The notes under the pieces: model-generated
Told to the model about the DNA's origin: nothing
Databases searched by the model: none
What the model saw: the letters and a program-made list of their open reading frames with translations, nothing else
Made by a program: the position numbers and the translations under genes
Part shown: in pieces, positions 1 to 64,000 of the stretch
How the letters are laid out: each line of letters starts with the position of its first letter
How positions within the stretch are numbered: the stretch's first letter is position 1
Assembly: GCA_018902385.1 (NCBI GenBank)
Contig: JABSSW010000010.1
Coordinates: forward strand, 744,001 to 808,000
Reading direction: 5' to 3'
Source: Physcia stellaris
Taxonomy: Eukaryota; Ascomycota; Lecanoromycetes; Caliciales; Physciaceae
DNA length: 64,000 nt

Positions 1-237
1 GGCAATCTGCCGGTATTTGTTCAGTTTCATATATTGGGAAGGCAGAAGCTTGCGAGCACGCGGCGGGAAAGGCTCAATATGAAGATGACAGCGATGTTGG
101 ATCGCGTAAGTGTACTGAAATTGAGGCACAAAGTCCCACTGGGTCATCAACGGGAAGAGTGGCGACGATTCTTCATCCATGCCCTCGCGAAGGTCGAGTA
201 CTACACAACACAAGTAATAGGCTCCAGGATCTCTCAC

Positions 238-657
238 CTCGTTGGCGGTTTCAGTATAGGCTCAATAGCACATCTACCATCGGCTGAAAGTTGGTGAGTG
301 CGCCACATTGATCAACATGCATACATAGAACCTACAACTCAGATATCGCTTCGGAAGCCCAACGTCGTATATACCTCCATCTCCGCGTTCTCCAAAGTAA
401 AGCTGTGTGCCAACGGTCAAAGGGATAAAGCCCCAAGCTTGTAAGCAGCTACCCGGGTATAGGTTGTAGCCAAATCGTGGTCCGTCACAGCGATACTGGC
501 CCCTTGTAAGGATTGACGTCAAATTAGAGGTTTTCCATGAGTCACTGATACTCGAGGTATTTAACTTTTCGCCGGGCGCGATGGAGAGAGGGTATAGAGT
601 CGGCGATGAAAAGGTTTTGATCGCGAGGACCGTCAGGAGAAAGATTTGGAGCGACAT
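238..657 (-). CDS. small secreted protein, 3' part unresolved
   Basis: Start ATG at 657 opens a signal peptide (MSLQIFLLTVLAIKTFSS), followed by a short Cys-containing domain with SCLQAWGFIP, QLYFGERG and VGLPKRYLS. Exon 1 is 657..336. A 52-nt intron (335..284) restores the family-like continuation SSDGRCAIEP in exon 2, which can be read from 283 to a good donor (GTGAG) at 237. I could not find a third exon in phase, so the C-terminus is open; a different frame stays open from about 260 to the left edge. The layout resembles a common family of Pezizomycotina secreted proteins of unknown function. It is transcribed divergently from the secreted-protein gene at 1324. Confidence 0.55.
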
Positions 658-1323
658 CAGATACAATCATCGCACTCCTACGAAGAGCAAAAAGCAATTG
701 TCACCAAGCACGATAAAAGGTATTCCGGGATGTTAATGTCGGCACAGTGTACACCCGAGATTCATCGCTAGTATCCCTTGCACTGGTGTGGCATTTTGGT
801 TCTGAGTGGCACTTAGCCAATTGCACTTAGCTGACGACGAACTAAAGCGATGCTCGGAAATGTCCCCAGAGCGTTACGCTGCCGGAAATCTGTAATCGCG
901 AAATCTGAAGTGCCATCCTCCACCAGGGCATGGGATAATAATTATAGATCCATATCTAATGACCCGTTCTCGATTTCGACTAACATCCAGATCGACACAT
1001 GTGTCCTAGCTTACAATATGGCGGGCCATCGGAGAAAAGCTTCCTTGAGATCGACAGCAAATGATCCTCAGAGTGTCAAGCGCAATTTTTTTCTGCTTTC
1101 CACGTTCACCCGAATGGAAATTCCTTCATCTGATGCGACTTCCGCAATGGCGTGATTTGTTTGAGAGGCGCTTTGGCGATAACGCGCACCAAAGCCCGCT
1201 TGGAATCGCGGAAAACCCCTAATGATCAACAGCCAACCACGGCTTGATTCTACATTTCAACAAGATATATGACGGTATGTTGATGTGCTTCAGGGTCTCG
1301 AATATGCAAAATTAAGCTCTACG
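658..1323. other. intergenic, shared upstream region
   Basis: Lies between two divergently transcribed secreted-protein genes and must hold both promoters. I see no gene and no clear motif in it. Confidence 0.5.
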
Positions 1324-2089
1324 ATGTGGCGACAGAGTATTGCAGTCCTATACTCGATCTTCAATTGTAGCCTAGCGCTCACGAGCAGCAAGGACAATTT
1401 CACCACACCTTCGATACAGACTAGCGTAGCGGACCCACCTCCATTTAACTGCGTGGGACAGCAACAATGGACAAGGCCACTTCTTCGAGAATCAGATTGC
1501 TATGGAACTTTATTCCTCCTCCACCGGGTAGGAGAAGCTATGAAGAGCGGGCTTTACGAATTCTTAGCGACTGGGATCATTCCGACTCATACACAATTCA
1601 AACCCATACATACACCGATCAGACTCCGAACATGTGGGTTGCGAGGTGTTGCCTTAAAACTTTGCATGGCTGATACATCGACAGTATCCTGCACTTTGGT
1701 GGTCCAGATGGTCAGTGATGCTGGTCATATACCTGGAAAGGCACCTGGAGGACAAGAGTATGTATTTACAGACCTGGCATCTTTCAACGATATCGAAGAA
1801 GCCGCAGAAAGTGTCTTCCTTCGATGTGTAATGGGACAGGATTTAGCGGGATGGCACTCTGCAGGTAAGTCATCGGAAATTTTTGGCAGCTAAAGAGAGA
1901 GAGAGAGAGAGAAACGATGTGTTTCACTCCAATCTAACCAGCCTATCATATATAGGTCGGAGGCACGGAATAATTGTGTCATTTTGGGCCACGGGTTCCC
2001 AACAAGATGGACGGATACCCGAGCTGCTACATGACATGAATACGCTCGATGTGACCAACGTGAGCTCGCACTATCGCGCGACAGATTGA
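1324..2089 (+). CDS. small secreted protein (fungal family, unknown function)
   Basis: Exons 1324..1864 and 1956..2089; the joined frame is 224 residues. Start ATG 1324 was chosen because it places a signal peptide at the N-terminus (MWRQSIAVLYSIFNCSLALT). The 91-nt intron has donor GTAAGT, a TCTAACC branch site near 1934 and acceptor TATAG. The mature part has several Cys, a central YEFLATG segment, CTLVVQMVSD, a DLASFNDIEEAAESV helix and, across the junction, AGWHSAGRRHGIIVSFW. This order of elements matches a widespread family of uncharacterised secreted ascomycete proteins. No enzyme motif is visible. A role outside the cell is inferred from the signal peptide only. Confidence 0.75.
1894..1912. 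repeat. (GA)n microsatellite
   Basis: About nine AG/GA units inside the intron of the secreted-protein gene at 1324. Confidence 0.9.
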
Positions 2090-3016
2090 AATCGAAGAAA
2101 CTCTATCCTGAGCTACCTTCTGGTCTGTACTTCAGAAGGTTCAGCACTGTCAACCCAAGAGGAATTCATTTGGTTTCAGGTAGCTAGCCAATTTCTGGAG
2201 ATGATGAGTAAAAAGAGTCCACCCTTGACTCACTGTATTAAGAATGCATTTTGCGGATTCGAGCACTTCTAGGAAGAAAAGAGTGTTGATAGCGGAAATA
2301 TGTTAGACTTCTCTCTATCTGAATTAGTGGCATTCGAAGGTTCATGCCTCTCTCTGTCTGGCATATCTTGTACACATGACGCGCAATAATATATATGTAA
2401 GTAATTCAGACCTGTTTTTCACTGTCAAGACCCTTATACGTAACACAGAGCGCGCCAAGCTAACCTCGTACAACTCATCGTCAAACTTGAGTGAAAGCTC
2501 GCGTAGAAGCTCACGTATTTAGAAGCCGTCCCACTTCGACAAGGAATCATCTAGTGCATGAAACAATGCTGGATCTGTACGATGGGCGCCACCAATGTTA
2601 CGTTTCGAGATCGAGTGTTCCAACTGACTGCCTGTGGGTCAGCTAGCATATTTTCCAGCTATTCCGCGGATCCGTTATCAACTCATATTCAACATGGTAT
2701 AGGTACCACAGGACAGTGCAATGCTGGCATTGAGATTGCACAGAAACCAAAAACTCATACAACACGGAGCGCTTCAAGCTACACAACCCATGGGACGTGG
2801 TATGCGTCTCAGAGGCGCGTCGCAAACGGCTATACAAGATTGTCGTTCCGATCCAGAACTTTGACATCATGAGCGCTTAAATTGGATAAGCAATGCCGCA
2901 TACAAAGTAACAAATGTACCTGCGCGGTACCCGTCTCACTCGCTTGTCTTCTCTGGGCTGGTCCTTCATTTCTTTTTCGTCTCGCACCATTAGATACTTT
3001 GCAAACGCTAATCACA
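2090..3016. other. intergenic, no gene seen
   Basis: Only short spurious frames without family motifs. It holds the 3' end of the gene before and the promoter of the secreted protein at 3017. Confidence 0.5.
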
Positions 3017-3629
3017 ATGATTATTTGCAAGCTATTCAGTGTGCTGGTGTACTTACATTTGTCAGATCTTGTATTATCCAGTCCTGCTCCTTTCCCAGCG
3101 TCGAGTGTAGGAACTCTCGACCTCTTCCAACCAAATCTACAGCTCAACGTGTCCCTACCTGATGTTCTGGTCGCAGGGTAAGCTTCAAACGTGCAGCAAT
3201 CAAGGGCAAGAGATGGCAATCCTGATGTTGCTATCATTCAGGGCGCCCAATGATCAACGACCAGGCACTTACGTAGTCCCGCACGCCACCTTTCCCACCA
3301 CCCTCCAGATCGCTTGGCGATTTGGCAACCTCCCCCAACACGAGTTCAACCTCCTGATACTTCGGGCATTGAACACAGTAGTCGACATTGTCACCAAATT
3401 ACCTGTTGGGGACCAGTCGATCGATGGGGAGAAAATAACTTTCCGCTCCCCCGCATGCCACATTCAAGCCTGGAAAGAGACAAGATTCACTTATGGTGTT
3501 CTTGCAGGAGCACTCAGAGGTATCGGAGAATTGATGGCCACATGGGGCGCTGCTCCCGCCGAAATATACGTGCTTGTTGGCAAGGAACGAGTCGCCAGAA
3601 TTTATATCGAGCGAAAACGGAACCCTTGA
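3017..3629 (+). CDS. small secreted protein
   Basis: Exons 3017..3177 and 3242..3629; 182 residues. ATG 3017 gives a hydrophobic signal segment (IICKLFSVLVYLHLSDLVLS). A 64-nt intron joins VLVAG to APNDQRPGTYVV in correct phase. The second exon carries FRAPN.., LPQHEFNLLILRALN, ITFRSPACHIQAW and RFTYGVLAGALRGIGELM, ending with VGKERVARIYIERKRNP. This resembles fungal secreted proteins in which a short exposed beta domain is followed by a 'W.M/V L...GL' helix, but I cannot name a characterised relative. It is the third predicted secreted protein within 3.6 kb. Confidence 0.65.
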
Positions 3630-4481
3630 CAATACTACTATACTGGGAGTTCACATTTGAGACCAGGGATCGAAGTACTGGACATAAGTTCCATGCTAGG
3701 TCTATACGATTGGATTCAGAAATTCAAAAGCAGGCTGCCTCAAGTGACCTGTAAGCCGGTGTCTGAAAACCTCTCATAACAGTTTCATCATCTATTGTGA
3801 TAATCGATTTTAAAAATTGTTCAATTACATATCGAAAACGTGTTCGTGATGCCCAAATTACGGGTCGAAGCTAGCAGCTTTCGTTCTTGTACGTTGACTG
3901 AGTGCCCTTACATTTAGAAAAACAATGGTTGAGGATCTTCTCTTCAAAACTTAGCATTTACTCTCGATTCATTTCGATCCTCGGCAATCGATCCCAAATG
4001 CTCAGATCCATGATGGTTGGATGTTGATTTTGTATCAGGACAGCGAGCGATATCAGAATGCTTCCTTTTCAAATACCTTTACAACGGTTCTGCATGAAAT
4101 GCATGAAGGTCTTCTACTGACAGCAGGTCAGATACCTACCTAGAGTACATGATTCGTCCCCGTTCGCTGCTCATCTTCCAGCTAGCGACATAGAACAATG
4201 GTCACGTACATCTACAAGCCTTGGACGGTTTAGAACACACCAGATGCAATCTCATCTCCTCGGTTTAGAAGCAACAACACGTGGTATGCCCAGGACTAGA
4301 AATAAAACGTCCTGTTCTATAGGTCAGGTGATTTTCGTCGCACCACGTCAGTCCAACGCCCAGTGTACTGCTTCCAAGCAATTAATTTTTGCCCAAAGAT
4401 TCATTCGTACTAAGTACCAAATAGCGGTCGTACGAGGTGCTCATAAGGTCAGCTTCGTCCTGTATAACTCTGTGACAAGAG
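3630..4481. other. intergenic, no gene seen
   Basis: No frame with recognisable protein features on either strand. Confidence 0.5.
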
Positions 4482-4807
4482 TCAATTTTTGGCTGTCTGA
4501 TACTTCAACGCATCATTGAGTCCGTCAAGGAGCGCAGTGTATTTCGCATGAGCCAGACCAATCAGCCGATGAGCCTTCAACAGACTATTCCCTTCAGTCT
4601 CGCCGGATACATCCTCCATCCGCCGAAATTGGGATTTGCTAGACTCGAAGTGACTTTGAAGCAACGTCGCCTTGTACCAGAGGTCAGGTCACTAATACGC
4701 GGAATCCAGGGAAGTTGCACTTTATTGAGAAAAACTAGATCTTTACAGAATAGGTTGGTCAATGGTACTTTTTCGTTTTCAAGCACATCGAAGGTATTAC
4801 CTACCAA
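4482..4807 (-). pseudogene. frameshifted gene fragment, unidentified
   Basis: Two overlapping minus-strand frames read as one protein-like stretch. The upstream frame (from about 4807) runs VGNTFDVLENEK ... NKVQLPWIPRISDL. The downstream frame runs LWYKATLLQSHFESSKSQF ... AHRLIGLAHAKYTALLDGL to a stop at 4482. At the switch (about 4685-4695) the sequence contains GACCT twice in tandem; removing one copy joins the frames exactly. A likely acceptor (GATATAG) stands just before the upstream frame. I do not recognise the family; the helical, charged tail could belong to an NLR-like or regulatory protein. An unusual intron is the alternative to a frameshift. Confidence 0.4.
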
Positions 4808-5274
4808 CTATATCTAGGGAAGGAACTGCCATACAAGATTGGGATAGAGTAGCTACGACGTCGTGGTCGATTTGTATCGATGTAAGCGGATTATTCCATG
4901 GGTTAGTGCCAAAACTTTTGAAGAAGAAAAAACCACAATGCAAACACACAGACAAAAATAAAGCCAAGGAAAACAGGAGTTAGGAACTTCTATGATAGAT
5001 CCGAACCCCTTATACGTAGCAAAACCGCGGCCAAGAAGATCTCGACCTATTCTTCGATATCGACAAAATAATGACACGAAAGAGGTAGTGAAATAAGTGC
5101 TTATCATAGAATACAGTGAGCAAATTTCGGAAGAAGAAAGCCTTCGGCTTCAAGTCCATGTATTCTGACCTGAGTACCAGTCTTATCCTATCATGACCTT
5201 ATCCTATCCTGCTCTCCTGCCAATCCTTATTCCCGACCATCCCCTTCACTCCATCAGTCTCAAGCTCCAATCTC
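4808..5274. other. intergenic, no gene seen
   Basis: Includes a pyrimidine-rich stretch (5160-5300, many TCCC/TTCC). No gene supported. Confidence 0.4.
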
Positions 5275-5691
5275 TTACTTCCCATCCATCATTTCCTCAC
5301 CCCCCTCTCCCAGAAACAGCCCGTGCATAGCCACCGGCTTGCCAGTCGGCCCCGGCGGCGGCGGCGGTGGTGGCGGCGGCGGGTCCCCGCCCTTTTTCCC
5401 AAATACTCTATCTTGAAATAGCATCACGTGCTCCTCCTCCAAACCCCCACAACCCAGCCCATGGAGCCTCTGCCCGCCCTCAGCTTCTCGGCCTCCCGGA
5501 CCAAAGATGGTGGAAGGCGCGTTTACAATCTCAGGCTTGGGGCGGGGCCTGGGGTCGTTGGTTACGGGGGGACGAGGGAAGCTGGAAATGAGTTCTGGTT
5601 TGGTGGCGTGGTATTGAGGCGGGTTGCCGAGGGTCGGAGAGTCCGGGCGGGGGGTGCCGTCTGGTTTGGTAGGTTCGGAGGGAGGGTGGAT
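5275..5691 (-). other. proline-rich open frame, possible last exon
   Basis: A 138-codon minus-strand frame without an ATG near its start. Its translation is rich in proline and ends in an about ten-residue polyproline run encoded by the GGC/GGT repeat at 5353-5382, followed by GPTGKPVAMHGLFLGEGGEE and a TAA stop at 5275. Segments such as EEEHVMLFQDRVFGKKGG look protein-like. The block is GC-rich compared with its flanks, which can create long frames by chance, and the plus strand is open too (5428-5841). It may be the 3' exon of a gene I could not extend upstream. Confidence 0.25.
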
Positions 5692-6565
5692 TCACGGGTG
5701 TTGAGGGGGGAGTTCATTGCGGGTTCTGGTAAGATGATTTGGTTGGGATGGCTTCAAAGCTGGGGGTTCTGTGGTGTCTCCTTTTTGTCGGGATCGCTTG
5801 GAGAGGATAGTAGGATTGCAGTGTTCAGGGCTTTTATGTGATTCCTGATATTGAAGGCTGCTGTTTTTCTTGCAAACGCTGCCAGCTCATCGTGTTTGGT
5901 ACCAAACGCGTGTGAATGAGCTGTTGACCGTCATGTGAAGGGCCAGACGGAGCCGGAAACTCATCTCTAGACTTTTCAGTGAAATACATCATGAGCTCAC
6001 TTCTCACGGTTATGGAAAGCCACGGAACGGGCGTTTGTTGAGTATTTAGTTAAGATAAGAAATAGCTGCCCAAATTGACGAGCTCATTATCAACTTACGG
6101 CGAACTGCGTTAACAGTCAAGATAGTCAATTGTCTACCTCTCCTTTCACCGATCTCGATGAAGCTGTAGGATTCGCATTTGCACATATCCCATTCCTTGC
6201 CATCGCCTTGAAGAGTGCCATGGGTCATCTGCACGCTGACTTCTGTCGAGTGCTCTCTGCGTCTAGCCGACTTCGATTCTCCTGCCTAAGAATTTCTGAG
6301 AATTTCTAAGCGGCAAGAAGGCTGGTCATGTTATGGTCTTTCCTGGATGTACTCTAAAAGGTGATGCACAGACCGAAACTACACACACTTCGTCCAGAAA
6401 GGCATTTCCTCTATTTGCATAACCATCCAACGCCGCTTGCAGTGATACCGCGGTCCTGCCACCCACAATGTGAAGTGTATAGAATACAGCATTGGAAGAG
6501 TATTGACAGGCTCTCACCCTATTTCCAGTGCGTGAAGGATAGGAGAAAGCTCCCTAAGATGACTG
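5692..6565. other. no supported gene
   Basis: Only short frames; separates the proline-rich frame from an ankyrin-repeat relic. Confidence 0.4.
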
Positions 6566-7525
6566 TCAAGATTTCCGCACTTCTAATTTTTCAAGATCGG
6601 CTCCAAGATAATTCGCTAATGCTTCACATTCTCCATACCGTTTCTCGAATGAGTCATCAATGCCCCCTTTTGGGTGAGTATCGACGGCGTGATTGATGCT
6701 GTCCAGGGCAACTTTGATCTGTCGCTCTATCTCTACGAGAGCCTGCAATTCCGTTCAGGCTTGTATCGTGCGGCAACATCAGCCCCTCTCTCGAGTAAAT
6801 GGCGGACAGCTTGTTGATGACCAATGTTGACTGGTGAAGTGTAGTCATACCAAGACAGCTCATGGTTTAATATTCGCGCCTCCGTCCAGTAAGGCCTTGA
6901 CGACATTCTCAAAGTCATGAATGGAGGCGTAATGCAAGGACGTCATGCCATCGAAACGGGTAGTATCGACACCTGCTCCTTGCGCTAGCTACCAATCTTC
7001 CGCCGATGTAATTCATTCCAAGCACAGATGTTAAGCAGAGTCTGACAAGCTTCTGCATAGACTTCTAGGTCCAAAACCATCCAACCATAGTATGATCCAA
7101 TCATGCATTCGTAGTCCAGTCACTTGCATCACTTGTATGGTGTTTTCGAGTTTCTTCTTTAGCGCAAGGAGGCAAAGAATCCTTTCATTCCCTGCACATG
7201 TTAGGGAGCAAAAGGAGGTGGGAAATTGGTATCCTTTTCGCCAACACCAAGCTGAGAACAAGAGTCGTACCATCGCTCTCCTTGCCATTTTAGGTTTTTT
7301 TCTACGGTGAATATGATTTTAGGTATTCTTGAACTTCTCGGGCTTCTTGTCGAGGCATTGAATGCCTTTTTTACATGCATCAATATGTTCCGTGGTTTGC
7401 CATCTTGTCCACAGTCGAGCACAAGCTTCCTCGTGACATACTAAAGTGCACCCCAAGTTCTGTCGAGTAATATGACCGGCTGCCACATTCTCTGCACTTC
7501 GTCTTTGCATCCTTAGATGCCACAT
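6566..7525 (-). pseudogene. ankyrin-repeat gene, decayed
   Basis: Read on the minus strand, successive frames give ankyrin-like pieces: GMTSLHYASIHDFENVVKAL then LLDGGANIK (about 6960-6880), then in another frame NIGHQQAVRHLLERGADVAA (about 6840-6770), then a third frame with ALVEIERQIKVALDSINHAV to a TGA at 6566. At least two frame changes separate them and no introns with good borders fit. Further upstream (7525-7319) a Cys-bearing frame contains CHEEACARLWTRW and HIDACKKG, reminiscent of a MYND-type zinc finger, with a frame break before the repeats. Likely a degenerate MYND/ankyrin protein; the ankyrin part is firm, the MYND part tentative. Confidence 0.5.
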
Positions 7526-8021
7526 GGTAGTCCAAACAACCGTGGCTGCTTCACGGTATTTACGAGTAGGAGTTTTAGCAAGACTATGCTTTACAACTGT
7601 ATTGGGGAAAAGAAATTTAAGATGAAGAGCAACATTGGCCTATACGCATGAGATTCACTTCTGCTTACCGGACGAAAGTGGTTGTGCAAACATAGGCTAC
7701 ACACTGGTACAGATCAGAAAGCAAGACTGAGTCATGGCTGAGACCCTCATGATATGTCGACTTGAATACCGGCACGTAAACATGCATGTTGCTCGTATGC
7801 ATAAGGAAAATAAGGGATTGCAGCCGAATTGTCCTGAGGCCTTTGTCTCAGCTACCCAGACCCCTGGCTAGTCAAAAAGCTCGAGACAATGAGGCCTGAA
7901 GCTCTGGCCCCGGCGACCTAGAATCTAGGCTCATAAGCGGCCTGCGGCCCGAGCGAAGCATCCGAAACGCCCCCAAGAAACGCCAAGCTCGTACCAAGAA
8001 ATTCGTTAAGAAGCATATATC
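7526..8021. other. intergenic, upstream of the monooxygenase
   Basis: No gene seen; contains the presumptive promoter of the flavin monooxygenase gene. Confidence 0.4.
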
Positions 8022-9157
8022 ATGTCAGCTCATTCAATTACCATCGTAGGCGCTGGCTTGGCTGGACTGACACTTGGACGATGCTTGAGACGGCACGGTA
8101 TCAACGCCGTCATACTTGAGAAAGCATCGTCATCCCCTAGATATAATTACGGGATCACGCTCCATCCATGGGCCTACCGGCCGCTGCTCAAACTGCTGCA
8201 GAAGGACGAATTCGCATTTCGTGAAAAGGTGGCGATAGATGCGACGCTTCTTGATGGTACAGGGCGATTATCAGATGATGCGCTCGCGCAAGGGATAGAC
8301 GTGGGCCCAGAGTCCTTTCGCTGCCACCGGGGCAGACTGGAGAAGTGGCTGCAAGAAGAACTCGACATTCAATGGGAAGCCACCTTGGAAGATGTTGAGG
8401 CTACACCGCAGAACATCCTTCTGCACCTCAAAGGCAATGAGACACGCGAGACCGCAATACTGATAGGCACAGATGGTGTGCACTCGCAAGTCCGAAAATC
8501 CTTAGCACCCAACATCAAATTGCAAGTCCTACCATTCGTTGTCTTCAAGGTTAAGCGGCGGATGACGATGCCGGAATACGAGGATGTCCTTGGATCTGTC
8601 ATGAAAAACCGGACTGTTATCCAGTCTCTGCATCAGGATATATTGCTCGAGATCTCGATCAATGACATTTCCCTGAAGCACGTTGACATAAGCTACACTT
8701 ACTCTCGCCCAGTTCGCCCGGAAGATCCGCTACATAGACCGGACCGACCAAACTCTGGAGCGACAGAGATCCCAGAAGAGTTTTATACAGAACTGGACCA
8801 ACTTGAAGCGCTGCCGAAGCCCTTCGAAATTATATTCGACGCCTCAAAAGTCCGGAGAGACCGTGTCCTTCATTGGTTAATGCGAACTACATCGGGCACT
8901 CCCCACAGATCAAAGATCTGGCTAATCGAGGAGTCCTACTCATCGGAGACGCTATACATGCGATGCCCATCTTGGGAGGTGAAGGGGCGAATATAGCGAT
9001 GAAGGACGGCGTGGATCTTGCGGCACACCTCGCACGACATGGAACAAAGGGTCTGCATAACTTCGTAGAGGCGAAAATCCAAACGTGGAGAAAGGGCGTT
9101 GAGGATAGCGAAAAAAGGATCGCAGAGATGCACAGCCCTGTCAAAGCATCACTATGA
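8022..9157 (+). pseudogene. FAD-dependent monooxygenase with one frameshift
   Basis: ATG 8022 opens a Rossmann FAD site (IVGAGLAGLTLGRCLRRHG, then ILEKA). The DG motif GTDGVHSQVRKSL and the second FAD motif LIGDAIHAMPILGGEGAN follow, as in UbiH/salicylate-hydroxylase-like aromatic hydroxylases of about 380-400 residues. The first frame runs through RVLHWLMRTT; the family continuation IKDLANRGVLLIGDA is in a frame one nucleotide earlier. The frame must change between about 8884 and 8905, consistent with loss of one base. No intron borders fit there. All domains remain, so a recent inactivation or a sequence error is possible. Substrate unknown. Confidence 0.75.
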
Positions 9158-9389
9158 TCTGCAATGGTCTCTCTCATATTAAAGCCGTCTTGTTGCGTCG
9201 GAACATGAGGATTCCCCGACTCCAAGTTCCTAGGTGGGAGGTTCCAGAGCTTCCTCCAGTGATCTAGGTGTATAGTACGGGCGATCCGAGTCCCAACAAC
9301 TGACGACTGTCTGTGATCAATGTTTCATCCGTGCTCAGTGGAAACGCCGCGAACCGGGGTAAACCAAGTCTCCAGTCCGGCTTTTATCC

Positions 9390-10097
9390 CTATACTTCCT
9401 TCTCCTCCCCAACCTCAGGTTCCCAAGGCATCCCGTTCCAAAGCAACACCGACTCCTTTCCCCACCCTGCCCCCACCCGCACTCCAGCACCATACCGAAC
9501 CCCAACCCCCATCCCTTCGACCCCCAAAGCCCCAACCCTCTCATTCCAAAGCACCTGCCTCACAACCCCTCTCCCACCCTCCTCACCACAATCCTCAACA
9601 CAAACCCAAACCACCCCCGTCCGCGCCCTCCTCACCGCCTCCCTAACGCCCTTGGTAGCAGGCACCTTCCCACAAAGCACGCCCACAGCGCCCTCCCCCC
9701 TCCACCCCTCCCTCGCGCCCGCCTTGACCCCCTCCAACTCCCGTACCCATTCGGGACTCACCCTGTCGGCGTGCGCTTTGCACTGCACCAGCACGCGCAG
9801 CGGGTAGGGCAGACAGGGCAGCGACCAGGTGCCGAGGAGGTCGATGCCGGCGTCTGAGCGGCCGCCTGTGCGCGAGAGGGTGAAGCCTAGTCGGCGCAGG
9901 GTGGAGAGGCAGAGGTATTCGTAGTATGTTCCTGTGTAGATGGTGGAGGTGGGGGAGAGGGCGGTGGCGCGGGCGTGGGCGAGGAAGGTCGGGAGGGTGG
10001 TGTGGGTGGGTGGGGCGGTGGTTGAGGTTGTGCGGAGGGGAGGTTTGCGTTTTAGAGGGTGGAGGGGAGAGCGGCGGAGGAGGGGGAGGAGGGGCAT
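9390..10097 (-). CDS. RRG7: RRG7-like mitochondrial protein (restriction-endonuclease-like fold)
   Basis: Single exon of 235 codons, ATG at 10097. The core matches the DUF2034/RRG7 family (required for respiratory growth): YTGTYYEYLCLSTLRRLGF, then GGRSDAGIDLLGTW and LRVLVQCKAHADRVSPEWVR. The D of GID and the QCK lysine are the expected PD-(D/E)xK positions. The N-terminus (MPLLPLLRRSPLHPLKRKPP, about 45 residues before the domain) is basic and could be a mitochondrial presequence. The C-terminus is Gly/Val-rich and less conserved. The gene is very GC-rich, so long antisense frames exist. A final short exon cannot be excluded. Confidence 0.8.
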   Translation of the reverse strand: MPLLPLLRRSPLHPLKRKPPLRTTSTTAPPTHTTLPTFLAHARATALSPTSTIYTGTYYEYLCLSTLRRLGFTLSRTGGRSDAGIDLLGTWSLPCLPYPLRVLVQCKAHADRVSPEWVRELEGVKAGAREGWRGEGAVGVLCGKVPATKGVREAVRRARTGVVWVCVEDCGEEGGRGVVRQVLWNERVGALGVEGMGVGVRYGAGVRVGAGWGKESVLLWNGMPWEPEVGEEKEV

Positions 10098-10574
10098 GCG
10101 GAGGTGGGCAAGCTTCTATGAATGGAGAATACCACTGCGATCGTCGAGTTGTGATCACAATTCTTGTGCAGATTAAGTCGACCTCTCCAAAGCCTGCGAT
10201 GATGCGTGTGACCCTAACCCTTGCCCTCATTCTGATGCTTCAGGAAAGACAAGGACAGAGTGCATCCAGACCTTCAGATCTGGTAATAAATGATCGATGT
10301 GATTGTATTCATGATGATTCAACGCCTTCGTTACTTTCTATATATCAGGTATCAAACTAGGTCGGAATTTTTGTTCCAGGTTTAGACAACCCGTATCTTC
10401 CACTCATTATGGCAAGGAGCTGAGCACTTAAGGTACTCAGTAACAGATTACGTGTAGGGTCCCCAGTCATGCTGCCTGAAGACTCCAAATATCTACCTCA
10501 AAAACCATTGTATATGCTCGCTAAAACGCTCGATATGTTAAAATCGAATAGACGGACTGTGAAAATCAATGAGT
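10098..10574. other. intergenic, RRG7 upstream region
   Basis: Holds the RRG7 promoter and the 3' end of the MFS gene; no further gene seen. Confidence 0.5.
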
Positions 10575-12664
10575 TCATGCCTCCCTGTCATGAACTCGAA
10601 ATGCCTTCTTGACTTTAGCCCTTTTAACGTAGTCATGCCTGATACTCCATAGAATTACTGCTAAGCCCACAAAGCCGGACGCAGAGGTTATCCAGTAGGC
10701 GGCGCTGTAACAGAAGCGCCCTTCTGGACAGTCTTTCCGGCCGTCAGGCATGATGGAGACATGGGAATCGTAGATGCGCCCTAGCCAATCAGAAGGGCGC
10801 TTACGAAGGAGAGAGTAAACAGAGCCTTACCGTAAGCAATATTGAAGATGTTACCAAAGATGATAGCAGACAGAGTCATTGATCCCCAGTTCTGACTCAA
10901 ACCGCGGATACCAAACGTGTCTGCGACTAGAGACGGGTAGCATCCGTAAAGAAAACCGTACGCCACTGTGGCGATGTTAGCACGATCAGTGAGAATACCA
11001 GAGAAGGACATGGGGGGCCCACAGCCTGTCAGTCCGGACAAAAATGGGAGGAGATGAGGATTCTCTATACGTGCGCCACTGATCTCGGCGACACAGAACA
11101 TCAGTGCCGAGATAAAGACGCACCACCATCGACTGGCGTGAAGTCTCTTGACAATGAGATCGGAGCCGATACCTAAAGCACAATCAATGCCAATTTTCTT
11201 CAAGATTTAGGATTACATACCGCTAAGCAGGCGACCAGAAAAACTCATGAACGACAGAATCGATACTTGCGTCAGTTGGTGCTCTGAAATGAAGACTGAG
11301 GTGACACTATCGTCATAATGCCTCCAGAGTGCTCCTGTCTAAGTTGGTATCAGCGATCATGAAGTATAGCAAATGTTTGTAGAGTATTACACTGCTTCCA
11401 ATATTGCTTGCATGAAGTCAGCATTTGTAACGAGATTAGTGTGAGTCGACTGGTGAACTTACTTAATCGTCATTAGGCCGAGACCTGTGAACAACCCCAA
11501 CATAAAGAAAAGTTGATAATATTCGATCTTGCGAAGTAGGACAAAACCCCGCACATCTGGGTGGGGTGATTGAGGATGATTAGCACTCTTTGTTGTATTC
11601 ACTTGATCTGGTAGATCGCCGGGTATCGAACCAGATTCTCTGGAGATTAACGAGGAAGTCTCATCGGGGTCCTTGAGATCCGTCGTGCCTTGAAAAGAAG
11701 TTGGCGGCGTACCTGATTCTTCAGGCGGGCGTCCAGCGCGATGCTGTCTTTCTGCGGACATGTTACGCTTGAGAGGATTTGACTCTCTCCTTTCGCTCGT
11801 AGGCACGGCAGAGTACTCAGCAGCATTGGTTACAATGAAGCGGAGGAAGTAGAGCGATGCTATGCACAATCCGAATGTCCCGGCAGAGAGAAATATAAGC
11901 AGTTGAGATGTGTTGTCAGGAAAGGCAACAACAGAGATGCTGGTAAAGAAAAAGGCACCTAAACCGAAGCCAGATAATGGAAAGGAAGTCGCACTCCCGC
12001 GATGGTTTGGCCAATTTACGGCCGCTGTACAAAATTAGCAGAGACTTGCCGCTTACAGAAGATAATTACCAGTCTTGACCGCTCCTGCGAAGGCAGCGCA
12101 ACCACCAACGCCAGTCAAGTAGGCGAATAAACATAGCCAAGGGATGCTGACGGAGCCGGCACCACGCTCAAATGCTATCAAATCCATCAGTATAGTTTCT
12201 CATCATGGATGAGATGTATATGCCTTGCTGTAACGCTAGATACCCTCCGCCCATGGCCAAACCGCCAAACAGCGTTCCAGGCCTTGGTCCTTTGGCGTCT
12301 ACGAGGAAGCCAATGGGTATACCAGCAGTATACATGCCTAACACCCATGTTGGTCTGTCTTCTCATAACGTTGTTTACTGACAGATATACCTAAATTGCC
12401 AAACGTCCCCTTGTATGGTTTAGCTTGGGTTCCTGCATCTTACAGCGTTGATTGAGCGTACCACGAGATTTGTTTGTGTAGAGGAAAGCTCCATTCTGGC
12501 AGCAAAGCCGGGTGCCCAAGCGCTGTATGCATACTAGATTTATCATAAGCCAATATCCCCATTACTGAGCCCCAAGCAAAACTAACATTTGTGCCACAAG
12601 CGATGGAGACAGCAGCGGCCGCGATGACGGACACTATCCGTGCTGCTGTATGTTTCCCTGACAT
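10575..12664 (-). CDS. MFS transporter, nodulin-like/Mch1-type
   Basis: Ten exons in transcript order: 12664..12587, 12533..12462, 12409..12391, 12337..12224, 12174..12070, 12024..11463, 11406..11393, 11334..11221, 11172..10831, 10780..10575. The join is 541 residues. Motifs run in family order: SIACGTN/YAYSAWAPGFAARM, GTFGNLGMYTAGIPIGFLVD, GPRPGTLFGGLAMGGGYLAL, a long cytoplasmic loop rich in Ser/Pro, then LLRKIEYYQLFFMLGLFTGL, SFMSFSGRLLSGIGSDLIVK and FGIRGLSQNWGSMTLSAIIF. About 12 membrane spans; plasma or vacuolar membrane solute carrier, substrate unknown. Exons of 19 and 14 nt occur, and intron 4 (12223..12175) has a GC-AG border. The 14-nt exon uses donor GTGTAA, chosen because it keeps the NIGS/RALWRHYDDS frame. 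Confidence 0.88.
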
Positions 12665-13089
12665 TTCAAGTCGATGGTGGTGTCTCGCCTGATATAGGCT
12701 CTAATGCTCAGGAAAGCAGCATGTGGAAGTCTTGCAGCTACGGAGCTAACTCATGCTGCTGGATGCTTCTCTTTATGAATGGTTGGCTCTATGGCGCTAG
12801 CATTGGTTTCTGGAATGGTCTGAAGGTTGTAGGCCCACGATGCGCCCTAGTGTATCGCGACAGGCCCCGAAGCCTGTTGATCAGTTCAGGGGAGGAAGTT
12901 GGTGTAAATATTCTTCCCCAAGCCCAAGTTTCTTCAAGAACGATGTGATGATAGTAAACCCTAAACCTAAGTAATGAAGTCACTCTGCAGGCTTGGCATT
13001 GTGGCTTGCGACGACTTTACGGTTCTTTCATCGTTGACGGGCACATCGCACGCCGCTGTCTACCCCATCAAGGTGTATCGATCTTCACC
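12665..13089. other. divergent promoter region (MFS / SERINC)
   Basis: 425 bp between two divergently transcribed membrane-protein genes; no gene and no clear motif. Confidence 0.5.
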
Positions 13090-14640
13090 ATGGGTGCATT
13101 ACTATCTCTGCCTTTGATGGCTTTGCCTAGCATAGGCACTGTACGTTTTCCTCTCCTGTTCAGTATACCCACGAACTAATCGAGAGCCTATAGCTTGTTA
13201 CCTTTGGCGCCTCTTGCTGCGGAGCAACAGCCCTTTCATCGCTATGCTCTGCTTGCGGAGTCTTCAGATCTAGGTGAGCGAGAGAGCTCCCAGGGTTGAT
13301 GATAGAAAGAACGCTCACAGGTTCCCAGCATGGCCACTCGCATCGCCTATGCCATCATCCTCCTCCTCAACTCCATCATCTCATGGCTGATGCTCACCCC
13401 CTGGGCCATGAAGAAACTCGAGCACCTAACACTCGACTATATGACAATAACCTGCCAAGGTAAACAATGCTACGGCTTCGTCGCCGTGCAACGCGTCAAC
13501 TTTGCCCTCGGTCTCTTCCACTTCTGCCTGGCTTTCCTCCTCCTCGGCGTCAAATCCTCCAAAGACGGTCGCGCTGCGCTGCAAAACGGCTACTGGGGAC
13601 CCAAGGTCATCATCTGGCTCCTGTTCGTAGTCCTCACGTTCTTCATCCCCGAAACGTTCTTCCAAATCTGGGGCCAATACTTTGCCTTCTTCGGCGCCAT
13701 GGCCTTCGTTCTTCTGGGTTTAATACTCCTAGTCGATCTCGCCCACACCTGGGCCGAATACTGCCTCGACAAGATCGAAAACACCGACTCGCGGGGCTGG
13801 CGCGCGTTGCTCATCGGCTCCACCCTGGGCATGTACACCTGCTCCTTCGCGATGATAATAATAATGTACATCTTCTTCGCGCGGTCGAGCTGCAGCATGA
13901 ACCAAGCAGCCATTACCATCGACCTGCTCGTGCTGCTCATCATCAGCGCTATCTCCGTGCACCCCACCGTGCAGGAATACAACCCGCAAGCCGGGCTCGC
14001 GCAGTCCGCCATGGTCGCCATCTACTGCACCTACCTCACCATGTCCGCCGTCAGCATGGAGCCAGACGACAAACACTGCAACCCACTGATCCGCGCCCGC
14101 GGCACCCGCCAAGCGAGTATCGTCATCGGCGCCATCGTCACTATGCTGACGATCGCGTATACGACCACCCGCGCCGCAACGCAGGGCATCGCACTCAACT
14201 CCTCGAACAGCCACGCCTATTCTAAGCTCGGCGACGAAGAAACAGAGCACGGCCTCGTAGACACCCAGCCCTCCTCTCGCCGCGAGATGCGCGCCGAGGC
14301 CCTGCGCGCGGCCGTGGAAGCCGGTTCTCTGCCCGCTAATGCGCTGGATGAAGATTCCGACAGCGACGACGGCGAGGATGCGCGGGGCGGCAAGGACGAC
14401 GAGAGAGCGGGCACGCAGTATAATTACACTTTGTTCCATGTCATTTTCCTGCTGGCTACGTGCTGGGTCGCGACGCTGCTGACGCAGAACATCGATTATG
14501 ATTCCACGGTGGATTTCGCACCGGTGGGGAGGACGTATTGGGCTAGTTGGGTGAAGATCGTGAGCGCGTGGGTTTGTTATGCGATTTATGCATGGAGTCT
14601 GGTTGCGCCAGTGATGATGCCGGGGAGGTTTGGGCACTGA
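13090..14640 (+). CDS. TMS1: SERINC/TMS1 family membrane protein
   Basis: Exons 13090..13140, 13194..13273, 13329..14640; 480 residues. The N-terminus MGALLSLPLMALPSIGT, the Cys-rich FGASCCGATALSSLCSACG and ATRIAYAIILLLNSIISWLM are signatures of the SERINC (TDE1/Tms1) family. Around ten membrane spans are visible, with an acidic loop (DEDSDSDDGEDARGGKDDE) before the last two. The acceptor at 13327-13328 was preferred over one 8 nt upstream because it alone preserves frame. Family members reside in vacuolar/endosomal or plasma membranes and act in lipid handling; the often-cited serine incorporation role is debated. Confidence 0.95.
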
Positions 14641-15209
14641 ATTACTTTTAGGGGGTGCGCGGGCAGCGGACCAGGTAGGTCTGGAAATGGATTATTTGAG
14701 CATAGGAGGATTGTTTGAGCGTTGGGGTTATGTTACGGTTAGGCATGGGACGACAAACATTTCTAGCATCTTGGCACAGTCTGCTCGATCAAAAGCATCT
14801 CGGGCACGATGTCATACTCAACTGTAAAGATGCGTTGAAAAGCTATCTATGCCCTGCAAATACCGCTGCAAGCCCCGTCATGGGTAGAATCAAAGAATGA
14901 CCGCCTCCCCATCATTATAGTAGTACACAGGGTATCCGGTGATAAAGAGCCCCCAAATATTAAACGTTACATTACTTTTTGGTGTTGTACATAGTCCTCA
15001 GACTCGACATGAAAGGAAATTCGTAGCCGACAGCTGGACGCGAAACCACCCAGAAACCGCAGCAATGGTCCATCCAAGATAATGACTCTTGGATCGCTGT
15101 AGTACGAATGTCCGAGGAAAGCCGTGAGACCCGATGTCGTGAGATATAAGTGTGAGAGATGTTCAAGATAAATTTATCTATCGCCTGTGGCCCGTTCGAA
15201 AAAGGGCAT
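14641..15209. other. convergent 3' intergenic region
   Basis: Lies between the 3' ends of TMS1 and areB; no gene seen. Confidence 0.5.
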
Positions 15210-16541
15210 CTAACTCATGAATGGTTGCGGAGGATCCGGGTACTCTGACGTTTCCTCGACGCGCGGCCTCTTCGCCCGCGGCTCCGAGCCTTCGCGCAGC
15301 TCGTGGATCTCCTGCTCTAATTCCTCCACCTGGCGCTTCAGGTCGTTCTCTCTTTGCTGCGACTGCTCCAGCAGCTGCCGGGTCATGTTGAGCTGGGACA
15401 CCTCGCCCCGGAAGAGATCGTTGATCACCTCGAGCTCGTTGACCCGGGTTTTGAGACTGTTGTTGGCTTGGATGAGGCCGTCGTAGGTTTGTGGAGGCTC
15501 GAGGTGCCGGTCGTTTTGGGATGAGGTGGAGCCGCCCGGTGAGGGTTGTCGCAAACTGAGAGAGGGTAGAGAGGGCGATTGGAAGTCATGTGAAAGCGTG
15601 ACGCCATCGAACATGTGCTGGGGTGCGATATTGGAGGGATGCTGTATTGAAGGAGTGTCGGTGCGCGAGACAGGAGAGTTGGAGTTGTTGGAGTCGCCAG
15701 ATGTCGGCTTGGGCGGTGCGCGACCGTTGAGGTTGTTAGGATGACTGGGGGTTGGGAGTGGTTCTTCCGAGTGGTGGATAGGCTGGCCATTGGCGTCCAG
15801 AATCGACTTCGCAGTACATCATCAGCTTCAGTCCCATGATCTTGCACGACTTGCAAGGACTCACCTTTCTCTTTTGGCCTTGAGCAGATGTCTTGACTCG
15901 GTTGCGACTCTTGATCACATCGGTCTTGAGGCTTATCGGCCGTGCGGTACCATGGAGCTTGAGGAAGAGGCCGCAGGCATTGCAGAGAACCGAGCCAAGC
16001 TCGTCCCTGCGCCAAAGAGGTGTCGTCGAGGTTCCGCAGTTCTGACATACCGGCTGGAGATTGCCATTTTCATGATTAGCAAAGGATGCCATTGTGACTG
16101 AGGTTTTGTTGGGGAGAGCGATAAGGGTTGAGATGTGCGGCGATAAGAGAAAAGGGTTTTGCCAAGACCTGAAGCGCGGCAGGTGCAACTTACGGGAAGG
16201 CTGCCTTGTCCACCACTTGTTGCCGCTGGTGACGCCGTCGCATATGTCATGTTTTGGCCCATGTTGGCGTATGCTCTATTCCATCGCCAACACACGTCAG
16301 CCCAATTCATCCATCCATCCCAGAGCCCACCGGGAGCAATTGCCAGCGCAAAAGGACTGACCTACCTGAGTTGTGACGCAGGAGCTGACGCGACTGAAGC
16401 CAGTGTTGAGAGCGCAGGCTGCGCAATGTTCGCGTTGTCATCTTGCTGCTGATATGGAGCGTTGGCGGGAGGCTTCGCAACGTCCGGACTCGGATCGGCC
16501 GATGGTGAAGGCAGACGACTTTCGGTAGCTGAGGGGGCCAT
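15210..16541 (-). CDS. areB: AreB/ASD-4 type GATA transcription factor
   Basis: Exons 16541..16366, 16275..16194, 16053..15865, 15806..15210; 347 residues. One GATA finger, CQNC ... 17 residues ... CNAC ([16 protein letters not shown] core), is followed by the basic tail [16 protein letters not shown]. The C-terminal part (about residues 250-325) is a heptad-rich coiled coil ([36 protein letters not shown]), the zipper that marks AreB/ASD-4 and allows dimerisation. AreB proteins modulate nitrogen-catabolite gene expression, commonly opposing AreA. The 140-nt intron 2 contains an in-frame alternative start ([16 protein letters not shown] near 16094) reading directly into the finger. Usual family sequence before the tail is HGRPRP; here it is HGTARP. 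Confidence 0.92.
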
Positions 16542-17398
16542 GGTAAATGCCGGCAGGCGGAGCGTATGAGGTGTTGAGGGCGATCGGAGGGTCGGATCAA
16601 TGGGCGATGCCCGATAGATCAAGGGAGCTGAAGCCGAAGCCGTGATTGCGGTCGGTGAAGGGGACTGAAGGGTCGAGTGAAGGGAGGGACGAAAGGCGGG
16701 TGCTGTCACCAGCGCTGTCCGAGGCCTCGTGGAATGATTACTGTAATGCTTGAAGCAAAGAAAGGTGACACTGCTGGGACGAGAATTTGCAGAATGTGGG
16801 TGATTGCATGTAGGAATATTCGAGCGGTGTCAGCTCGTCGAGTTCACGATGGCGCGTGCTGGCTCGCGTGTTGATTATAGTTCTGGGACGTTGATAGTCT
16901 ATGGTGAAGTAATAAAGATTACAGATGTAGTATACAGTGATAAGAAAGGAGATTCAAAGGAGTGACAAGATGCGACGAGATATTATTATTGAGTGTGAGG
17001 ATTTGGGAAAAGGTGGATTGGCGATAAGGGGCAGGCAAGGGTCGCGATACTGAAGGGCTGAAATTAAACACGGTCACTGCCAATTTCCCGTTACACAAGG
17101 AACGCCTGCATAATTCTATTAATCTTTTATACAAATCAATTTCGTGATGATCTACCGATCGTGGGGTCCATCCTGTCCCAATCCAGAGTTATCATTGGCG
17201 CCTTCCACTTTGTCAAGTCTGATCCGGTGGTTCCTTGTTGATGCGTGTTGATGAAACACGGACCTTCGGAGGAGAAAGGGTCCTATGAATGCTCTCAGAT
17301 GATCGATTCCCTTCATTTTGATTGTGTCCCGTCTCATTCGGAATAGACGATATTCCTTTTGGAGATATTGAAGGACTTTCTTCTCGCACAACTATTTC
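16542..17398. other. divergent promoter region (areB / PMS1)
   Basis: 857 bp between divergent starts; long 5' leaders are usual for areB genes. No gene seen. Confidence 0.5.
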
Positions 17399-20300
17399 AT
17401 GACCACCATCAAGCCTCTCGAGGGCCGCACTGTAGGCGATTTCCTAAAACGTATATATTGAAATCAGTGAGAGGTAACGAAATCTTCTGTCACAGGTTCA
17501 TCAGATTCAGTCAGGACAAGTCATTGTTGATCTGTGTTCCGTGGTCAAGGAGCTCGTGGAGAACAGCTTGGATGCTGGTGCTACAGCTATCGGTAAGCCT
17601 GATGAGGTCCGAGTAAGCATTCAATGCTCACTTTCGGGCAGATGTCCGCTTTAAAAACAATGGTTTGGACGCCATAGAGGTTCAAGACAATGGCATCGGC
17701 ATCTCAAGCGAGAACTATGAGACCGTCGGCAAGTCTCTTTCGAGGAAAGGCTGGCAATGTGCTTATTCGAACAAACAGCGCTGAAACACTACACCTCGAA
17801 GCTCACGAATTATGATGATCTTACGACCTTGCAAACCTTCGGCTTTCGTGGAGAAGCACTGTCCTCTCTCTGCGCTCTTTCAAATTTCTATATCATCACG
17901 GCTAAAGTTGAGGATGCGCCAAAAGGTACTAGGCTAGACTTTGAGATATCTGGAAAGCTGAGGAACACGCAAGTCGTCGCTAGTCAAAAGGGCACGACTG
18001 TTGCTGTTGAGAATCTTTTCCAGAATCTGCCTGTTCGGAGGAGGGAACTCGAGAAAAATATCAAAAGAGAGTATGGCAAGGTTCTCGGCATACTGCAAGC
18101 ATATGCTTGTATTAGTACTGAAGTTAAGCTCTCCGTAAGCAATGTCATGGCGAAAGGGAAAAAATCCATCGTCTTTGCGACCAAGTCAAATCCCACAACC
18201 CGAGAAAACATAGCGAATGTGTTTGGTGCCAAGGTGTTGCCAGCTCTCATCGGCATGGCTCTCCGCTTTGAAATGCGAGACTCTGGCAAGCCATCACTGC
18301 AAGAGCCCAGCATGGAGACACGTCTGGAGTGAGCAAGTTCCATCCTCTAACAGTATCTAAGAGCTGCCTTGCAGAAGCTAACGGCAAAGGGATCAACAAG
18401 TGCACGTTGTCGGACATGTCTCGAGGCCAGTGTTTGGAGACGGGAGGCAGACTCCGGACCGCCAGATGTTCTTTGTCAATGGTCGACCTTGCGGTTTACC
18501 GCAAGTCGCCAAAATATTCAACGAGGTCTACAAATCTTTCAATGTCTCTCAATCGCCTTTCATATTCGCGAACATACTTCTCGATACTAGTATGACGATC
18601 AGCTGTCCGTGACGATCCGTGTGCTGATGTATCCAGATGCCTACGATGTAAACGTATCTTCAGACAAGAGGACAATTCTTCTTCACGATCAAGGAACATT
18701 ACTTGAGAATCTTAGGGTGAGGACGAGTGCTGAGCAGGCTTTGAATTTTACATTGACCATCTCAGGCTTCTTTGACCGATCTTTTTGAAACACAAGACCA
18801 AACCGTGCCACAAATCCAACAACCCATTCAGAAACTTCCATTATTTAAGCAGTTAAGCATTCAACGTAATACATCGGTAGCAGCGTCCTCTGCGGGAACC
18901 AACGACGAGCCAGGAACAGCCGAAGATGAAGATGAAGGTGAGCCCGGCAATAGAACGTCGCTCGTTGGGGAAGCCCACCCCTTCGCTCAAAGAGTACCAA
19001 GAAACCTTATTGAAGATTTCGCAGGACGCGACTCTCGTGAAAGGACCAAAAATCCAATACCAACAGTTGGAGTACGTAATGGCAGCGAATCATTGTCGAA
19101 GGATAAGCAGAAACTGGTAAGAAGATTGGGCAAAGATAGCAACAGTGTCCATATGCCAGATGAGTACGAGGATCCCCAAAATATTGTCGCATCCAGTACT
19201 TTGGGAGATGATCGTTCAATCCCCGTGCTTGACTTCAACAAGCGTCTGACCGAGCAGCAAGGTATTACTCACGGCCGAATCACGAACTCACCGAGCCTTG
19301 AGGGTGAAGAGATAGAAGACTCTATTCCTTCGATTACTGGCACCCCTAACAAACCTTCCCCAGGAGTTGTGCAAAATGCCTTTGACCGGATGCGGCCGCA
19401 GCGAACACCAACCCAGACAGCAACAATTACCATTGGCGACAAAACCACTACTTCCGTGCTCGGCCCGACTGTTTCCAAAAGGCAGAAGGTCATTCCGAGC
19501 CCTCGTACCCTGGGTGCTTCTACGTCAGTAGCTTCTCCGCGTTTTAGTAGCAGTCTACGTAGCTTTGCTGCTCCGGGTGCGCAGCTTGAGGCCATGAGTG
19601 ACTCACGCCCTAGCCTTTCGCCAACGATAGAGCCCGAACAAGTTGGAGAAAGGAGTGCCCAAAAGTCCGATTCACCTTCAAGCGTATCAGAAAGGTCATA
19701 CCGTGAGCAAAAGAGTCGACAGCAATCTGGAAGACTCGGAAAGGAAAGCGAGGAAGAAGACGGCGATGATGAGGAGCAAGAAGCTTTATCCACCGCGGAC
19801 CAATCTGATGAGGAGTATGTGAATGATGCGGAGAAAAAAGCTAGGGAGGACGCGAAAGTCGCTGCATTGATCCAGCAGGCTGAGGAAGCGGCTTGCGTAC
19901 CTTCTCAAGATAATATCAGACGCGCGAATAAGTTACTAAAAGGTGGAAAACAAAAGGAATCAACAACTCAACTAATCCAATTTATGGACCAGTCTATTGA
20001 GCGGATCGACCAGCAGTTGGACATACTAAGCAAAACTCTACAAGATTTCTCGCAGAAAGACGCCATTCCCAACTCACTACCAGAGCCAGAAGCAGAATCT
20101 CCCGAGGAACGGCTGTCACTCAAGGTCTCAAAGGAGGATTTTTCTCGTATGCACATCATTGGCCAATTCAACCTCGGCTTTATCCTCGCCTTTCGTCCTT
20201 CCCATTCCGAATCCACCTCGGATGAGCTGTTCATCATCGACCAGCATGCCTCAGACGAGAAATACAACTTCGAACGTCTACAAGCCATGACTACTGTCCA

Positions 20301-20931
20301 GAACCAACGCCTCGTCCACCCCCACCTGCTCGACCTCACAGCCATAGAAGAAGAAATCATCCTGGAGAACAACACCGCCCTCATCCGCAACGGCTTCCTC
20401 GTCGACATAGACACCTCAGGCGACTCCCCCGTCGGCCAACGCTGCAACCTCGTCTCTTTACCCATGAGCCGCGAGGTCACATTCGACACCACAGACCTCG
20501 AAGAACTGATTGTGCTCCTAGCCGAGTTTACGCCTTCGCAATCCACGGTCCCGAGACCAACTCGGGTTAGGAAAATGTTCGCTATGCGCGCGTGTAGGTC
20601 CAGCGTCATGATTGGTAAGAGCTTGAGCTTGAGGCAGATGCAAAGACTGGTGAGGCAGATGGGGGAGATTGATAAACCGTGGAATTGTCCGCATGGACGG
20701 CCGACTATGAGGCATGTTTTGGGGATGGGGGCTTGGGAAGGATGGGAGGAGGGGGATGGAGTTGTTGGGTTAGGGGTGGATGAGGATGAGGGGAAGGAGG
20801 TGGATTGGAGGGGTTGGATGAGGGCTATGCGTGGTGAGGATGATGGCGGTGAGGAGGGAGATGAAGAGGATGAATGGGGCATGGAAATGCAGCAAGGAGC
20901 CGAGGAGGACGGAGAGGATTACGACGGATAG
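17399..20931 (+). CDS. PMS1: DNA mismatch repair MutL homologue (PMS1/PMS2 type)
   Basis: Exons 17399..17431, 17496..17592, 17642..17728, 17779..18328, 18390..18589, 18637..18716, 18766..20931; 1070 residues. The GHKL ATPase motifs are all present: [26 protein letters not shown], then [10 protein letters not shown]. The C-terminal endonuclease domain has [14 protein letters not shown] (the metal-binding DQHA..E..E motif), [10 protein letters not shown] and CPHGRP, so MutL-alpha nicking activity should be intact. The middle is a long Ser/Pro/Glu-rich linker. Intron 3 (17729..17778) begins GCAAGT, a GC-AG intron. After the stop at 20929-20931 the same frame stays open and acidic for 43 codons to a TGA at 21061. 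Confidence 0.95.
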
Positions 20932-21063
20932 GAGGATGACGAGAGTGATGACGAGAGAGGGGGCAGCGATGGTGAGGCGAGGGAGGAGGATGAGGGCGAG
21001 GAAGACGGAGAAGAAGCACCTTCAAAACTGAATCTTCTTGGCCGTTTTGGGAGCCGTGGCTGA
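20932..21063 (+). other. in-frame acidic continuation after the PMS1 stop
   Basis: Forty-three codons in the PMS1 frame directly after the TAG at 20929-20931, with the same Glu/Asp/Gly-rich composition as the tail before it, ending EAPSKLNLLGRFGSRG and TGA. It looks like the former end of the protein, cut by a recent nonsense change. Confidence 0.5.
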
Positions 21064-21597
21064 TCTACCTTAGTCGTTCTTGCTATCTATACGTACTAAT
21101 CTAAAAATATCAATAACTGCATTTTCATCTATGTAACTGCAACAACACATTAGCTTGGCCGAGAGCATTGTTGCTCGAGACAGTGAGGGTAAGTGATATC
21201 TTCGCAGAAATCTGTATGCTCAGCGATGAAGGTCGCATCCTCTTTGGCATGCCTTCTGGCCAGCGCTGAGCTTAAGGACTGCGGAGGTCACAGCAGGGTA
21301 AGATATTGTTGGCGCTCCAAAAAAATATATAGGTTGAAAAACAATGCAAAACGTCAAGATCACGCTGTGAGATATGAGTATAAGCATGTCAAAAAACTTT
21401 CATATGAATTCTAGTCAAGAATGAGACTAATCAGTGTTACAGATATTATTGAAATCATTGACTGTAGGGAGAGATAGATTTCTGCAGAAGCGAGATTTGA
21501 AGCGCATCGCCAACGACTGTTTAGACTAATTACCCCGCTGTGAGGTCATTGATCGGAAAGAAGTCGGGCCGATATGCCAAGCATTCATTGGAACGTT
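21064..21597. other. intergenic, no gene seen
   Basis: PMS1 3' flank; nothing recognisable. Confidence 0.4.
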
Positions 21598-21852
21598 CTA
21601 GTGTTTCCGCGGGTCCGTCTCTCCGTGAACAAATCTAAGCATTTTCTTGAACCATGTCAGGGCTGCTAAATCATTGGATGGCGAATTATACTTTAAGGGC
21701 GGCTGAGGGGTTTTCAAAATTGTCCTGATACGCTTGGCTAGGTGATAATTGTATCGAGATCCTTCCAGAAACGTCAAGCATTTCTGTAGCATTTCCTGTG
21801 CAATAGCTTTTTTAGAACAAAGTGTTTCAACACGAAATATCTCACTATACAA
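21598..21852 (-). other. possible C-terminal gene fragment at the edge of the AT-rich block
   Basis: A minus-strand frame with protein-like composition: EIFRVETLCSKKAIAQEMLQ, CLTFLEGSRYNYHLAKRIRT, ending GETDPRKH and a stop at 21598. It has no ATG and begins exactly where AT-rich sequence starts. The helical pattern resembles the tail of a fungal Zn(II)2Cys6 regulator, but that is a guess. I found no matching upstream part on the far side of the block. Confidence 0.3.
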
Positions 21853-22068
21853 TCAATATCAGTATCAATTCAATACGAAAAGCTTCGATGTCACGATATC
21901 ATTTGTTAATATAAAAATTTACAACGACTTTAAACTTTAAGCGAATCAACGAAAACAACAGTACAAAACATACATTCACGCTAATCAAGATTCGATTGCA
22001 AAATCGTGCGATTCGATCGATTCTCACGCGAAAATGACACTCAAAGTATTGTGTGTCAACGTGAACGT
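21853..22068. other. AT-rich left flank of the fossil element
   Basis: About 216 bp of AT-rich DNA outside the left LTR. It keeps more AG/CT dinucleotides than the element itself, so it looks only partly affected by the hypermutation. The right flank, by contrast, is of normal composition from the LTR border. Confidence 0.5.
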
Positions 22069-22228
22069 TGAAGAATCCAGATAATAAAAACAACAAGAAA
22101 ATCGATATTATGATAAAACACAATTGAGTGATAAAGATGATTAATTTGCTAATTACGATCAGAAATCAGATATGCAATTTGATGACTAATTAGCGATCAT
22201 ATTGATCATAACATTTGCAAACTCTACA
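22069..22228 (-). repeat. left LTR (3' LTR of the element)
   Basis: Aligns without gaps to 32846-33005. It is the more heavily mutated copy: most differences are C-to-T or G-to-A on this side. Confidence 0.85.
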
Positions 22229-22250
22229 TTATTTTCTCTTAGATTTTTTG
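22229..22250 (-). other. putative polypurine tract
   Basis: On the minus strand, AAGAGAAAATAA directly precedes the TGTAG start of the left LTR, the position of a plus-strand primer site. It fixes the element's orientation as minus. Confidence 0.55.
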
Positions 22251-22339
22251 ACTTCTTAATCAGATTTTTTGATCTCAAAGTCATCTGTCATAGCATTTCT
22301 ATTTGTCGTCATTGTAATGAAAGAATCGAATAAATTTCG

Positions 22340-22760
22340 AACGATTTGCGTTCATCAATGATTTCGATCGTAATGCGTTTTTTTCAAAATAAACAAAAAT
22401 CAAAATAAGAAAAATCTGAAATAAATCATCAAGTGATTGCTTCGACTATAATGCGTTTTCTGATCGAAATGAACGTAATGCATTTCTGATCAAAATAAAA
22501 CGAAAAAATAAAAAAAGTCAAAAATAAATCATTAATGATCTCGATCGTAATGCGTTTCTTTTGAAAGATAAATCAAAATAAACGAAAAACAAAATAAAAA
22601 AAATTTGAAATAAATCATCAAGATATGATTTCGATCGTAAAAACAACTTCAATGCGATTGCGAAAATAATGACTTTCGATCGTAATGTGTTTCTTTTTGA
22701 AAAATAAATCAAAATAAACGAAAAATCTAAAATAAATTATCAAGATATGACTTTCGTCAT
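22340..22760. repeat. imperfect tandem repeats next to the left LTR
   Basis: Four to six diverged units of about 80-110 bp, each with a TTTCGATCGTAATGCGTTT-like core (near 22360, 22440, 22540, 22625, 22670) and an AAATAAATCA-rich arm. They lie in the 3' non-coding part of the element. Confidence 0.7.
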
Positions 22761-23699
22761 AGTGCGATGTAGAGTTAATTTTTCAACGCTGTGTCGAAAT
22801 CTTGAATTTTCGTCTTTGAAAATAAAAAATCGTGATTTTCTGTTCGTATAATAATTTTCTTGCTTTTTTTCGTCTTCGTTGTCATTTTTTTTTTTAATTA
22901 TTTTCGACAATTTTTTTGTGTTCACTTTTAAATCATTTAGATACGCTTTGAAAATGTTATTGTTCGTTTTCAACGAACGATTTTGTCGTTTCAACTTTTC
23001 AATTCGTGTACGAAAAATTTTTGTCGATTTCAATCATAATGCGAATTGTTTTTTATTGACAATTTCGTTAGCGATTTGTTTTCGAATCAATTTCATAATT
23101 TTGTTTTCAATCGTTAGTCGAATTTTTTTCATTTTGAACATGAATTTGTCGATTTTACAAACAATGAATTGATAAATCAAATTGACACGCGTTTTTTCGT
23201 TGATTTTTTTGTTTTCGAATGTTTTTGCGATTTTTCGAAACTTTCTCGTAAAAAAATTCTTGTTTTGTTTCAATTGTTTCATACGTTTTTTTTTTATTTC
23301 AATTTTTGTTCGAAACAAATTTGATTTGCGAATTCTATTTTTGAAAAACGTCGAATTCGATTGCTCAAAACTTTTTAAACGTTTATTCGATCATATAAAT
23401 TCGTCGTTGTTTTTTTTAAACATCAAATGATAATATTTTTCGAACAAAACATTTTTAAAATTTCAAACGTATGAAATTATGATTTATCGTTTTTTAATCG
23501 TAAGTGACGTATCGTTGTTTAATTTCAATAATTTTTTTTCGTTAAATTTATTTTTCATGAAAACGTTTTTCGTGACGTGTTCATATTTTTGTTTTTGTTT
23601 TGTTGTCGTTTTTCGTTTTTTTTTTTTTTGTTTTGTTCGATTCAACAATTTTTGTTGTCGATTTTTTTTAACATTTATCGTTTGCTTTTGAAATTTCTG

Positions 23700-23900
23700 A
23701 AAAAAATTTTTTGTGTATCGAGAAAATTTTTTCGTGTTTTTTGCAATTTTTTTCGTGTTTTTTGCGATTTTTTTCGTGTTTTTTGCAGTTTTTTTCGTGT
23801 TCATTGTTTGTTGTTTTGTTGTCTTTTTTTGCTTTTTCTGTTTTTTCTTATTTTTATTTTTTTGTTTTGCAATTTTTTTTTGTTTTTTTGTATTCATTGT
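23700..23900. repeat. low-complexity tandem repeat in the fossil
   Basis: About 30-bp units built on TTTTTTCGTGTTTTTTGC, repeated at least three times near 23720-23805, then T-rich decay. Inside the post-integrase part of the element. Confidence 0.7.
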
Positions 23901-24862
23901 TTGCATAAATGCTTTTTGCACATTGATTGAAAATATGAATTGTGATAAAGTGAATAGAAAAAAAATGTGCGAATTTTTCGCCGTAATGTGTTTTTCAATC
24001 GAGTAATAAAATTGAATTGAATGAAAAAATGATTTCGAAAATGAAAAATTTGATAATTCGTTCATGATACTTTTGTCGATCGCAAAATTTTGTAATTTTG
24101 TGAAATTGAAATGTTTTTGAAATTAAAATTTGAATTGAATGAAACAGACGATTCTATAAAATAAAATTTAATTCGAAATGTTTTGAATCGAAAAACGTAT
24201 CGTCGAAAATTTGAATTGCGCAAAAATAATGAAAATATTGCGAAAATGAATACGGCGAAAATCATCACGTCGTCGCGAAAAAAATTCGCAAAATTGTTAT
24301 CGTTTTGCGTGCATTTCGTTTCGTTCAAATATGTCATTTTGTCATAAATGATTACATTTGTCATCGACGTTTTTAGATTTGAACAGTTTGTAATCGATTG
24401 TTTATTTTGATATTTCGAATTTTACATTTTTCAAAATGAAAATTTAACGTCATCGTGTTTTGAGCGAAATGAAAAAATTCACTATTTTATTTTTTTCGAA
24501 TTTTATTCGAGATTTTTTTTGTCGAATCAAAAGTCGAAAAACAATGCATCGTAAATATTCGAAAATAATAATTTTTGTGAAATTTTTCAATAATGTCGAT
24601 GATGATCGTTTGTCATAAATGATAATTCGTTTCGCGCAATTGTGAAATTTCATTATTTGATTTATTCATTGAAATTCATAATTTGAACACAATTTTTTGA
24701 ATTTTGTGATTCACATTTTGTTTGAAAGTAATGTTAATTGAAATTTTTCAAATGTTATTTTACGACAGATATTTTCGAATTGAAAAATTTCGTTAAGTTT
24801 CGATTTTTATGATGATTTGTGTGATGATATTTTGAAAATTTCTAAGTTTCGAATTAAATGAA

Positions 24863-25019
24863 TGCTGAAAAAAACTGATACGAGCACAGATAATTGCTTG
24901 ATGATTGCTAACTCGCGCTAGATTGATTAGCTGTACTTAAGGAAATTTCTACTCTAGCTAGCAATTCAATTCACTTACATTCATTGATATCGATTCTTAG
25001 TAGCTGACTACTTCTAGCA
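24863..25019 (-). repeat. possible solo LTR, not hypermutated
   Basis: A 157-bp island with ordinary composition (many AG/CT dinucleotides such as CTAGCTAGC) inside the hypermutated block. It begins TGCTGA and ends TAGCA, so its ends are the inverted TGCT...AGCA of an LTR. Minus-strand reading starts TGCTAGAAGTAG. I find no clear target duplication. It seems to have arrived after the surrounding mutation, or to have been spared as a short or unique sequence. Confidence 0.45.
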
Positions 25020-28000
25020 AAAACGTTCGTTCGTTAAAATGTTATCGTCGATTATTTTCGAACACATTTTCAATGATTGTAAAATGAATAATGTAAATTA
25101 TTGTTGCGTCAACGTTTTTCAATATTTTTTTAAAGCATTATGCGATTTCAATCTCGTTTGACTTTCGATTATTGATTGATTAATTGTTAAAAATTCACGA
25201 TTTTTTTTTTATCGCGTCATCAATTTCATTTTGTTTCGTTTTCATAATTATCGATTGAGATATTAAATGATACATTTCATCACTTTTTATCGATTTTTTT
25301 CGTTTTTTTTTTCTCATCGAAATTTTGATCGCTCGTTTGCAATTTTGTTTTTTTAATTTTGATTTTGTTTCGATGTTATTGTTTTACGTTTTGTCGAATT
25401 TGATTGTTTATTTCTGTTATCGATTTTCAATCTTGATTTGAATTTTCGTGATTTTTTTTTCAATTTATAATTTAACATCGTTTATCGAATATCGTTTTTT
25501 GACTTTTTCGATATACATTTTTTTCAGTCAAAAACTCTTTTCATGTTGCGTCAATTTGTGAACAATATACGAATTTTTTCATTTTGTTTTCAATTTGTGC
25601 GAATGTTGTTTTTTTTGCGTCAAACGTTTGAACTTTATCAAGCATTTCGTTGTAATTGAATTTTTTGACGTTTTTTTGTTTTTTTTTTAATCAGCATTTT
25701 TTTTGATTAAATCGTTTTTTCACGACTGTATTGCGTAATTCATTCAGTTTAAATAATCGTTGTTTAAACGCAAACTTTTCAATAATTAATTTTTTTTCAA
25801 TATTTGAAAAAAAGATTTTCTTTAAAATAACATTTTTTATCATTTTCATTCGCAATGAATTTTCGTAAAATGCATTCTCGATAAAATATTTAAATTGATA
25901 ATCGAACAATATTTTCGTTGAAAAAAATTCGTATATGCGAATTAATTTAATATTGATTGCATTCACAACGTTAAATAATAACAAATTTCATTCGAAAATC
26001 ATTTTTGAATAATGTTGTAAAATTGCGCGAAAACAATTCAAAATGAAACGATTGTATCGTTCGAAAAGTTTTACAAATTGAAAATGCGAAATCGAAACAA
26101 AAATTTGTCGTATTTTACGATGTGATAAATATTTTGAAAATAATTTTTTAAAATGCGTTTCATTATCGTGATATACAATTTTTGAACATTCGAATACGTT
26201 CATCATCTTTTTTCGAAAAACATGACAAAATTTTCAGAAATTGCGTTTGACATTGCGTTCGCGAACAGAAATCGACACATGTAATCGACGTCAATTTGTA
26301 TAAATTTCGTTTCATTTTTGACGATAAAATTGATCGATTTCAAATAATTTGTTTCGACAAAATCGAATGATTGAATGAAAACAATAAATAGAAATTTCTC
26401 AATCGATTTTAAAAAATTCAACATTTGACAATTCGAATATGAACGACAAAATTCAAAAATATTTTTAAATTTAATCGATCAATAATATTTTTCGATTGCT
26501 TTGATTTGTGTAATTTTTTTCGAAAAATGTTCACATACGTTGTACAATAAAACAAAAATTTGAATCATTTTTTCGATATGAAAACAACGATTATAACGTT
26601 CGAATTTTTCGATGTACGTCAATTTTTTAAAATTTTTGACTCAATTAAAAGAAATTTTTAATTTTTTTCTTTAACATTTTATGAATTGTTTCAAGCAAAA
26701 AACTATTCGATTTAATGACATTTCGAATTTTGTATTTCACTATGTTCGCATATCAGAAATCGTTTAATTATTTTTGTTAAATTATTTTTCAATTTTTTTT
26801 CGTGATAGAAAATGTATCATCATTCGTCGTAATTGAATTTTCTGTTATTTTCGACAAATGATTCGCTAAAAGAAAAAAAAAATTATTCAACAAAAATTGT
26901 TCGTCATTTGTCGTTGTTGAATCGTCTGTGACAGAAAAAATCATCATCGTAAATTCGAAATTAAAAAGCGATGAAAATGAATAATTTATGATTTTCGACA
27001 AATCGTTTGTTATGATTAATTTTTTTTTTGAAACATGAATGATATTCAAATTAAATTTCGATAACGTTAATTGTCAACGAATTATTTTATTTGTTGTATT
27101 TTTGTTTTTCAGACATTTCGTTAATGTTGAATGATTCGTGTACAATTTGATCGAATATTGAAAATTTTGTATTAATTATTTGATTTCTGTCAGACATTTC
27201 ACGATTGCTAATGTTTTTTTTTCAGTAATTTGATATTTGATTTGTGAAAAATTGTATTGATAATTTAAAAACATCATTATTTGCATGTCGTTCAGAAATT
27301 TTTTACGATGAACGATTTCAAACGAATAATTATCAAATTGAAATAAAATTTCGTTTGTTTCAATTTTAAAAACGTCGATAGCAAAATGTCATTGACGTGT
27401 ATCATTTTCGTTTGAACATATGATTTTCATAATTGTTTTTTTAATTTTTTGAAACATTCGTTCATGATTGAAAATTCACAGAATTTTTTTTTTTGCTTAA
27501 CATTTTGTTTTTTGTCATTTTTCAAAATGATGATTGTTTTTTTCATTATGATCGTACGAAGAAAAAAAAATCGATCGACGCGTTTAAAAATGTATTCTTT
27601 AAAAAAAAATAACATGTACAGAAAACGTTTCAATTTTTTTTTACAAATAGACGAAAAATATTTTCTAAACATTTTTATTTTGTTTTCATTGAGTTTAATG
27701 TTTTTAAAATTTCGTTTATGTTCTAATAATTGTATTTTGAACGTGAAAAATTCGCATTTTTTGAAATTTAAAGTAAATTTTGTTCATATTAATCTTGAAA
27801 AATAATGAATATGTAAGAAATTAATCAATGTTTGTAAAATGTCGAATTTTTTTACGTCGTCATCAATAAAGTGATTGAATATTGAATGTTCAAAATTCAC
27901 ATTCGATAAAGCAAATTCTGAATTCGATTTTGATATATTGTTTGTAACAATATTCTTTAGCTGAAAATATGTTTCAGATTTTTCTGTTGTATTCTGTTTC

Positions 28001-31000
28001 ATTTTAAAATAACAATAAAATTCAATGATCGTATTGATGTCAAACTTGTACGCATGAAAAAAATGAACAAAAATCGTTCAAAAATCATTCGTCGCGTTCG
28101 TTTTAAATAGATATTTGACGAAAAATTGTGTTAAATTTCTGAAAATTGATTCGATTTTACGCATTGATTGATTCGCTTTGATAATGATTTCGTTTAAATC
28201 ACAAAAAACATGCATCATTTTCAATTTTTCATTTGATTTTCGAAAAAATCGTGTTTTTGAAAATCAAAAAAAATTGCATTTCATGATGATTTCAATTTTT
28301 TTTAATAATAAAATATTTTTTTTCTGTCATTTCACTTTTTCTGCTGTGTAAAAAACAAATTTAATTATTCGCGAAATGATATGTTAATACGTTGAAATTT
28401 TGTGTTCAATTAAATTCGTAAAAAACATGTTTTTAATATTCGTAACAAAGACGTTTTTTCAAATTTCTAATAAACAATGTATTTTATGTTTTTTTTGATT
28501 CGTAACGATCAAGTTTTTCATCAAATTTGAAAAAGTTTTCAATCATAAATTGAATTTTTTTGAAATTTTTGTTAATAATTTTTTTCGAAATTCGATTGAT
28601 TTTTTGTTAATAGAAAAACTCATTTTTTTTTTCAAAGATTTTTTTTTCATCATGTATTTGCATCGAGATTTCTTGATGAGTGTTTACGACAAAAAAATTG
28701 AAAACGAAATTTTTTTTTTCAAACGATGATTTTGTTGATCATTTTTGATAATTTTCGATCATTTGTATTTGCGTTTTTTGAAATTTGATTTTCGTCGCAT
28801 TTTTAATCGAATTTCTCATTTTATGTTCGAATTTTTGTCGACAAACGACTTTTTCGTTTTCGTCGTGTTCAATTTTTATTCACATCGTAAACAAATGATT
28901 TATGATAAAAAATTTGAAAAGCATTTTTTTGTCTCGTCATTCATTTTTTTTTTTCGAATTTATTTTTGTCGTCAAGATGTTTTTCGAAACAAATTTACGT
29001 CGAATCTTTTCTATAACAGAAAATTTTGATGTCATAATGTAATTTGTCGATATTTCAATTTTTTAATGATAATTTACGTAATTGATTTTATCGTTTTTCA
29101 TTTTTAACAACGTTTTTGTCAATTTTTTTTTTGATTTTTTATTTTTCGATCATATATCGTCGTTTTTCATTTTGACGTCGACATCATTTTTTTCGATTTT
29201 TTTTGATTTTGTTGAATGATTATTTTCGTTCGTTTTACGTTTCAATGTCGTGAAAAAAACATGATTTTTTTTTGATTTGCGTTTTTTTTCAAATTTATTT
29301 TCATCATCAGATTAATTTTCTCGTTTCACATTTCTTTTTCAGCTTTTTTTACGATTTGTCGAAAAAATTTTTCAATTTTTTTTTTTTTCGTATTTCAAAT
29401 CAATGAACGTTTCGACATCAACATTTTGCGTTAACGCAACGTTCATTTCAATTTCGTATATTTCTTTTCGATTTTTTTTTCGAAATCAGACATTTTTATC
29501 TTTTTGTAATTTTTTGCAATCGCGTTTTTAATTTAATATTCGTCAAATTCGTACAAATCGATTGCGATCACGTTTTTCAATCACGATTTTTTTAAAATTA
29601 TCGAATAAATCGTTTTTTCTGACACAATTCAAGTTTGTATCACACGATTAATTTTTGTCGTGACGATTTTCAATTTGATATATTTCGAAAAACGAATTTT
29701 GTTTTCGTTTGTTATGATCATTGTCATAAATTTTTTCGAATATGTGATTTCGTTCATTGCGTAAAAAACTCGTTCAGAAATGAAATTCAATGTAAAATTC
29801 GAATCGACAAGCATTTTTTTGATATTTCAAATATTAAACAATGATTTGCGAAATTTGATCATCGTTTGAATGTAAAAGTTTTTCACTAAAAAATTCGTTA
29901 ATAAAATTTGAAATGAAACAAAATTAATGAAACGACGATAAGATTTTTTGAAATCGTTTGTTGAATTTTTTGCGAAACGTTTCATGCGTTTGTAAAGATT
30001 TTTTGATTTCATCGTGTATCGACGTAATGAATTTGATCGAAACACATTGTTTTTTGTCATTTCATGAACATGATTGATTTTTTTTATTTGTTTTGCAAAT
30101 TGTACATTCTTTTTGTTTTTTGTCGTAAAGAGTTTTTTTTTTTTTTTCGATTGAAATTTGATTGTAATTTTATTGCGTTTGTCAATTGTGTTTTTGTTCG
30201 CGAAATCATGATTAATAATTGTTTCAATTCAATGTTAATGTTGATATTTTTTATTCAATCATTGAAATCAAACATTTTTTCGTTTGTTTTCACAACTTTT
30301 ATGAATTGTATTTGTGTTTTATTTTTTGTTGTTCGTTTTTATTGAATTTTTTGTATGAGCGAAATCAATGAAACAAATAACGCATTCGAATTATTTCGTA
30401 TCGTTTTCGAATTCGATGATTTATTTTTCATAATTTCATCGATAAAATCAAATTTTTCAAAATTTGTAAAAGATTTCGATGTTTGATTTTGTTGAAATCG
30501 ATCATTGTTGAAATTTTCAATGCGACGAAACATTTTAATTTTGAATTTATTTTGATTCATCATTTTTTTCAAAATGAAATTTTGATCAGTTTCGTATTCG
30601 ATCGCATTTCTTTTAACGATCAACATTTTTTTTTGTTTTCACAAAATTCGCATTGATTGTTTTGATTCAAATACATTTGTTCATCGTTTAAATTTCATTC
30701 GTCGATCATTTTTTGTCATTTTGAAATATCATGAATGTTTGTTGAATAACAATCGTGCTCGATCATAAAAATTTTTGTCGTACGAAATTTTTTCGCAAAT
30801 GATATTTGTTGTGTCGTCGAACGTTTTTTTTTTTCATTTTTTCGAAACAAACGATTTTTATTTTTTTTAAACGTTTGAAAATGAAAACATTGTCTGAAAA
30901 AATGTTCGATTTTTTCACAATTATAACAAATAAGAAAATTGACATTGTTAAACGACGTTGCAAATGATGCAATTGCAAACGCGTAATACAAAAAATGTTG

Positions 31001-32845
31001 TAAATTTTTTTTGAAATTTCTATTTTGCTGTTTTTCATATTTTTGATTTTGATATTTTTGTTGATTATTTCGATTTTGATTGTTTTGATTTTGATTTTTT
31101 TGATTGTATTTTTGTTTTTCTTGATTGAATGCATCATTACGATAAAAAACAAAAACATTTTCGACATTTTTTTGTTTTTCAAATTGACGCTTTTTGAATG
31201 ATGTTGAAACGTTGAAATCGACAAATTGTCGAATAAAAATCGAAATGATTTTGTTGTTTTGATTTAAAATGATTGCAAACATACGATTTTTTGAATTCAT
31301 TTTTCGTTGTAATTTCGTTATCGAATTTTTTTTATTTTGATTTTCGATAATATTTTTGACTAATTTGACAGTAATTTCAAAATCGTACGTCGAATTTTCT
31401 TTTTGTGCAATATTTTTTTAACGATTTTTTCGTCATGTCATCGTTCAATTTCGATATCATTTTGTATGACATTTGATTTTGTATTTTTTTGAAAAATATT
31501 CGTTGAATTTTTTTCGCTTTTTCAACATATTCATTCAGCGACTTTTTTAATTGTTTAAAATTATATAATGCATTTAAAGTCGATTCGTATTCAATTTTTT
31601 TTTTTTAAAAAATTTTTTTGCGAAAATTTTCTTAAGAACATTTCAATTTTTTATCAAAATATTTTTTTGATCATTAATTCATTTGATTGCGTTTTTTTTA
31701 ATCTTGAATATCACGATGTAACATTGAAAAATTTTTTTGTTTTTCGTGTTTAATTGTGATTGAATCAAATATTGAATTTCGATAAATCGTAATCATCGAA
31801 AAAAATTTTCCGAAAAATATTCGTGAAAATTCGAAATTTGTATGATTTTCGAAAACATTTTTTTTAAATAATCAATTACGACAAACGTTTTTAACGTATT
31901 GATGTTTTTGAAAATGATAAATTGCTTCGTGAAATGTTGTAAAAATATTTTCACAAAAATCGTTTTACGATGAAAATGAAAAATTTTTCGTTGAAATTGT
32001 TTAAAAAATGAAATCAATTCGTCGATGAAAATGAAAATTCGATTTTTTGATTTTGAAAATTCAATAAAAATAGCGAAACTGTTTATCGCAAAAAATTTTG
32101 ATGAATCAATAAATTCAATTGATGATTCAAATATCGAAATGATTGCGAATGTTGAAATAATTTCGAAAAATTCGTTTTTCAATGTTTTGTTATTTATCGA
32201 CATTGAAATTATTGATTTAAAAACAAATAATTTAATTAAATTTCATAAACGAATTTTTTTCGTCTGTTTTTTTTTTCGAATTTTGTACAAATCAAAATAA
32301 AATTTATGTCAAAATTCGACTTTGACATCAATTTATTTTCAGAAAAAAATTTATGATAAATGTTTTCAATTTACTTCGATAAAATAATTAAAAAATGATA
32401 AATTTTTAAAAAAAAAATTATGACAAAATGTTTTTTTTCAATCGTTGAAAAAATCGATCAACGAAAATGTTCATTTTTCGAAAAATGCGAATTCGATTGA
32501 TTTCGATTAAAATCGATTATGATAAAATTGTCAAAATTGATAACGAAAAATGCGAATATTTTCGAATAAACAAATCGATGATAAATAGAATGAATTGTTG
32601 AATGATTTTGCGATGTGATAAAATCGTAATTTTAATAATTAATGTAGTAATTGTGAATGATGTTTTTGATGATGAATAATCGTTATTGTATTGTAAATTT
32701 TGAATTTTGACGTTTGACGATTTTCAAACTTTTTTATCGTAATTTCAATTTCATTCGACGTTTTGTACTTTCGTGACATTCAATTTCGAATCTTGATTGC
32801 GAATCAATGATAGAAATTTAAATAATTTTTGACTAAATCATCAAA

Positions 32846-33005
32846 TGAAAAATTCAAATAGTAGAAACAACAAAAAAATCGATATTATGGTAGAACACAG
32901 TTGAATGATAAAGGTGGTTAATTTGTTAGCTACGGCCAGAGGCCAGATATGCAGTTTGATGACTAACTAGCGGCCATACTGGCCATAGCACCTGCAGGCC
33001 CTACA
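32846..33005 (-). repeat. right LTR (5' LTR of the element)
   Basis: The less mutated copy, retaining GGCC and CCTGCAGG-like stretches. Similarity to the left copy ends sharply at CTACA (33005), and normal-composition DNA starts at once. Confidence 0.85.
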
Positions 33006-33438
33006 GCGTGCTCATTGATGCGTGCGCATGCCTCTGATCTATGCGCTCCAGTCCGGAGAACCCCTCAAAGTTTAAGGTTGAACCTAGCAAAATTTAAGGT
33101 TGATTTCCCGAGACTAGCGTATTTTCTCTGAAAAAGCTCGCCAAAAAGCAAATTCCTCTCGAGAGCCTTGTATATGTGGCAGATTTTGAGTGTTAGAGTA
33201 TCTCGATATCTTCTCGAGGTACTTGATTGGGCGAAATTTCGCTAATCAGAAAGCCTACTAATTATCTCCTGGTATTATTTGTAAAACCCCCCAGGCGTCC
33301 TTAAAGTATGCCCCATGGGCGTGAGATGTGACTGGGCCCGCTTTGGAAAACGTTGCAAGATATACATTAATGCTTGATCCTATTCATACAACTCCCTACT
33401 ACAGTGGAAAAAGCGAATTGTGCATGCCCTTGAGATAC
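33006..33438. other. spacer between fossil and nitrate porter
   Basis: Single-copy-looking DNA of normal composition; holds the 3' region of the porter gene. A short AAGGTTGA-containing motif is repeated near 33073 and 33095. Confidence 0.5.
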
Positions 33439-34959
33439 TCAGCGCCCTCCAAGCTGTCCTTTAGGGATTGGTCGGATCCAGGCTATCAGTAAGCTTAAGC
33501 TGATATTAATTACACCAACCACCCAGAAGACTTTGGCATAAGCTTTGCCATTGTACCTTAGGATGAGGAGATAGACAATGCCTCCTAGGTTACCTGCTGC
33601 ACCAGTGACACCAGTAACAAGACCTATAAGCTGCCGTCAGTATTCTGTCTTTGGGCTAACAACCATGGGAGCGCACACACCGTTTGAAGTCGGATAGACG
33701 TGAGGGACTAACGAAAAGACTGAGCCGTTGCCGGCCTCTTCAAAAAATGCAAGGCCCGTCACCAAACCCATCATCACAGCCTTGTCATGAGGATCCAAGA
33801 AGCCGATAATAAGCATGAAGACGCCCATGATGATCGCCAGCGAATGCATTAACATCTTCTTGGCCCACAATGAGCCTGTCAGACGGTAAACGACGTCACT
33901 AATCATACCACCCATTGGCCGGAAAACGGCATTCAATAGACCGAACATGGCCGCCCAGCGGCCTGAGCCCGTCTGACCAAGGGAAGGGAAATTCTCGGCG
34001 TAGTAGGCCCCAAGGAAAGAATTGACCGCGAGCTCCGTTCCGAAGGTGCAGAAGTACGCTACGACTAGCGACAAGGTTGGCAGTGAGATGATTGCTTTGA
34101 CGGACCCATGGTAGGTAGGCTTCTCCACTAATTCCCAGCTCGCTGCATTCACGAAATCCTCCTCATCTAAATCTCCCGGATGCCTATTTTCACTATCGTT
34201 TGACCCAAGCTTAACGCTGTTGACGTACACATCTCTTTGATCCGTTTGCCGTTTCATGTCGAAAGCACGGGATGACCAATTCCCAGATGGTGCGTCTGGA
34301 CAGAAGAAAATTATCACCATCGCGGTCCCTGTTATCAGGATAAATGGAACGATGAAGGCAACTCGCCACGCGGTATGTGCCGTCAAATGCTGACGCTGAA
34401 CGAGCGAATCGAAAATAGCTGGCATCACAAAGTAGGTGATTCCTGACCCTGCATTTCCCCATCCAGCAGTAAGAGCATTGGCAGTGCCCACAATGTTCTT
34501 GTCAAAGAAGCTAGTCGTCCAGACTTGGCAAGGTACAAAGCTCCCTCCCAAAATCCCAATAAAAAATCGCAGAGCGATAAGCCCTGATGCGCTCTGAACC
34601 GTCCCGGCCAGTGCGGTAGGAATGGCTCCAGCTAAAAGAACGGCTACAAATGTCCACCTCGGCCCAAAGCGATCACATGCGGCGCCTGCGGTTAATCGGA
34701 CTATCAAGGTTGAGGTCAAGGCAAGAATGTTCGATGTCGAAACCTGTGCCTGGGACAGCTGAAGGTCCTTCTTGATGGTGACAGTCAACAATGGCGGGAA
34801 AGCGTACCAAGACCAGAAGGCGATGAAGAACGACCACCAAGACAGCAAAAAGACTCTGCCATATATGTTGAACGGGTTGAAGATTGGAATCGACTGGGCT
34901 TTGTTGTTAATGGGATTTACCGTCGGAGCCTGCCATAGAGACGCGACCTTGAACGCCAT
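33439..34959 (-). CDS. nitrate/nitrite porter (NNP, MFS)
   Basis: Exons 34959..33681 and 33623..33439; 487 residues, the usual size for fungal CrnA/NrtA. Diagnostic pieces: SFFIAFWSWYAFPPLL in span 1, RLTAGAACDRFGPR in the first loop, the nitrate signature ALTAGWGNAGSGITYFVMP, a large central hydrophilic loop, FGTELAVNSFLGAYY, and a second glycine-rich motif across the intron, TSNG/LVTGVTGAAGNLGG. The 57-nt intron has donor GTGTGT and phase 1. It should import nitrate or nitrite at the plasma membrane for assimilation. Such genes are normally under AreA/NirA control; I did not map binding sites. No nitrate or nitrite reductase gene lies nearby. The stop codon is only 433 bp from the fossil. 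Confidence 0.93.
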
Positions 34960-36910
34960 GGCCCGCCGCTGGTTGTGTCTTTAAGATCCAATGCTCGAGC
35001 AAATGCAATAAAATCACCGCAAATATATCATTGACTCAAGGGTAGATTGTTCATTTGTTAACGCCACGGGCTGGTGATAATGTGGGGAGATAAAATGGCA
35101 CCAAGGCTGCAAAAGACGAGGTTGGGAATGGAAGAATCACGCGTAAGCATAGGAGGCTAATACGAATGTCTCAAACTCGTGAGAGCATAAACTCAGACAG
35201 TGGAGGGACCCAAATCAATTGAAAAGCCTAGCTTATTGGTCAAGACTTGCGAGGCAACGCCTGCGAGCACACATTGTAGGCAGCGCACAGTAATCCGATT
35301 GGGTCGAAGGGGCCGACTTGGTGTTGCTTGCCCAGACAAACGTCGGAATGCCTGTCAACGGCGCGGGAGATTGTCAGTCAATCTGGGCTACTTGCTGCTG
35401 CATGGTGAGGAAAAGCTGCCATCATGCGGCAGGAGCTTTGTAGACGTTGTGCAGAAAGTGGTTCAAGGCACGGTACTGCAGCCGAAAGGATGGAGCAACA
35501 AGAACGGGGTCGGGAGACGGCACGAGATTCGTTATCAGTGACCCAAATAATTGGCGGCACAGTGCATCTCATCGTCGCAGCTAATGCAGCCCCACACCTA
35601 TCGGCTTTCTTCCTCATCGCTGTCTTACGCCTCCGTTTCACAAACGGGATGCACCACGATATGAACATGGTGTGCAGCGAGCCCACCAGAAACCCCATTT
35701 CTTTCTTTGCTACCCGTCAAGAAAGTCTTCAAGCTGCTTCGCACCGCCAGTCCTGGACGCAATTGTCAAATACTATCCAAAACCCTCCCTACATCATTGC
35801 AAGGTGGGCTGATGGACCTTTCAGGCTTCGCCATTGACGCGAGTCAAGGCAACTACTGGAAGGCCATTTGGAGCCAACGGGAAACGGTAGGGGCACAGGT
35901 CATCTTGGGATCGGGACTCGTGGAACAGGGAGAGGTTCGTCTAGATAAGGGTTTGATAGGTAGGATTGTCTGTCCATGAAATCTACCGGCCCGGACCTTG
36001 ATGGGTATTCGTATTCCAACCCGAATGCCTGATAACCTTCCCTTCTCTTTCTAGCTTCCCAAATGCTCGTCCAATCCGACAAGGCTTCGATTACCGGACG
36101 ATCCTCAGTCCTGCTCGTGGATCATCTGGTTGGATCGATGATACCGAGGGGTACGATAGGCTGCTTTGAACCGTCGATATGTAGCACCGTCTTCGCCAAC
36201 ATGGCACCTTCGATGAGACAGGATTCTGGGACGAAACAGTGCTTCACACCAAGCTTCGGCAATACTGGCTAAAACATCCCACGCGAGCTTGCAACCTGTC
36301 TCGTAAATTGTGTCAATCAGCCATCTTCCGAAATTACTGGTATAGGTAAGCACTCTCTGCACGATAGGCAGATTTCCTCCTTCTGGTGCGCGCTCGCACC
36401 ACTGAAGAGTTGGGACTTCTGAACCACGCATACTGTTCACCCCTCGTGTTTCTGCAGGATCGCGTTCAATGGCGATTATCCCTGTGTCTCACGTGGAAGT
36501 CTGCATAACCCTGCAGAAGTGAACATCCTTCCGTCTCCCACGGTGCGCCCTAAACACAGTCAATGCGGCTCAATCTTGGTCTATCAGTCTACCACTGGTT
36601 GGAAACAACAGCGTAAGGTACCTTCTACTTGCCTGAAAGAAGCCCAATCGATAAAGGAAATGAGCGTCAGAATACCTCGGTTCAAGCTTCACTTAGCTGA
36701 CGTTCCAGCCCTTGCTGTTCCAATTACCTGGGTACATTGAGTTTTGATTTCGGGCAGGGGAAGCAGCAATCAACTTACGCGTCTGTACCATTAAGGGAAT
36801 TGCCATGTACCACTTTGTATCAGCTACGTTGATAGCGCCTCGCCCCTTGCCACTGCATAAAGCTTGAAAAAGTACTTGTTGGGGCAATTCCGGCGCTTGT
36901 CGATGCCGCC
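34960..36910. other. about 2 kb without a supported gene
   Basis: Contains the porter promoter. Minus-strand pieces at 36431-36105 and 36082-35900 have mixed protein-like features in changing frames, possibly a relic, but no family was recognised. Confidence 0.4.
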
Positions 36911-38892
36911 ATGAAAGGGTTAGAGCAAGCCGTGAGCATCAAGCTATGGGCTGGAAATGGTGAATCTGCTCCATGGGGAAAGCTTAAGCAGGTAAGGTGA
37001 AACCAGCGTTATTCCTCGGGCGTTCCATGATCATAGATATCGAGTCTCCTCTTTTGCTCGGTTCATTACTGACCTGTCCAAAGGACCCAGAGCTTTGGGA
37101 TGACACTGGGGACACGCTCGTATTCTTTGGCCGTAGCCGGTCTGAACCATCATTTCGTCTTCGGTCAACCCTACTCCGGGAGTCCAAGCATGTTGTCCTT
37201 ATTGAAATGATGCAAGACAGTATTGTCAAGACCAAAGAGAAAGAGCAACAACCAGGTACAGTTCAATATAAGCTCTATATGGACGCACCATCAGGAGGCT
37301 CCAAAATTGATATTTTGCGATACCACATCACCACTAGGAATTTCTTTGCTTTCATGCTACGCAAGCCTCTAGTAGGCTTCACGTTCTACCAGGCATTGGT
37401 AGACTTACACGATCGGTTAGAAGACTATTTCGATCCAGGGACTGACTGTACATCCGCACTCAAATCATACTTGGTCAGACTCGGTCTGGTAAATGTATGC
37501 AACGAGCCTCGAGCCGCCGCGGGATTATTAGCTTGGAGTGAAGATATTCGATGGAATGAAGGATGGCGTGAGGCATTCGTCCATAGTGTCGGCATGTATG
37601 AGCGGATCAACAAACTCCAGGAAAGCGCCGACATCAGCCTTTCCACGACTGCTCACTTACATCGCGCACATCTTGAACTTCAAGCTCGGGTTCAGGAAGC
37701 TGAGGAGATCCTGTCCACCTTTTACTTCGATGACGCCCATTTTGCACAGGAAGATTCGGCTTCGTCGGTGCGAGCAGCTTCAGATCGATTCCGCAAGTTT
37801 CTGAAGCAATTCTACGAGAAGCAATATCAGAGTTGGCCAATTCGTAGAGGACAGCAGGGCAATCATCTATGGCTGGATCGTGCTATCATCAGCCGATTAC
37901 AAGACGACTTTAGCGCTTTGTATGAGTACTTCGTAAACCGAAATATCTATTGGAACGACGAAGATGATGAGGATGTCCGCAACGCAAGGAATTGGCTTAG
38001 CTCTGTCAACAATCTCAATTTTGGATTGGATGGCGAGGACTACCGCATGCTAGGTGTCTTTCGTAATCTTGACTGTAGGCTCAACGCATCCCATATCCCT
38101 CGCCCGTATCCACTATTACCAAATTCGGTACCAGCAGCACCACCGATGAAAAAGTCCGTATTTCGTGGTAAAAAGACAGACAGAGCTCGGGAGTCGCGAG
38201 TCGCTCATCTTTATGCAGAAGCCAGTAACATGCATCAATTGAGTCGCGAGCACGCAAGGAATGACCTAGCGCAAGCATACGTCCGCTTTGAGAAATTTGA
38301 CAACCCAAGCGAGGTTGACCCAAGAGAAGCTCGCAGAGAGCGATGGGTAATCATCTATTGCGTTCTACAAACGCTAGCCAACCTCTCCGTGGATGTCCCA
38401 AATCTAAGCTTCAAGGGCGACGTAACATATTTCCTTAACTGTAGACTTCAAGGACTTCCGCCTTGGAATCCGACGGAGCGGATCTTCACAGACGCCTCGC
38501 GTGAGTTCAGTCATTGTTGGTTGGCTCCTGAAGCATGGGAGGAAAGCCAGTATGAGCACTGGACATCAAGTGGAACCAAGAGTATCCCTTCTATCAGGAG
38601 AAGTGAAAGCTCTTCGACTTATGATTCGCGTCCGTTGTCTCCAGAAGCCCAGTCAATGACCACTACAATGACCTCAACCATGGTCTCCACCTTCTACAAT
38701 CACGAGTCCATGCGTGAACTTGAGGCTGTTGAAGCACCTCCTGCAGAGCTCAAGTCAGCATACGACGATATGTCTAAGCATTCCCTGACCGGGCGTGAGT
38801 CCGAAGCCCATTACGCGACAGCTAAAACACCCGAGATCAAACCTCTCCCAAAATACCTCTCCAAGCCCTTACCCATGCGCCCGCAAAGGTGA
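36911..38892 (+). CDS. fungal DUF8004-type protein
   Basis: Exons 36911..36991 and 37084..38892; 629 residues. The 92-nt intron joins APWGKLKQ to DPELWDDTGDTLVFFGRSR in phase 0, the arrangement seen in this ascomycete family. A BTB-like start (PSFRLRSTLLRESKHVVL) is followed by ILRYHITTRNFFAFMLRKPL, VDLHDRLEDYF, AAGLLAWSEDIRWNEGWREA and HSVGMYERI. A C-terminal low-complexity tail ends PLPKYLSKPLPMRPQR. I recall this family as DUF8004. Function unknown; no signal peptide or membrane span, so probably nuclear or cytosolic. An upstream exon cannot be ruled out because the frame is open before ATG 36911. Confidence 0.8.
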
Positions 38893-41177
38893 ACATATTG
38901 CTGTCCCCTTCTCGTGCCACACTGTCGGCGATATACAGATGTCTGATAGGCTCGTACATCGAGCCGGTGCGAAGGAATGCTCAAACAATCTTACTTCCCA
39001 GATCTTTAGGAAGAGCTGGCTGCATGAATGATTAGACAGATACCAAGCGTTTTCTATACCTATTCACCATTCACGAGTATCAAAGCCCACCAGCGATTCG
39101 TACTCGTGGCTTTTCTTAGCAATCTGATACCTCCAGAAACTTAGATCTTCCGCTGTCCGCGATTTTCTGAAAAGGCGGGCGCACCATCTTCGACCCGCCG
39201 TCGCCACACAACATCTAAGGCTTGTACTATTTCCTAGAGATTTCTTGTCCCCAACGCCTTGCATCAGACACCAGCTCTGCTGCCTCGACGCCCTAATCTT
39301 TCATCATGATCTCGGGCCTGGCTCCCCGCCTCGTACGGCTTGCACCACATCCTTATTGAGTCCGCGTCTATCTTTCAACTCCGTTACCGCAGGCGAGATC
39401 AAAATACACCTCATAACTCTCAGTGATAGACTCTATAACAGTCTCGGCTGCTGCTAGCGGACATGTTTCGATCTATCTACTCCTTGGTGAGCTAGCGGTG
39501 TATGTAAGAGGTAATTTGAAAAGATGACGGAGCACTCAACGTCACCAGCGAACAAAATCATGAAAGAACAGCAAGCAAATTTAAAAGTTTCTTTGATACC
39601 CTGGTCAGGTATATGCTCTTACTGAGATCTTTCTTCTTCATCTAACAATCGCCTTTTCCCCGCTCATCCCCTTATCGCGTTTCCTTCTGACCTCAAAACA
39701 GACTTCTACATCTCGACCAGCGTCACTCGCCACGCTTTCGATACTGAGCCGTGACTGCTTAGAGCTACAGCAAAGTCGCGCTCTCTCGCCCTGCCGCGTC
39801 CCCGATCCATGCTCTTTACATTGCCCATATGCGGGTCAGGTAAGACAGTCAGCAGCAGCAGTCCAGGAAACCTGTCGTGCCGCAACAATTTCAAATACCC
39901 AATTTTTGGGGAGGGAACCTAATGATCCTTTTTTTGGGGCGGCTCCGTGGCGGTCGAGATTTGCTAGGCGAAATTATAGTATTAATCAACATGGCCATCG
40001 AAGCTCGCAGTAGGGCGAACGAATACTAACGCCATTGAATCCTGGCATATTGGGCTTGAGCAAGAACGGCGGAAAGAGGGATAAAGGGCTAGCTTGTGAG
40101 GACTGGGAAAGAAAATTGACACATTAGCCAGAGGTGCGTCGCAGCCGTGATTGAGACGATCAATAGAAATTATCTCGGGCATACTTGTGCTTCGCAACAC
40201 TCCAGAGAAGGCGAAATACATCTGTTTGGGGATTCAAACTGCATTATCGGCAATGCGCCTGACACTCATGTACGAGTACTGCGAATAAAATCTGGAGACA
40301 TTGTTTAGGGATAGAACATGACCGATATCTACCTTGGCCTATCAATTCGAATATCCTGCTGAGAAGATCGCTGGAAAATTTCAGCGTCTCCAAATCAACA
40401 ATAATACTGCAGCAGCGTCACCAGTAGCGTGATAACTTCTCCACCTCGATTTCCCGGTCAATACTGAATTCCTCAATTTTACCACTCACTATTCCCTCAT
40501 TGGGATTTTCGTTTTGAAAAGATTTTGGCGTGTTTAGGGCACTTCTGATAGTTGGGGGATCATATCACAACCGGTCTCCGCGTTGGATGCCATTCCGAAA
40601 AACTTCCGCGAAAGGCTAGATGAGTTCCTTGTACGGGTACCCCTGGGAAGTTCGTGATGTTCGATGCAATGATACAGAGCAGATGATAATTGCTTGTCAA
40701 CTGCTTGCTGGCGATCAACGAGGATTTTCGATGATTGATTGATAAATCGTTGCCCACAGCTTTGAAGTGTTAGAGATTCAATGCAGACATCCATAAGATC
40801 TCAACATGACAGTCACGCTTGAACTTTTGTTATTTTAGATACGATCCACACTTGATACAAGACATTCCTCATGACAGAACGCGTACGTGTCTCTCTGGCA
40901 CAAAGTATATGAAAACGACCATCACTTTTAATCTCGTCCCAAGTCAGTTACTAATCGCAATTCTGTCGATCCACTTACTATCAAACCATGGGATCAAAGC
41001 TCTCCGATCAATGCAGCAAGGTGAGTCACTCCAAAACTCCTCCAAAACTTCTAGAGACCGTCTGAAAAAGTCAATCCGGCAAAGTAGACACGCCATTGAC
41101 TTGGTCTGTCCTGAGGTCTAATCGTGAGCCAACTAAGATGACACTCGTGCCTAGAACAAGGACCAACTATAAATAGA
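38893..41177. other. gene-poor 2.3 kb
   Basis: No convincing gene. A short frame from ATG 40909 (MKTTITFNLVPSQLLIAILS) reads like a signal-peptide exon with a donor (CAAG/GTGAGT) at about 41021, but nothing downstream continues it before the direct repeats. Confidence 0.4.
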
Positions 41178-41330
41178 TTTGATTCCATTCCCATTCGGGG
41201 TTTCGTCAATTAGATCATCGGATCTCGAACAACCGTTCAACAACCGGTTCGTGACTGGTTTGTGACCGGTTCTCAACCGGATTCGGTTTTCGATGCTGGT
41301 CTTCTGGAAACCTCGATCGGGCCTAGTCAC
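41178..41330 (+). repeat. direct repeat copy A
   Basis: About 153 bp similar to 41545-41708. Shared blocks: GATTCCATTC, GGGTTTCGTCAA, ATCTCGA, GTGACCGGTT, TTTTCGATGCTGGT, TTCTGGAAACCTCGATCG and GCCTAGTCAC. The centre is rich in AACCGGTT-like palindromes. Confidence 0.8.
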
Positions 41331-41544
41331 AATGATTTCTCGTGATTAGCTTATTGTTATGGGGGGAGTAACAAGAAACTGATAACTGGCCCATAAGCGA
41401 ATTGCACCTTAAAAGCTTGACAGTAAACCTTCTACAAAACCCCCTGTAGCACACATCTTACACCTGGGACATTACGTTTGATAATTTGACCTTATTGGAT
41501 CTCGATTTCGTGTCTTCTACTCCTGTGCGAACTGTCCTCGTTTC

Positions 41545-41708
41545 TTTGATTCCATTCTCTTTCCGGGTTTCGTCAAAGAAATCATCGAATCTCGACCAAC
41601 TGGTTGAGGACCGTTTGGCAATCGTTTTGTGACCGGTTGTTTACTGGTTTTCTTCTTGTTTCGATTTTCGATGCTGGTTTTCTGGAAACCTCGATCGAGC
41701 CTAGTCAC
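41545..41708 (+). repeat. direct repeat copy B
   Basis: Second copy, about 215 bp after copy A, with small indels in the ACCGGTT-rich centre. Two copies of this size in the same orientation could be the ends of a small non-autonomous LTR-like element or a local duplication. Confidence 0.8.
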
Positions 41709-42011
41709 TGTTTCATCTCATAGTTTCGCTTATGAGTCTGGTTCAGCTTTCTCAAAGATTCGCCGTCAAAATATATTCATCTGACGAGGACCTGTTGTCA
41801 CTGCGAAGAAATAGATGACCCTTGCCACAGCTCGCAAATGCTCAAGCAGGGGTTTACTTTCTCCATATTTTCTGTATTCTAAAGTCGCCTATCGAAGCCG
41901 CTCGAGCAGAGTTGATATTTTCAATCTGCATTGTGGACGACTTCCCTCACTGCACGACTACTATACAAAGTGCCTACAGCGCTGATCCCCACTGCTGCTC
42001 CACATTGGGGA

Positions 42012-43734
42012 TCATCTGATCATTGCCACTTTCGCGCCGTTCGCAGAACTGCACGTCGCTCCAATGCTTTCCGTCCACGGTTCCGGATCTCGGTTTTCGA
42101 TGCCGGAAAACTCTTGTATCAGTCGCACTGCTGTGTAGGACGCTTCCGTGAGGGCGAATTGCTCTGATCAAGAGTCAGTGCTGGCTAGTTGCTACTACTC
42201 AACAATAGATGAACTGTGTCTCGATGCTTACGTCCTATGCAATTTCGCGGGCCTCCGCCGAAGGGTAGGAAATTCTGCGATACCAGATCAGTCATGTCGA
42301 TCATAGAAAACACGATTATCTAGTTTGAGAAATCTCACCCACGAAGCCTTCTCTTCATGCCAGCGCTCAGGTCTAAATTCATCCGCATCATCGCCCCAGA
42401 GGTCCTTGCGCTTGTGAAGGGCGTGGAAGTGGAAGATTACTAGGGTGCCTGCCGCCACGAAAATGGGCGACTTGCCATCGTCACCACCGCCTTTTGGAAG
42501 GACGAGATCTTTCAACGCGACGCGAGAAGTCCCCTGTACTATCGGGTACAGTCTAAGCGCTAGAAAAAACTGAAAATTAGCATGAATGTGAGTGGAAGTA
42601 AATAAGGGATGTCTGACTTTCGTTCAAGCAGAAGCCGAGGTACTTCAAGCCTTTAAGCTCGTCCAAAGTTGGGTTCCTTCCATTCAGAGAAGCAATCTCT
42701 TCGTGCAGCCGTTTCCATACCTCAGGATTACGAGCAAGCACGAAGAATAGATTTGTCAGTAGCGCGGCCGTGGTATCACGACCTGCCAAGAAGATCCCTA
42801 AAAGCTGGTCCCGAAGGACTAAACGATCGTCTGTCAGCTTCGCCAGCTCGTTCAGGAAGACGTATCTGCCAGGATCTGCAGTGTCATTCTTCTCGTCCTT
42901 CGTCTGCGAACGACGTTGTTGCAGAGCTCTGTCGACGTGGGCCTCCATGTAGGTGTGCACTTTCTTGATCGCCTTAAAGAAGTCCCTTTGTGGCATCAAG
43001 TTAGCGAAAAATCCAAGGCGGAATCGACGCTCAACGCCGAGTTGGCCGGTACGACAAGCTTCAGCCAAGTCGCCCCCAAAGGCCTCGGGATGTGGCAGGG
43101 AGTAAATCGACTCCCCGAACATGAAATCGGTCGTTACATCGGCGGTGTAGCGGAGGAAGAGCTCCGCCATATCAACAGTCGACCGATCATGGGGTATCGC
43201 TTCGATCAGATCCTTGACGTGAGTCTCCAACGTCGCCAGGTCCCCTACTTGGCTTCGTGCAAAGCTTGGCTTGAGGAAAGCGCGCGAATGCTCCCATTCA
43301 ACGCCATCAGCCACCAAAACACTATTTGCTATTACAGGTCCAAATGCTTTCTGCCTAGGTGTACCTATGACAAAATCCTTGAAGTTCGTCGACAGAACAC
43401 CCTTGATGTTCTCCGGCTCAATGGTGCTGATGACTGGGAAGGTGGTAAGCCTGGATGAGTGGGTATTGCCATAGGACTTGTAATGAGATTCTTTCTCGCT
43501 CATGAACGTCTTGCGCTTTGCGGCGCGAACGGCGTTATAGATGACATCGACGCCGAAGAATGGGTCCCAGACAGGATATCGCCGTGGAGGTTTACAGCCA
43601 TTCTGCAGGATAATTCGTCGACGTGCTTGGTAGGTCTTCAAGCGAAGAGTGAGATAATAAACGACTCCTAAAGTAAGACCTCCCAACAGGAGTGGGGAAA
43701 TCCCACTCTGGAAATCGAGGATCTGGAAAGCCAT
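42012..43734 (-). CDS. cytochrome P450, CYP52-like
   Basis: Exons 43734..42618, 42559..42339, 42274..42232, 42163..42012; 510 residues. An N-terminal membrane anchor (ISPLLLGGLTLGVVYYLTL) is followed by the I-helix LGIFLAGRDTTAALL, the K-helix ETLR (Glu-Thr-Leu-Arg spans intron 1), FRPERW, and the haem loop FLPFGGGPRNCIG with its Cys ligand. Sequence style (RRYPVWDPFFGVDVI, CNDxx-like HALHKRKDLWGDDADEFRPE) fits the CYP52 group of fatty-acid/alkane omega-hydroxylases in the ER. The exact substrate is not predictable. The last exon (EASYTAVRLIQEF, then a Ser/Ala-rich tail) is shorter than usual in conserved sequence, and its TGA was accepted because no better splice was found. Confidence 0.88.
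42084..42116 (+). repeat. short third copy of the 41.2-kb repeat core
   Basis: ATCTCGGTTTTCGATGCCGG followed by AAAACTC repeats the core of copies A and B. On the minus strand this lies in the last P450 exon, so it may be coincidence or a captured piece. Confidence 0.35.
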
Positions 43735-45057
43735 GGAGATAGTATCGTAAATAAAGTTATTTCAATGCGTGAGTGAGGTCGATCACTGGATGCCCGAGTG
43801 TTCTGATTTGGAGCTTCAGGCAGCAATATTTCCAAAGTGACGCTGCTCTAAAAGCAGTTGTTAATTATCAGAATCATACGTATCTTGGAATGACAAGCTA
43901 TTGCTCCAGCTTGTGTGCTTTATTGGTTTAACACATCACTGAATACTCATGGAGGTGATGGAACGGACAAACCAACAAAGCCAGCAAATCTCACTGCAGA
44001 ACCGGTGCCATGGATCCTTCGAGCTGAGGGGATTCCAAACCGTGCCACTCAGCCTGATGACCTGATTGGTATGCCAAGACGGTCTCTTGGCACTGTTTCA
44101 ACCTCGGCAATAACAATTCAAGGAGCTGTGACTGGAAGATGCCATGACGATTCTGTTCACCTAAAGGTTGTATTGACTTAGTGACTTGTGACGATGTTTC
44201 GTGCCCCAGAGATGCAGTCGTGGCAACCTCAGCCCCATGAAACAGAGGCACAGAAGCACGGGCCAGAACCTGGAAGCACGTCCCAAGTCGCCATTGGAGG
44301 AGAATGGCCAATGGAAAATGCATCCCCAGACATTAATGACAGACGAGGGTGTGCAGAATATGGTAAGCTACATCTGAGACGGATCATCGCTTAACATGTC
44401 TGGATGTGGCCGGCAAGGGTCTATCTCCACCCCCCCACGAGAAGCATCAACGGGGAATTAGTACGGGGGGCTTTTGGGCGCACAGTCCACCCAATCGACT
44501 GCCGAAGGTCTAACGACTATCGACTTGCAACACAGCCTTGGATTATGCTATGCAGCTAATGCTCTAGGTACCACTAGGTTGATGGCATGCATAACAACTA
44601 TGTTTAGTATCGTCATTGCATGCCATAGCACCACCACTATCATCTCTCACGAGTAGCTCTCTGCCACACCGAACATGTATTCGGACCATGGTCCAGTGCT
44701 CAGCAGTGCCTGCGCCGCAAAAGGTTTCAATCGTGCTTACTGCTCAGCGCTGCCTCCATATCCAAATGGGATCGCTCAGCACGCTATGCGAGAGCTTCCT
44801 CTCGTGGTGTGTTGCGTTCACTTGCTGAAGGATGTCTCTTCTGACTGTCAGCACGCCTCATGGGAGCCTATGTACCCCAGGTCAAGGTTTCATATCCTCA
44901 TATCCCTCTTACTCGGTGCTTCGAAATGGAGGTTGCAATTATCATTTCGAGAGCGACCTGTTCCTGCACTTTCTTACTTGTTCTCTCTCTCCCCATTATC
45001 GTGACTTCTTACACGTAATCTGTCTCGGATCAAAAGCGCTCTGATTTGGTTCTAACC
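43735..45057. other. about 1.3 kb without a supported gene
   Basis: Lies between the divergent P450 and rhodopsin-like genes. Only short frames without motifs. Confidence 0.45.
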
Positions 45058-46665
45058 ATGTCCGCTCAAATCATCGTCCCAAACTCTCTGAGAATCGGGG
45101 AGTACCTAACGGTACTTTTGGGCTTCGGATTGAGCACACTTGCCATTTGCGCCCGCATTTTTACCAAATGGCGTATCACCAGGAAGTTCCTCACTGAAGA
45201 CTGTAAACTCTCCGCCGGTCAGACGTCTAGATCGTTGAGCTTCTGCTAATGCACCATAGATTTCTCGATCGCTGGATACGTAGGTCGAAATCGTTTGAAT
45301 GAGAACGCGTCATGGTTTGGACAAAGAGAAAAGCTAATTGACCACGATGAAGTTTGGCCTCTCGGCTTACCTCGGACTCGCCATCGTCATAGGAAGGAAT
45401 TCGGGAGATGTACAACATAAAGCTTACGTGAGTACTCTGTCGCCATCGAATTTCGGCCCTACACTGAAGCGAATCGGACTCACAAGGATACTGGACAGCT
45501 CTCGATGATCGAGACTATAGTCTATGATCCTACCATTGTTCTCGTCAAGACCTCGATATTGTTGCAGTATGTGACGGTCTTTGTAGCGCATAGGAGGAAC
45601 TTGTTCCACTACCTGATCCACATCTTGATCTGGGTTAACGTCATCTTCTACATTTGCATCACCTTCACGTATATATTTCAAGTAAGTCGTTGAAAAGGAA
45701 ACTTAACTCAACATCAACAGGCAGCTGACAGAGCAACAGTGTACGCCGCGCCGAAAGCTGTGGATACCCGATACCCCTGGACACTGCAGCGACAAACACG
45801 GTCGAGGCGTCTTCTCCGGATCCATCAACGTCGCGTCAGACATCCTGATATTCATACTACCGCTCCCAATACTCTGGCGACTACAAATGCCTCTCCAGAA
45901 AAAGCTGAGGCTCGTCTTCGTGTTCGGGTTCGGACTATTTGCGTGCGTGGCAAGCGTGGTGCGGCTCAGCTACAGCGTCCAGTTGGACCCGGACCTGGAG
46001 AGCGTAGCTTATCAATTGAAAATCGATAAAGAAGGGCTTTGGGCGTGAGTACTCCTACTCTCACTATTGAGTCTCCACATTGACAAGTCTTCAGGTTTGC
46101 TGAGATATCAATCGGGATTATCGTGGGCTGCATGCCACTCGTGCACAAGTCCTTCAAACACTTCTCATCCAATCTTTCCCTAACGTCCAGCTTCAAGATG
46201 CTGTCAAGTAGCAGCGGTGGGTCGTCCTGGCGCAGGCTTTTTGGCAAATCCTCGACGTCGGAATCGAGCTCCTCCGGCAAATTCCTCGACAGTACTGGGT
46301 CTGGCTCTGTGGCTCCACATATTGGGACTCTCAACATGACACGAGCGTCTTTCTCCTCAACTGACAGAGAGCTTCCAAGTGGAAAGCCCCAAGGCGAGAA
46401 AGGCTTACCAGCACTTCCGCCGCCCGTGCTCGGTGGAGCAGCAGTATCGAGGAAGCCTGTACCGCACGATCCCGAAGAAAAGTACATTCCGCAAAAAATG
46501 ACCGATGAGGAAAAGGCTATACCTGCCGCGACAGTGGCGAACACCTCGGAGAACGAAGTACACGCTTCCCCTGCTGTTCGGTCATGGGAACCAGAAGAAT
46601 GCACTTCAGAGGATCGGAGAAACGAAACGAAGAGAGCGCAATACGACCTTTATCCTAGAACGTGA
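45058..46665 (+). CDS. fungal rhodopsin-domain (PTH11-like, CFEM-less) membrane protein
   Basis: Exons 45058..45202, 45260..45279, 45353..45427, 45487..45681, 45740..46044, 46095..46665; 436 residues. Seven membrane spans are readable: YLTVLLGFGLSTLAICARIF, TEDYFSIAGY/FGLSAYLGLAIVIG, VKTSILLQYVTVFV, LIHILIWVNVIFYICITF, INVASDILIFILPLPILWRL, VFVFGFGLFACVASVVRLSY and ISIGIIVGCMPLV. CTPRRKLW...GHC and the WALQ-like loop are typical of this family. The cytosolic tail (about 160 residues) is Ser/Pro/Glu-rich. Members are putative plasma-membrane receptors; ligand unknown. Exon 2 is only 20 nt. Confidence 0.88.
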
Positions 46666-46987
46666 GATCTCTAGAGATATAGAATATACATACGTTGTGA
46701 ATAGAGGCATATACTTCTCCGAGTATGAAAAATCTGCCAGTGGGATAGATCTAACCGTAGCACCAGCAGTGAAAGAAGTAGCCTCATCAATGCCGGTAAA
46801 TCCTGTCGATGTAGTCAAGATGTCTGTCAATCTGTACAGCTTTATCCCTACGCCAGATTTCTACGCTTGATATGTACGCATGTTGTTCGTACAGAGTCGT
46901 CTATTGCTGAATACAAGTTCGTTCCACCTTTGAACTTGGTCTGTCCGCATCAGGAGCAGACTCCGGCTCCTTCCGGTTCAATGTCCG
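46666..46987. other. convergent 3' intergenic region
   Basis: 322 bp between two converging genes; nothing further seen. Confidence 0.4.
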
Positions 46988-47308
46988 TTATCGGCGAGAT
47001 GCCCTCCCATAAGCTCTACTCCAAGCCTCCACCTTCTTCCGATCGTGCAGAGGATCTCCGCAATCGACACCGTACCCGATTTCGCACTCATGGGTCGCTG
47101 TGGATTCTGGGTAAAATGAACACTGGCTGCATCGCTGGTGATTGCAACCACCTTTCTTTTTGGGCTTGGTGGCTCCGACGAGTGTTCCGCCGCAGCGATC
47201 GTAGAACGCAGACTGGTAAAGTTGATGACATTTGGTGTTGCAACATCGCCAGGTAAGAAACTCATTACCCGATGGATCGAGGGGAAGTTTAAGATTCGAG
47301 TCGTCCAT
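46988..47308 (-). CDS. small Cys-rich, zinc-ribbon-like protein
   Basis: Single exon, 106 residues, ATG 47308. Cys/His are spaced like zinc ligands: TWRCCNTKC, FYDRCGG, then GGCNHQRCSQCSFYP, and HECEIGYGVDC. Uncharacterised short proteins with a W-C-C...C-x-H-x-R-C-x2-C pattern are frequent in ascomycetes. No signal peptide. Expression is unproven; the residue pattern is the main support. Confidence 0.55.
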   Translation of the reverse strand: MDDSNLKLPLDPSGNEFLTWRCCNTKCHQLYQSAFYDRCGGTLVGATKPKKKGGCNHQRCSQCSFYPESTATHECEIGYGVDCGDPLHDRKKVEAWSRAYGRASRR

Positions 47309-48057
47309 GGTTGGTGGTTGTTGATGAGGTTCCTCAGTATTCTTGTGAGAACGTTGATTTTCGAACACTTGTAACAATATACTATGTATAGTGCAGGCTG
47401 ATGTTTGTCACATATTGGATGAGCGATCGCTCTCAGGGGGTGAGTGAGTGGTTTTGGGATTTTGCAGGTCTTTGACTTGCGGTTGAACTCAAACATATTG
47501 GGTATTTCGATGCCTTTAAATAGGCAATTTATTCTTTGACAGTCATCATGAATACTGCGCATGGGTTTGCGGTGACTCATAGATGACAAGATATATCATA
47601 CAGGTGTGATCGCTGGGTCTCTCTTACCGTGGTGAAGCCGTCGATTCATTGCCAGAGCTGCAAGACGGCTAATTCGGGTCCAATTGTGGACCCTGGATCG
47701 CAGTGCATGCTCGTAACATTCAACGTTGCATGTTCAAAGATGATTTCAGCATCAACCTGGATGAAGCTGTTGGGAGGAAGTAGGAAAAAGCAAATGCATC
47801 AATCAGGAGTTTGCTTATCTAATCTAATCTGCCAAAAGTCTTGGCATTATTGGATTTTTGTACATTTCGATGGTTGTAGGCTTCATATGTATGTAGTCAA
47901 AATCCAGCCACTCACACGAGGAGTCAATTGGTCGCTTACTCAGCCTATTGAGCCTTGGTTGTGACCTACTCACGCTGCACTAATTATCCTCTTTTATTCC
48001 GTGTTCTCCCATCTCGCCGAAGACGCCCCATAACTTTGGCCAAATCAACAAGAAGCA
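47309..48057. other. intergenic, no gene seen
   Basis: Divergent spacer between the Cys-rich protein and the hypothetical gene at 48058. Confidence 0.45.
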
Positions 48058-48612
48058 ATGGCCGCAAACGAACCCGATACACCGTCGTACCTCTCGCCAT
48101 CGCCTGTAGGCTTCCATATCACAGATCTACAAGCCTTCGTCCGATCATCCTACCTCGCTCCGGTGTCGCAGGACCCAGATAAGGCAGACTGGGCCACTGA
48201 AGCCACCGCGAGTCAGTTCAGCCAAACAGTCCCGAAGTCACCGGCAGGTGATGCAGCTCTACAGCTAGTGATCATAAACAAGTCTAGGGACACGGATCGT
48301 ATCTGCCCGAGCTGTCGGCGCTGGTACAAGTTCGGCGAGCCGGAGCGTCATTATCAGTCCTTCAGCGACTTCCTGAAACGCAACATCTCCAACGGGCCTG
48401 CGATGAGCGCCGAGCAGAGAGAAGAACAAGACCTCTCTGGAATATGCAGCCAAATTTGTATGGATGCCTTGGTGGAGGATCCGGAGGAGACAGACAAAAA
48501 CCACGGCATGGAAATACGGCGATTGGGTTCATGGCTTCAAAAGCGGACAACGAGGGCGAAGGAAGCGCAGACCGGGGCGAAGATTGTGTGGGAGCGCATT
48601 ATTGGCGCCTGA
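48058..48612 (+). CDS. conserved fungal hypothetical protein
   Basis: Single exon of 184 residues with ATG 48058. It contains ICPSCRRWYKFGEPERHYQ and DLSGICSQICMDALVEDPEE, i.e. two short Cys pairs separated by about 55 residues that might bind a metal, and a basic amphipathic C-terminus (LGSWLQKRTTRAKEAQ). I recognise the pattern from unnamed ascomycete proteins but know no function. No signal peptide or membrane span. Confidence 0.65.
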   Translation: MAANEPDTPSYLSPSPVGFHITDLQAFVRSSYLAPVSQDPDKADWATEATASQFSQTVPKSPAGDAALQLVIINKSRDTDRICPSCRRWYKFGEPERHYQSFSDFLKRNISNGPAMSAEQREEQDLSGICSQICMDALVEDPEETDKNHGMEIRRLGSWLQKRTTRAKEAQTGAKIVWERIIGA

Positions 48613-49168
48613 GAGGATTCGGTATTATAACATGCATCAATCGCTGAGGTATATTTCTTTTGAGGTATCTTATTGGCTTCTGACTGACAGGAGGTCGTGC
48701 AGGTCACTAGCAAAGAACTTCTCATGTTTGACCGATGATATCGAGGACCATGAGTCGCTGCGTTCGACATGCCTACCGTACTGGACAGAGTGGGATCGAG
48801 CGGAAGGATAATCGACTTTCAATTGCATGGCTCATGACGTCGGATAGGTCGACTTATAGTCGCACAAGCCATCAAAGTCCGCTTACTCGGAGTAGGCATC
48901 TCACCACTAAAACGTCAGACGCGGTTTTTCGGGCCAAGTGCTGTACCTGGCTAATCAGCGCCTAAAAGCCGCTACTTCCGAGCGATCCAACGGCGTTATG
49001 GAGGTAACAGAGTCTTGCGTCATGTCACAGTTCTCGCCCCCTCACGACCTCGAGGATTAAACGTTCGATGCTTCTTGATCGTTCGATACTTCTCTCATAC
49101 TGCATCAGTCCGGCTATTCGTCCTTGATACCAATCTTCACTCCACACAGTTCACCAGAATCTCCCAAC
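48613..49168. other. intergenic, aldo-keto reductase promoter
   Basis: No gene seen; presumptive promoter of the reductase at 49169. Confidence 0.45.
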
Positions 49169-50200
49169 ATGCCTTCCCCACCACTGCCAACGCGCCAATT
49201 AGGCAAGGATGGACCGCAAGTCACCGCCTTGGGCTATGGTACGATGGGGCTCTCCGCTTTCTACGGCGCCCCGGAGTCTGACGAACTGCGTCTCCAATTC
49301 CTCGACCGTCTCTACGAAAAGGGCTGCTACAACTGGGACTCAGCAGACGTGTACATGGACAGCGAGGACCTGCTCGGAAAATGGTTCGCCAAGAACCCAG
49401 ACAAGCGCAAGGACATCTTCCTGGCTACCAAATTCGCGAACTTGATGAAAGACGGGCAGATGCTCCAGCGCAGCGATCCCGAATATGTGAAGGAGGCCTG
49501 CGCCAAGTCTCTGAAGCGATTGGGACTCCAGACCATCGATCTGTACTACTGCCACCGTGTTGACGGCAAAACGCCGATCGAGGAGACTGTTCAAGCAATG
49601 GCAGAACTCAAGAGCGAAGGCAAGATTCGCTACCTCGGTCTCAGCGAAGTCAGCGCCGATACTCTCCGTCGAGCGTGCAAAGTACACCATATCGCAGCAG
49701 TGCAAATCGAATACTCACCCTTCAGCATGGATATCGAAGATCCGCAAATTGCATTGCTCAAGACCTGTCGCGAGCTCGGTGTCGCTACCATTGCCTACTC
49801 ACCTCTGGGTCGAGGTTTTCTTACCGGCACGATTCGTTCTCCTGATGATTTCGAGGAGGGTGACTTCCGCAAACGTGCTCCGAGATTCAGCGAAGAGAAT
49901 TTCCCAAAGAATCTGCAACTCGTGGATCACATCTCTGCTCTAGCACGGAAGAAGGGCTGTACACCAGGTCAATTGACATTAGCATGGCTGATGAGGCAAG
50001 GGGAAGATATCATTCCTATTCCGGGAACGAAGAAGCTCAAGTATTTGGAAGAAAACATGGGTGCGCTGGATGTCCAGTTATCCGATGGTGAAGACAAGGA
50101 GATCCGCAAGGCGATCGAGGATGCGGAGGTTGTAGGTTCGAGGTATCCCGAAGGCATGGCTGGGAAGCTGTTTGCGGATACGCCGCCGTTGCAGAAGTGA
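49169..50200 (+). CDS. aldo-keto reductase
   Basis: Single exon, 343 residues, ATG 49169 (RQLGKDGPQVTALGYGTMGL start). Catalytic tetrad pieces are visible: the Asp and Tyr in WDSADVYMDSEDLLGKW, Lys in IFLATKFAN and His in IDLYYCHRVD. Substrate/NADPH elements include YLGLSEVSADTLRRA, QIEYSPFSMD, AYSPLGRGFLTG and IIPIPGTKKLKYLEENMGAL. It is an NADPH-dependent carbonyl reductase of the AKR13-like, cytosolic type common in fungi. The substrate is not predictable. Codon usage is strongly biased to C/G endings, suggesting good expression. Confidence 0.93.
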   Translation: MPSPPLPTRQLGKDGPQVTALGYGTMGLSAFYGAPESDELRLQFLDRLYEKGCYNWDSADVYMDSEDLLGKWFAKNPDKRKDIFLATKFANLMKDGQMLQRSDPEYVKEACAKSLKRLGLQTIDLYYCHRVDGKTPIEETVQAMAELKSEGKIRYLGLSEVSADTLRRACKVHHIAAVQIEYSPFSMDIEDPQIALLKTCRELGVATIAYSPLGRGFLTGTIRSPDDFEEGDFRKRAPRFSEENFPKNLQLVDHISALARKKGCTPGQLTLAWLMRQGEDIIPIPGTKKLKYLEENMGALDVQLSDGEDKEIRKAIEDAEVVGSRYPEGMAGKLFADTPPLQK

Positions 50201-50774
50201 TGAAATGGACAACATGACTGCGTATGATCGAGGCGAGGTGGTTTTCAAAACCACAGATCATAAAATTCGAAAAGGGTAGCGAAGCGTATCGTAATTACTC
50301 CCTCTTCGAAATGTATGACAGTCTTTCAAGCGGACAAGCCTCCGCCTGACTTTGTCGGGGTTTTTGAAGTTCCGTCGTTAAAGTATGAAATTTTTGTGCA
50401 CTTTTCACCTACACAGTTTACTCGCATGAGTAGAGGAAACAGCAGATTGCAAGCTGTCCAGACGAGCAGCAGTGAAGGGACAATAAGGCGCAGGCGCACG
50501 CAGACCCTCTGAATGCAAACACAACTAATATTCAGTATGCGTGTATCCCATGCACCGGTGGAGAGTCGCACTTCAAATCTCTCGCCTATAGGTTCCTGGC
50601 AGCGAAGCGTTCGAGGGGGCGATTCGGGGCCTCGCTTCAGTTTATCCTCATCCAAGTGCCATCCCAGTGCATGGGATACACAAATAAGTGATGAAGTCAC
50701 GGATACTTTTGCTCAGGACGGAGCCTGAGCCGTCGCACAATCAGTGCATCCAGCCGTATCACAAGGGTCGGCGA
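50201..50774. other. convergent 3' intergenic region
   Basis: 574 bp between the reductase and phosphatase 3' ends; no gene seen. Confidence 0.45.
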
Positions 50775-52541
50775 TCAAGGCGGCCCCTCCACAAGCACCA
50801 GCTCATCCACCCTCTCCCCTTCATACTCGACGCGCTTCCAGGTCGTCAGGCTCCTAGCATTCGTATCGAGCTCCCATACCCGCGCTCGCCGGCGATAGCG
50901 CTTGTCACCATACGAGCAATATCCTCCGAAGCCAGTACCACCTCCGTAACACAGCCAGGGACCGAGCTGAAGGGGATTAGAGGTGTTCTGTGGCTTCAAA
51001 GCGCAAAAGTCATTCACGTGATCGTGCCCGCAGCCTAGTGCTGCTACGCCTTCTTTGGACAAAGTGTCGTAGAAGTGGGAATTGAAGCTAGGACCCTCGG
51101 TCGGCTCTCTGCGATGACCGCCCCTGATGATAAGATTAGGGTCTGCGTACTCGGAGAGTGGGATATGCATGAACGCCAGAGAGACATGGAAGTGATTGTG
51201 GCTGTCGTTATCCTCACGAGCCTTTCGCAACGCCTGGGATGCGTTGGTGAACCAATCGATTTGGCTTTGCTTGATATAGTCGTAGTCTGGATCCTGTACC
51301 TTGCTCGCTCTCTGCCCGTGGGAATCTAGGAAATATAACGTCGATAGCGGGCGCTGTGACTTTCCGGGTCCGAATACTTGAAGGCAGTAGTTCCCAACGC
51401 CGTCGACCTCCTCTGGTCCTGACTGGCTAAGACTGAAAGGCAAATCCTGCAGCAGCGACATCTGTGCTTCGCCTGCCATGGTGTATCGTCAGCGAGTGTT
51501 GTGGAGCTTTCAAGATACACAACGCGGGCACACCGACTTAGTGACTTCACAAGATTCAGGTCATCAGGACTGTATGAGTGCCTTGCGGCTCGTGGTCTCT
51601 TGGCTCAAGGTCTCTTGGCTCAATTGCGAGTTAAGAAGCCTCTTGATGTAGTATCGATCACTAGCTTAACGCAATAGTTGTGAAAAAAGTTACTTACGTG
51701 ACAAGGCAAAAGTTCCCTCGGCGTCGTGATTGCCGAAAACGGCCGCGTATGGGATCGAACGCTCGACGAAAGGAGCAACCACCTTGAACAGGCTAGATTG
51801 GCTGTCGAGGATGTCATGATGTAACTGATCTCCGGTGAGGATGACAAGGTCTGGCTTTTCAGCATCTAGGATCCTACCAATAAAGTCTACGGTGAGTGGG
51901 TCAGCCACGCATTCCGGAAGAGGCTTCCCGTGGGCATCAACGCGATCATTACAAGTTCCAACACCAGTCACCATATGAGTGTCAGATATTTGGACAATCT
52001 TGAACTTGCCGTCTTCTCTGGCCCTCAATAGCGTTCGGGGGTTTTCTGGTCTCGGTTTTGACGTGCCGCGTCGTACAGTTAATCTTGCGACTGGCACATC
52101 CGACTGCGCGTTCAGCTCGAGCGGCGGGTTTATCAGAGTCCATTGTGGTCGCGGTTCAATGGCATCAGTACCAAACAGTACGTCCACATCTCGTAGGGAC
52201 TGGTCACCAGGACCACTATAGTTGCTTCTTAGTACCCAAATTCCGCCAGGTCGCCTCTCCCACGGTTGGTTCAAGCCATCGCTGGGATGCGGCTTGCCAA
52301 TGCTGACGTTCGTTGCCACCAGGCTGTCAGGAGTGAGCTCTCTCTCGTTTTTCTGCGCTATGTACAACCACGCCCTCTGCTTAGCTGTATGCAGATAGAG
52401 CTCCTTTTCTATGCGGTGCCAGCCAAGTGGTTCTAGCGCGCAACTAGATAGAGAGTCATCTCCAGAGGAAAAGCCTACGGTCAGATCCGTGACCACTGTA
52501 TCGGCGTACTCAAAGCTCATGGTAAGACTTCTGGGCAACAT
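50775..52541 (-). CDS. DCR2-type calcineurin-like phosphoesterase
   Basis: Exons 52541..51698 and 51472..50775; 513 residues. Metallophosphoesterase motifs are in order: FKIVQISDTHM, LVILTGDQLHHD, AAVFGNHDAEG, then AFMHIPLSEY and LGCGHDHVNDF. An N-terminal half with LGWHRIEKELYLHT precedes them, as in fungal Dcr2 proteins. Dcr2 of yeast dephosphorylates regulators such as Sic1 and Ire1; the role here is inferred. The 225-nt intron is long for this window and carries a 15-bp tandem duplication (GGTCTCTTGGCTCAA). The acceptor was placed at 51473 to keep LSR/EAQMSLLQDLP in frame. No membrane anchor is visible upstream of ATG 52541, unlike many relatives, so the N-terminus may be incomplete. Confidence 0.88.
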
Positions 52542-54755
52542 TGGTATCGTAGGATGGGGCCCGGCACTCTACAGCTTCCAAAAGCACCCAGGATCATTGC
52601 CGAGATGTGGATTGACACAGGCATAGTATCACGCTTTCCGAATTAAAGCTGACTTAGTATTGTGGATGCATAGACAGATAGATGCTCAAGGAGGACTTAT
52701 CCTTAAGCACGTGTCCGGCGGCCTGGTTTATTAGGGAGCCTTCTTGCCAATTCAATTTTGTAGACGGCAAACCTGTCACTTTCCGGAATGGTACATGCTT
52801 TAACAGTATTACCACGTCTAAGGATATCAACGCCGATGAGGTTGTACACATCGATCAAGAGGCAATGTAATTCTGCTTCCCATGCATGTGAGAATCTGGA
52901 TATTGCAGCTTAAGCAGCCAAACAGGTCCGTGCACAGGGCGGCAACAAGAGTGAATTTAAGCGCCGGGAATGAGCGCCCCAACTTCCAAGCATCACTGGG
53001 GTTATGTACCCGTTGGTGCCTATTGGCGATCTTGCTGTCAAGCAACATCAAAATCATCGTCCGCTTGTTCAGAGGCTGTCGTTCTGTAGTTCTTCATGCT
53101 TGCTTGACAAATTGCAGGCTGTCAGTCCGGCTACTGTTATTCCCGGTAAGGGTGTTTATCCCCGCCTGGAGGTGTTCATCTACTGCCTGAGGGCGTTGGT
53201 CTACCGCCTGAGGGTGTCCGCCTCAAGGGATCGACGAGAATACGCATCAGTGCACGGGACAAACATGGAAGACCTCCACGGCTCCGTTTCGACAAGAATC
53301 TTTCAACTCATGTAGACAGCCTCTCAGCGTGGCGCTTCCAAAGCAAGGGTAAATTGGAATGAACCCCACCGTTTGCCACCTTCGACGACAACTGTTGGCA
53401 AGAAGTGGTATACTCGGAAGCAGCCATTCGTGCCGCCCACTGACGAATACTCATACGCAATTGCTTGTGTGCCTTCAAAGACAGTGGACCAGTGGAGTAA
53501 GCGAATGCTTTCGGAATTAACAAAAGATGGTTGAGCATCCCGGATGATGTGGGTTCTCAAGTGGTGTGTTCTCCTCCATCTGATCCACCACTACTGTTTT
53601 GCAGTTGCCTCATCAAGACGGCCGATACGAAACAATAATAATGGAAGCGTGGATTTCAACCCCACACGATAAGCGCCAAGCCCTTGGCGGGCCGGGCGGA
53701 TGTGCAAGAGCTTATCTCCACTCTACATGTAATATTCTGCAATCTTCAGCTTCGAACCTCTTCCCTCCTTTGGCCTCGCTTACGGAAAGGAGTGTCTGAT
53801 GGCTATCGACTTCACCCTACCTCAGCACCCCTTGCGCCCTCCAACTATCAATCGTCATCTCATCCTGATCATCATTGGTCTGACACGGCTCCGTGATAAC
53901 CGAGATAAGCAGTAGATCCGTCTCGGTAAGAGCAATAGGATGTGATATACATATCTTCTACGCGTATTAGGACCAGCTATCGGACACCTACCTGCCTGTG
54001 CTTTCCCGTCAACATCACCCTTTCTTCGGTTCGGTAGGCTCCTTCCTCGTACGTCCAACGCCAAGGGCACTTGCTTCTCTTTATAAGTCTTGGTATTCTT
54101 CAGACCGCTGCACTTTTTCGACACTGCGATCTCACTCGTTGCATCTCTCCTTGATATTGTTGCAACCCTTCATAAATATGGTCGGCCCAAATGTGTACCA
54201 GTCGAGCTACAACCATCCCATGCCAAGCAATACCTCACGGATACCATTGCTTATTGACCGCATAGACAACCCGCTTCGAGAAGGTGCTGCTGCCCAAAGA
54301 CTTTGACTCCTTTCGCGATAGTCTGCTCACCTGCTTCATTCGGGTTGATGTGGACATCTCCATCACCATCATATTCCGGCGATTGACTGCAGAAACAGCT
54401 GAGCGGCGTCTGCCGCTTCTTATCAGCTTCTCTTTTCCACAGACTGATCGAATTTCAGCTTTCGACCAGTGTCGATACTTACCTCTTTGAACCGTTTCGT
54501 TCCGCCGCTACTTTAATCTTCAAACATGGTCTCGTGCTTTTTCTCGGAACTTGCGGTGTGAACCTATCACGGCATCTCGAAAGCGAGGAGCACCATGAGC
54601 ATCCTCCCCAAGTTTCGGGGGATCATCCTGTAATGTTTCCATCAGACAAAGGGAAGGGCACTATATAAACTGCCATTGCCCTCCGTAAGAGGTTTCCAAA
54701 ATCCGCAACAGCCTACTAGCATCTTCAGGTAGACTAAGTCAGGAAGCCACTTAAC
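52542..54755. other. gene-poor 2.2 kb
   Basis: No gene supported. It contains the repeat at 53150 and a minus-strand frame at 53560-53324 with protein-like composition that I could not place in a family. Confidence 0.4.
53150..53229. repeat. short tandem repeat, about 22 bp x 3.5
   Basis: Imperfect units around GGTGTTCATCTACTGCCTGA, ending in GTGTCCGCCTCAAGG. Confidence 0.6.
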
Positions 54756-55862
54756 ATGTATACCTCCTTCACTCTTCTTGGCCTCATGGCCACCACTATG
54801 GCTGCCGTCATAGGGGAGAAACCAATCGAGTTCCGTTGCGGCTCGGAGAATCCTCCTGCAGATATCCTTGCCCAGGCTGCAGCAATGAATCGCGGTCCCA
54901 AACCACTGGCTGCTCAGCCAATTGTTGTCCAGACTTATTTCCATGTGGTTACGACTCAGGCCAAAGCTGGAAGCATAACTCAGACCCAGCTTAACAACCA
55001 GGTACGTTCCTCTCAGCTCTACGAATACATCTCAATGACATAGCATAATGCCTCTTAATTCTTCACACGTTCTTTTGTCCTCTTACTTCCCAGCCTTACT
55101 TTCCACCCGCAACCTATGCCTCCTACGCCAAGCAAATCATCACATCCACCTAATTAGGTAGCACACTCACATCCTCACAGCTCGCAGTCCTCAACCGCTC
55201 TTATGGACCAAGCAGCATCTCCTTCACCCTCGTCTCCTCGGACTTCACCGTAAACAACAACTGGGCCACGGGCAACTACGACTCGCAAATGAAGCCCGCC
55301 CTGCGCAAAGGCACCTACAGCAGCCTCAACGTCTACTTCCTCTCCGACCTCGGCGGCGGCCTCCTCGGGATCTGCAACTTCCCCACCAACGCCGCCCCCG
55401 GCAGTAGCACTTACAACCAGGACGGCTGCGACGTCCTCGCCGGCAGCGTACCCGGCGGTGGCGTGACAAACTACGATCAGGGCGGCACGGCGACACACGA
55501 GATCGGGCATTGGTTTGGCCTCTTCCATGTTTTTCAGGGACAGAGCTGCTCTGGCGCGGGCGACTCGGTCAGCGACACCCCGATCCAGAAAATTGCCACC
55601 AGCGGGTGTCCGGCTAGTCAGGATAGTTGCCCGAATGCGGCGGGGTTGGATAATATTCATAACTATATGGATTATAGCTATGATGTTTGGTGAGCCTCTT
55701 TCTTTCCTTGCCTTTTGTTTCAGGCCTTCGTTTTGTCGTCTTTTGGGGATGTGTAAAGAGGAACGGAGATACTGATTGCGGGGGTGTAGTTATACCCAAT
55801 TTACGGCCGGCCAGACCACCAGGATGCAGCAGATGTTCAATACGTATCGTGCCGGTAAGTGA
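54756..55862 (+). CDS. secreted M43 metalloprotease (MEP1/pappalysin type)
   Basis: Exons 54756..55001, 55181..55689, 55790..55862; 275 residues, the usual length. Signal peptide MYTSFTLLGLMATTMAAV, then a propart with VVQTYFHVVT. The zinc site THEIGHWFGLFHVFQ is the HExxHxxGxxH motif of metzincins, and the Met-turn follows in NIHNYMDYSYDV/CYTQFT. Exons end with TRMQQMFNTYRAGK. Intron 1 is 179 nt, intron 2 is 100 nt. Such proteases are extracellular; in pathogens they can act on host proteins. The sharp GC-rich codon use of exon 2 suggests strong expression. Confidence 0.92.
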
Positions 55863-57729
55863 CGCTGGCTTTTGGGTGAAGTTTGAATGGGCTGTTGGGA
55901 ACGGCAATGTTGTCGTAGAGTTACATAGAGCTCTCATTCGGGGCTGAAAAGGGATGATAGGGGTCGTCATTTATACACACACACATACATATGTTGCATC
56001 TTGATCTTGATCTTAGCATCTTCACGACAATATTTTCCATCATAGCTGGTGAGATTTGAGCTATGATACCCATAGGAAAGAAAAGGGTGTTAGATCCGAG
56101 GCCTTTCGACCCTGTTCCGGTTTTCGGATTCGATCCGTACTTTTCTTTTCTTTTTCTATTCCCTGTGACCTGCGTCCTTAATAAATTCTCAAGTTACCAA
56201 AAGTTACATCCAAAAGGCAGGTGATATATCCATCCACTTATCCATTCATTCATTCATTCATTTGTATATCTCTCCTCTCCTTCTCTTTTTCTGTTCCTGT
56301 TTCTGTTTGATGCTTCCGCCCACACCCGACGCACACTCACCACAACATCACCGCGTGATCTATAGCCTCTTCTCTCTCTTCTTTGTATTCAACTCCTCAC
56401 AAGCAAAAGTCGCACATCCACCTCCCATAAAGACACCTCTCCCAAGCACCGTCCTCAGCCCCGACACCACTCCCAGGCACAGTCCTCCCCCCGTCCCTCT
56501 CCTCCCCAACCAATAATCATCTTAAAGCCTCCAAAAACCAAACCCCTTACGCGCGCACCGACCGAAAACGAACAGCTTATCCCCGCAGCGGTAGCTACAT
56601 CAGCTCGGCACGGATGATGAAGGGTCAGAGATGATAAGTGTCTTTTTGACGGGATCGAGATTAGTAGTCAGGGAGACTGTAAAAGAGATTTAAGAGAAGT
56701 GGCCTTCGTCGTGGGGATTGGGATGAGGAGTGCAGCGTTTTTGGCAGCTGGGGTTTGATGAGTGCGATAGTGCCGGGTTCGGTGTGCTTTTTTTATTTGT
56801 GAGATGGGATGCTGGGGGTGATGAGGGATGGTGTGGGTACAGTAGGCAGTTGCGAGTTTTCTTTTTTGATTGCTCGAGATGCGGTGGTGATATGTGGGGA
56901 GAAGTGGTATAGAAGAAGGAGAAGAAGCGAGAGTAGAACTCACGGATTCAAGAGAGATCTGTCATATGTTCTCTGGCTGTTTATATATCAGCAGGCCGCA
57001 CGCTTCGGGGTACATCTGTCCGGTTGTAGACTCCATGTACGGCGCGATACATCGGTTTCCTTCGCTCTTGAACGCTTGAAGTGATAGTTCTACGTATCAG
57101 AAAGTAATCGGAGTCAACACGTAGGAAACTTTGAACATTGGACTCTTCCTGCAGGGAATCACATAACGTGCCAGAGAAGGACATGAATCTAGATGGGCAA
57201 CAGAATAAGTGTATTCCTATTTAAGAGAAACCATTGCCTGCAGCACGCCTTGGGCTCTTGATCTCCCTCCCAGTGAAATAAAGCTGCTGGCGTGGCACAA
57301 GTTTGCTCGACGACGATTCCAATGCACAGAGCTCGATGATGAGAACACTCGGAGGCCAATTGCCTTTGACACCACCAGCATATGGGGTTCGCCATCGAGG
57401 TGCCGACATTATCGCGACCCACTTTGTTGTGACTAGTATCGCGACTAGATACTCTGGTCTGCCTCGGACTTCATGTCCGAGCCAAGATCGTGCGCGAGAA
57501 AGGCTGGGATGACAGGTTGATCATAACGGCACTGGTGAGTTAGGACGCTGCCCGCCCTTAGTTTGTGTTCCGTGTTCTCAAACCTTACACTCTGCGTAGA
57601 TTGAAGGATGGACCATGGTAGCAACGTAGATGTAGCTGCACAAAGCTAACAAAAGCCGTAGTTTCGTAGCTTGTTGCCATGATCGGGATAGCGTTTAACT
57701 GAACAATGGTCAGTAAAGGCTTCGGCGGA
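55863..57729. other. about 1.9 kb without a supported gene
   Basis: Contains (CA)n near 55976, (ATTC)n near 56244 and pyrimidine-rich DNA at 56260-56520; no gene seen. Confidence 0.45.
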
Positions 57730-58387
57730 AACCAGTCCCACCCCATGCAAGATCCAAGGCAATTTGTGCGCGCTATGAAATGGCAGGTTGTTTGGCAGCC
57801 AACATTCATCGTCTTGGTAATCCTGACTCGAATTTCGATCTGCCTGTTCTATTTGCGGACACTTCTCAACTGATCTCTGCTGGCGCTGGGCTCTTCGCTC
57901 CATTGTTGCCTTTATTCTAATCACAACTTCCCTTCGCTTATCATTGTTTTTGTGCAATGTAAGCCCTTCGAAAAGGCGTGGAGTGCAACTCTTCTCAGGA
58001 AGTTTTGGCAGCTGGGGGTTGGTAGAAAATAGGGATGTACAACGATATAATTCCAGTGATAATCGATTGGCTACTCGCCAGTCTTCCTGTTGTCTTCTTG
58101 TGGGACGTCCAGCTGACATCAAGACTAAAGTTGGAATCTGTGCATTGGTGGGTATGGGGTTCTTCACTGGTACCTGTGTGATAGTATGGACAGTCATGTT
58201 TGCTCGTGCTTCTTCCGCCGGACAGGCTGCCGATTTCAGCTGGACTACAACAGACTTGAGAGTATGGGGTACACTAGAAAACCAGGTTGGCCTCATTGCA
58301 GCTTGCATTCCGACTGTCAAGTCACTTTATGTCCAGGTAACTTCCTCTGTTTATACTAGATGGAGCAAAGGAAGGAGTAGCAGATGA
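57730..58387 (+). pseudogene. PTH11-like rhodopsin-domain gene, decayed
   Basis: Pieces of the family occur in order but in changing frames: WQVVWQPTFIVLVILTRISI then CLFYLRTLLN, FVQCKPFEKAWSATL, PVIIDWLLASLPVVFLWDVQ, and KTKVGICALVGMGFFTGTCV with NQVGLIAACIPTVKSLY. Near 58115 the frame must shift by one base between FLWDVQL and TKVGICAL; at least two other breaks lie upstream. No introns with good borders explain all of them. It was a seven-span putative receptor similar to the gene at 45058. Confidence 0.6.
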
Positions 58388-59028
58388 TACGCTGCGCACA
58401 GCGACGACCAGCTGCACCAACTCAAGCCAGCGCCTGCGAAGCCAGAGCTACACGCTAGACCAAAGAGCCATAACATTGAGGCATATGATCATGGGGCCCA
58501 GAAGAAGCAGGGAGCCCAAGTTTCCATAGAGGAGTTCAACGAGCGGAGATCCCTAAGCACTAGGAATTATGTTTAGGCGAGCCCATGGTAATTACACTTT
58601 ACTAGTGTAGGTCGACATGACTTTAATGACTATTCCAATGTTTGTAAGTATCATACTCGACCAGTAACGTGCGAATCTTATCCTACGAGACACCATCATC
58701 CAACAACTGATGAGATTCCATTGCAAGGGGCCTTGTGAAGCTCTCATTTACAAGGCTTCGACCTTTATTGCTCTCAAAGATAGTTTGTGCTATCTTCAGA
58801 GATCTTTGCGCTGTACTTTCAACTATATTTTATGCTTGGATATTCCAATGGTAGCAGCTTCGGAAGTGCGCCAGCGTCACATCGTAATGATTCTTTCCAG
58901 ATCAATGAAGCTTATCTCCGATCTATATGTCTTGGTGACCATGACAGGGTGTTGCTGGTGTACCTGGTAGATCTAGAATGCGAGAGTCCACCTTTATCAA
59001 CTTTAGTAGATCGATGAGCACTTGAAGT
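58388..59028. other. no supported gene
   Basis: Includes a likely decayed cytosolic tail of the PTH11-like relic up to about 58580; otherwise nothing recognised. Confidence 0.4.
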
Positions 59029-60464
59029 TCACTTCTTTATGAACCTGCTAAAGAGTAAAATGGCCATTACCATGGAGCTTGCAAACATACAGATCCCACA
59101 GTAGGCGACGACCCACTCGTACTTTTCCAATCCGTATTGTTTAGTGTTAGCCTGTTTCAGCAACAATGCGGCACTAATTGGACCCGTGATGACATTTCCA
59201 ACTCCTTTGAGAAACGAGAAAATTCCGAAGGTCACAAAACCAATTGTCGGGTCATTGCCCAGTGTTTGTCCCATTTTGGGCCACAAGGCGACATAGCCAC
59301 CACCGAAGAAACCATAGAGCAAAGAAAAGATTATTAATGGTGGCAGCGAACGGCCAAGCCCCCAAAGTGTGAGTGTGGCTATGCATGTTAGAGATGGAAG
59401 CACGAATGCGAGCGTCTGAACAGAAACTCTCTTGTCTGAGAGCCAACCATTACCGATCTGGCCAAAAACCTGCGCGAGAGAAACAAGTGCAAGTAGGAGA
59501 GCACCGACGGAAGACTTATAGCCAAGAGCATTGGCGTAAGAAGGTAAGTAGATTAGTGGATAGAAGAAGCCAAGTCCCTGAAAGAATCCAGATAAAGCAA
59601 AGAAATAGAAAAGTGGCCTCTTGAGGAAAGACAAATTTGTCTTTCGGTCAATATCAGAGTGTGAAGGCGGCAGACGACCTTTGAGGAGAGGCAAGCACGG
59701 TCCAGTCAGGATGGTTAGAACGACCGCGAACACACGAAGCGTTGTAGCATAACCGTATTTGTCGAGCAAAGCTGCCAGGATGAAGGGTAGCCCTGTACCG
59801 CTGAGCCCTGTCGCAGCACACATTATACCAAACGCGAGTCCGCGCTTTTCGACAAACCATTCGTTCAGCATGCTGACTACCGGAAAGAACATGATTGTGA
59901 CGCCAGTGCTGTAAGTCACCCCCTGGAACGCTATGAGGAATCCAACGGATTTTGCGAAGCTAGCCGCTACAAGGCTCAGTATGGTCATCGCCCATCCGAT
60001 CCAAATCATCTGCTTTTGCCATTGTGGCCAGCGTCTTATGAGGGGCGTCATCACAGGTGCTCCTAAGTAAAACATGCCAGTAGCTAAGGTACCAATGACG
60101 GGAATGTTTCTGTTTCCTTGGAAAGGTTCGTTGACAGAGTAGTAATTCTGGAAGACACCGTAAGAGAGCGCAAAGCCTGGAGCGATAGGTCAGATACATA
60201 TTTGCGAAGAGCAGGTAATGGAGACTGACCCCACTGAATGGCCTCCATCATGAAGGCAGCGAACAGGAATTTCCATGCTACTAACCCACCATCGGCTCGT
60301 GGTATAGCTTGTTCGCTTGATTCTGCGACTTGGAAGGTCGAGTTGACGCGGGCTTCTCCTGCAAATTCGCTGTTTTCCACAGACTCTGTAGCTCTTATAG
60401 TCTGCGGCCTTCTTTTGTCGCCGTGCCTGGAAACCCTTATCAGATCCCGGCGCCATCTAGACAT
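59029..60464 (-). CDS. monocarboxylate-type MFS transporter
   Basis: Exons 60464..60230 and 60176..59029; 460 residues. The N-terminal cytosolic stretch (about 60 residues) leads into DGGLVAWKFLFAAFMMEAIQ/WGFALSYGVFQNYY, the family's opening motif. Later blocks: GTLATGMFYLGAPVMTPLI, NEWFVEKRGLAFGIMCAATG, GFFYPLIYLPSYANALGY, FGQIGNGWLSDKRVS and GPISAALLL. About 12 spans, plasma membrane or organelle. Fungal MCT-like carriers move monocarboxylates or small organic acids; the actual substrate is unknown. ATG 60464 was used; translation from a non-ATG codon upstream was not accepted. Divergent from the hydratase at 61040. Confidence 0.88.
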
Positions 60465-61039
60465 TTTCGATCCTGCTCCCGGAATGATTGTTCTTCCTGA
60501 GACATCCAAGAGACGTAAAAGAATCGCCGAGGAGTATGATTCAATAACCCTCCGTCATCCGTGGGCGCTAGCCAGGATCTTGGCGACTTCGATCATGGTG
60601 GTGGATAGCCCAGACGTAGAACTCTCTGGAGACTGAGTGGTCCATTTGCACTTCACTGCTGAACTTGAAAATCACGGTACTTGGGTGCGAGGACTGTAGC
60701 CACGTACTGATGTTTGCGAGAGAGGAGCTTTGTAGTCAAGTAGGAGAAAATGACAACAGCACTCGCCTAGCCTCTTCGTTCGGACGCGACATGCCAAAAA
60801 TCGAATGTCCTGACTGCTGCATGAAACATTACACCAATACCTTACCCTCAATCTTTCGACTGCTACAGCTCACGCTCATGATTCTCCTTGTCCAGAACAC
60901 GCAATGTCCAGTGTCCCGACAATGGAGACTATACAGTAGCCGAGCCAGCCTACCGCTGACCACGGTCAGACTGGGGCATGTAGTGGGATCAATCGGCTGA
61001 AATGCTCCTGACGAATCTGCAAACCTCCATTATGCAAAT
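60465..61039. other. divergent promoter region (MCT carrier / hydratase)
   Basis: 575 bp between two divergent starts. The arrangement would allow joint regulation; no motif was identified. Confidence 0.4.
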
Positions 61040-62020
61040 ATGGCGCTGATCTTTCGACGCCTCAAGTCTACCGCAGCTTCCGCGTCGACCAAGCTTATTG
61101 CCGAAGAGCTCCTCACCCGCGCACAAAAGGCTGGACCGATCACACTACGTCAGTTGATTGATGCCAACCAGCTACAACGCTTGAGCCTAACGCTTGATCG
61201 GCCACATCTCTATAAGAGCCAGTCCATCAGCACAGAAGCACCGCCTGAGGGGACTCCCATTCCTCCTGGCTATCATCTCGCCTATTTCACGCCAGCTGCG
61301 CTGCCCAATGAGCTCGGAGTCGATGGTACAGACAGGAGTTATAGTCCAAGTAAGCCTTACACTCGGCGCATGTGGGCCGGCGGTGAAATTTCCTGGGATG
61401 TGGAGAATCGATTACGTGTCGGGGAAGAAGTGACTGAAACTACAAAATTTCTATCCGCGGATGCTAAAGTTACGCGGACTGGGGAAGAGATGATTGTGGT
61501 TGGCGTTGAAAAGACCTTCGAGAACCAGGACGGTATTGCATTGGTCGACAAAAGAGATTGGGTATTTCGCAAAGAGCTTTTGGAGCCTAATCCTGTCAGA
61601 TGCCTTGAATTGCCACAAAATATCCCTCTGCCAGAGCCAACCGGCCCTGAGGTCTTCTCCCGCGACTTTCTTCAGTCGCCGGTCACCTTATTTCGTTTCT
61701 CAGCATTGACCTTCAACGCCCATAAGATTCATTACTCTCAACCCTGGTGTAGGGACATCGAGGGTCACAGAGACATAGTAGTTCACGGGCCACTTAACCT
61801 AATCAATATGCTAGATTTATGGCGAGATGCGCAACCACACGAATCCGGTATTGTGCCGAAGAGCATCAGCTACCGCGCAACTGCGCCCATTTATGTCAAT
61901 GAACGATATAGAGGGTTACTCGAACAACGAGAAGGAAGAGGATCGATTGTCAAGCTCTGGGGCAGTGACGGCCAGGGAGGCGTAAGAGTAGGGATGACAG
62001 GGGACATAAGAGCCTTCTAA
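61040..62020 (+). CDS. hot-dog fold acyl-CoA hydratase (HTD2/MaoC-like)
   Basis: Single exon, 326 residues. Start MALIFRRLKSTAASASTKLI looks like a mitochondrial presequence. A first hot-dog part (AYFTPAALPNELGVDGTD, RRMWAGGEISW) is followed by the active second domain: TLFRFSALTFNAHKIHYSQP then HRDIVVHGPLNLINML. This is the family of HTD2-like 3-hydroxyacyl-thioester dehydratases, which also includes mesaconyl-/itaconyl-CoA hydratases. I cannot tell mitochondrial fatty-acid synthesis from C5-dicarboxylate catabolism by eye; the neighbours make the latter worth testing. Confidence 0.82.
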   Translation: MALIFRRLKSTAASASTKLIAEELLTRAQKAGPITLRQLIDANQLQRLSLTLDRPHLYKSQSISTEAPPEGTPIPPGYHLAYFTPAALPNELGVDGTDRSYSPSKPYTRRMWAGGEISWDVENRLRVGEEVTETTKFLSADAKVTRTGEEMIVVGVEKTFENQDGIALVDKRDWVFRKELLEPNPVRCLELPQNIPLPEPTGPEVFSRDFLQSPVTLFRFSALTFNAHKIHYSQPWCRDIEGHRDIVVHGPLNLINMLDLWRDAQPHESGIVPKSISYRATAPIYVNERYRGLLEQREGRGSIVKLWGSDGQGGVRVGMTGDIRAF

Positions 62021-62472
62021 AATACCAGCGTTTTGGCCAACCCTGTCATCACTTTCTGTGAGCTGAAATGCTCCTCCCACGTCGCAATCTTTATCTCAAA
62101 TCGAGATTTGGCGAATTGTTCAAATAACAGCCAAATCGAATCAACATGGTTAGAAAAGCCATTCAAACTACAAACCCTGAATCTCGAATATGCTTTGGAG
62201 CAGAGACTTATCCAGCACCAACACGACAATACGCGTGATCACGTGTTTGTGATTCGTCCGGGTTTGCGTCACATGTCATCGTTAGATTTCGGACCGTCCC
62301 CGGCTGGTCCTTTTTCTTGACTGGTGCATTGTAAGAAGTGACTTTCGCATGATCACGGCCGTTCGCCGTTGTTCATGTCGACCCCCTAGTGTTTGTCGAC
62401 GTTGTCAGGATTGCATTGTGTGAACTGTAGTGGCGTGCAGTTCTTCCGTTTTTCCCTAATTGTTCTCGGGTG
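62021..62472. other. intergenic, ligase promoter
   Basis: 452 bp between two genes on the same strand; no gene seen. Confidence 0.45.
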
Positions 62473-64000
62473 ATGATGGCCATGGGTCCATTACGTGTTG
62501 GATTATCAAGTCTTCGAAAAGCAGCATCCGCGGTAGCAAATTCTCGAAGGCGAAGTCTCAGCCTACATGAGTACCAAGCCCAAGGTCTTCTTTCCGAGTA
62601 CGGTATTCCTGTACCCAAGGGATACTTGTGCACCAGCGGCAACGAGGTCAAGAAGCACGTTTCCAATCACGGCGGTCAAGCGGTAGCCAAAGCCCAGATT
62701 CTTGCTGGTGGTCGCGGAAAGGGTGCCTTCGAGAATGGATATCAAGGAGGTGTACAGGTGGTTACGTCGTCAGTGGCTCGAAATCAATTGATTATAATAA
62801 GTCTGGGAAATGCTAATCATGGCAATCGTCAAGACCCGGAGAGGGCGAGCGAATTGCATCAAAGATGCTTGGACAAAAATTAATCACTAAGCAAACGGTT
62901 CCTGAAGGTCTACCTGTCGACAAGATTTACGTCGTCGAGAAGCTTAATGTCGCGAAGGAGTACTATCTAGCTATCACAGTAGATAGAGCATTAAGTTGTC
63001 CAGTCCTGATCATGACGGAAGGGGGCACAAGCGTGGAGCAATTAGCTGCTAGCAATCGGTCTGCTGTCGTGAGGGTACCCCTAAAGTATGACGAAGGAAT
63101 ACCGCCTAAGGTCATCTCCAACATTCGCAAAAAACTTGGCTTCTCTGACGAGGCCGACATCGCCAGTGTACTGCAAGGTCTTTATCGTTTCTTCAAAGAA
63201 AAGGACGCAAGCCTTGTAGAGATCAATCCCCTCATTACTGAAGAAGGCACAGGCCGTCTCATTTGTGCCGACTCAAAAGTGTCCATTGACAATGCAGCTG
63301 CGACACGCCAAAGCCAGGTCATTGAGCTTCGAGACAGGAGTCAAGAGATGGACGTCGAGCTTGAAGCGGAAAAGCATGGCCTCGTCTACGTGCAACTTGA
63401 CGGGAATATCGGCTGCCTCGTCAATGGCGCTGGCCTTGCTATGGCTACAAACGACGCTGTCGCCCACTTCGGAGGGAAATGCGCCAATTTCCTTGATGGC
63501 GGCGGACAGGCGACCAAAGAGACTATGTTAAAGGCCTTTGAACTCTTACTGAGTGATAAGAGGGTCAACACTTTACTGGTCAACATTTACGGAGGTCTGT
63601 TCCTAAGTCGCGGAAGCTTCATTCTGTTAGTGGATATATTGACTGCAGTGCAGGTATCATTAGGTGTGATATGATCGCAGAGTCTATCGTAGCAGCAGCG
63701 AAGAACTTTAAGGATGTCCCGGTTGTTGTTCGTCTTCAAGGGACTAACTCAGCGGAAGGACAACGAATGGTAAGTTCATCGCCCTAGGACCGTCATGTCA
63801 GACCTGTCATTAAACTCATGCTTTTCTACGACAGATTGCCGAGTCTGGTCTTAAGCTATTTGCGGAAGACGAATTTGGTGATGCTGTACAGAAAGCCATC
63901 GAACTAGCTGGGAGCAGTATTGACACTGCATCCACAAAGGTTCAAGAAATCAAGATGGCAGACGCCCCCGGTAAAGTACAAAAGTCTAGTAGTGGGCATT
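62473..64000 (+). CDS. succinate-CoA ligase beta subunit paralogue, partial at right edge
   Basis: Exons 62473..62768, 62834..63594, 63654..63769, 63835..64000 (runs off the window). A basic presequence ends at RRSLSLHEYQAQGLLSEYG, the start of the ATP-grasp domain. Other marks: KAQILAGGRGKGAFENG, SLVEINPLI, LDGNIGCLVNGAGLAMATND, GGKCANFLDGGGQATKE and NIYGG/IIRCDMIAESIV. Exon 1 was ended at GTCAGT (62769) because this gives VTSPGEGERIASKM in frame. Family enzymes join a dicarboxylate to CoA in the mitochondrial matrix. Several blocks differ from the usual housekeeping beta subunit as I remember it, so this may be a second, specialised copy. Confidence 0.88.

Follow-up and report, generated by a model that had tools for sequence, protein, structure and literature searches.

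Repeats in the genome of the lichen fungus Physcia stellaris are changed from C to T on both strands, mainly where the C is followed by C or T, while single-copy DNA at the tested loci is left alone, and the changes remove glycine, proline and tryptophan codons. The repeats are very probably inactivated by a process of the RIP type with an almost reversed preference for the 3' base, CpC being preferred to CpT, and both greatly to CpA and CpG. The original prediction of such a hypermutation, made from one retrotransposon, holds for several repeat families on many contigs and for both strands, the 3' neighbour setting the outcome.

The element in the window and its terminal repeats

In the window, the whole stretch of 64,000 nucleotides analyzed, direct terminal repeats 10.8 kb apart delimit an LTR-type element (Table 1). 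Its orientation was inferred from a gag-like remnant, the zf-CCHC match of which (E 0.0094, 16.4 bits) is below the curated cut-off of 20.8. A Pfam search found no match for the open piece resembling reverse transcriptase. The left end of the element has 28 matches, and related copies are spread over many contigs.

Table 1. Features of the element and of the adjoining repeat (positions in the window)
Feature	Position	Strand	Remarks
LTR-type retrotransposon	22069..33005	-	C>T at CpC/CpT on both strands; host Physcia stellaris, lichen fungus
Left LTR	22069..22228	-	heavily mutated; 27 of the 33 changes between the LTRs lie here
Right LTR	32846..33005	-	lightly mutated (6 of 33); right part and flank beyond with normal CC/GG
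Stop-to-stop open piece, gag-like CCHC zinc knuckle	30719..31417	-	zf-CCHC match, sub-threshold
Open piece, C-terminal reverse transcriptase likeness	27430..27783	-	by eye only
Different repeat, mutated part, left of element	21801..22068	.	low-CC bins

Region 22069-32845 (GC 23.8%) contains 3 CC and 2 GG, against 131 and 178 expected from composition; the lowest CC+GG sum in 1000 mononucleotide shuffles was 234. CT and AG are reduced (152 and 120; expected 524 and 442), CA and TG exceed expectation (516 and 745; expected 380 and 611), as does CG (516; expected 152). TA is depleted (613; expected 1523), without the TpA gain of usual RIP, and none of 20 1-kb windows of the element is positive for the classical RIP indices. 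CC, GG, CT, AG, CA and TG range from about 0.8 to 1.25 of expectation in 2-kb bins of the flanks, so that the pattern of the element is not a background bias. Unmutated samples are likewise normal, and background composition is ruled out as the cause, unmutated DNA showing no CpY bias.

The LTRs align without gaps and differ at exactly 33 of 160 positions (about 33 had been counted by hand), all by transitions, 15 at CpC and 18 at CpT or the complement, with no change at CpA or CpG and no transversion. CpY sites make up 47 of the 107 C sites in the LTR, and the chance that all 33 changes fall there is about 2e-12. The left copy carries most changes, as had been noted. A hand count of 14 CpG, 14 CpA, 2 CpT and no CpC in 26281-26600 was close to the exact figures for the plus strand (17, 18, 2 and 0). 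Six LTR pairs, from elements with LTRs about 10.5-11 kb apart and leaving out LTR matches lacking a clear partner, gave 85 CpC, 71 CpT, 10 CpA and 3 CpG changes and 9 transversions (156/169 transitions at CpY; one of the 179 differences, at an end position, is unclassed). Two of the six (C10:309154 and C8:399403) have transversions too, plus 3 and 6 CpA changes, respectively. Among 20 loci picked by LTR matches to the element, 16 include a segment in which CC and GG are at most 0.15 times the expected number; such a segment is lacking in L029, which is unmutated, and in L021, L023 and L027, which are short right-end pieces.

The low-CC stretch starts outside the element, near 21801 and some 270 bp before the left LTR, in a different repeat (21700-22068 is found at 15 places in the genome). 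In 100-bp bins from 21801 GC is 28-37% and CC+GG is 0, 0 and 1, against 9 per bin just before; the portion of the repeat before about 21801 shows no GC deficit. Relative to an unmutated copy, changes in the mutated part affect 17/32 CpC, 6/37 CpT, 7/63 CpA and 2/30 CpG, with 47 other differences.

Sequence contexts and genomic extent

For another family of retrotransposons, mutated copies could be compared with an intact one, L033. Over 1984 bp, L039 shows 431 C>T or G>A changes but just 10 reverse transitions and 7 transversions, a one-way change as in RIP. The changes hit 214/229 CpC, 205/279 CpT, 8/251 CpA and 4/246 CpG. Both strands are about equally affected (CpC 97/110 and 117/119; CpT 106/150 and 99/129). 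The fate of a C is set by the 3' base, the 5' base having little effect: TCA (2/93), TCG (1/91), CCA (1/61) and CCG (0/55) are rarely changed, ACC (50/53) and GCC (56/61) mostly, and in the most mutated copy TCA, CCA and GCA are changed at 14/116, 14/101 and 10/93 sites. In five further mutated copies 90-98% of CpC, 72-94% of CpT, 6-15% of CpA and 4-9% of CpG are changed; CpC reaches 93-98% in the two closest comparisons. CpA is thus a minor context against the unmutated copy as in LTR pairs, and unmutated DNA lacks the CpY bias, so that neither of the observations named with the original prediction as refuting it was made. The claim that CpA and CpG are spared is strictly true of the LTR pair in the window (0 and 0), and less strictly elsewhere, since 3-15% of CpA and 2-9% of CpG are changed in the six mutated copies. 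The ranking of CpA and CpG relative to each other is not firm, CpG (7.7%) exceeding CpA (5.5%) in L042.

Between two old saturated copies, as in L035/L037 (CpA 114, CpT 93, 304 transversions) and L028/L041 (CpA 56, CpG 49, CpT 40), CpA can equal or exceed CpT because CpY sites are nearly exhausted and old divergence becomes visible. The pooled figures from 177 alignments of mutated copies (CpC 1520/1845, CpT 22659/27855, CpA 10181/64103, CpG 5181/50790) are weak evidence, as pairs are dependent, old divergence lifts CpA and CpG, and the overlap of L015 with L016 (about 5 kb) adds conserved sites. L033 and L034, 95% identical over 3 kb, are free of CpY-type mutation, so the process either is not immediate or misses some copies. 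They were rejected as a RIP pair, their 149 mismatches in 2978 bp falling in all contexts, with 121 synonymous and 13 missense codons.

Among 20 samples taken at round coordinates, 3 are AT-rich, and all 3 have the pattern and are multi-copy; the other 17 lack it, one of them (L046) having a milder dip (CC/GG 0.59). From 47 loci came 303 GC-poor windows of 500 bp, and 294 of them contain no more than three CC+GG. For one of the mutated samples just one strong partner exists elsewhere, and at either place the mutations stop at the limit of the shared sequence. In the C19/C9 pair, CpA counts 13 and CpT 23. The GC content of the genome is 43.32% (PMC7513301); with about 50% GC in unmutated DNA and about 25% in mutated repeats, the affected part may, as a rough estimate, amount to as much as a quarter of the genome.

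Effect on codons and proteins

Stops in 150 matches to reverse transcriptase (RVT_1) are 250 TGA, 33 TAA and 3 TAG, an excess of TGA explained by the TGG>TGA change that CpY targeting predicts. The reading frame of L033 is open and contains TGG codons; all 6 TGG compared are TGA in L039, where all 22 glycine and all 35 proline residues are changed as well. As mainly TGG alone yields stops, mutated genes keep open frames longer, and surface in protein databases as fragments lacking glycine and proline. Three mutated open pieces had no match in a Pfam search.

Glycine, proline and tryptophan together account for less than 2% in 104 of the best 120 of 215 matches from an ORF search, and 69 of these 120 have neither glycine nor proline; since the query lacked all three residues, the search favours similar make-up, and length limits exclude intact polyproteins, the matches show that such fragments exist in other public assemblies, not their frequency. 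In 79 ORF pairs histidine is kept in 95%, glutamine in 94% and arginine in 74% of cases (changed to Gln, His, Trp or Cys); rows were picked by Gly/Pro content, so that the Gly/Pro loss, not the keeping of His and Gln, is partly by construction, and a glutamine lost to a stop would go undetected. The arginine changes suggest that CpG may also be targeted in the source organism of these pairs. DNA of relatives was looked for in viral contigs and not found.

Candidate enzymes, alternatives and known systems

The search for RID- and DIM-2-like genes suggested with the original prediction gave one DIM-2-like and two RID/Masc1-like genes (RID-A, RID-B), their classes being assigned by similarity and by a tree (103 of 194 proteins entered, 101 kept, RID-B by its first exon only) with long-branch warnings from the program. 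The class I (RID/Masc1) gene expected for RIP is therefore present, as RID-A and RID-B. In the proposed process sequences in more than one copy would be swept by C-to-T changes on both strands, the 3' base being read in a way near-opposite to Neurospora, with CpC hit nearly always, CpT mostly, CpA rarely, and CpG barely over background. Duplicated DNA would be targeted in the sexual phase, and the species is described with abundant apothecia, i.e. as sexual (PMC7513301). The agent, seemingly a methyltransferase or deaminase of different specificity, could be a C5-methyltransferase-like enzyme, most likely one of class I; C might first be methylated and then deaminated, or be deaminated directly. 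RID-B is the first suspect because its catalytic loop deviates from the other class I group, though it is as yet a tentative candidate. A more speculative reading, less likely than not, is that in one lineage of lichen fungi the RIP enzyme came to target CpC and CpT, perhaps via RID-B with its altered loop, invisibly to CpA surveys; spread beyond P. stellaris is considered because reverse-transcriptase fragments free of glycine and proline occur in other public assemblies. If true, the specificity for the 3' base would have changed in nature, and repeats would be destroyed through the loss of their glycine, proline and tryptophan codons.

The mutator might also be vegetative (mitotic) and DIM-2-dependent, like that of Zymoseptoria tritici, with CpY in place of CpA. 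P. stellaris has a DIM-2-like gene, Z. tritici similarly has methyltransferase-linked C>T changes in transposons, dim2-dependent CA>TA change in mitosis being reported, and N. crassa DIM-2 methylates CT preferentially (PMC8016269). This alternative is nonetheless unlikely, as the Z. tritici version targets CA, and the density of CpC change in the closest comparisons fits a strong sweep, although slow accumulation could produce it too. The chances are poorer for a mutator without CpY preference acting where CpA and CpG cytosines are protected, e.g. by 5-methylation, against a deaminase that acts on unmodified C: the genome does have three methyltransferase genes, and the same sequence pattern is expected, but long-lived 5mC at CpG should cause loss of CpG, which occurs in the element at 3.4 times the expected frequency.

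UV damage at dipyrimidines, conceivable in light-exposed lichens, and APOBEC-like deamination of retrotransposon cDNA, suggested by targets that are mostly retrotransposons, both prefer a 5' pyrimidine. They are ruled out by the sparing of TCA, TCG, CCA and CCG where ACC and GCC are mostly changed, and both have to face the equal involvement of the strands and the integrity of single-copy DNA; their probability is negligible. The same is true of the notion that TGA encodes tryptophan in this genome and is no mutation: it would account for 250 of the 286 stops being TGA, but is ruled out by the L033/L039 comparison, in which the intact copy uses TGG, and glycine and proline residues are changed as well.

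The RIP-type process favoured here shares with RIP in Neurospora crassa dense C>T changes on both repeat strands, sharp edges, and a RID-class gene. Neurospora RIP spares short dispersed 5S genes; in Physcia these look intact (eight 5S rRNA matches over the cut-off, four of them examined, with a normal 16 CC+GG each), which either sparing or selection could explain. RIP as known acts in the premeiotic sexual phase and depends on rid, and partly on dim-2; the Physcia process may do likewise. The Neurospora order, CpA>CpT>CpG>CpC (PMC5496416), is nearly reversed in Physcia, where TpA falls instead of rising, against the conclusion of a survey from 2025, covering 1,239 fungal genomes, that a preference for CpA is common to RIP-like defences (PMC12543289). 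Index-based tools would call the Physcia repeats RIP-free; RIP absences reported elsewhere may thus merit a context-free test. With its two class I enzymes, this natural variant would allow the basis of the RIP base preference to be tested by gene swaps.

Trichoderma reesei has C>T changes in duplicated DNA with a preference of its own, CpA and CpG, the contexts spared in Physcia, being about equal and ahead of CpT, with CpC last (PMC5496416). In transposons of Botrytis, Sclerotinia and Magnaporthe, which have a class I gene in one or two copies, CpT changes are found as in Physcia, but accompanied by CpA, CpC being absent from the main text of the report (PMC4352252). For SNPs of R. solani AG8, described as CpG-biased, a table in the source shows the closest spacing of any single class for CpC (PMC4014442). 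CpG-biased RIP-like mutation and MIP-like CpG methylation in basidiomycetes are alike in the repeat-associated C>T change, but CpG is spared in Physcia. MIP in Ascobolus, repeat methylation without mutation, does not fit the densely mutated Physcia repeats. RIP in ascomycetes was reportedly surveyed by Clutterbuck in 2011.

Mutated AT-rich repeats occur in two other lichenised ascomycetes, Endocarpon pusillum and Cladonia rangiformis. Endocarpon has the classical index, with a TA/AT of 1.47 in repeats (PMC3897900), unlike Physcia. The main text of the Cladonia paper, which contains none of the terms CpA, CpC, CpG and 'dinucleotide', reports RID and DIM-2 homologues, and repeats peaking near 16% GC (PMC12542154).

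Mutation context in the element and other LTR pairs

The window covers positions 744001-808000 of contig C10. The element is an LTR-type retrotransposon, featuring 160-bp terminal repeats, 28 genomic matches to its left end and a weak minus-strand match to a gag-like zinc knuckle. Between the two LTRs there are 33 differences in 160 sites, 15 CpC and 18 CpT, and none of any other kind, a result matching the original prediction of about 33 differences, all at C followed by C or T (CpY, complement included). The internal part was also said to be short of CpC, and is: in the element body (22069-32845) CC occurs 3 times (131 expected) and GG twice (178 expected), CpG and CpA are 3.4-fold and 1.4-fold above expectation, and TpA is below it. 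Dinucleotide counts in the flanks are normal. The tetranucleotides beside the element, distinguished by one CpT-type difference, could be a 4-bp target-site duplication altered by a single change of this type.

Features of the window and loci fetched from the 44.0 Mb assembly
Feature	Contig	Coordinates	Remarks
LTR-type element	window	22069-33005	direct terminal repeats 160 bp, 10.8 kb apart
Imperfect direct repeats (families D4, D7)	window	22352-22756	~60-75 bp; just inside left LTR
Region with ACGT, left of element	window	22061-22072	
Region with GCGT, right of element	window	32998-33011	
Different repeat	window	21700-22068	15 places in genome; GC-poor only from about 21801, nearest the element
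Open frame, MutL C-terminal domain (mismatch repair type)	window	18772-20931	~1.1 kb left of element
L033, unmutated retrotransposon copy	C5	1165500-1168500	95% identical to L034
L034, unmutated retrotransposon copy	C12	59300-62300	
DIM-2-like gene	C3		Pfam DUF7893 and PF00145; BAH under cut-off; best solved relative 9bap
RID-A	C5		P0001, 932 aa
RID-B	C6		apparent introns interrupt the frame; relatives include a 524-aa Heterodermia aff. obscurata protein

CpY changes make up 156 of 169 transitions in six LTR pairs, which feature 9 transversions, and 72 of 72 in three of them (window, C14 and C5). In the least diverged pair (C5:465221) 11 changes are CpC and 4 CpT, the sites present being 30 and 41, respectively.

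Direction of change and codon consequences

Direction was read against L033, a piece of an unmutated copy (960 open codons as fetched, with an RVT_1 match) from a retrotransposon family other than that of the element. CpY as the mutated context was borne out among repeat copies: in L039, C>T changes hit 214 of 229 CpC and 205 of 279 CpT sites vs. 8 of 251 CpA and 4 of 246 CpG; reverse transitions number 10 and transversions 7. Where the first C of a CpC site was unchanged, the second was also kept at one site only, the rest being now CpT. According to the counts of six copies against L033, CpA changes exceed CpG changes in five, and the reverse holds in L042. The base 5' of the C has a small effect, and both strands agree.

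C>T changes over sites present in L033, five further mutated copies
Copy	CpC	CpT	CpA	CpG
L028	347/354	337/359	43/360	12/332
L014	161/164	103/115	22/144	5/136
L042	215/230	201/279	14/253	19/248
L040	214/239	211/279	23/251	22/246
L041	208/216	228/261	25/240	15/224

CpY mutation on either strand turns TGG into TGA, and leaves CAA, CAG and CGA untouched. In L039 TGG became TGA in 6 of 6 cases, none of 27 CAA/CAG and none of 14 CGA codons became stops, and all Gly (22/22) and Pro (35/35) residues changed. Five other mutated copies show in the main the same picture, exceptions being 3 CAG>TAA and 2 TGG>TAA in L028, one TGG>TAA and one CCA>TGA in L014, one CGA>TGA in L042. Stops in 150 RVT_1 matches, scored from 527 candidates, are TGA (250), TAA (33) and TAG (3), and TGA is the only stop in 112 of the 140 stop-bearing matches. 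L035-L042 contain open pieces devoid of Gly, Pro and Trp, 218 or 264 aa long.

One such piece was used as query in public protein sets, where many long fragments (P0195-P0314) nearly lack Gly or Pro. The search, which favours pieces of similar make-up and whose length limits shut out intact polyproteins, matched 215 fragments; Gly, Pro and Trp total less than 2% in 104 of the 120 matches listed; the intact copy taken for comparison has 12.7% (121 codons of 955). Gly is missing in 37 of 39 sequences in P0195-P0233. A more distant group shows Ser in more mutated members where less mutated ones have Pro, and Asp or Glu where they have Gly; His and Gln are kept. The fragments are probably stretches of hypermutated retrotransposons that have stayed open. 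Some contain Trp and no Gly; we suspect that gene callers perhaps read TGA as Trp.

Distribution in the genome and relation to RIP

This mutation pattern is genuine and strong, and many contigs carry it. In 47 fetched loci, 294 of 303 GC-poor 500-bp windows have at most 3 CC+GG, and none of the 303 is positive for classical RIP indices. As most of these loci had been picked through repeat matches, 20 pieces of 1.5 kb placed at round coordinates were also sampled. The pattern is absent in 17, one of which (L046) has a mild dip, and present in the three AT-rich ones, all multi-copy. In one of the three, L055, it is confined to the first ~1.17 kb. The single strong partner of L055, on C9, is likewise mutated, and GC and CC/GG are normal again at the end of the shared stretch in both places. 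Their best aligned piece differs at 23 CpT, 13 CpA and 3 CpG sites and by 11 transversions; CpC differences are missing, since no CpC remains. L033 and L034 escaped mutation despite being duplicates of each other, their differences being mostly synonymous (121 vs. 13 missense).

P. stellaris, an ascomycete of the Lecanoromycetes (Caliciales), forms lichens, and its genome (GC 43.32%) was obtained by Nanopore and Illumina sequencing; the main text of the genome paper does not contain the term "point mutation" (PMC7513301). The process works like RIP, yet full membership is not claimed, partly because a test for the customary CpA mark showed it to be absent here. RIP follows the order CpA>CpT>CpG>CpC in N. 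crassa, and in T. reesei hits CpA and CpG about equally, before CpT>CpC (PMC5496416). CpA, CpT and CpG signatures vary by species and have been linked to methyltransferase classes in a paper whose main text has no occurrence of CpC (PMC4352252). The RIPCAL paper noted that CpA changes are accompanied by CpT ones in Stagonospora and in Tad1 of N. crassa (PMC2621366). A k-mer survey of 1,239 genomes concluded for a common CpA preference, its main text containing neither CpC nor lichen nor Physcia (PMC12543289). CpC to TpT double changes accompany classical CpA RIP in Monilinia (PMC8959702), and preference for CpA is lower in Monacrosporium haptotylum (PMC3828140). No report of RIP with CpC as main target was recognised among the papers listed by the literature searches, in a library short on subscription papers.

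Candidate methyltransferase genes

RID/DIM-2-like methyltransferases had been proposed as a check, and a six-frame genome scan for PF00145 gave four matches in three genes, one DIM-2-like and two RID-like (RID-A, RID-B). All three encode candidate enzymes, none being singled out as the mutator. A methyltransferase piece from C5 is 98% identical to a P. stellaris protein. RID-A and RID-B fall in separate, well-supported parts of the tree. The loop after PPCQ differs between the two: S-D-AHT predominates in the printed rows of the RID-A group, and SPAQ...KP.DFEDKQ stands in most rows of the RID-B group. RID-A and the Heterodermia relative of RID-B share their best PADLOC model, an orphan methyltransferase.
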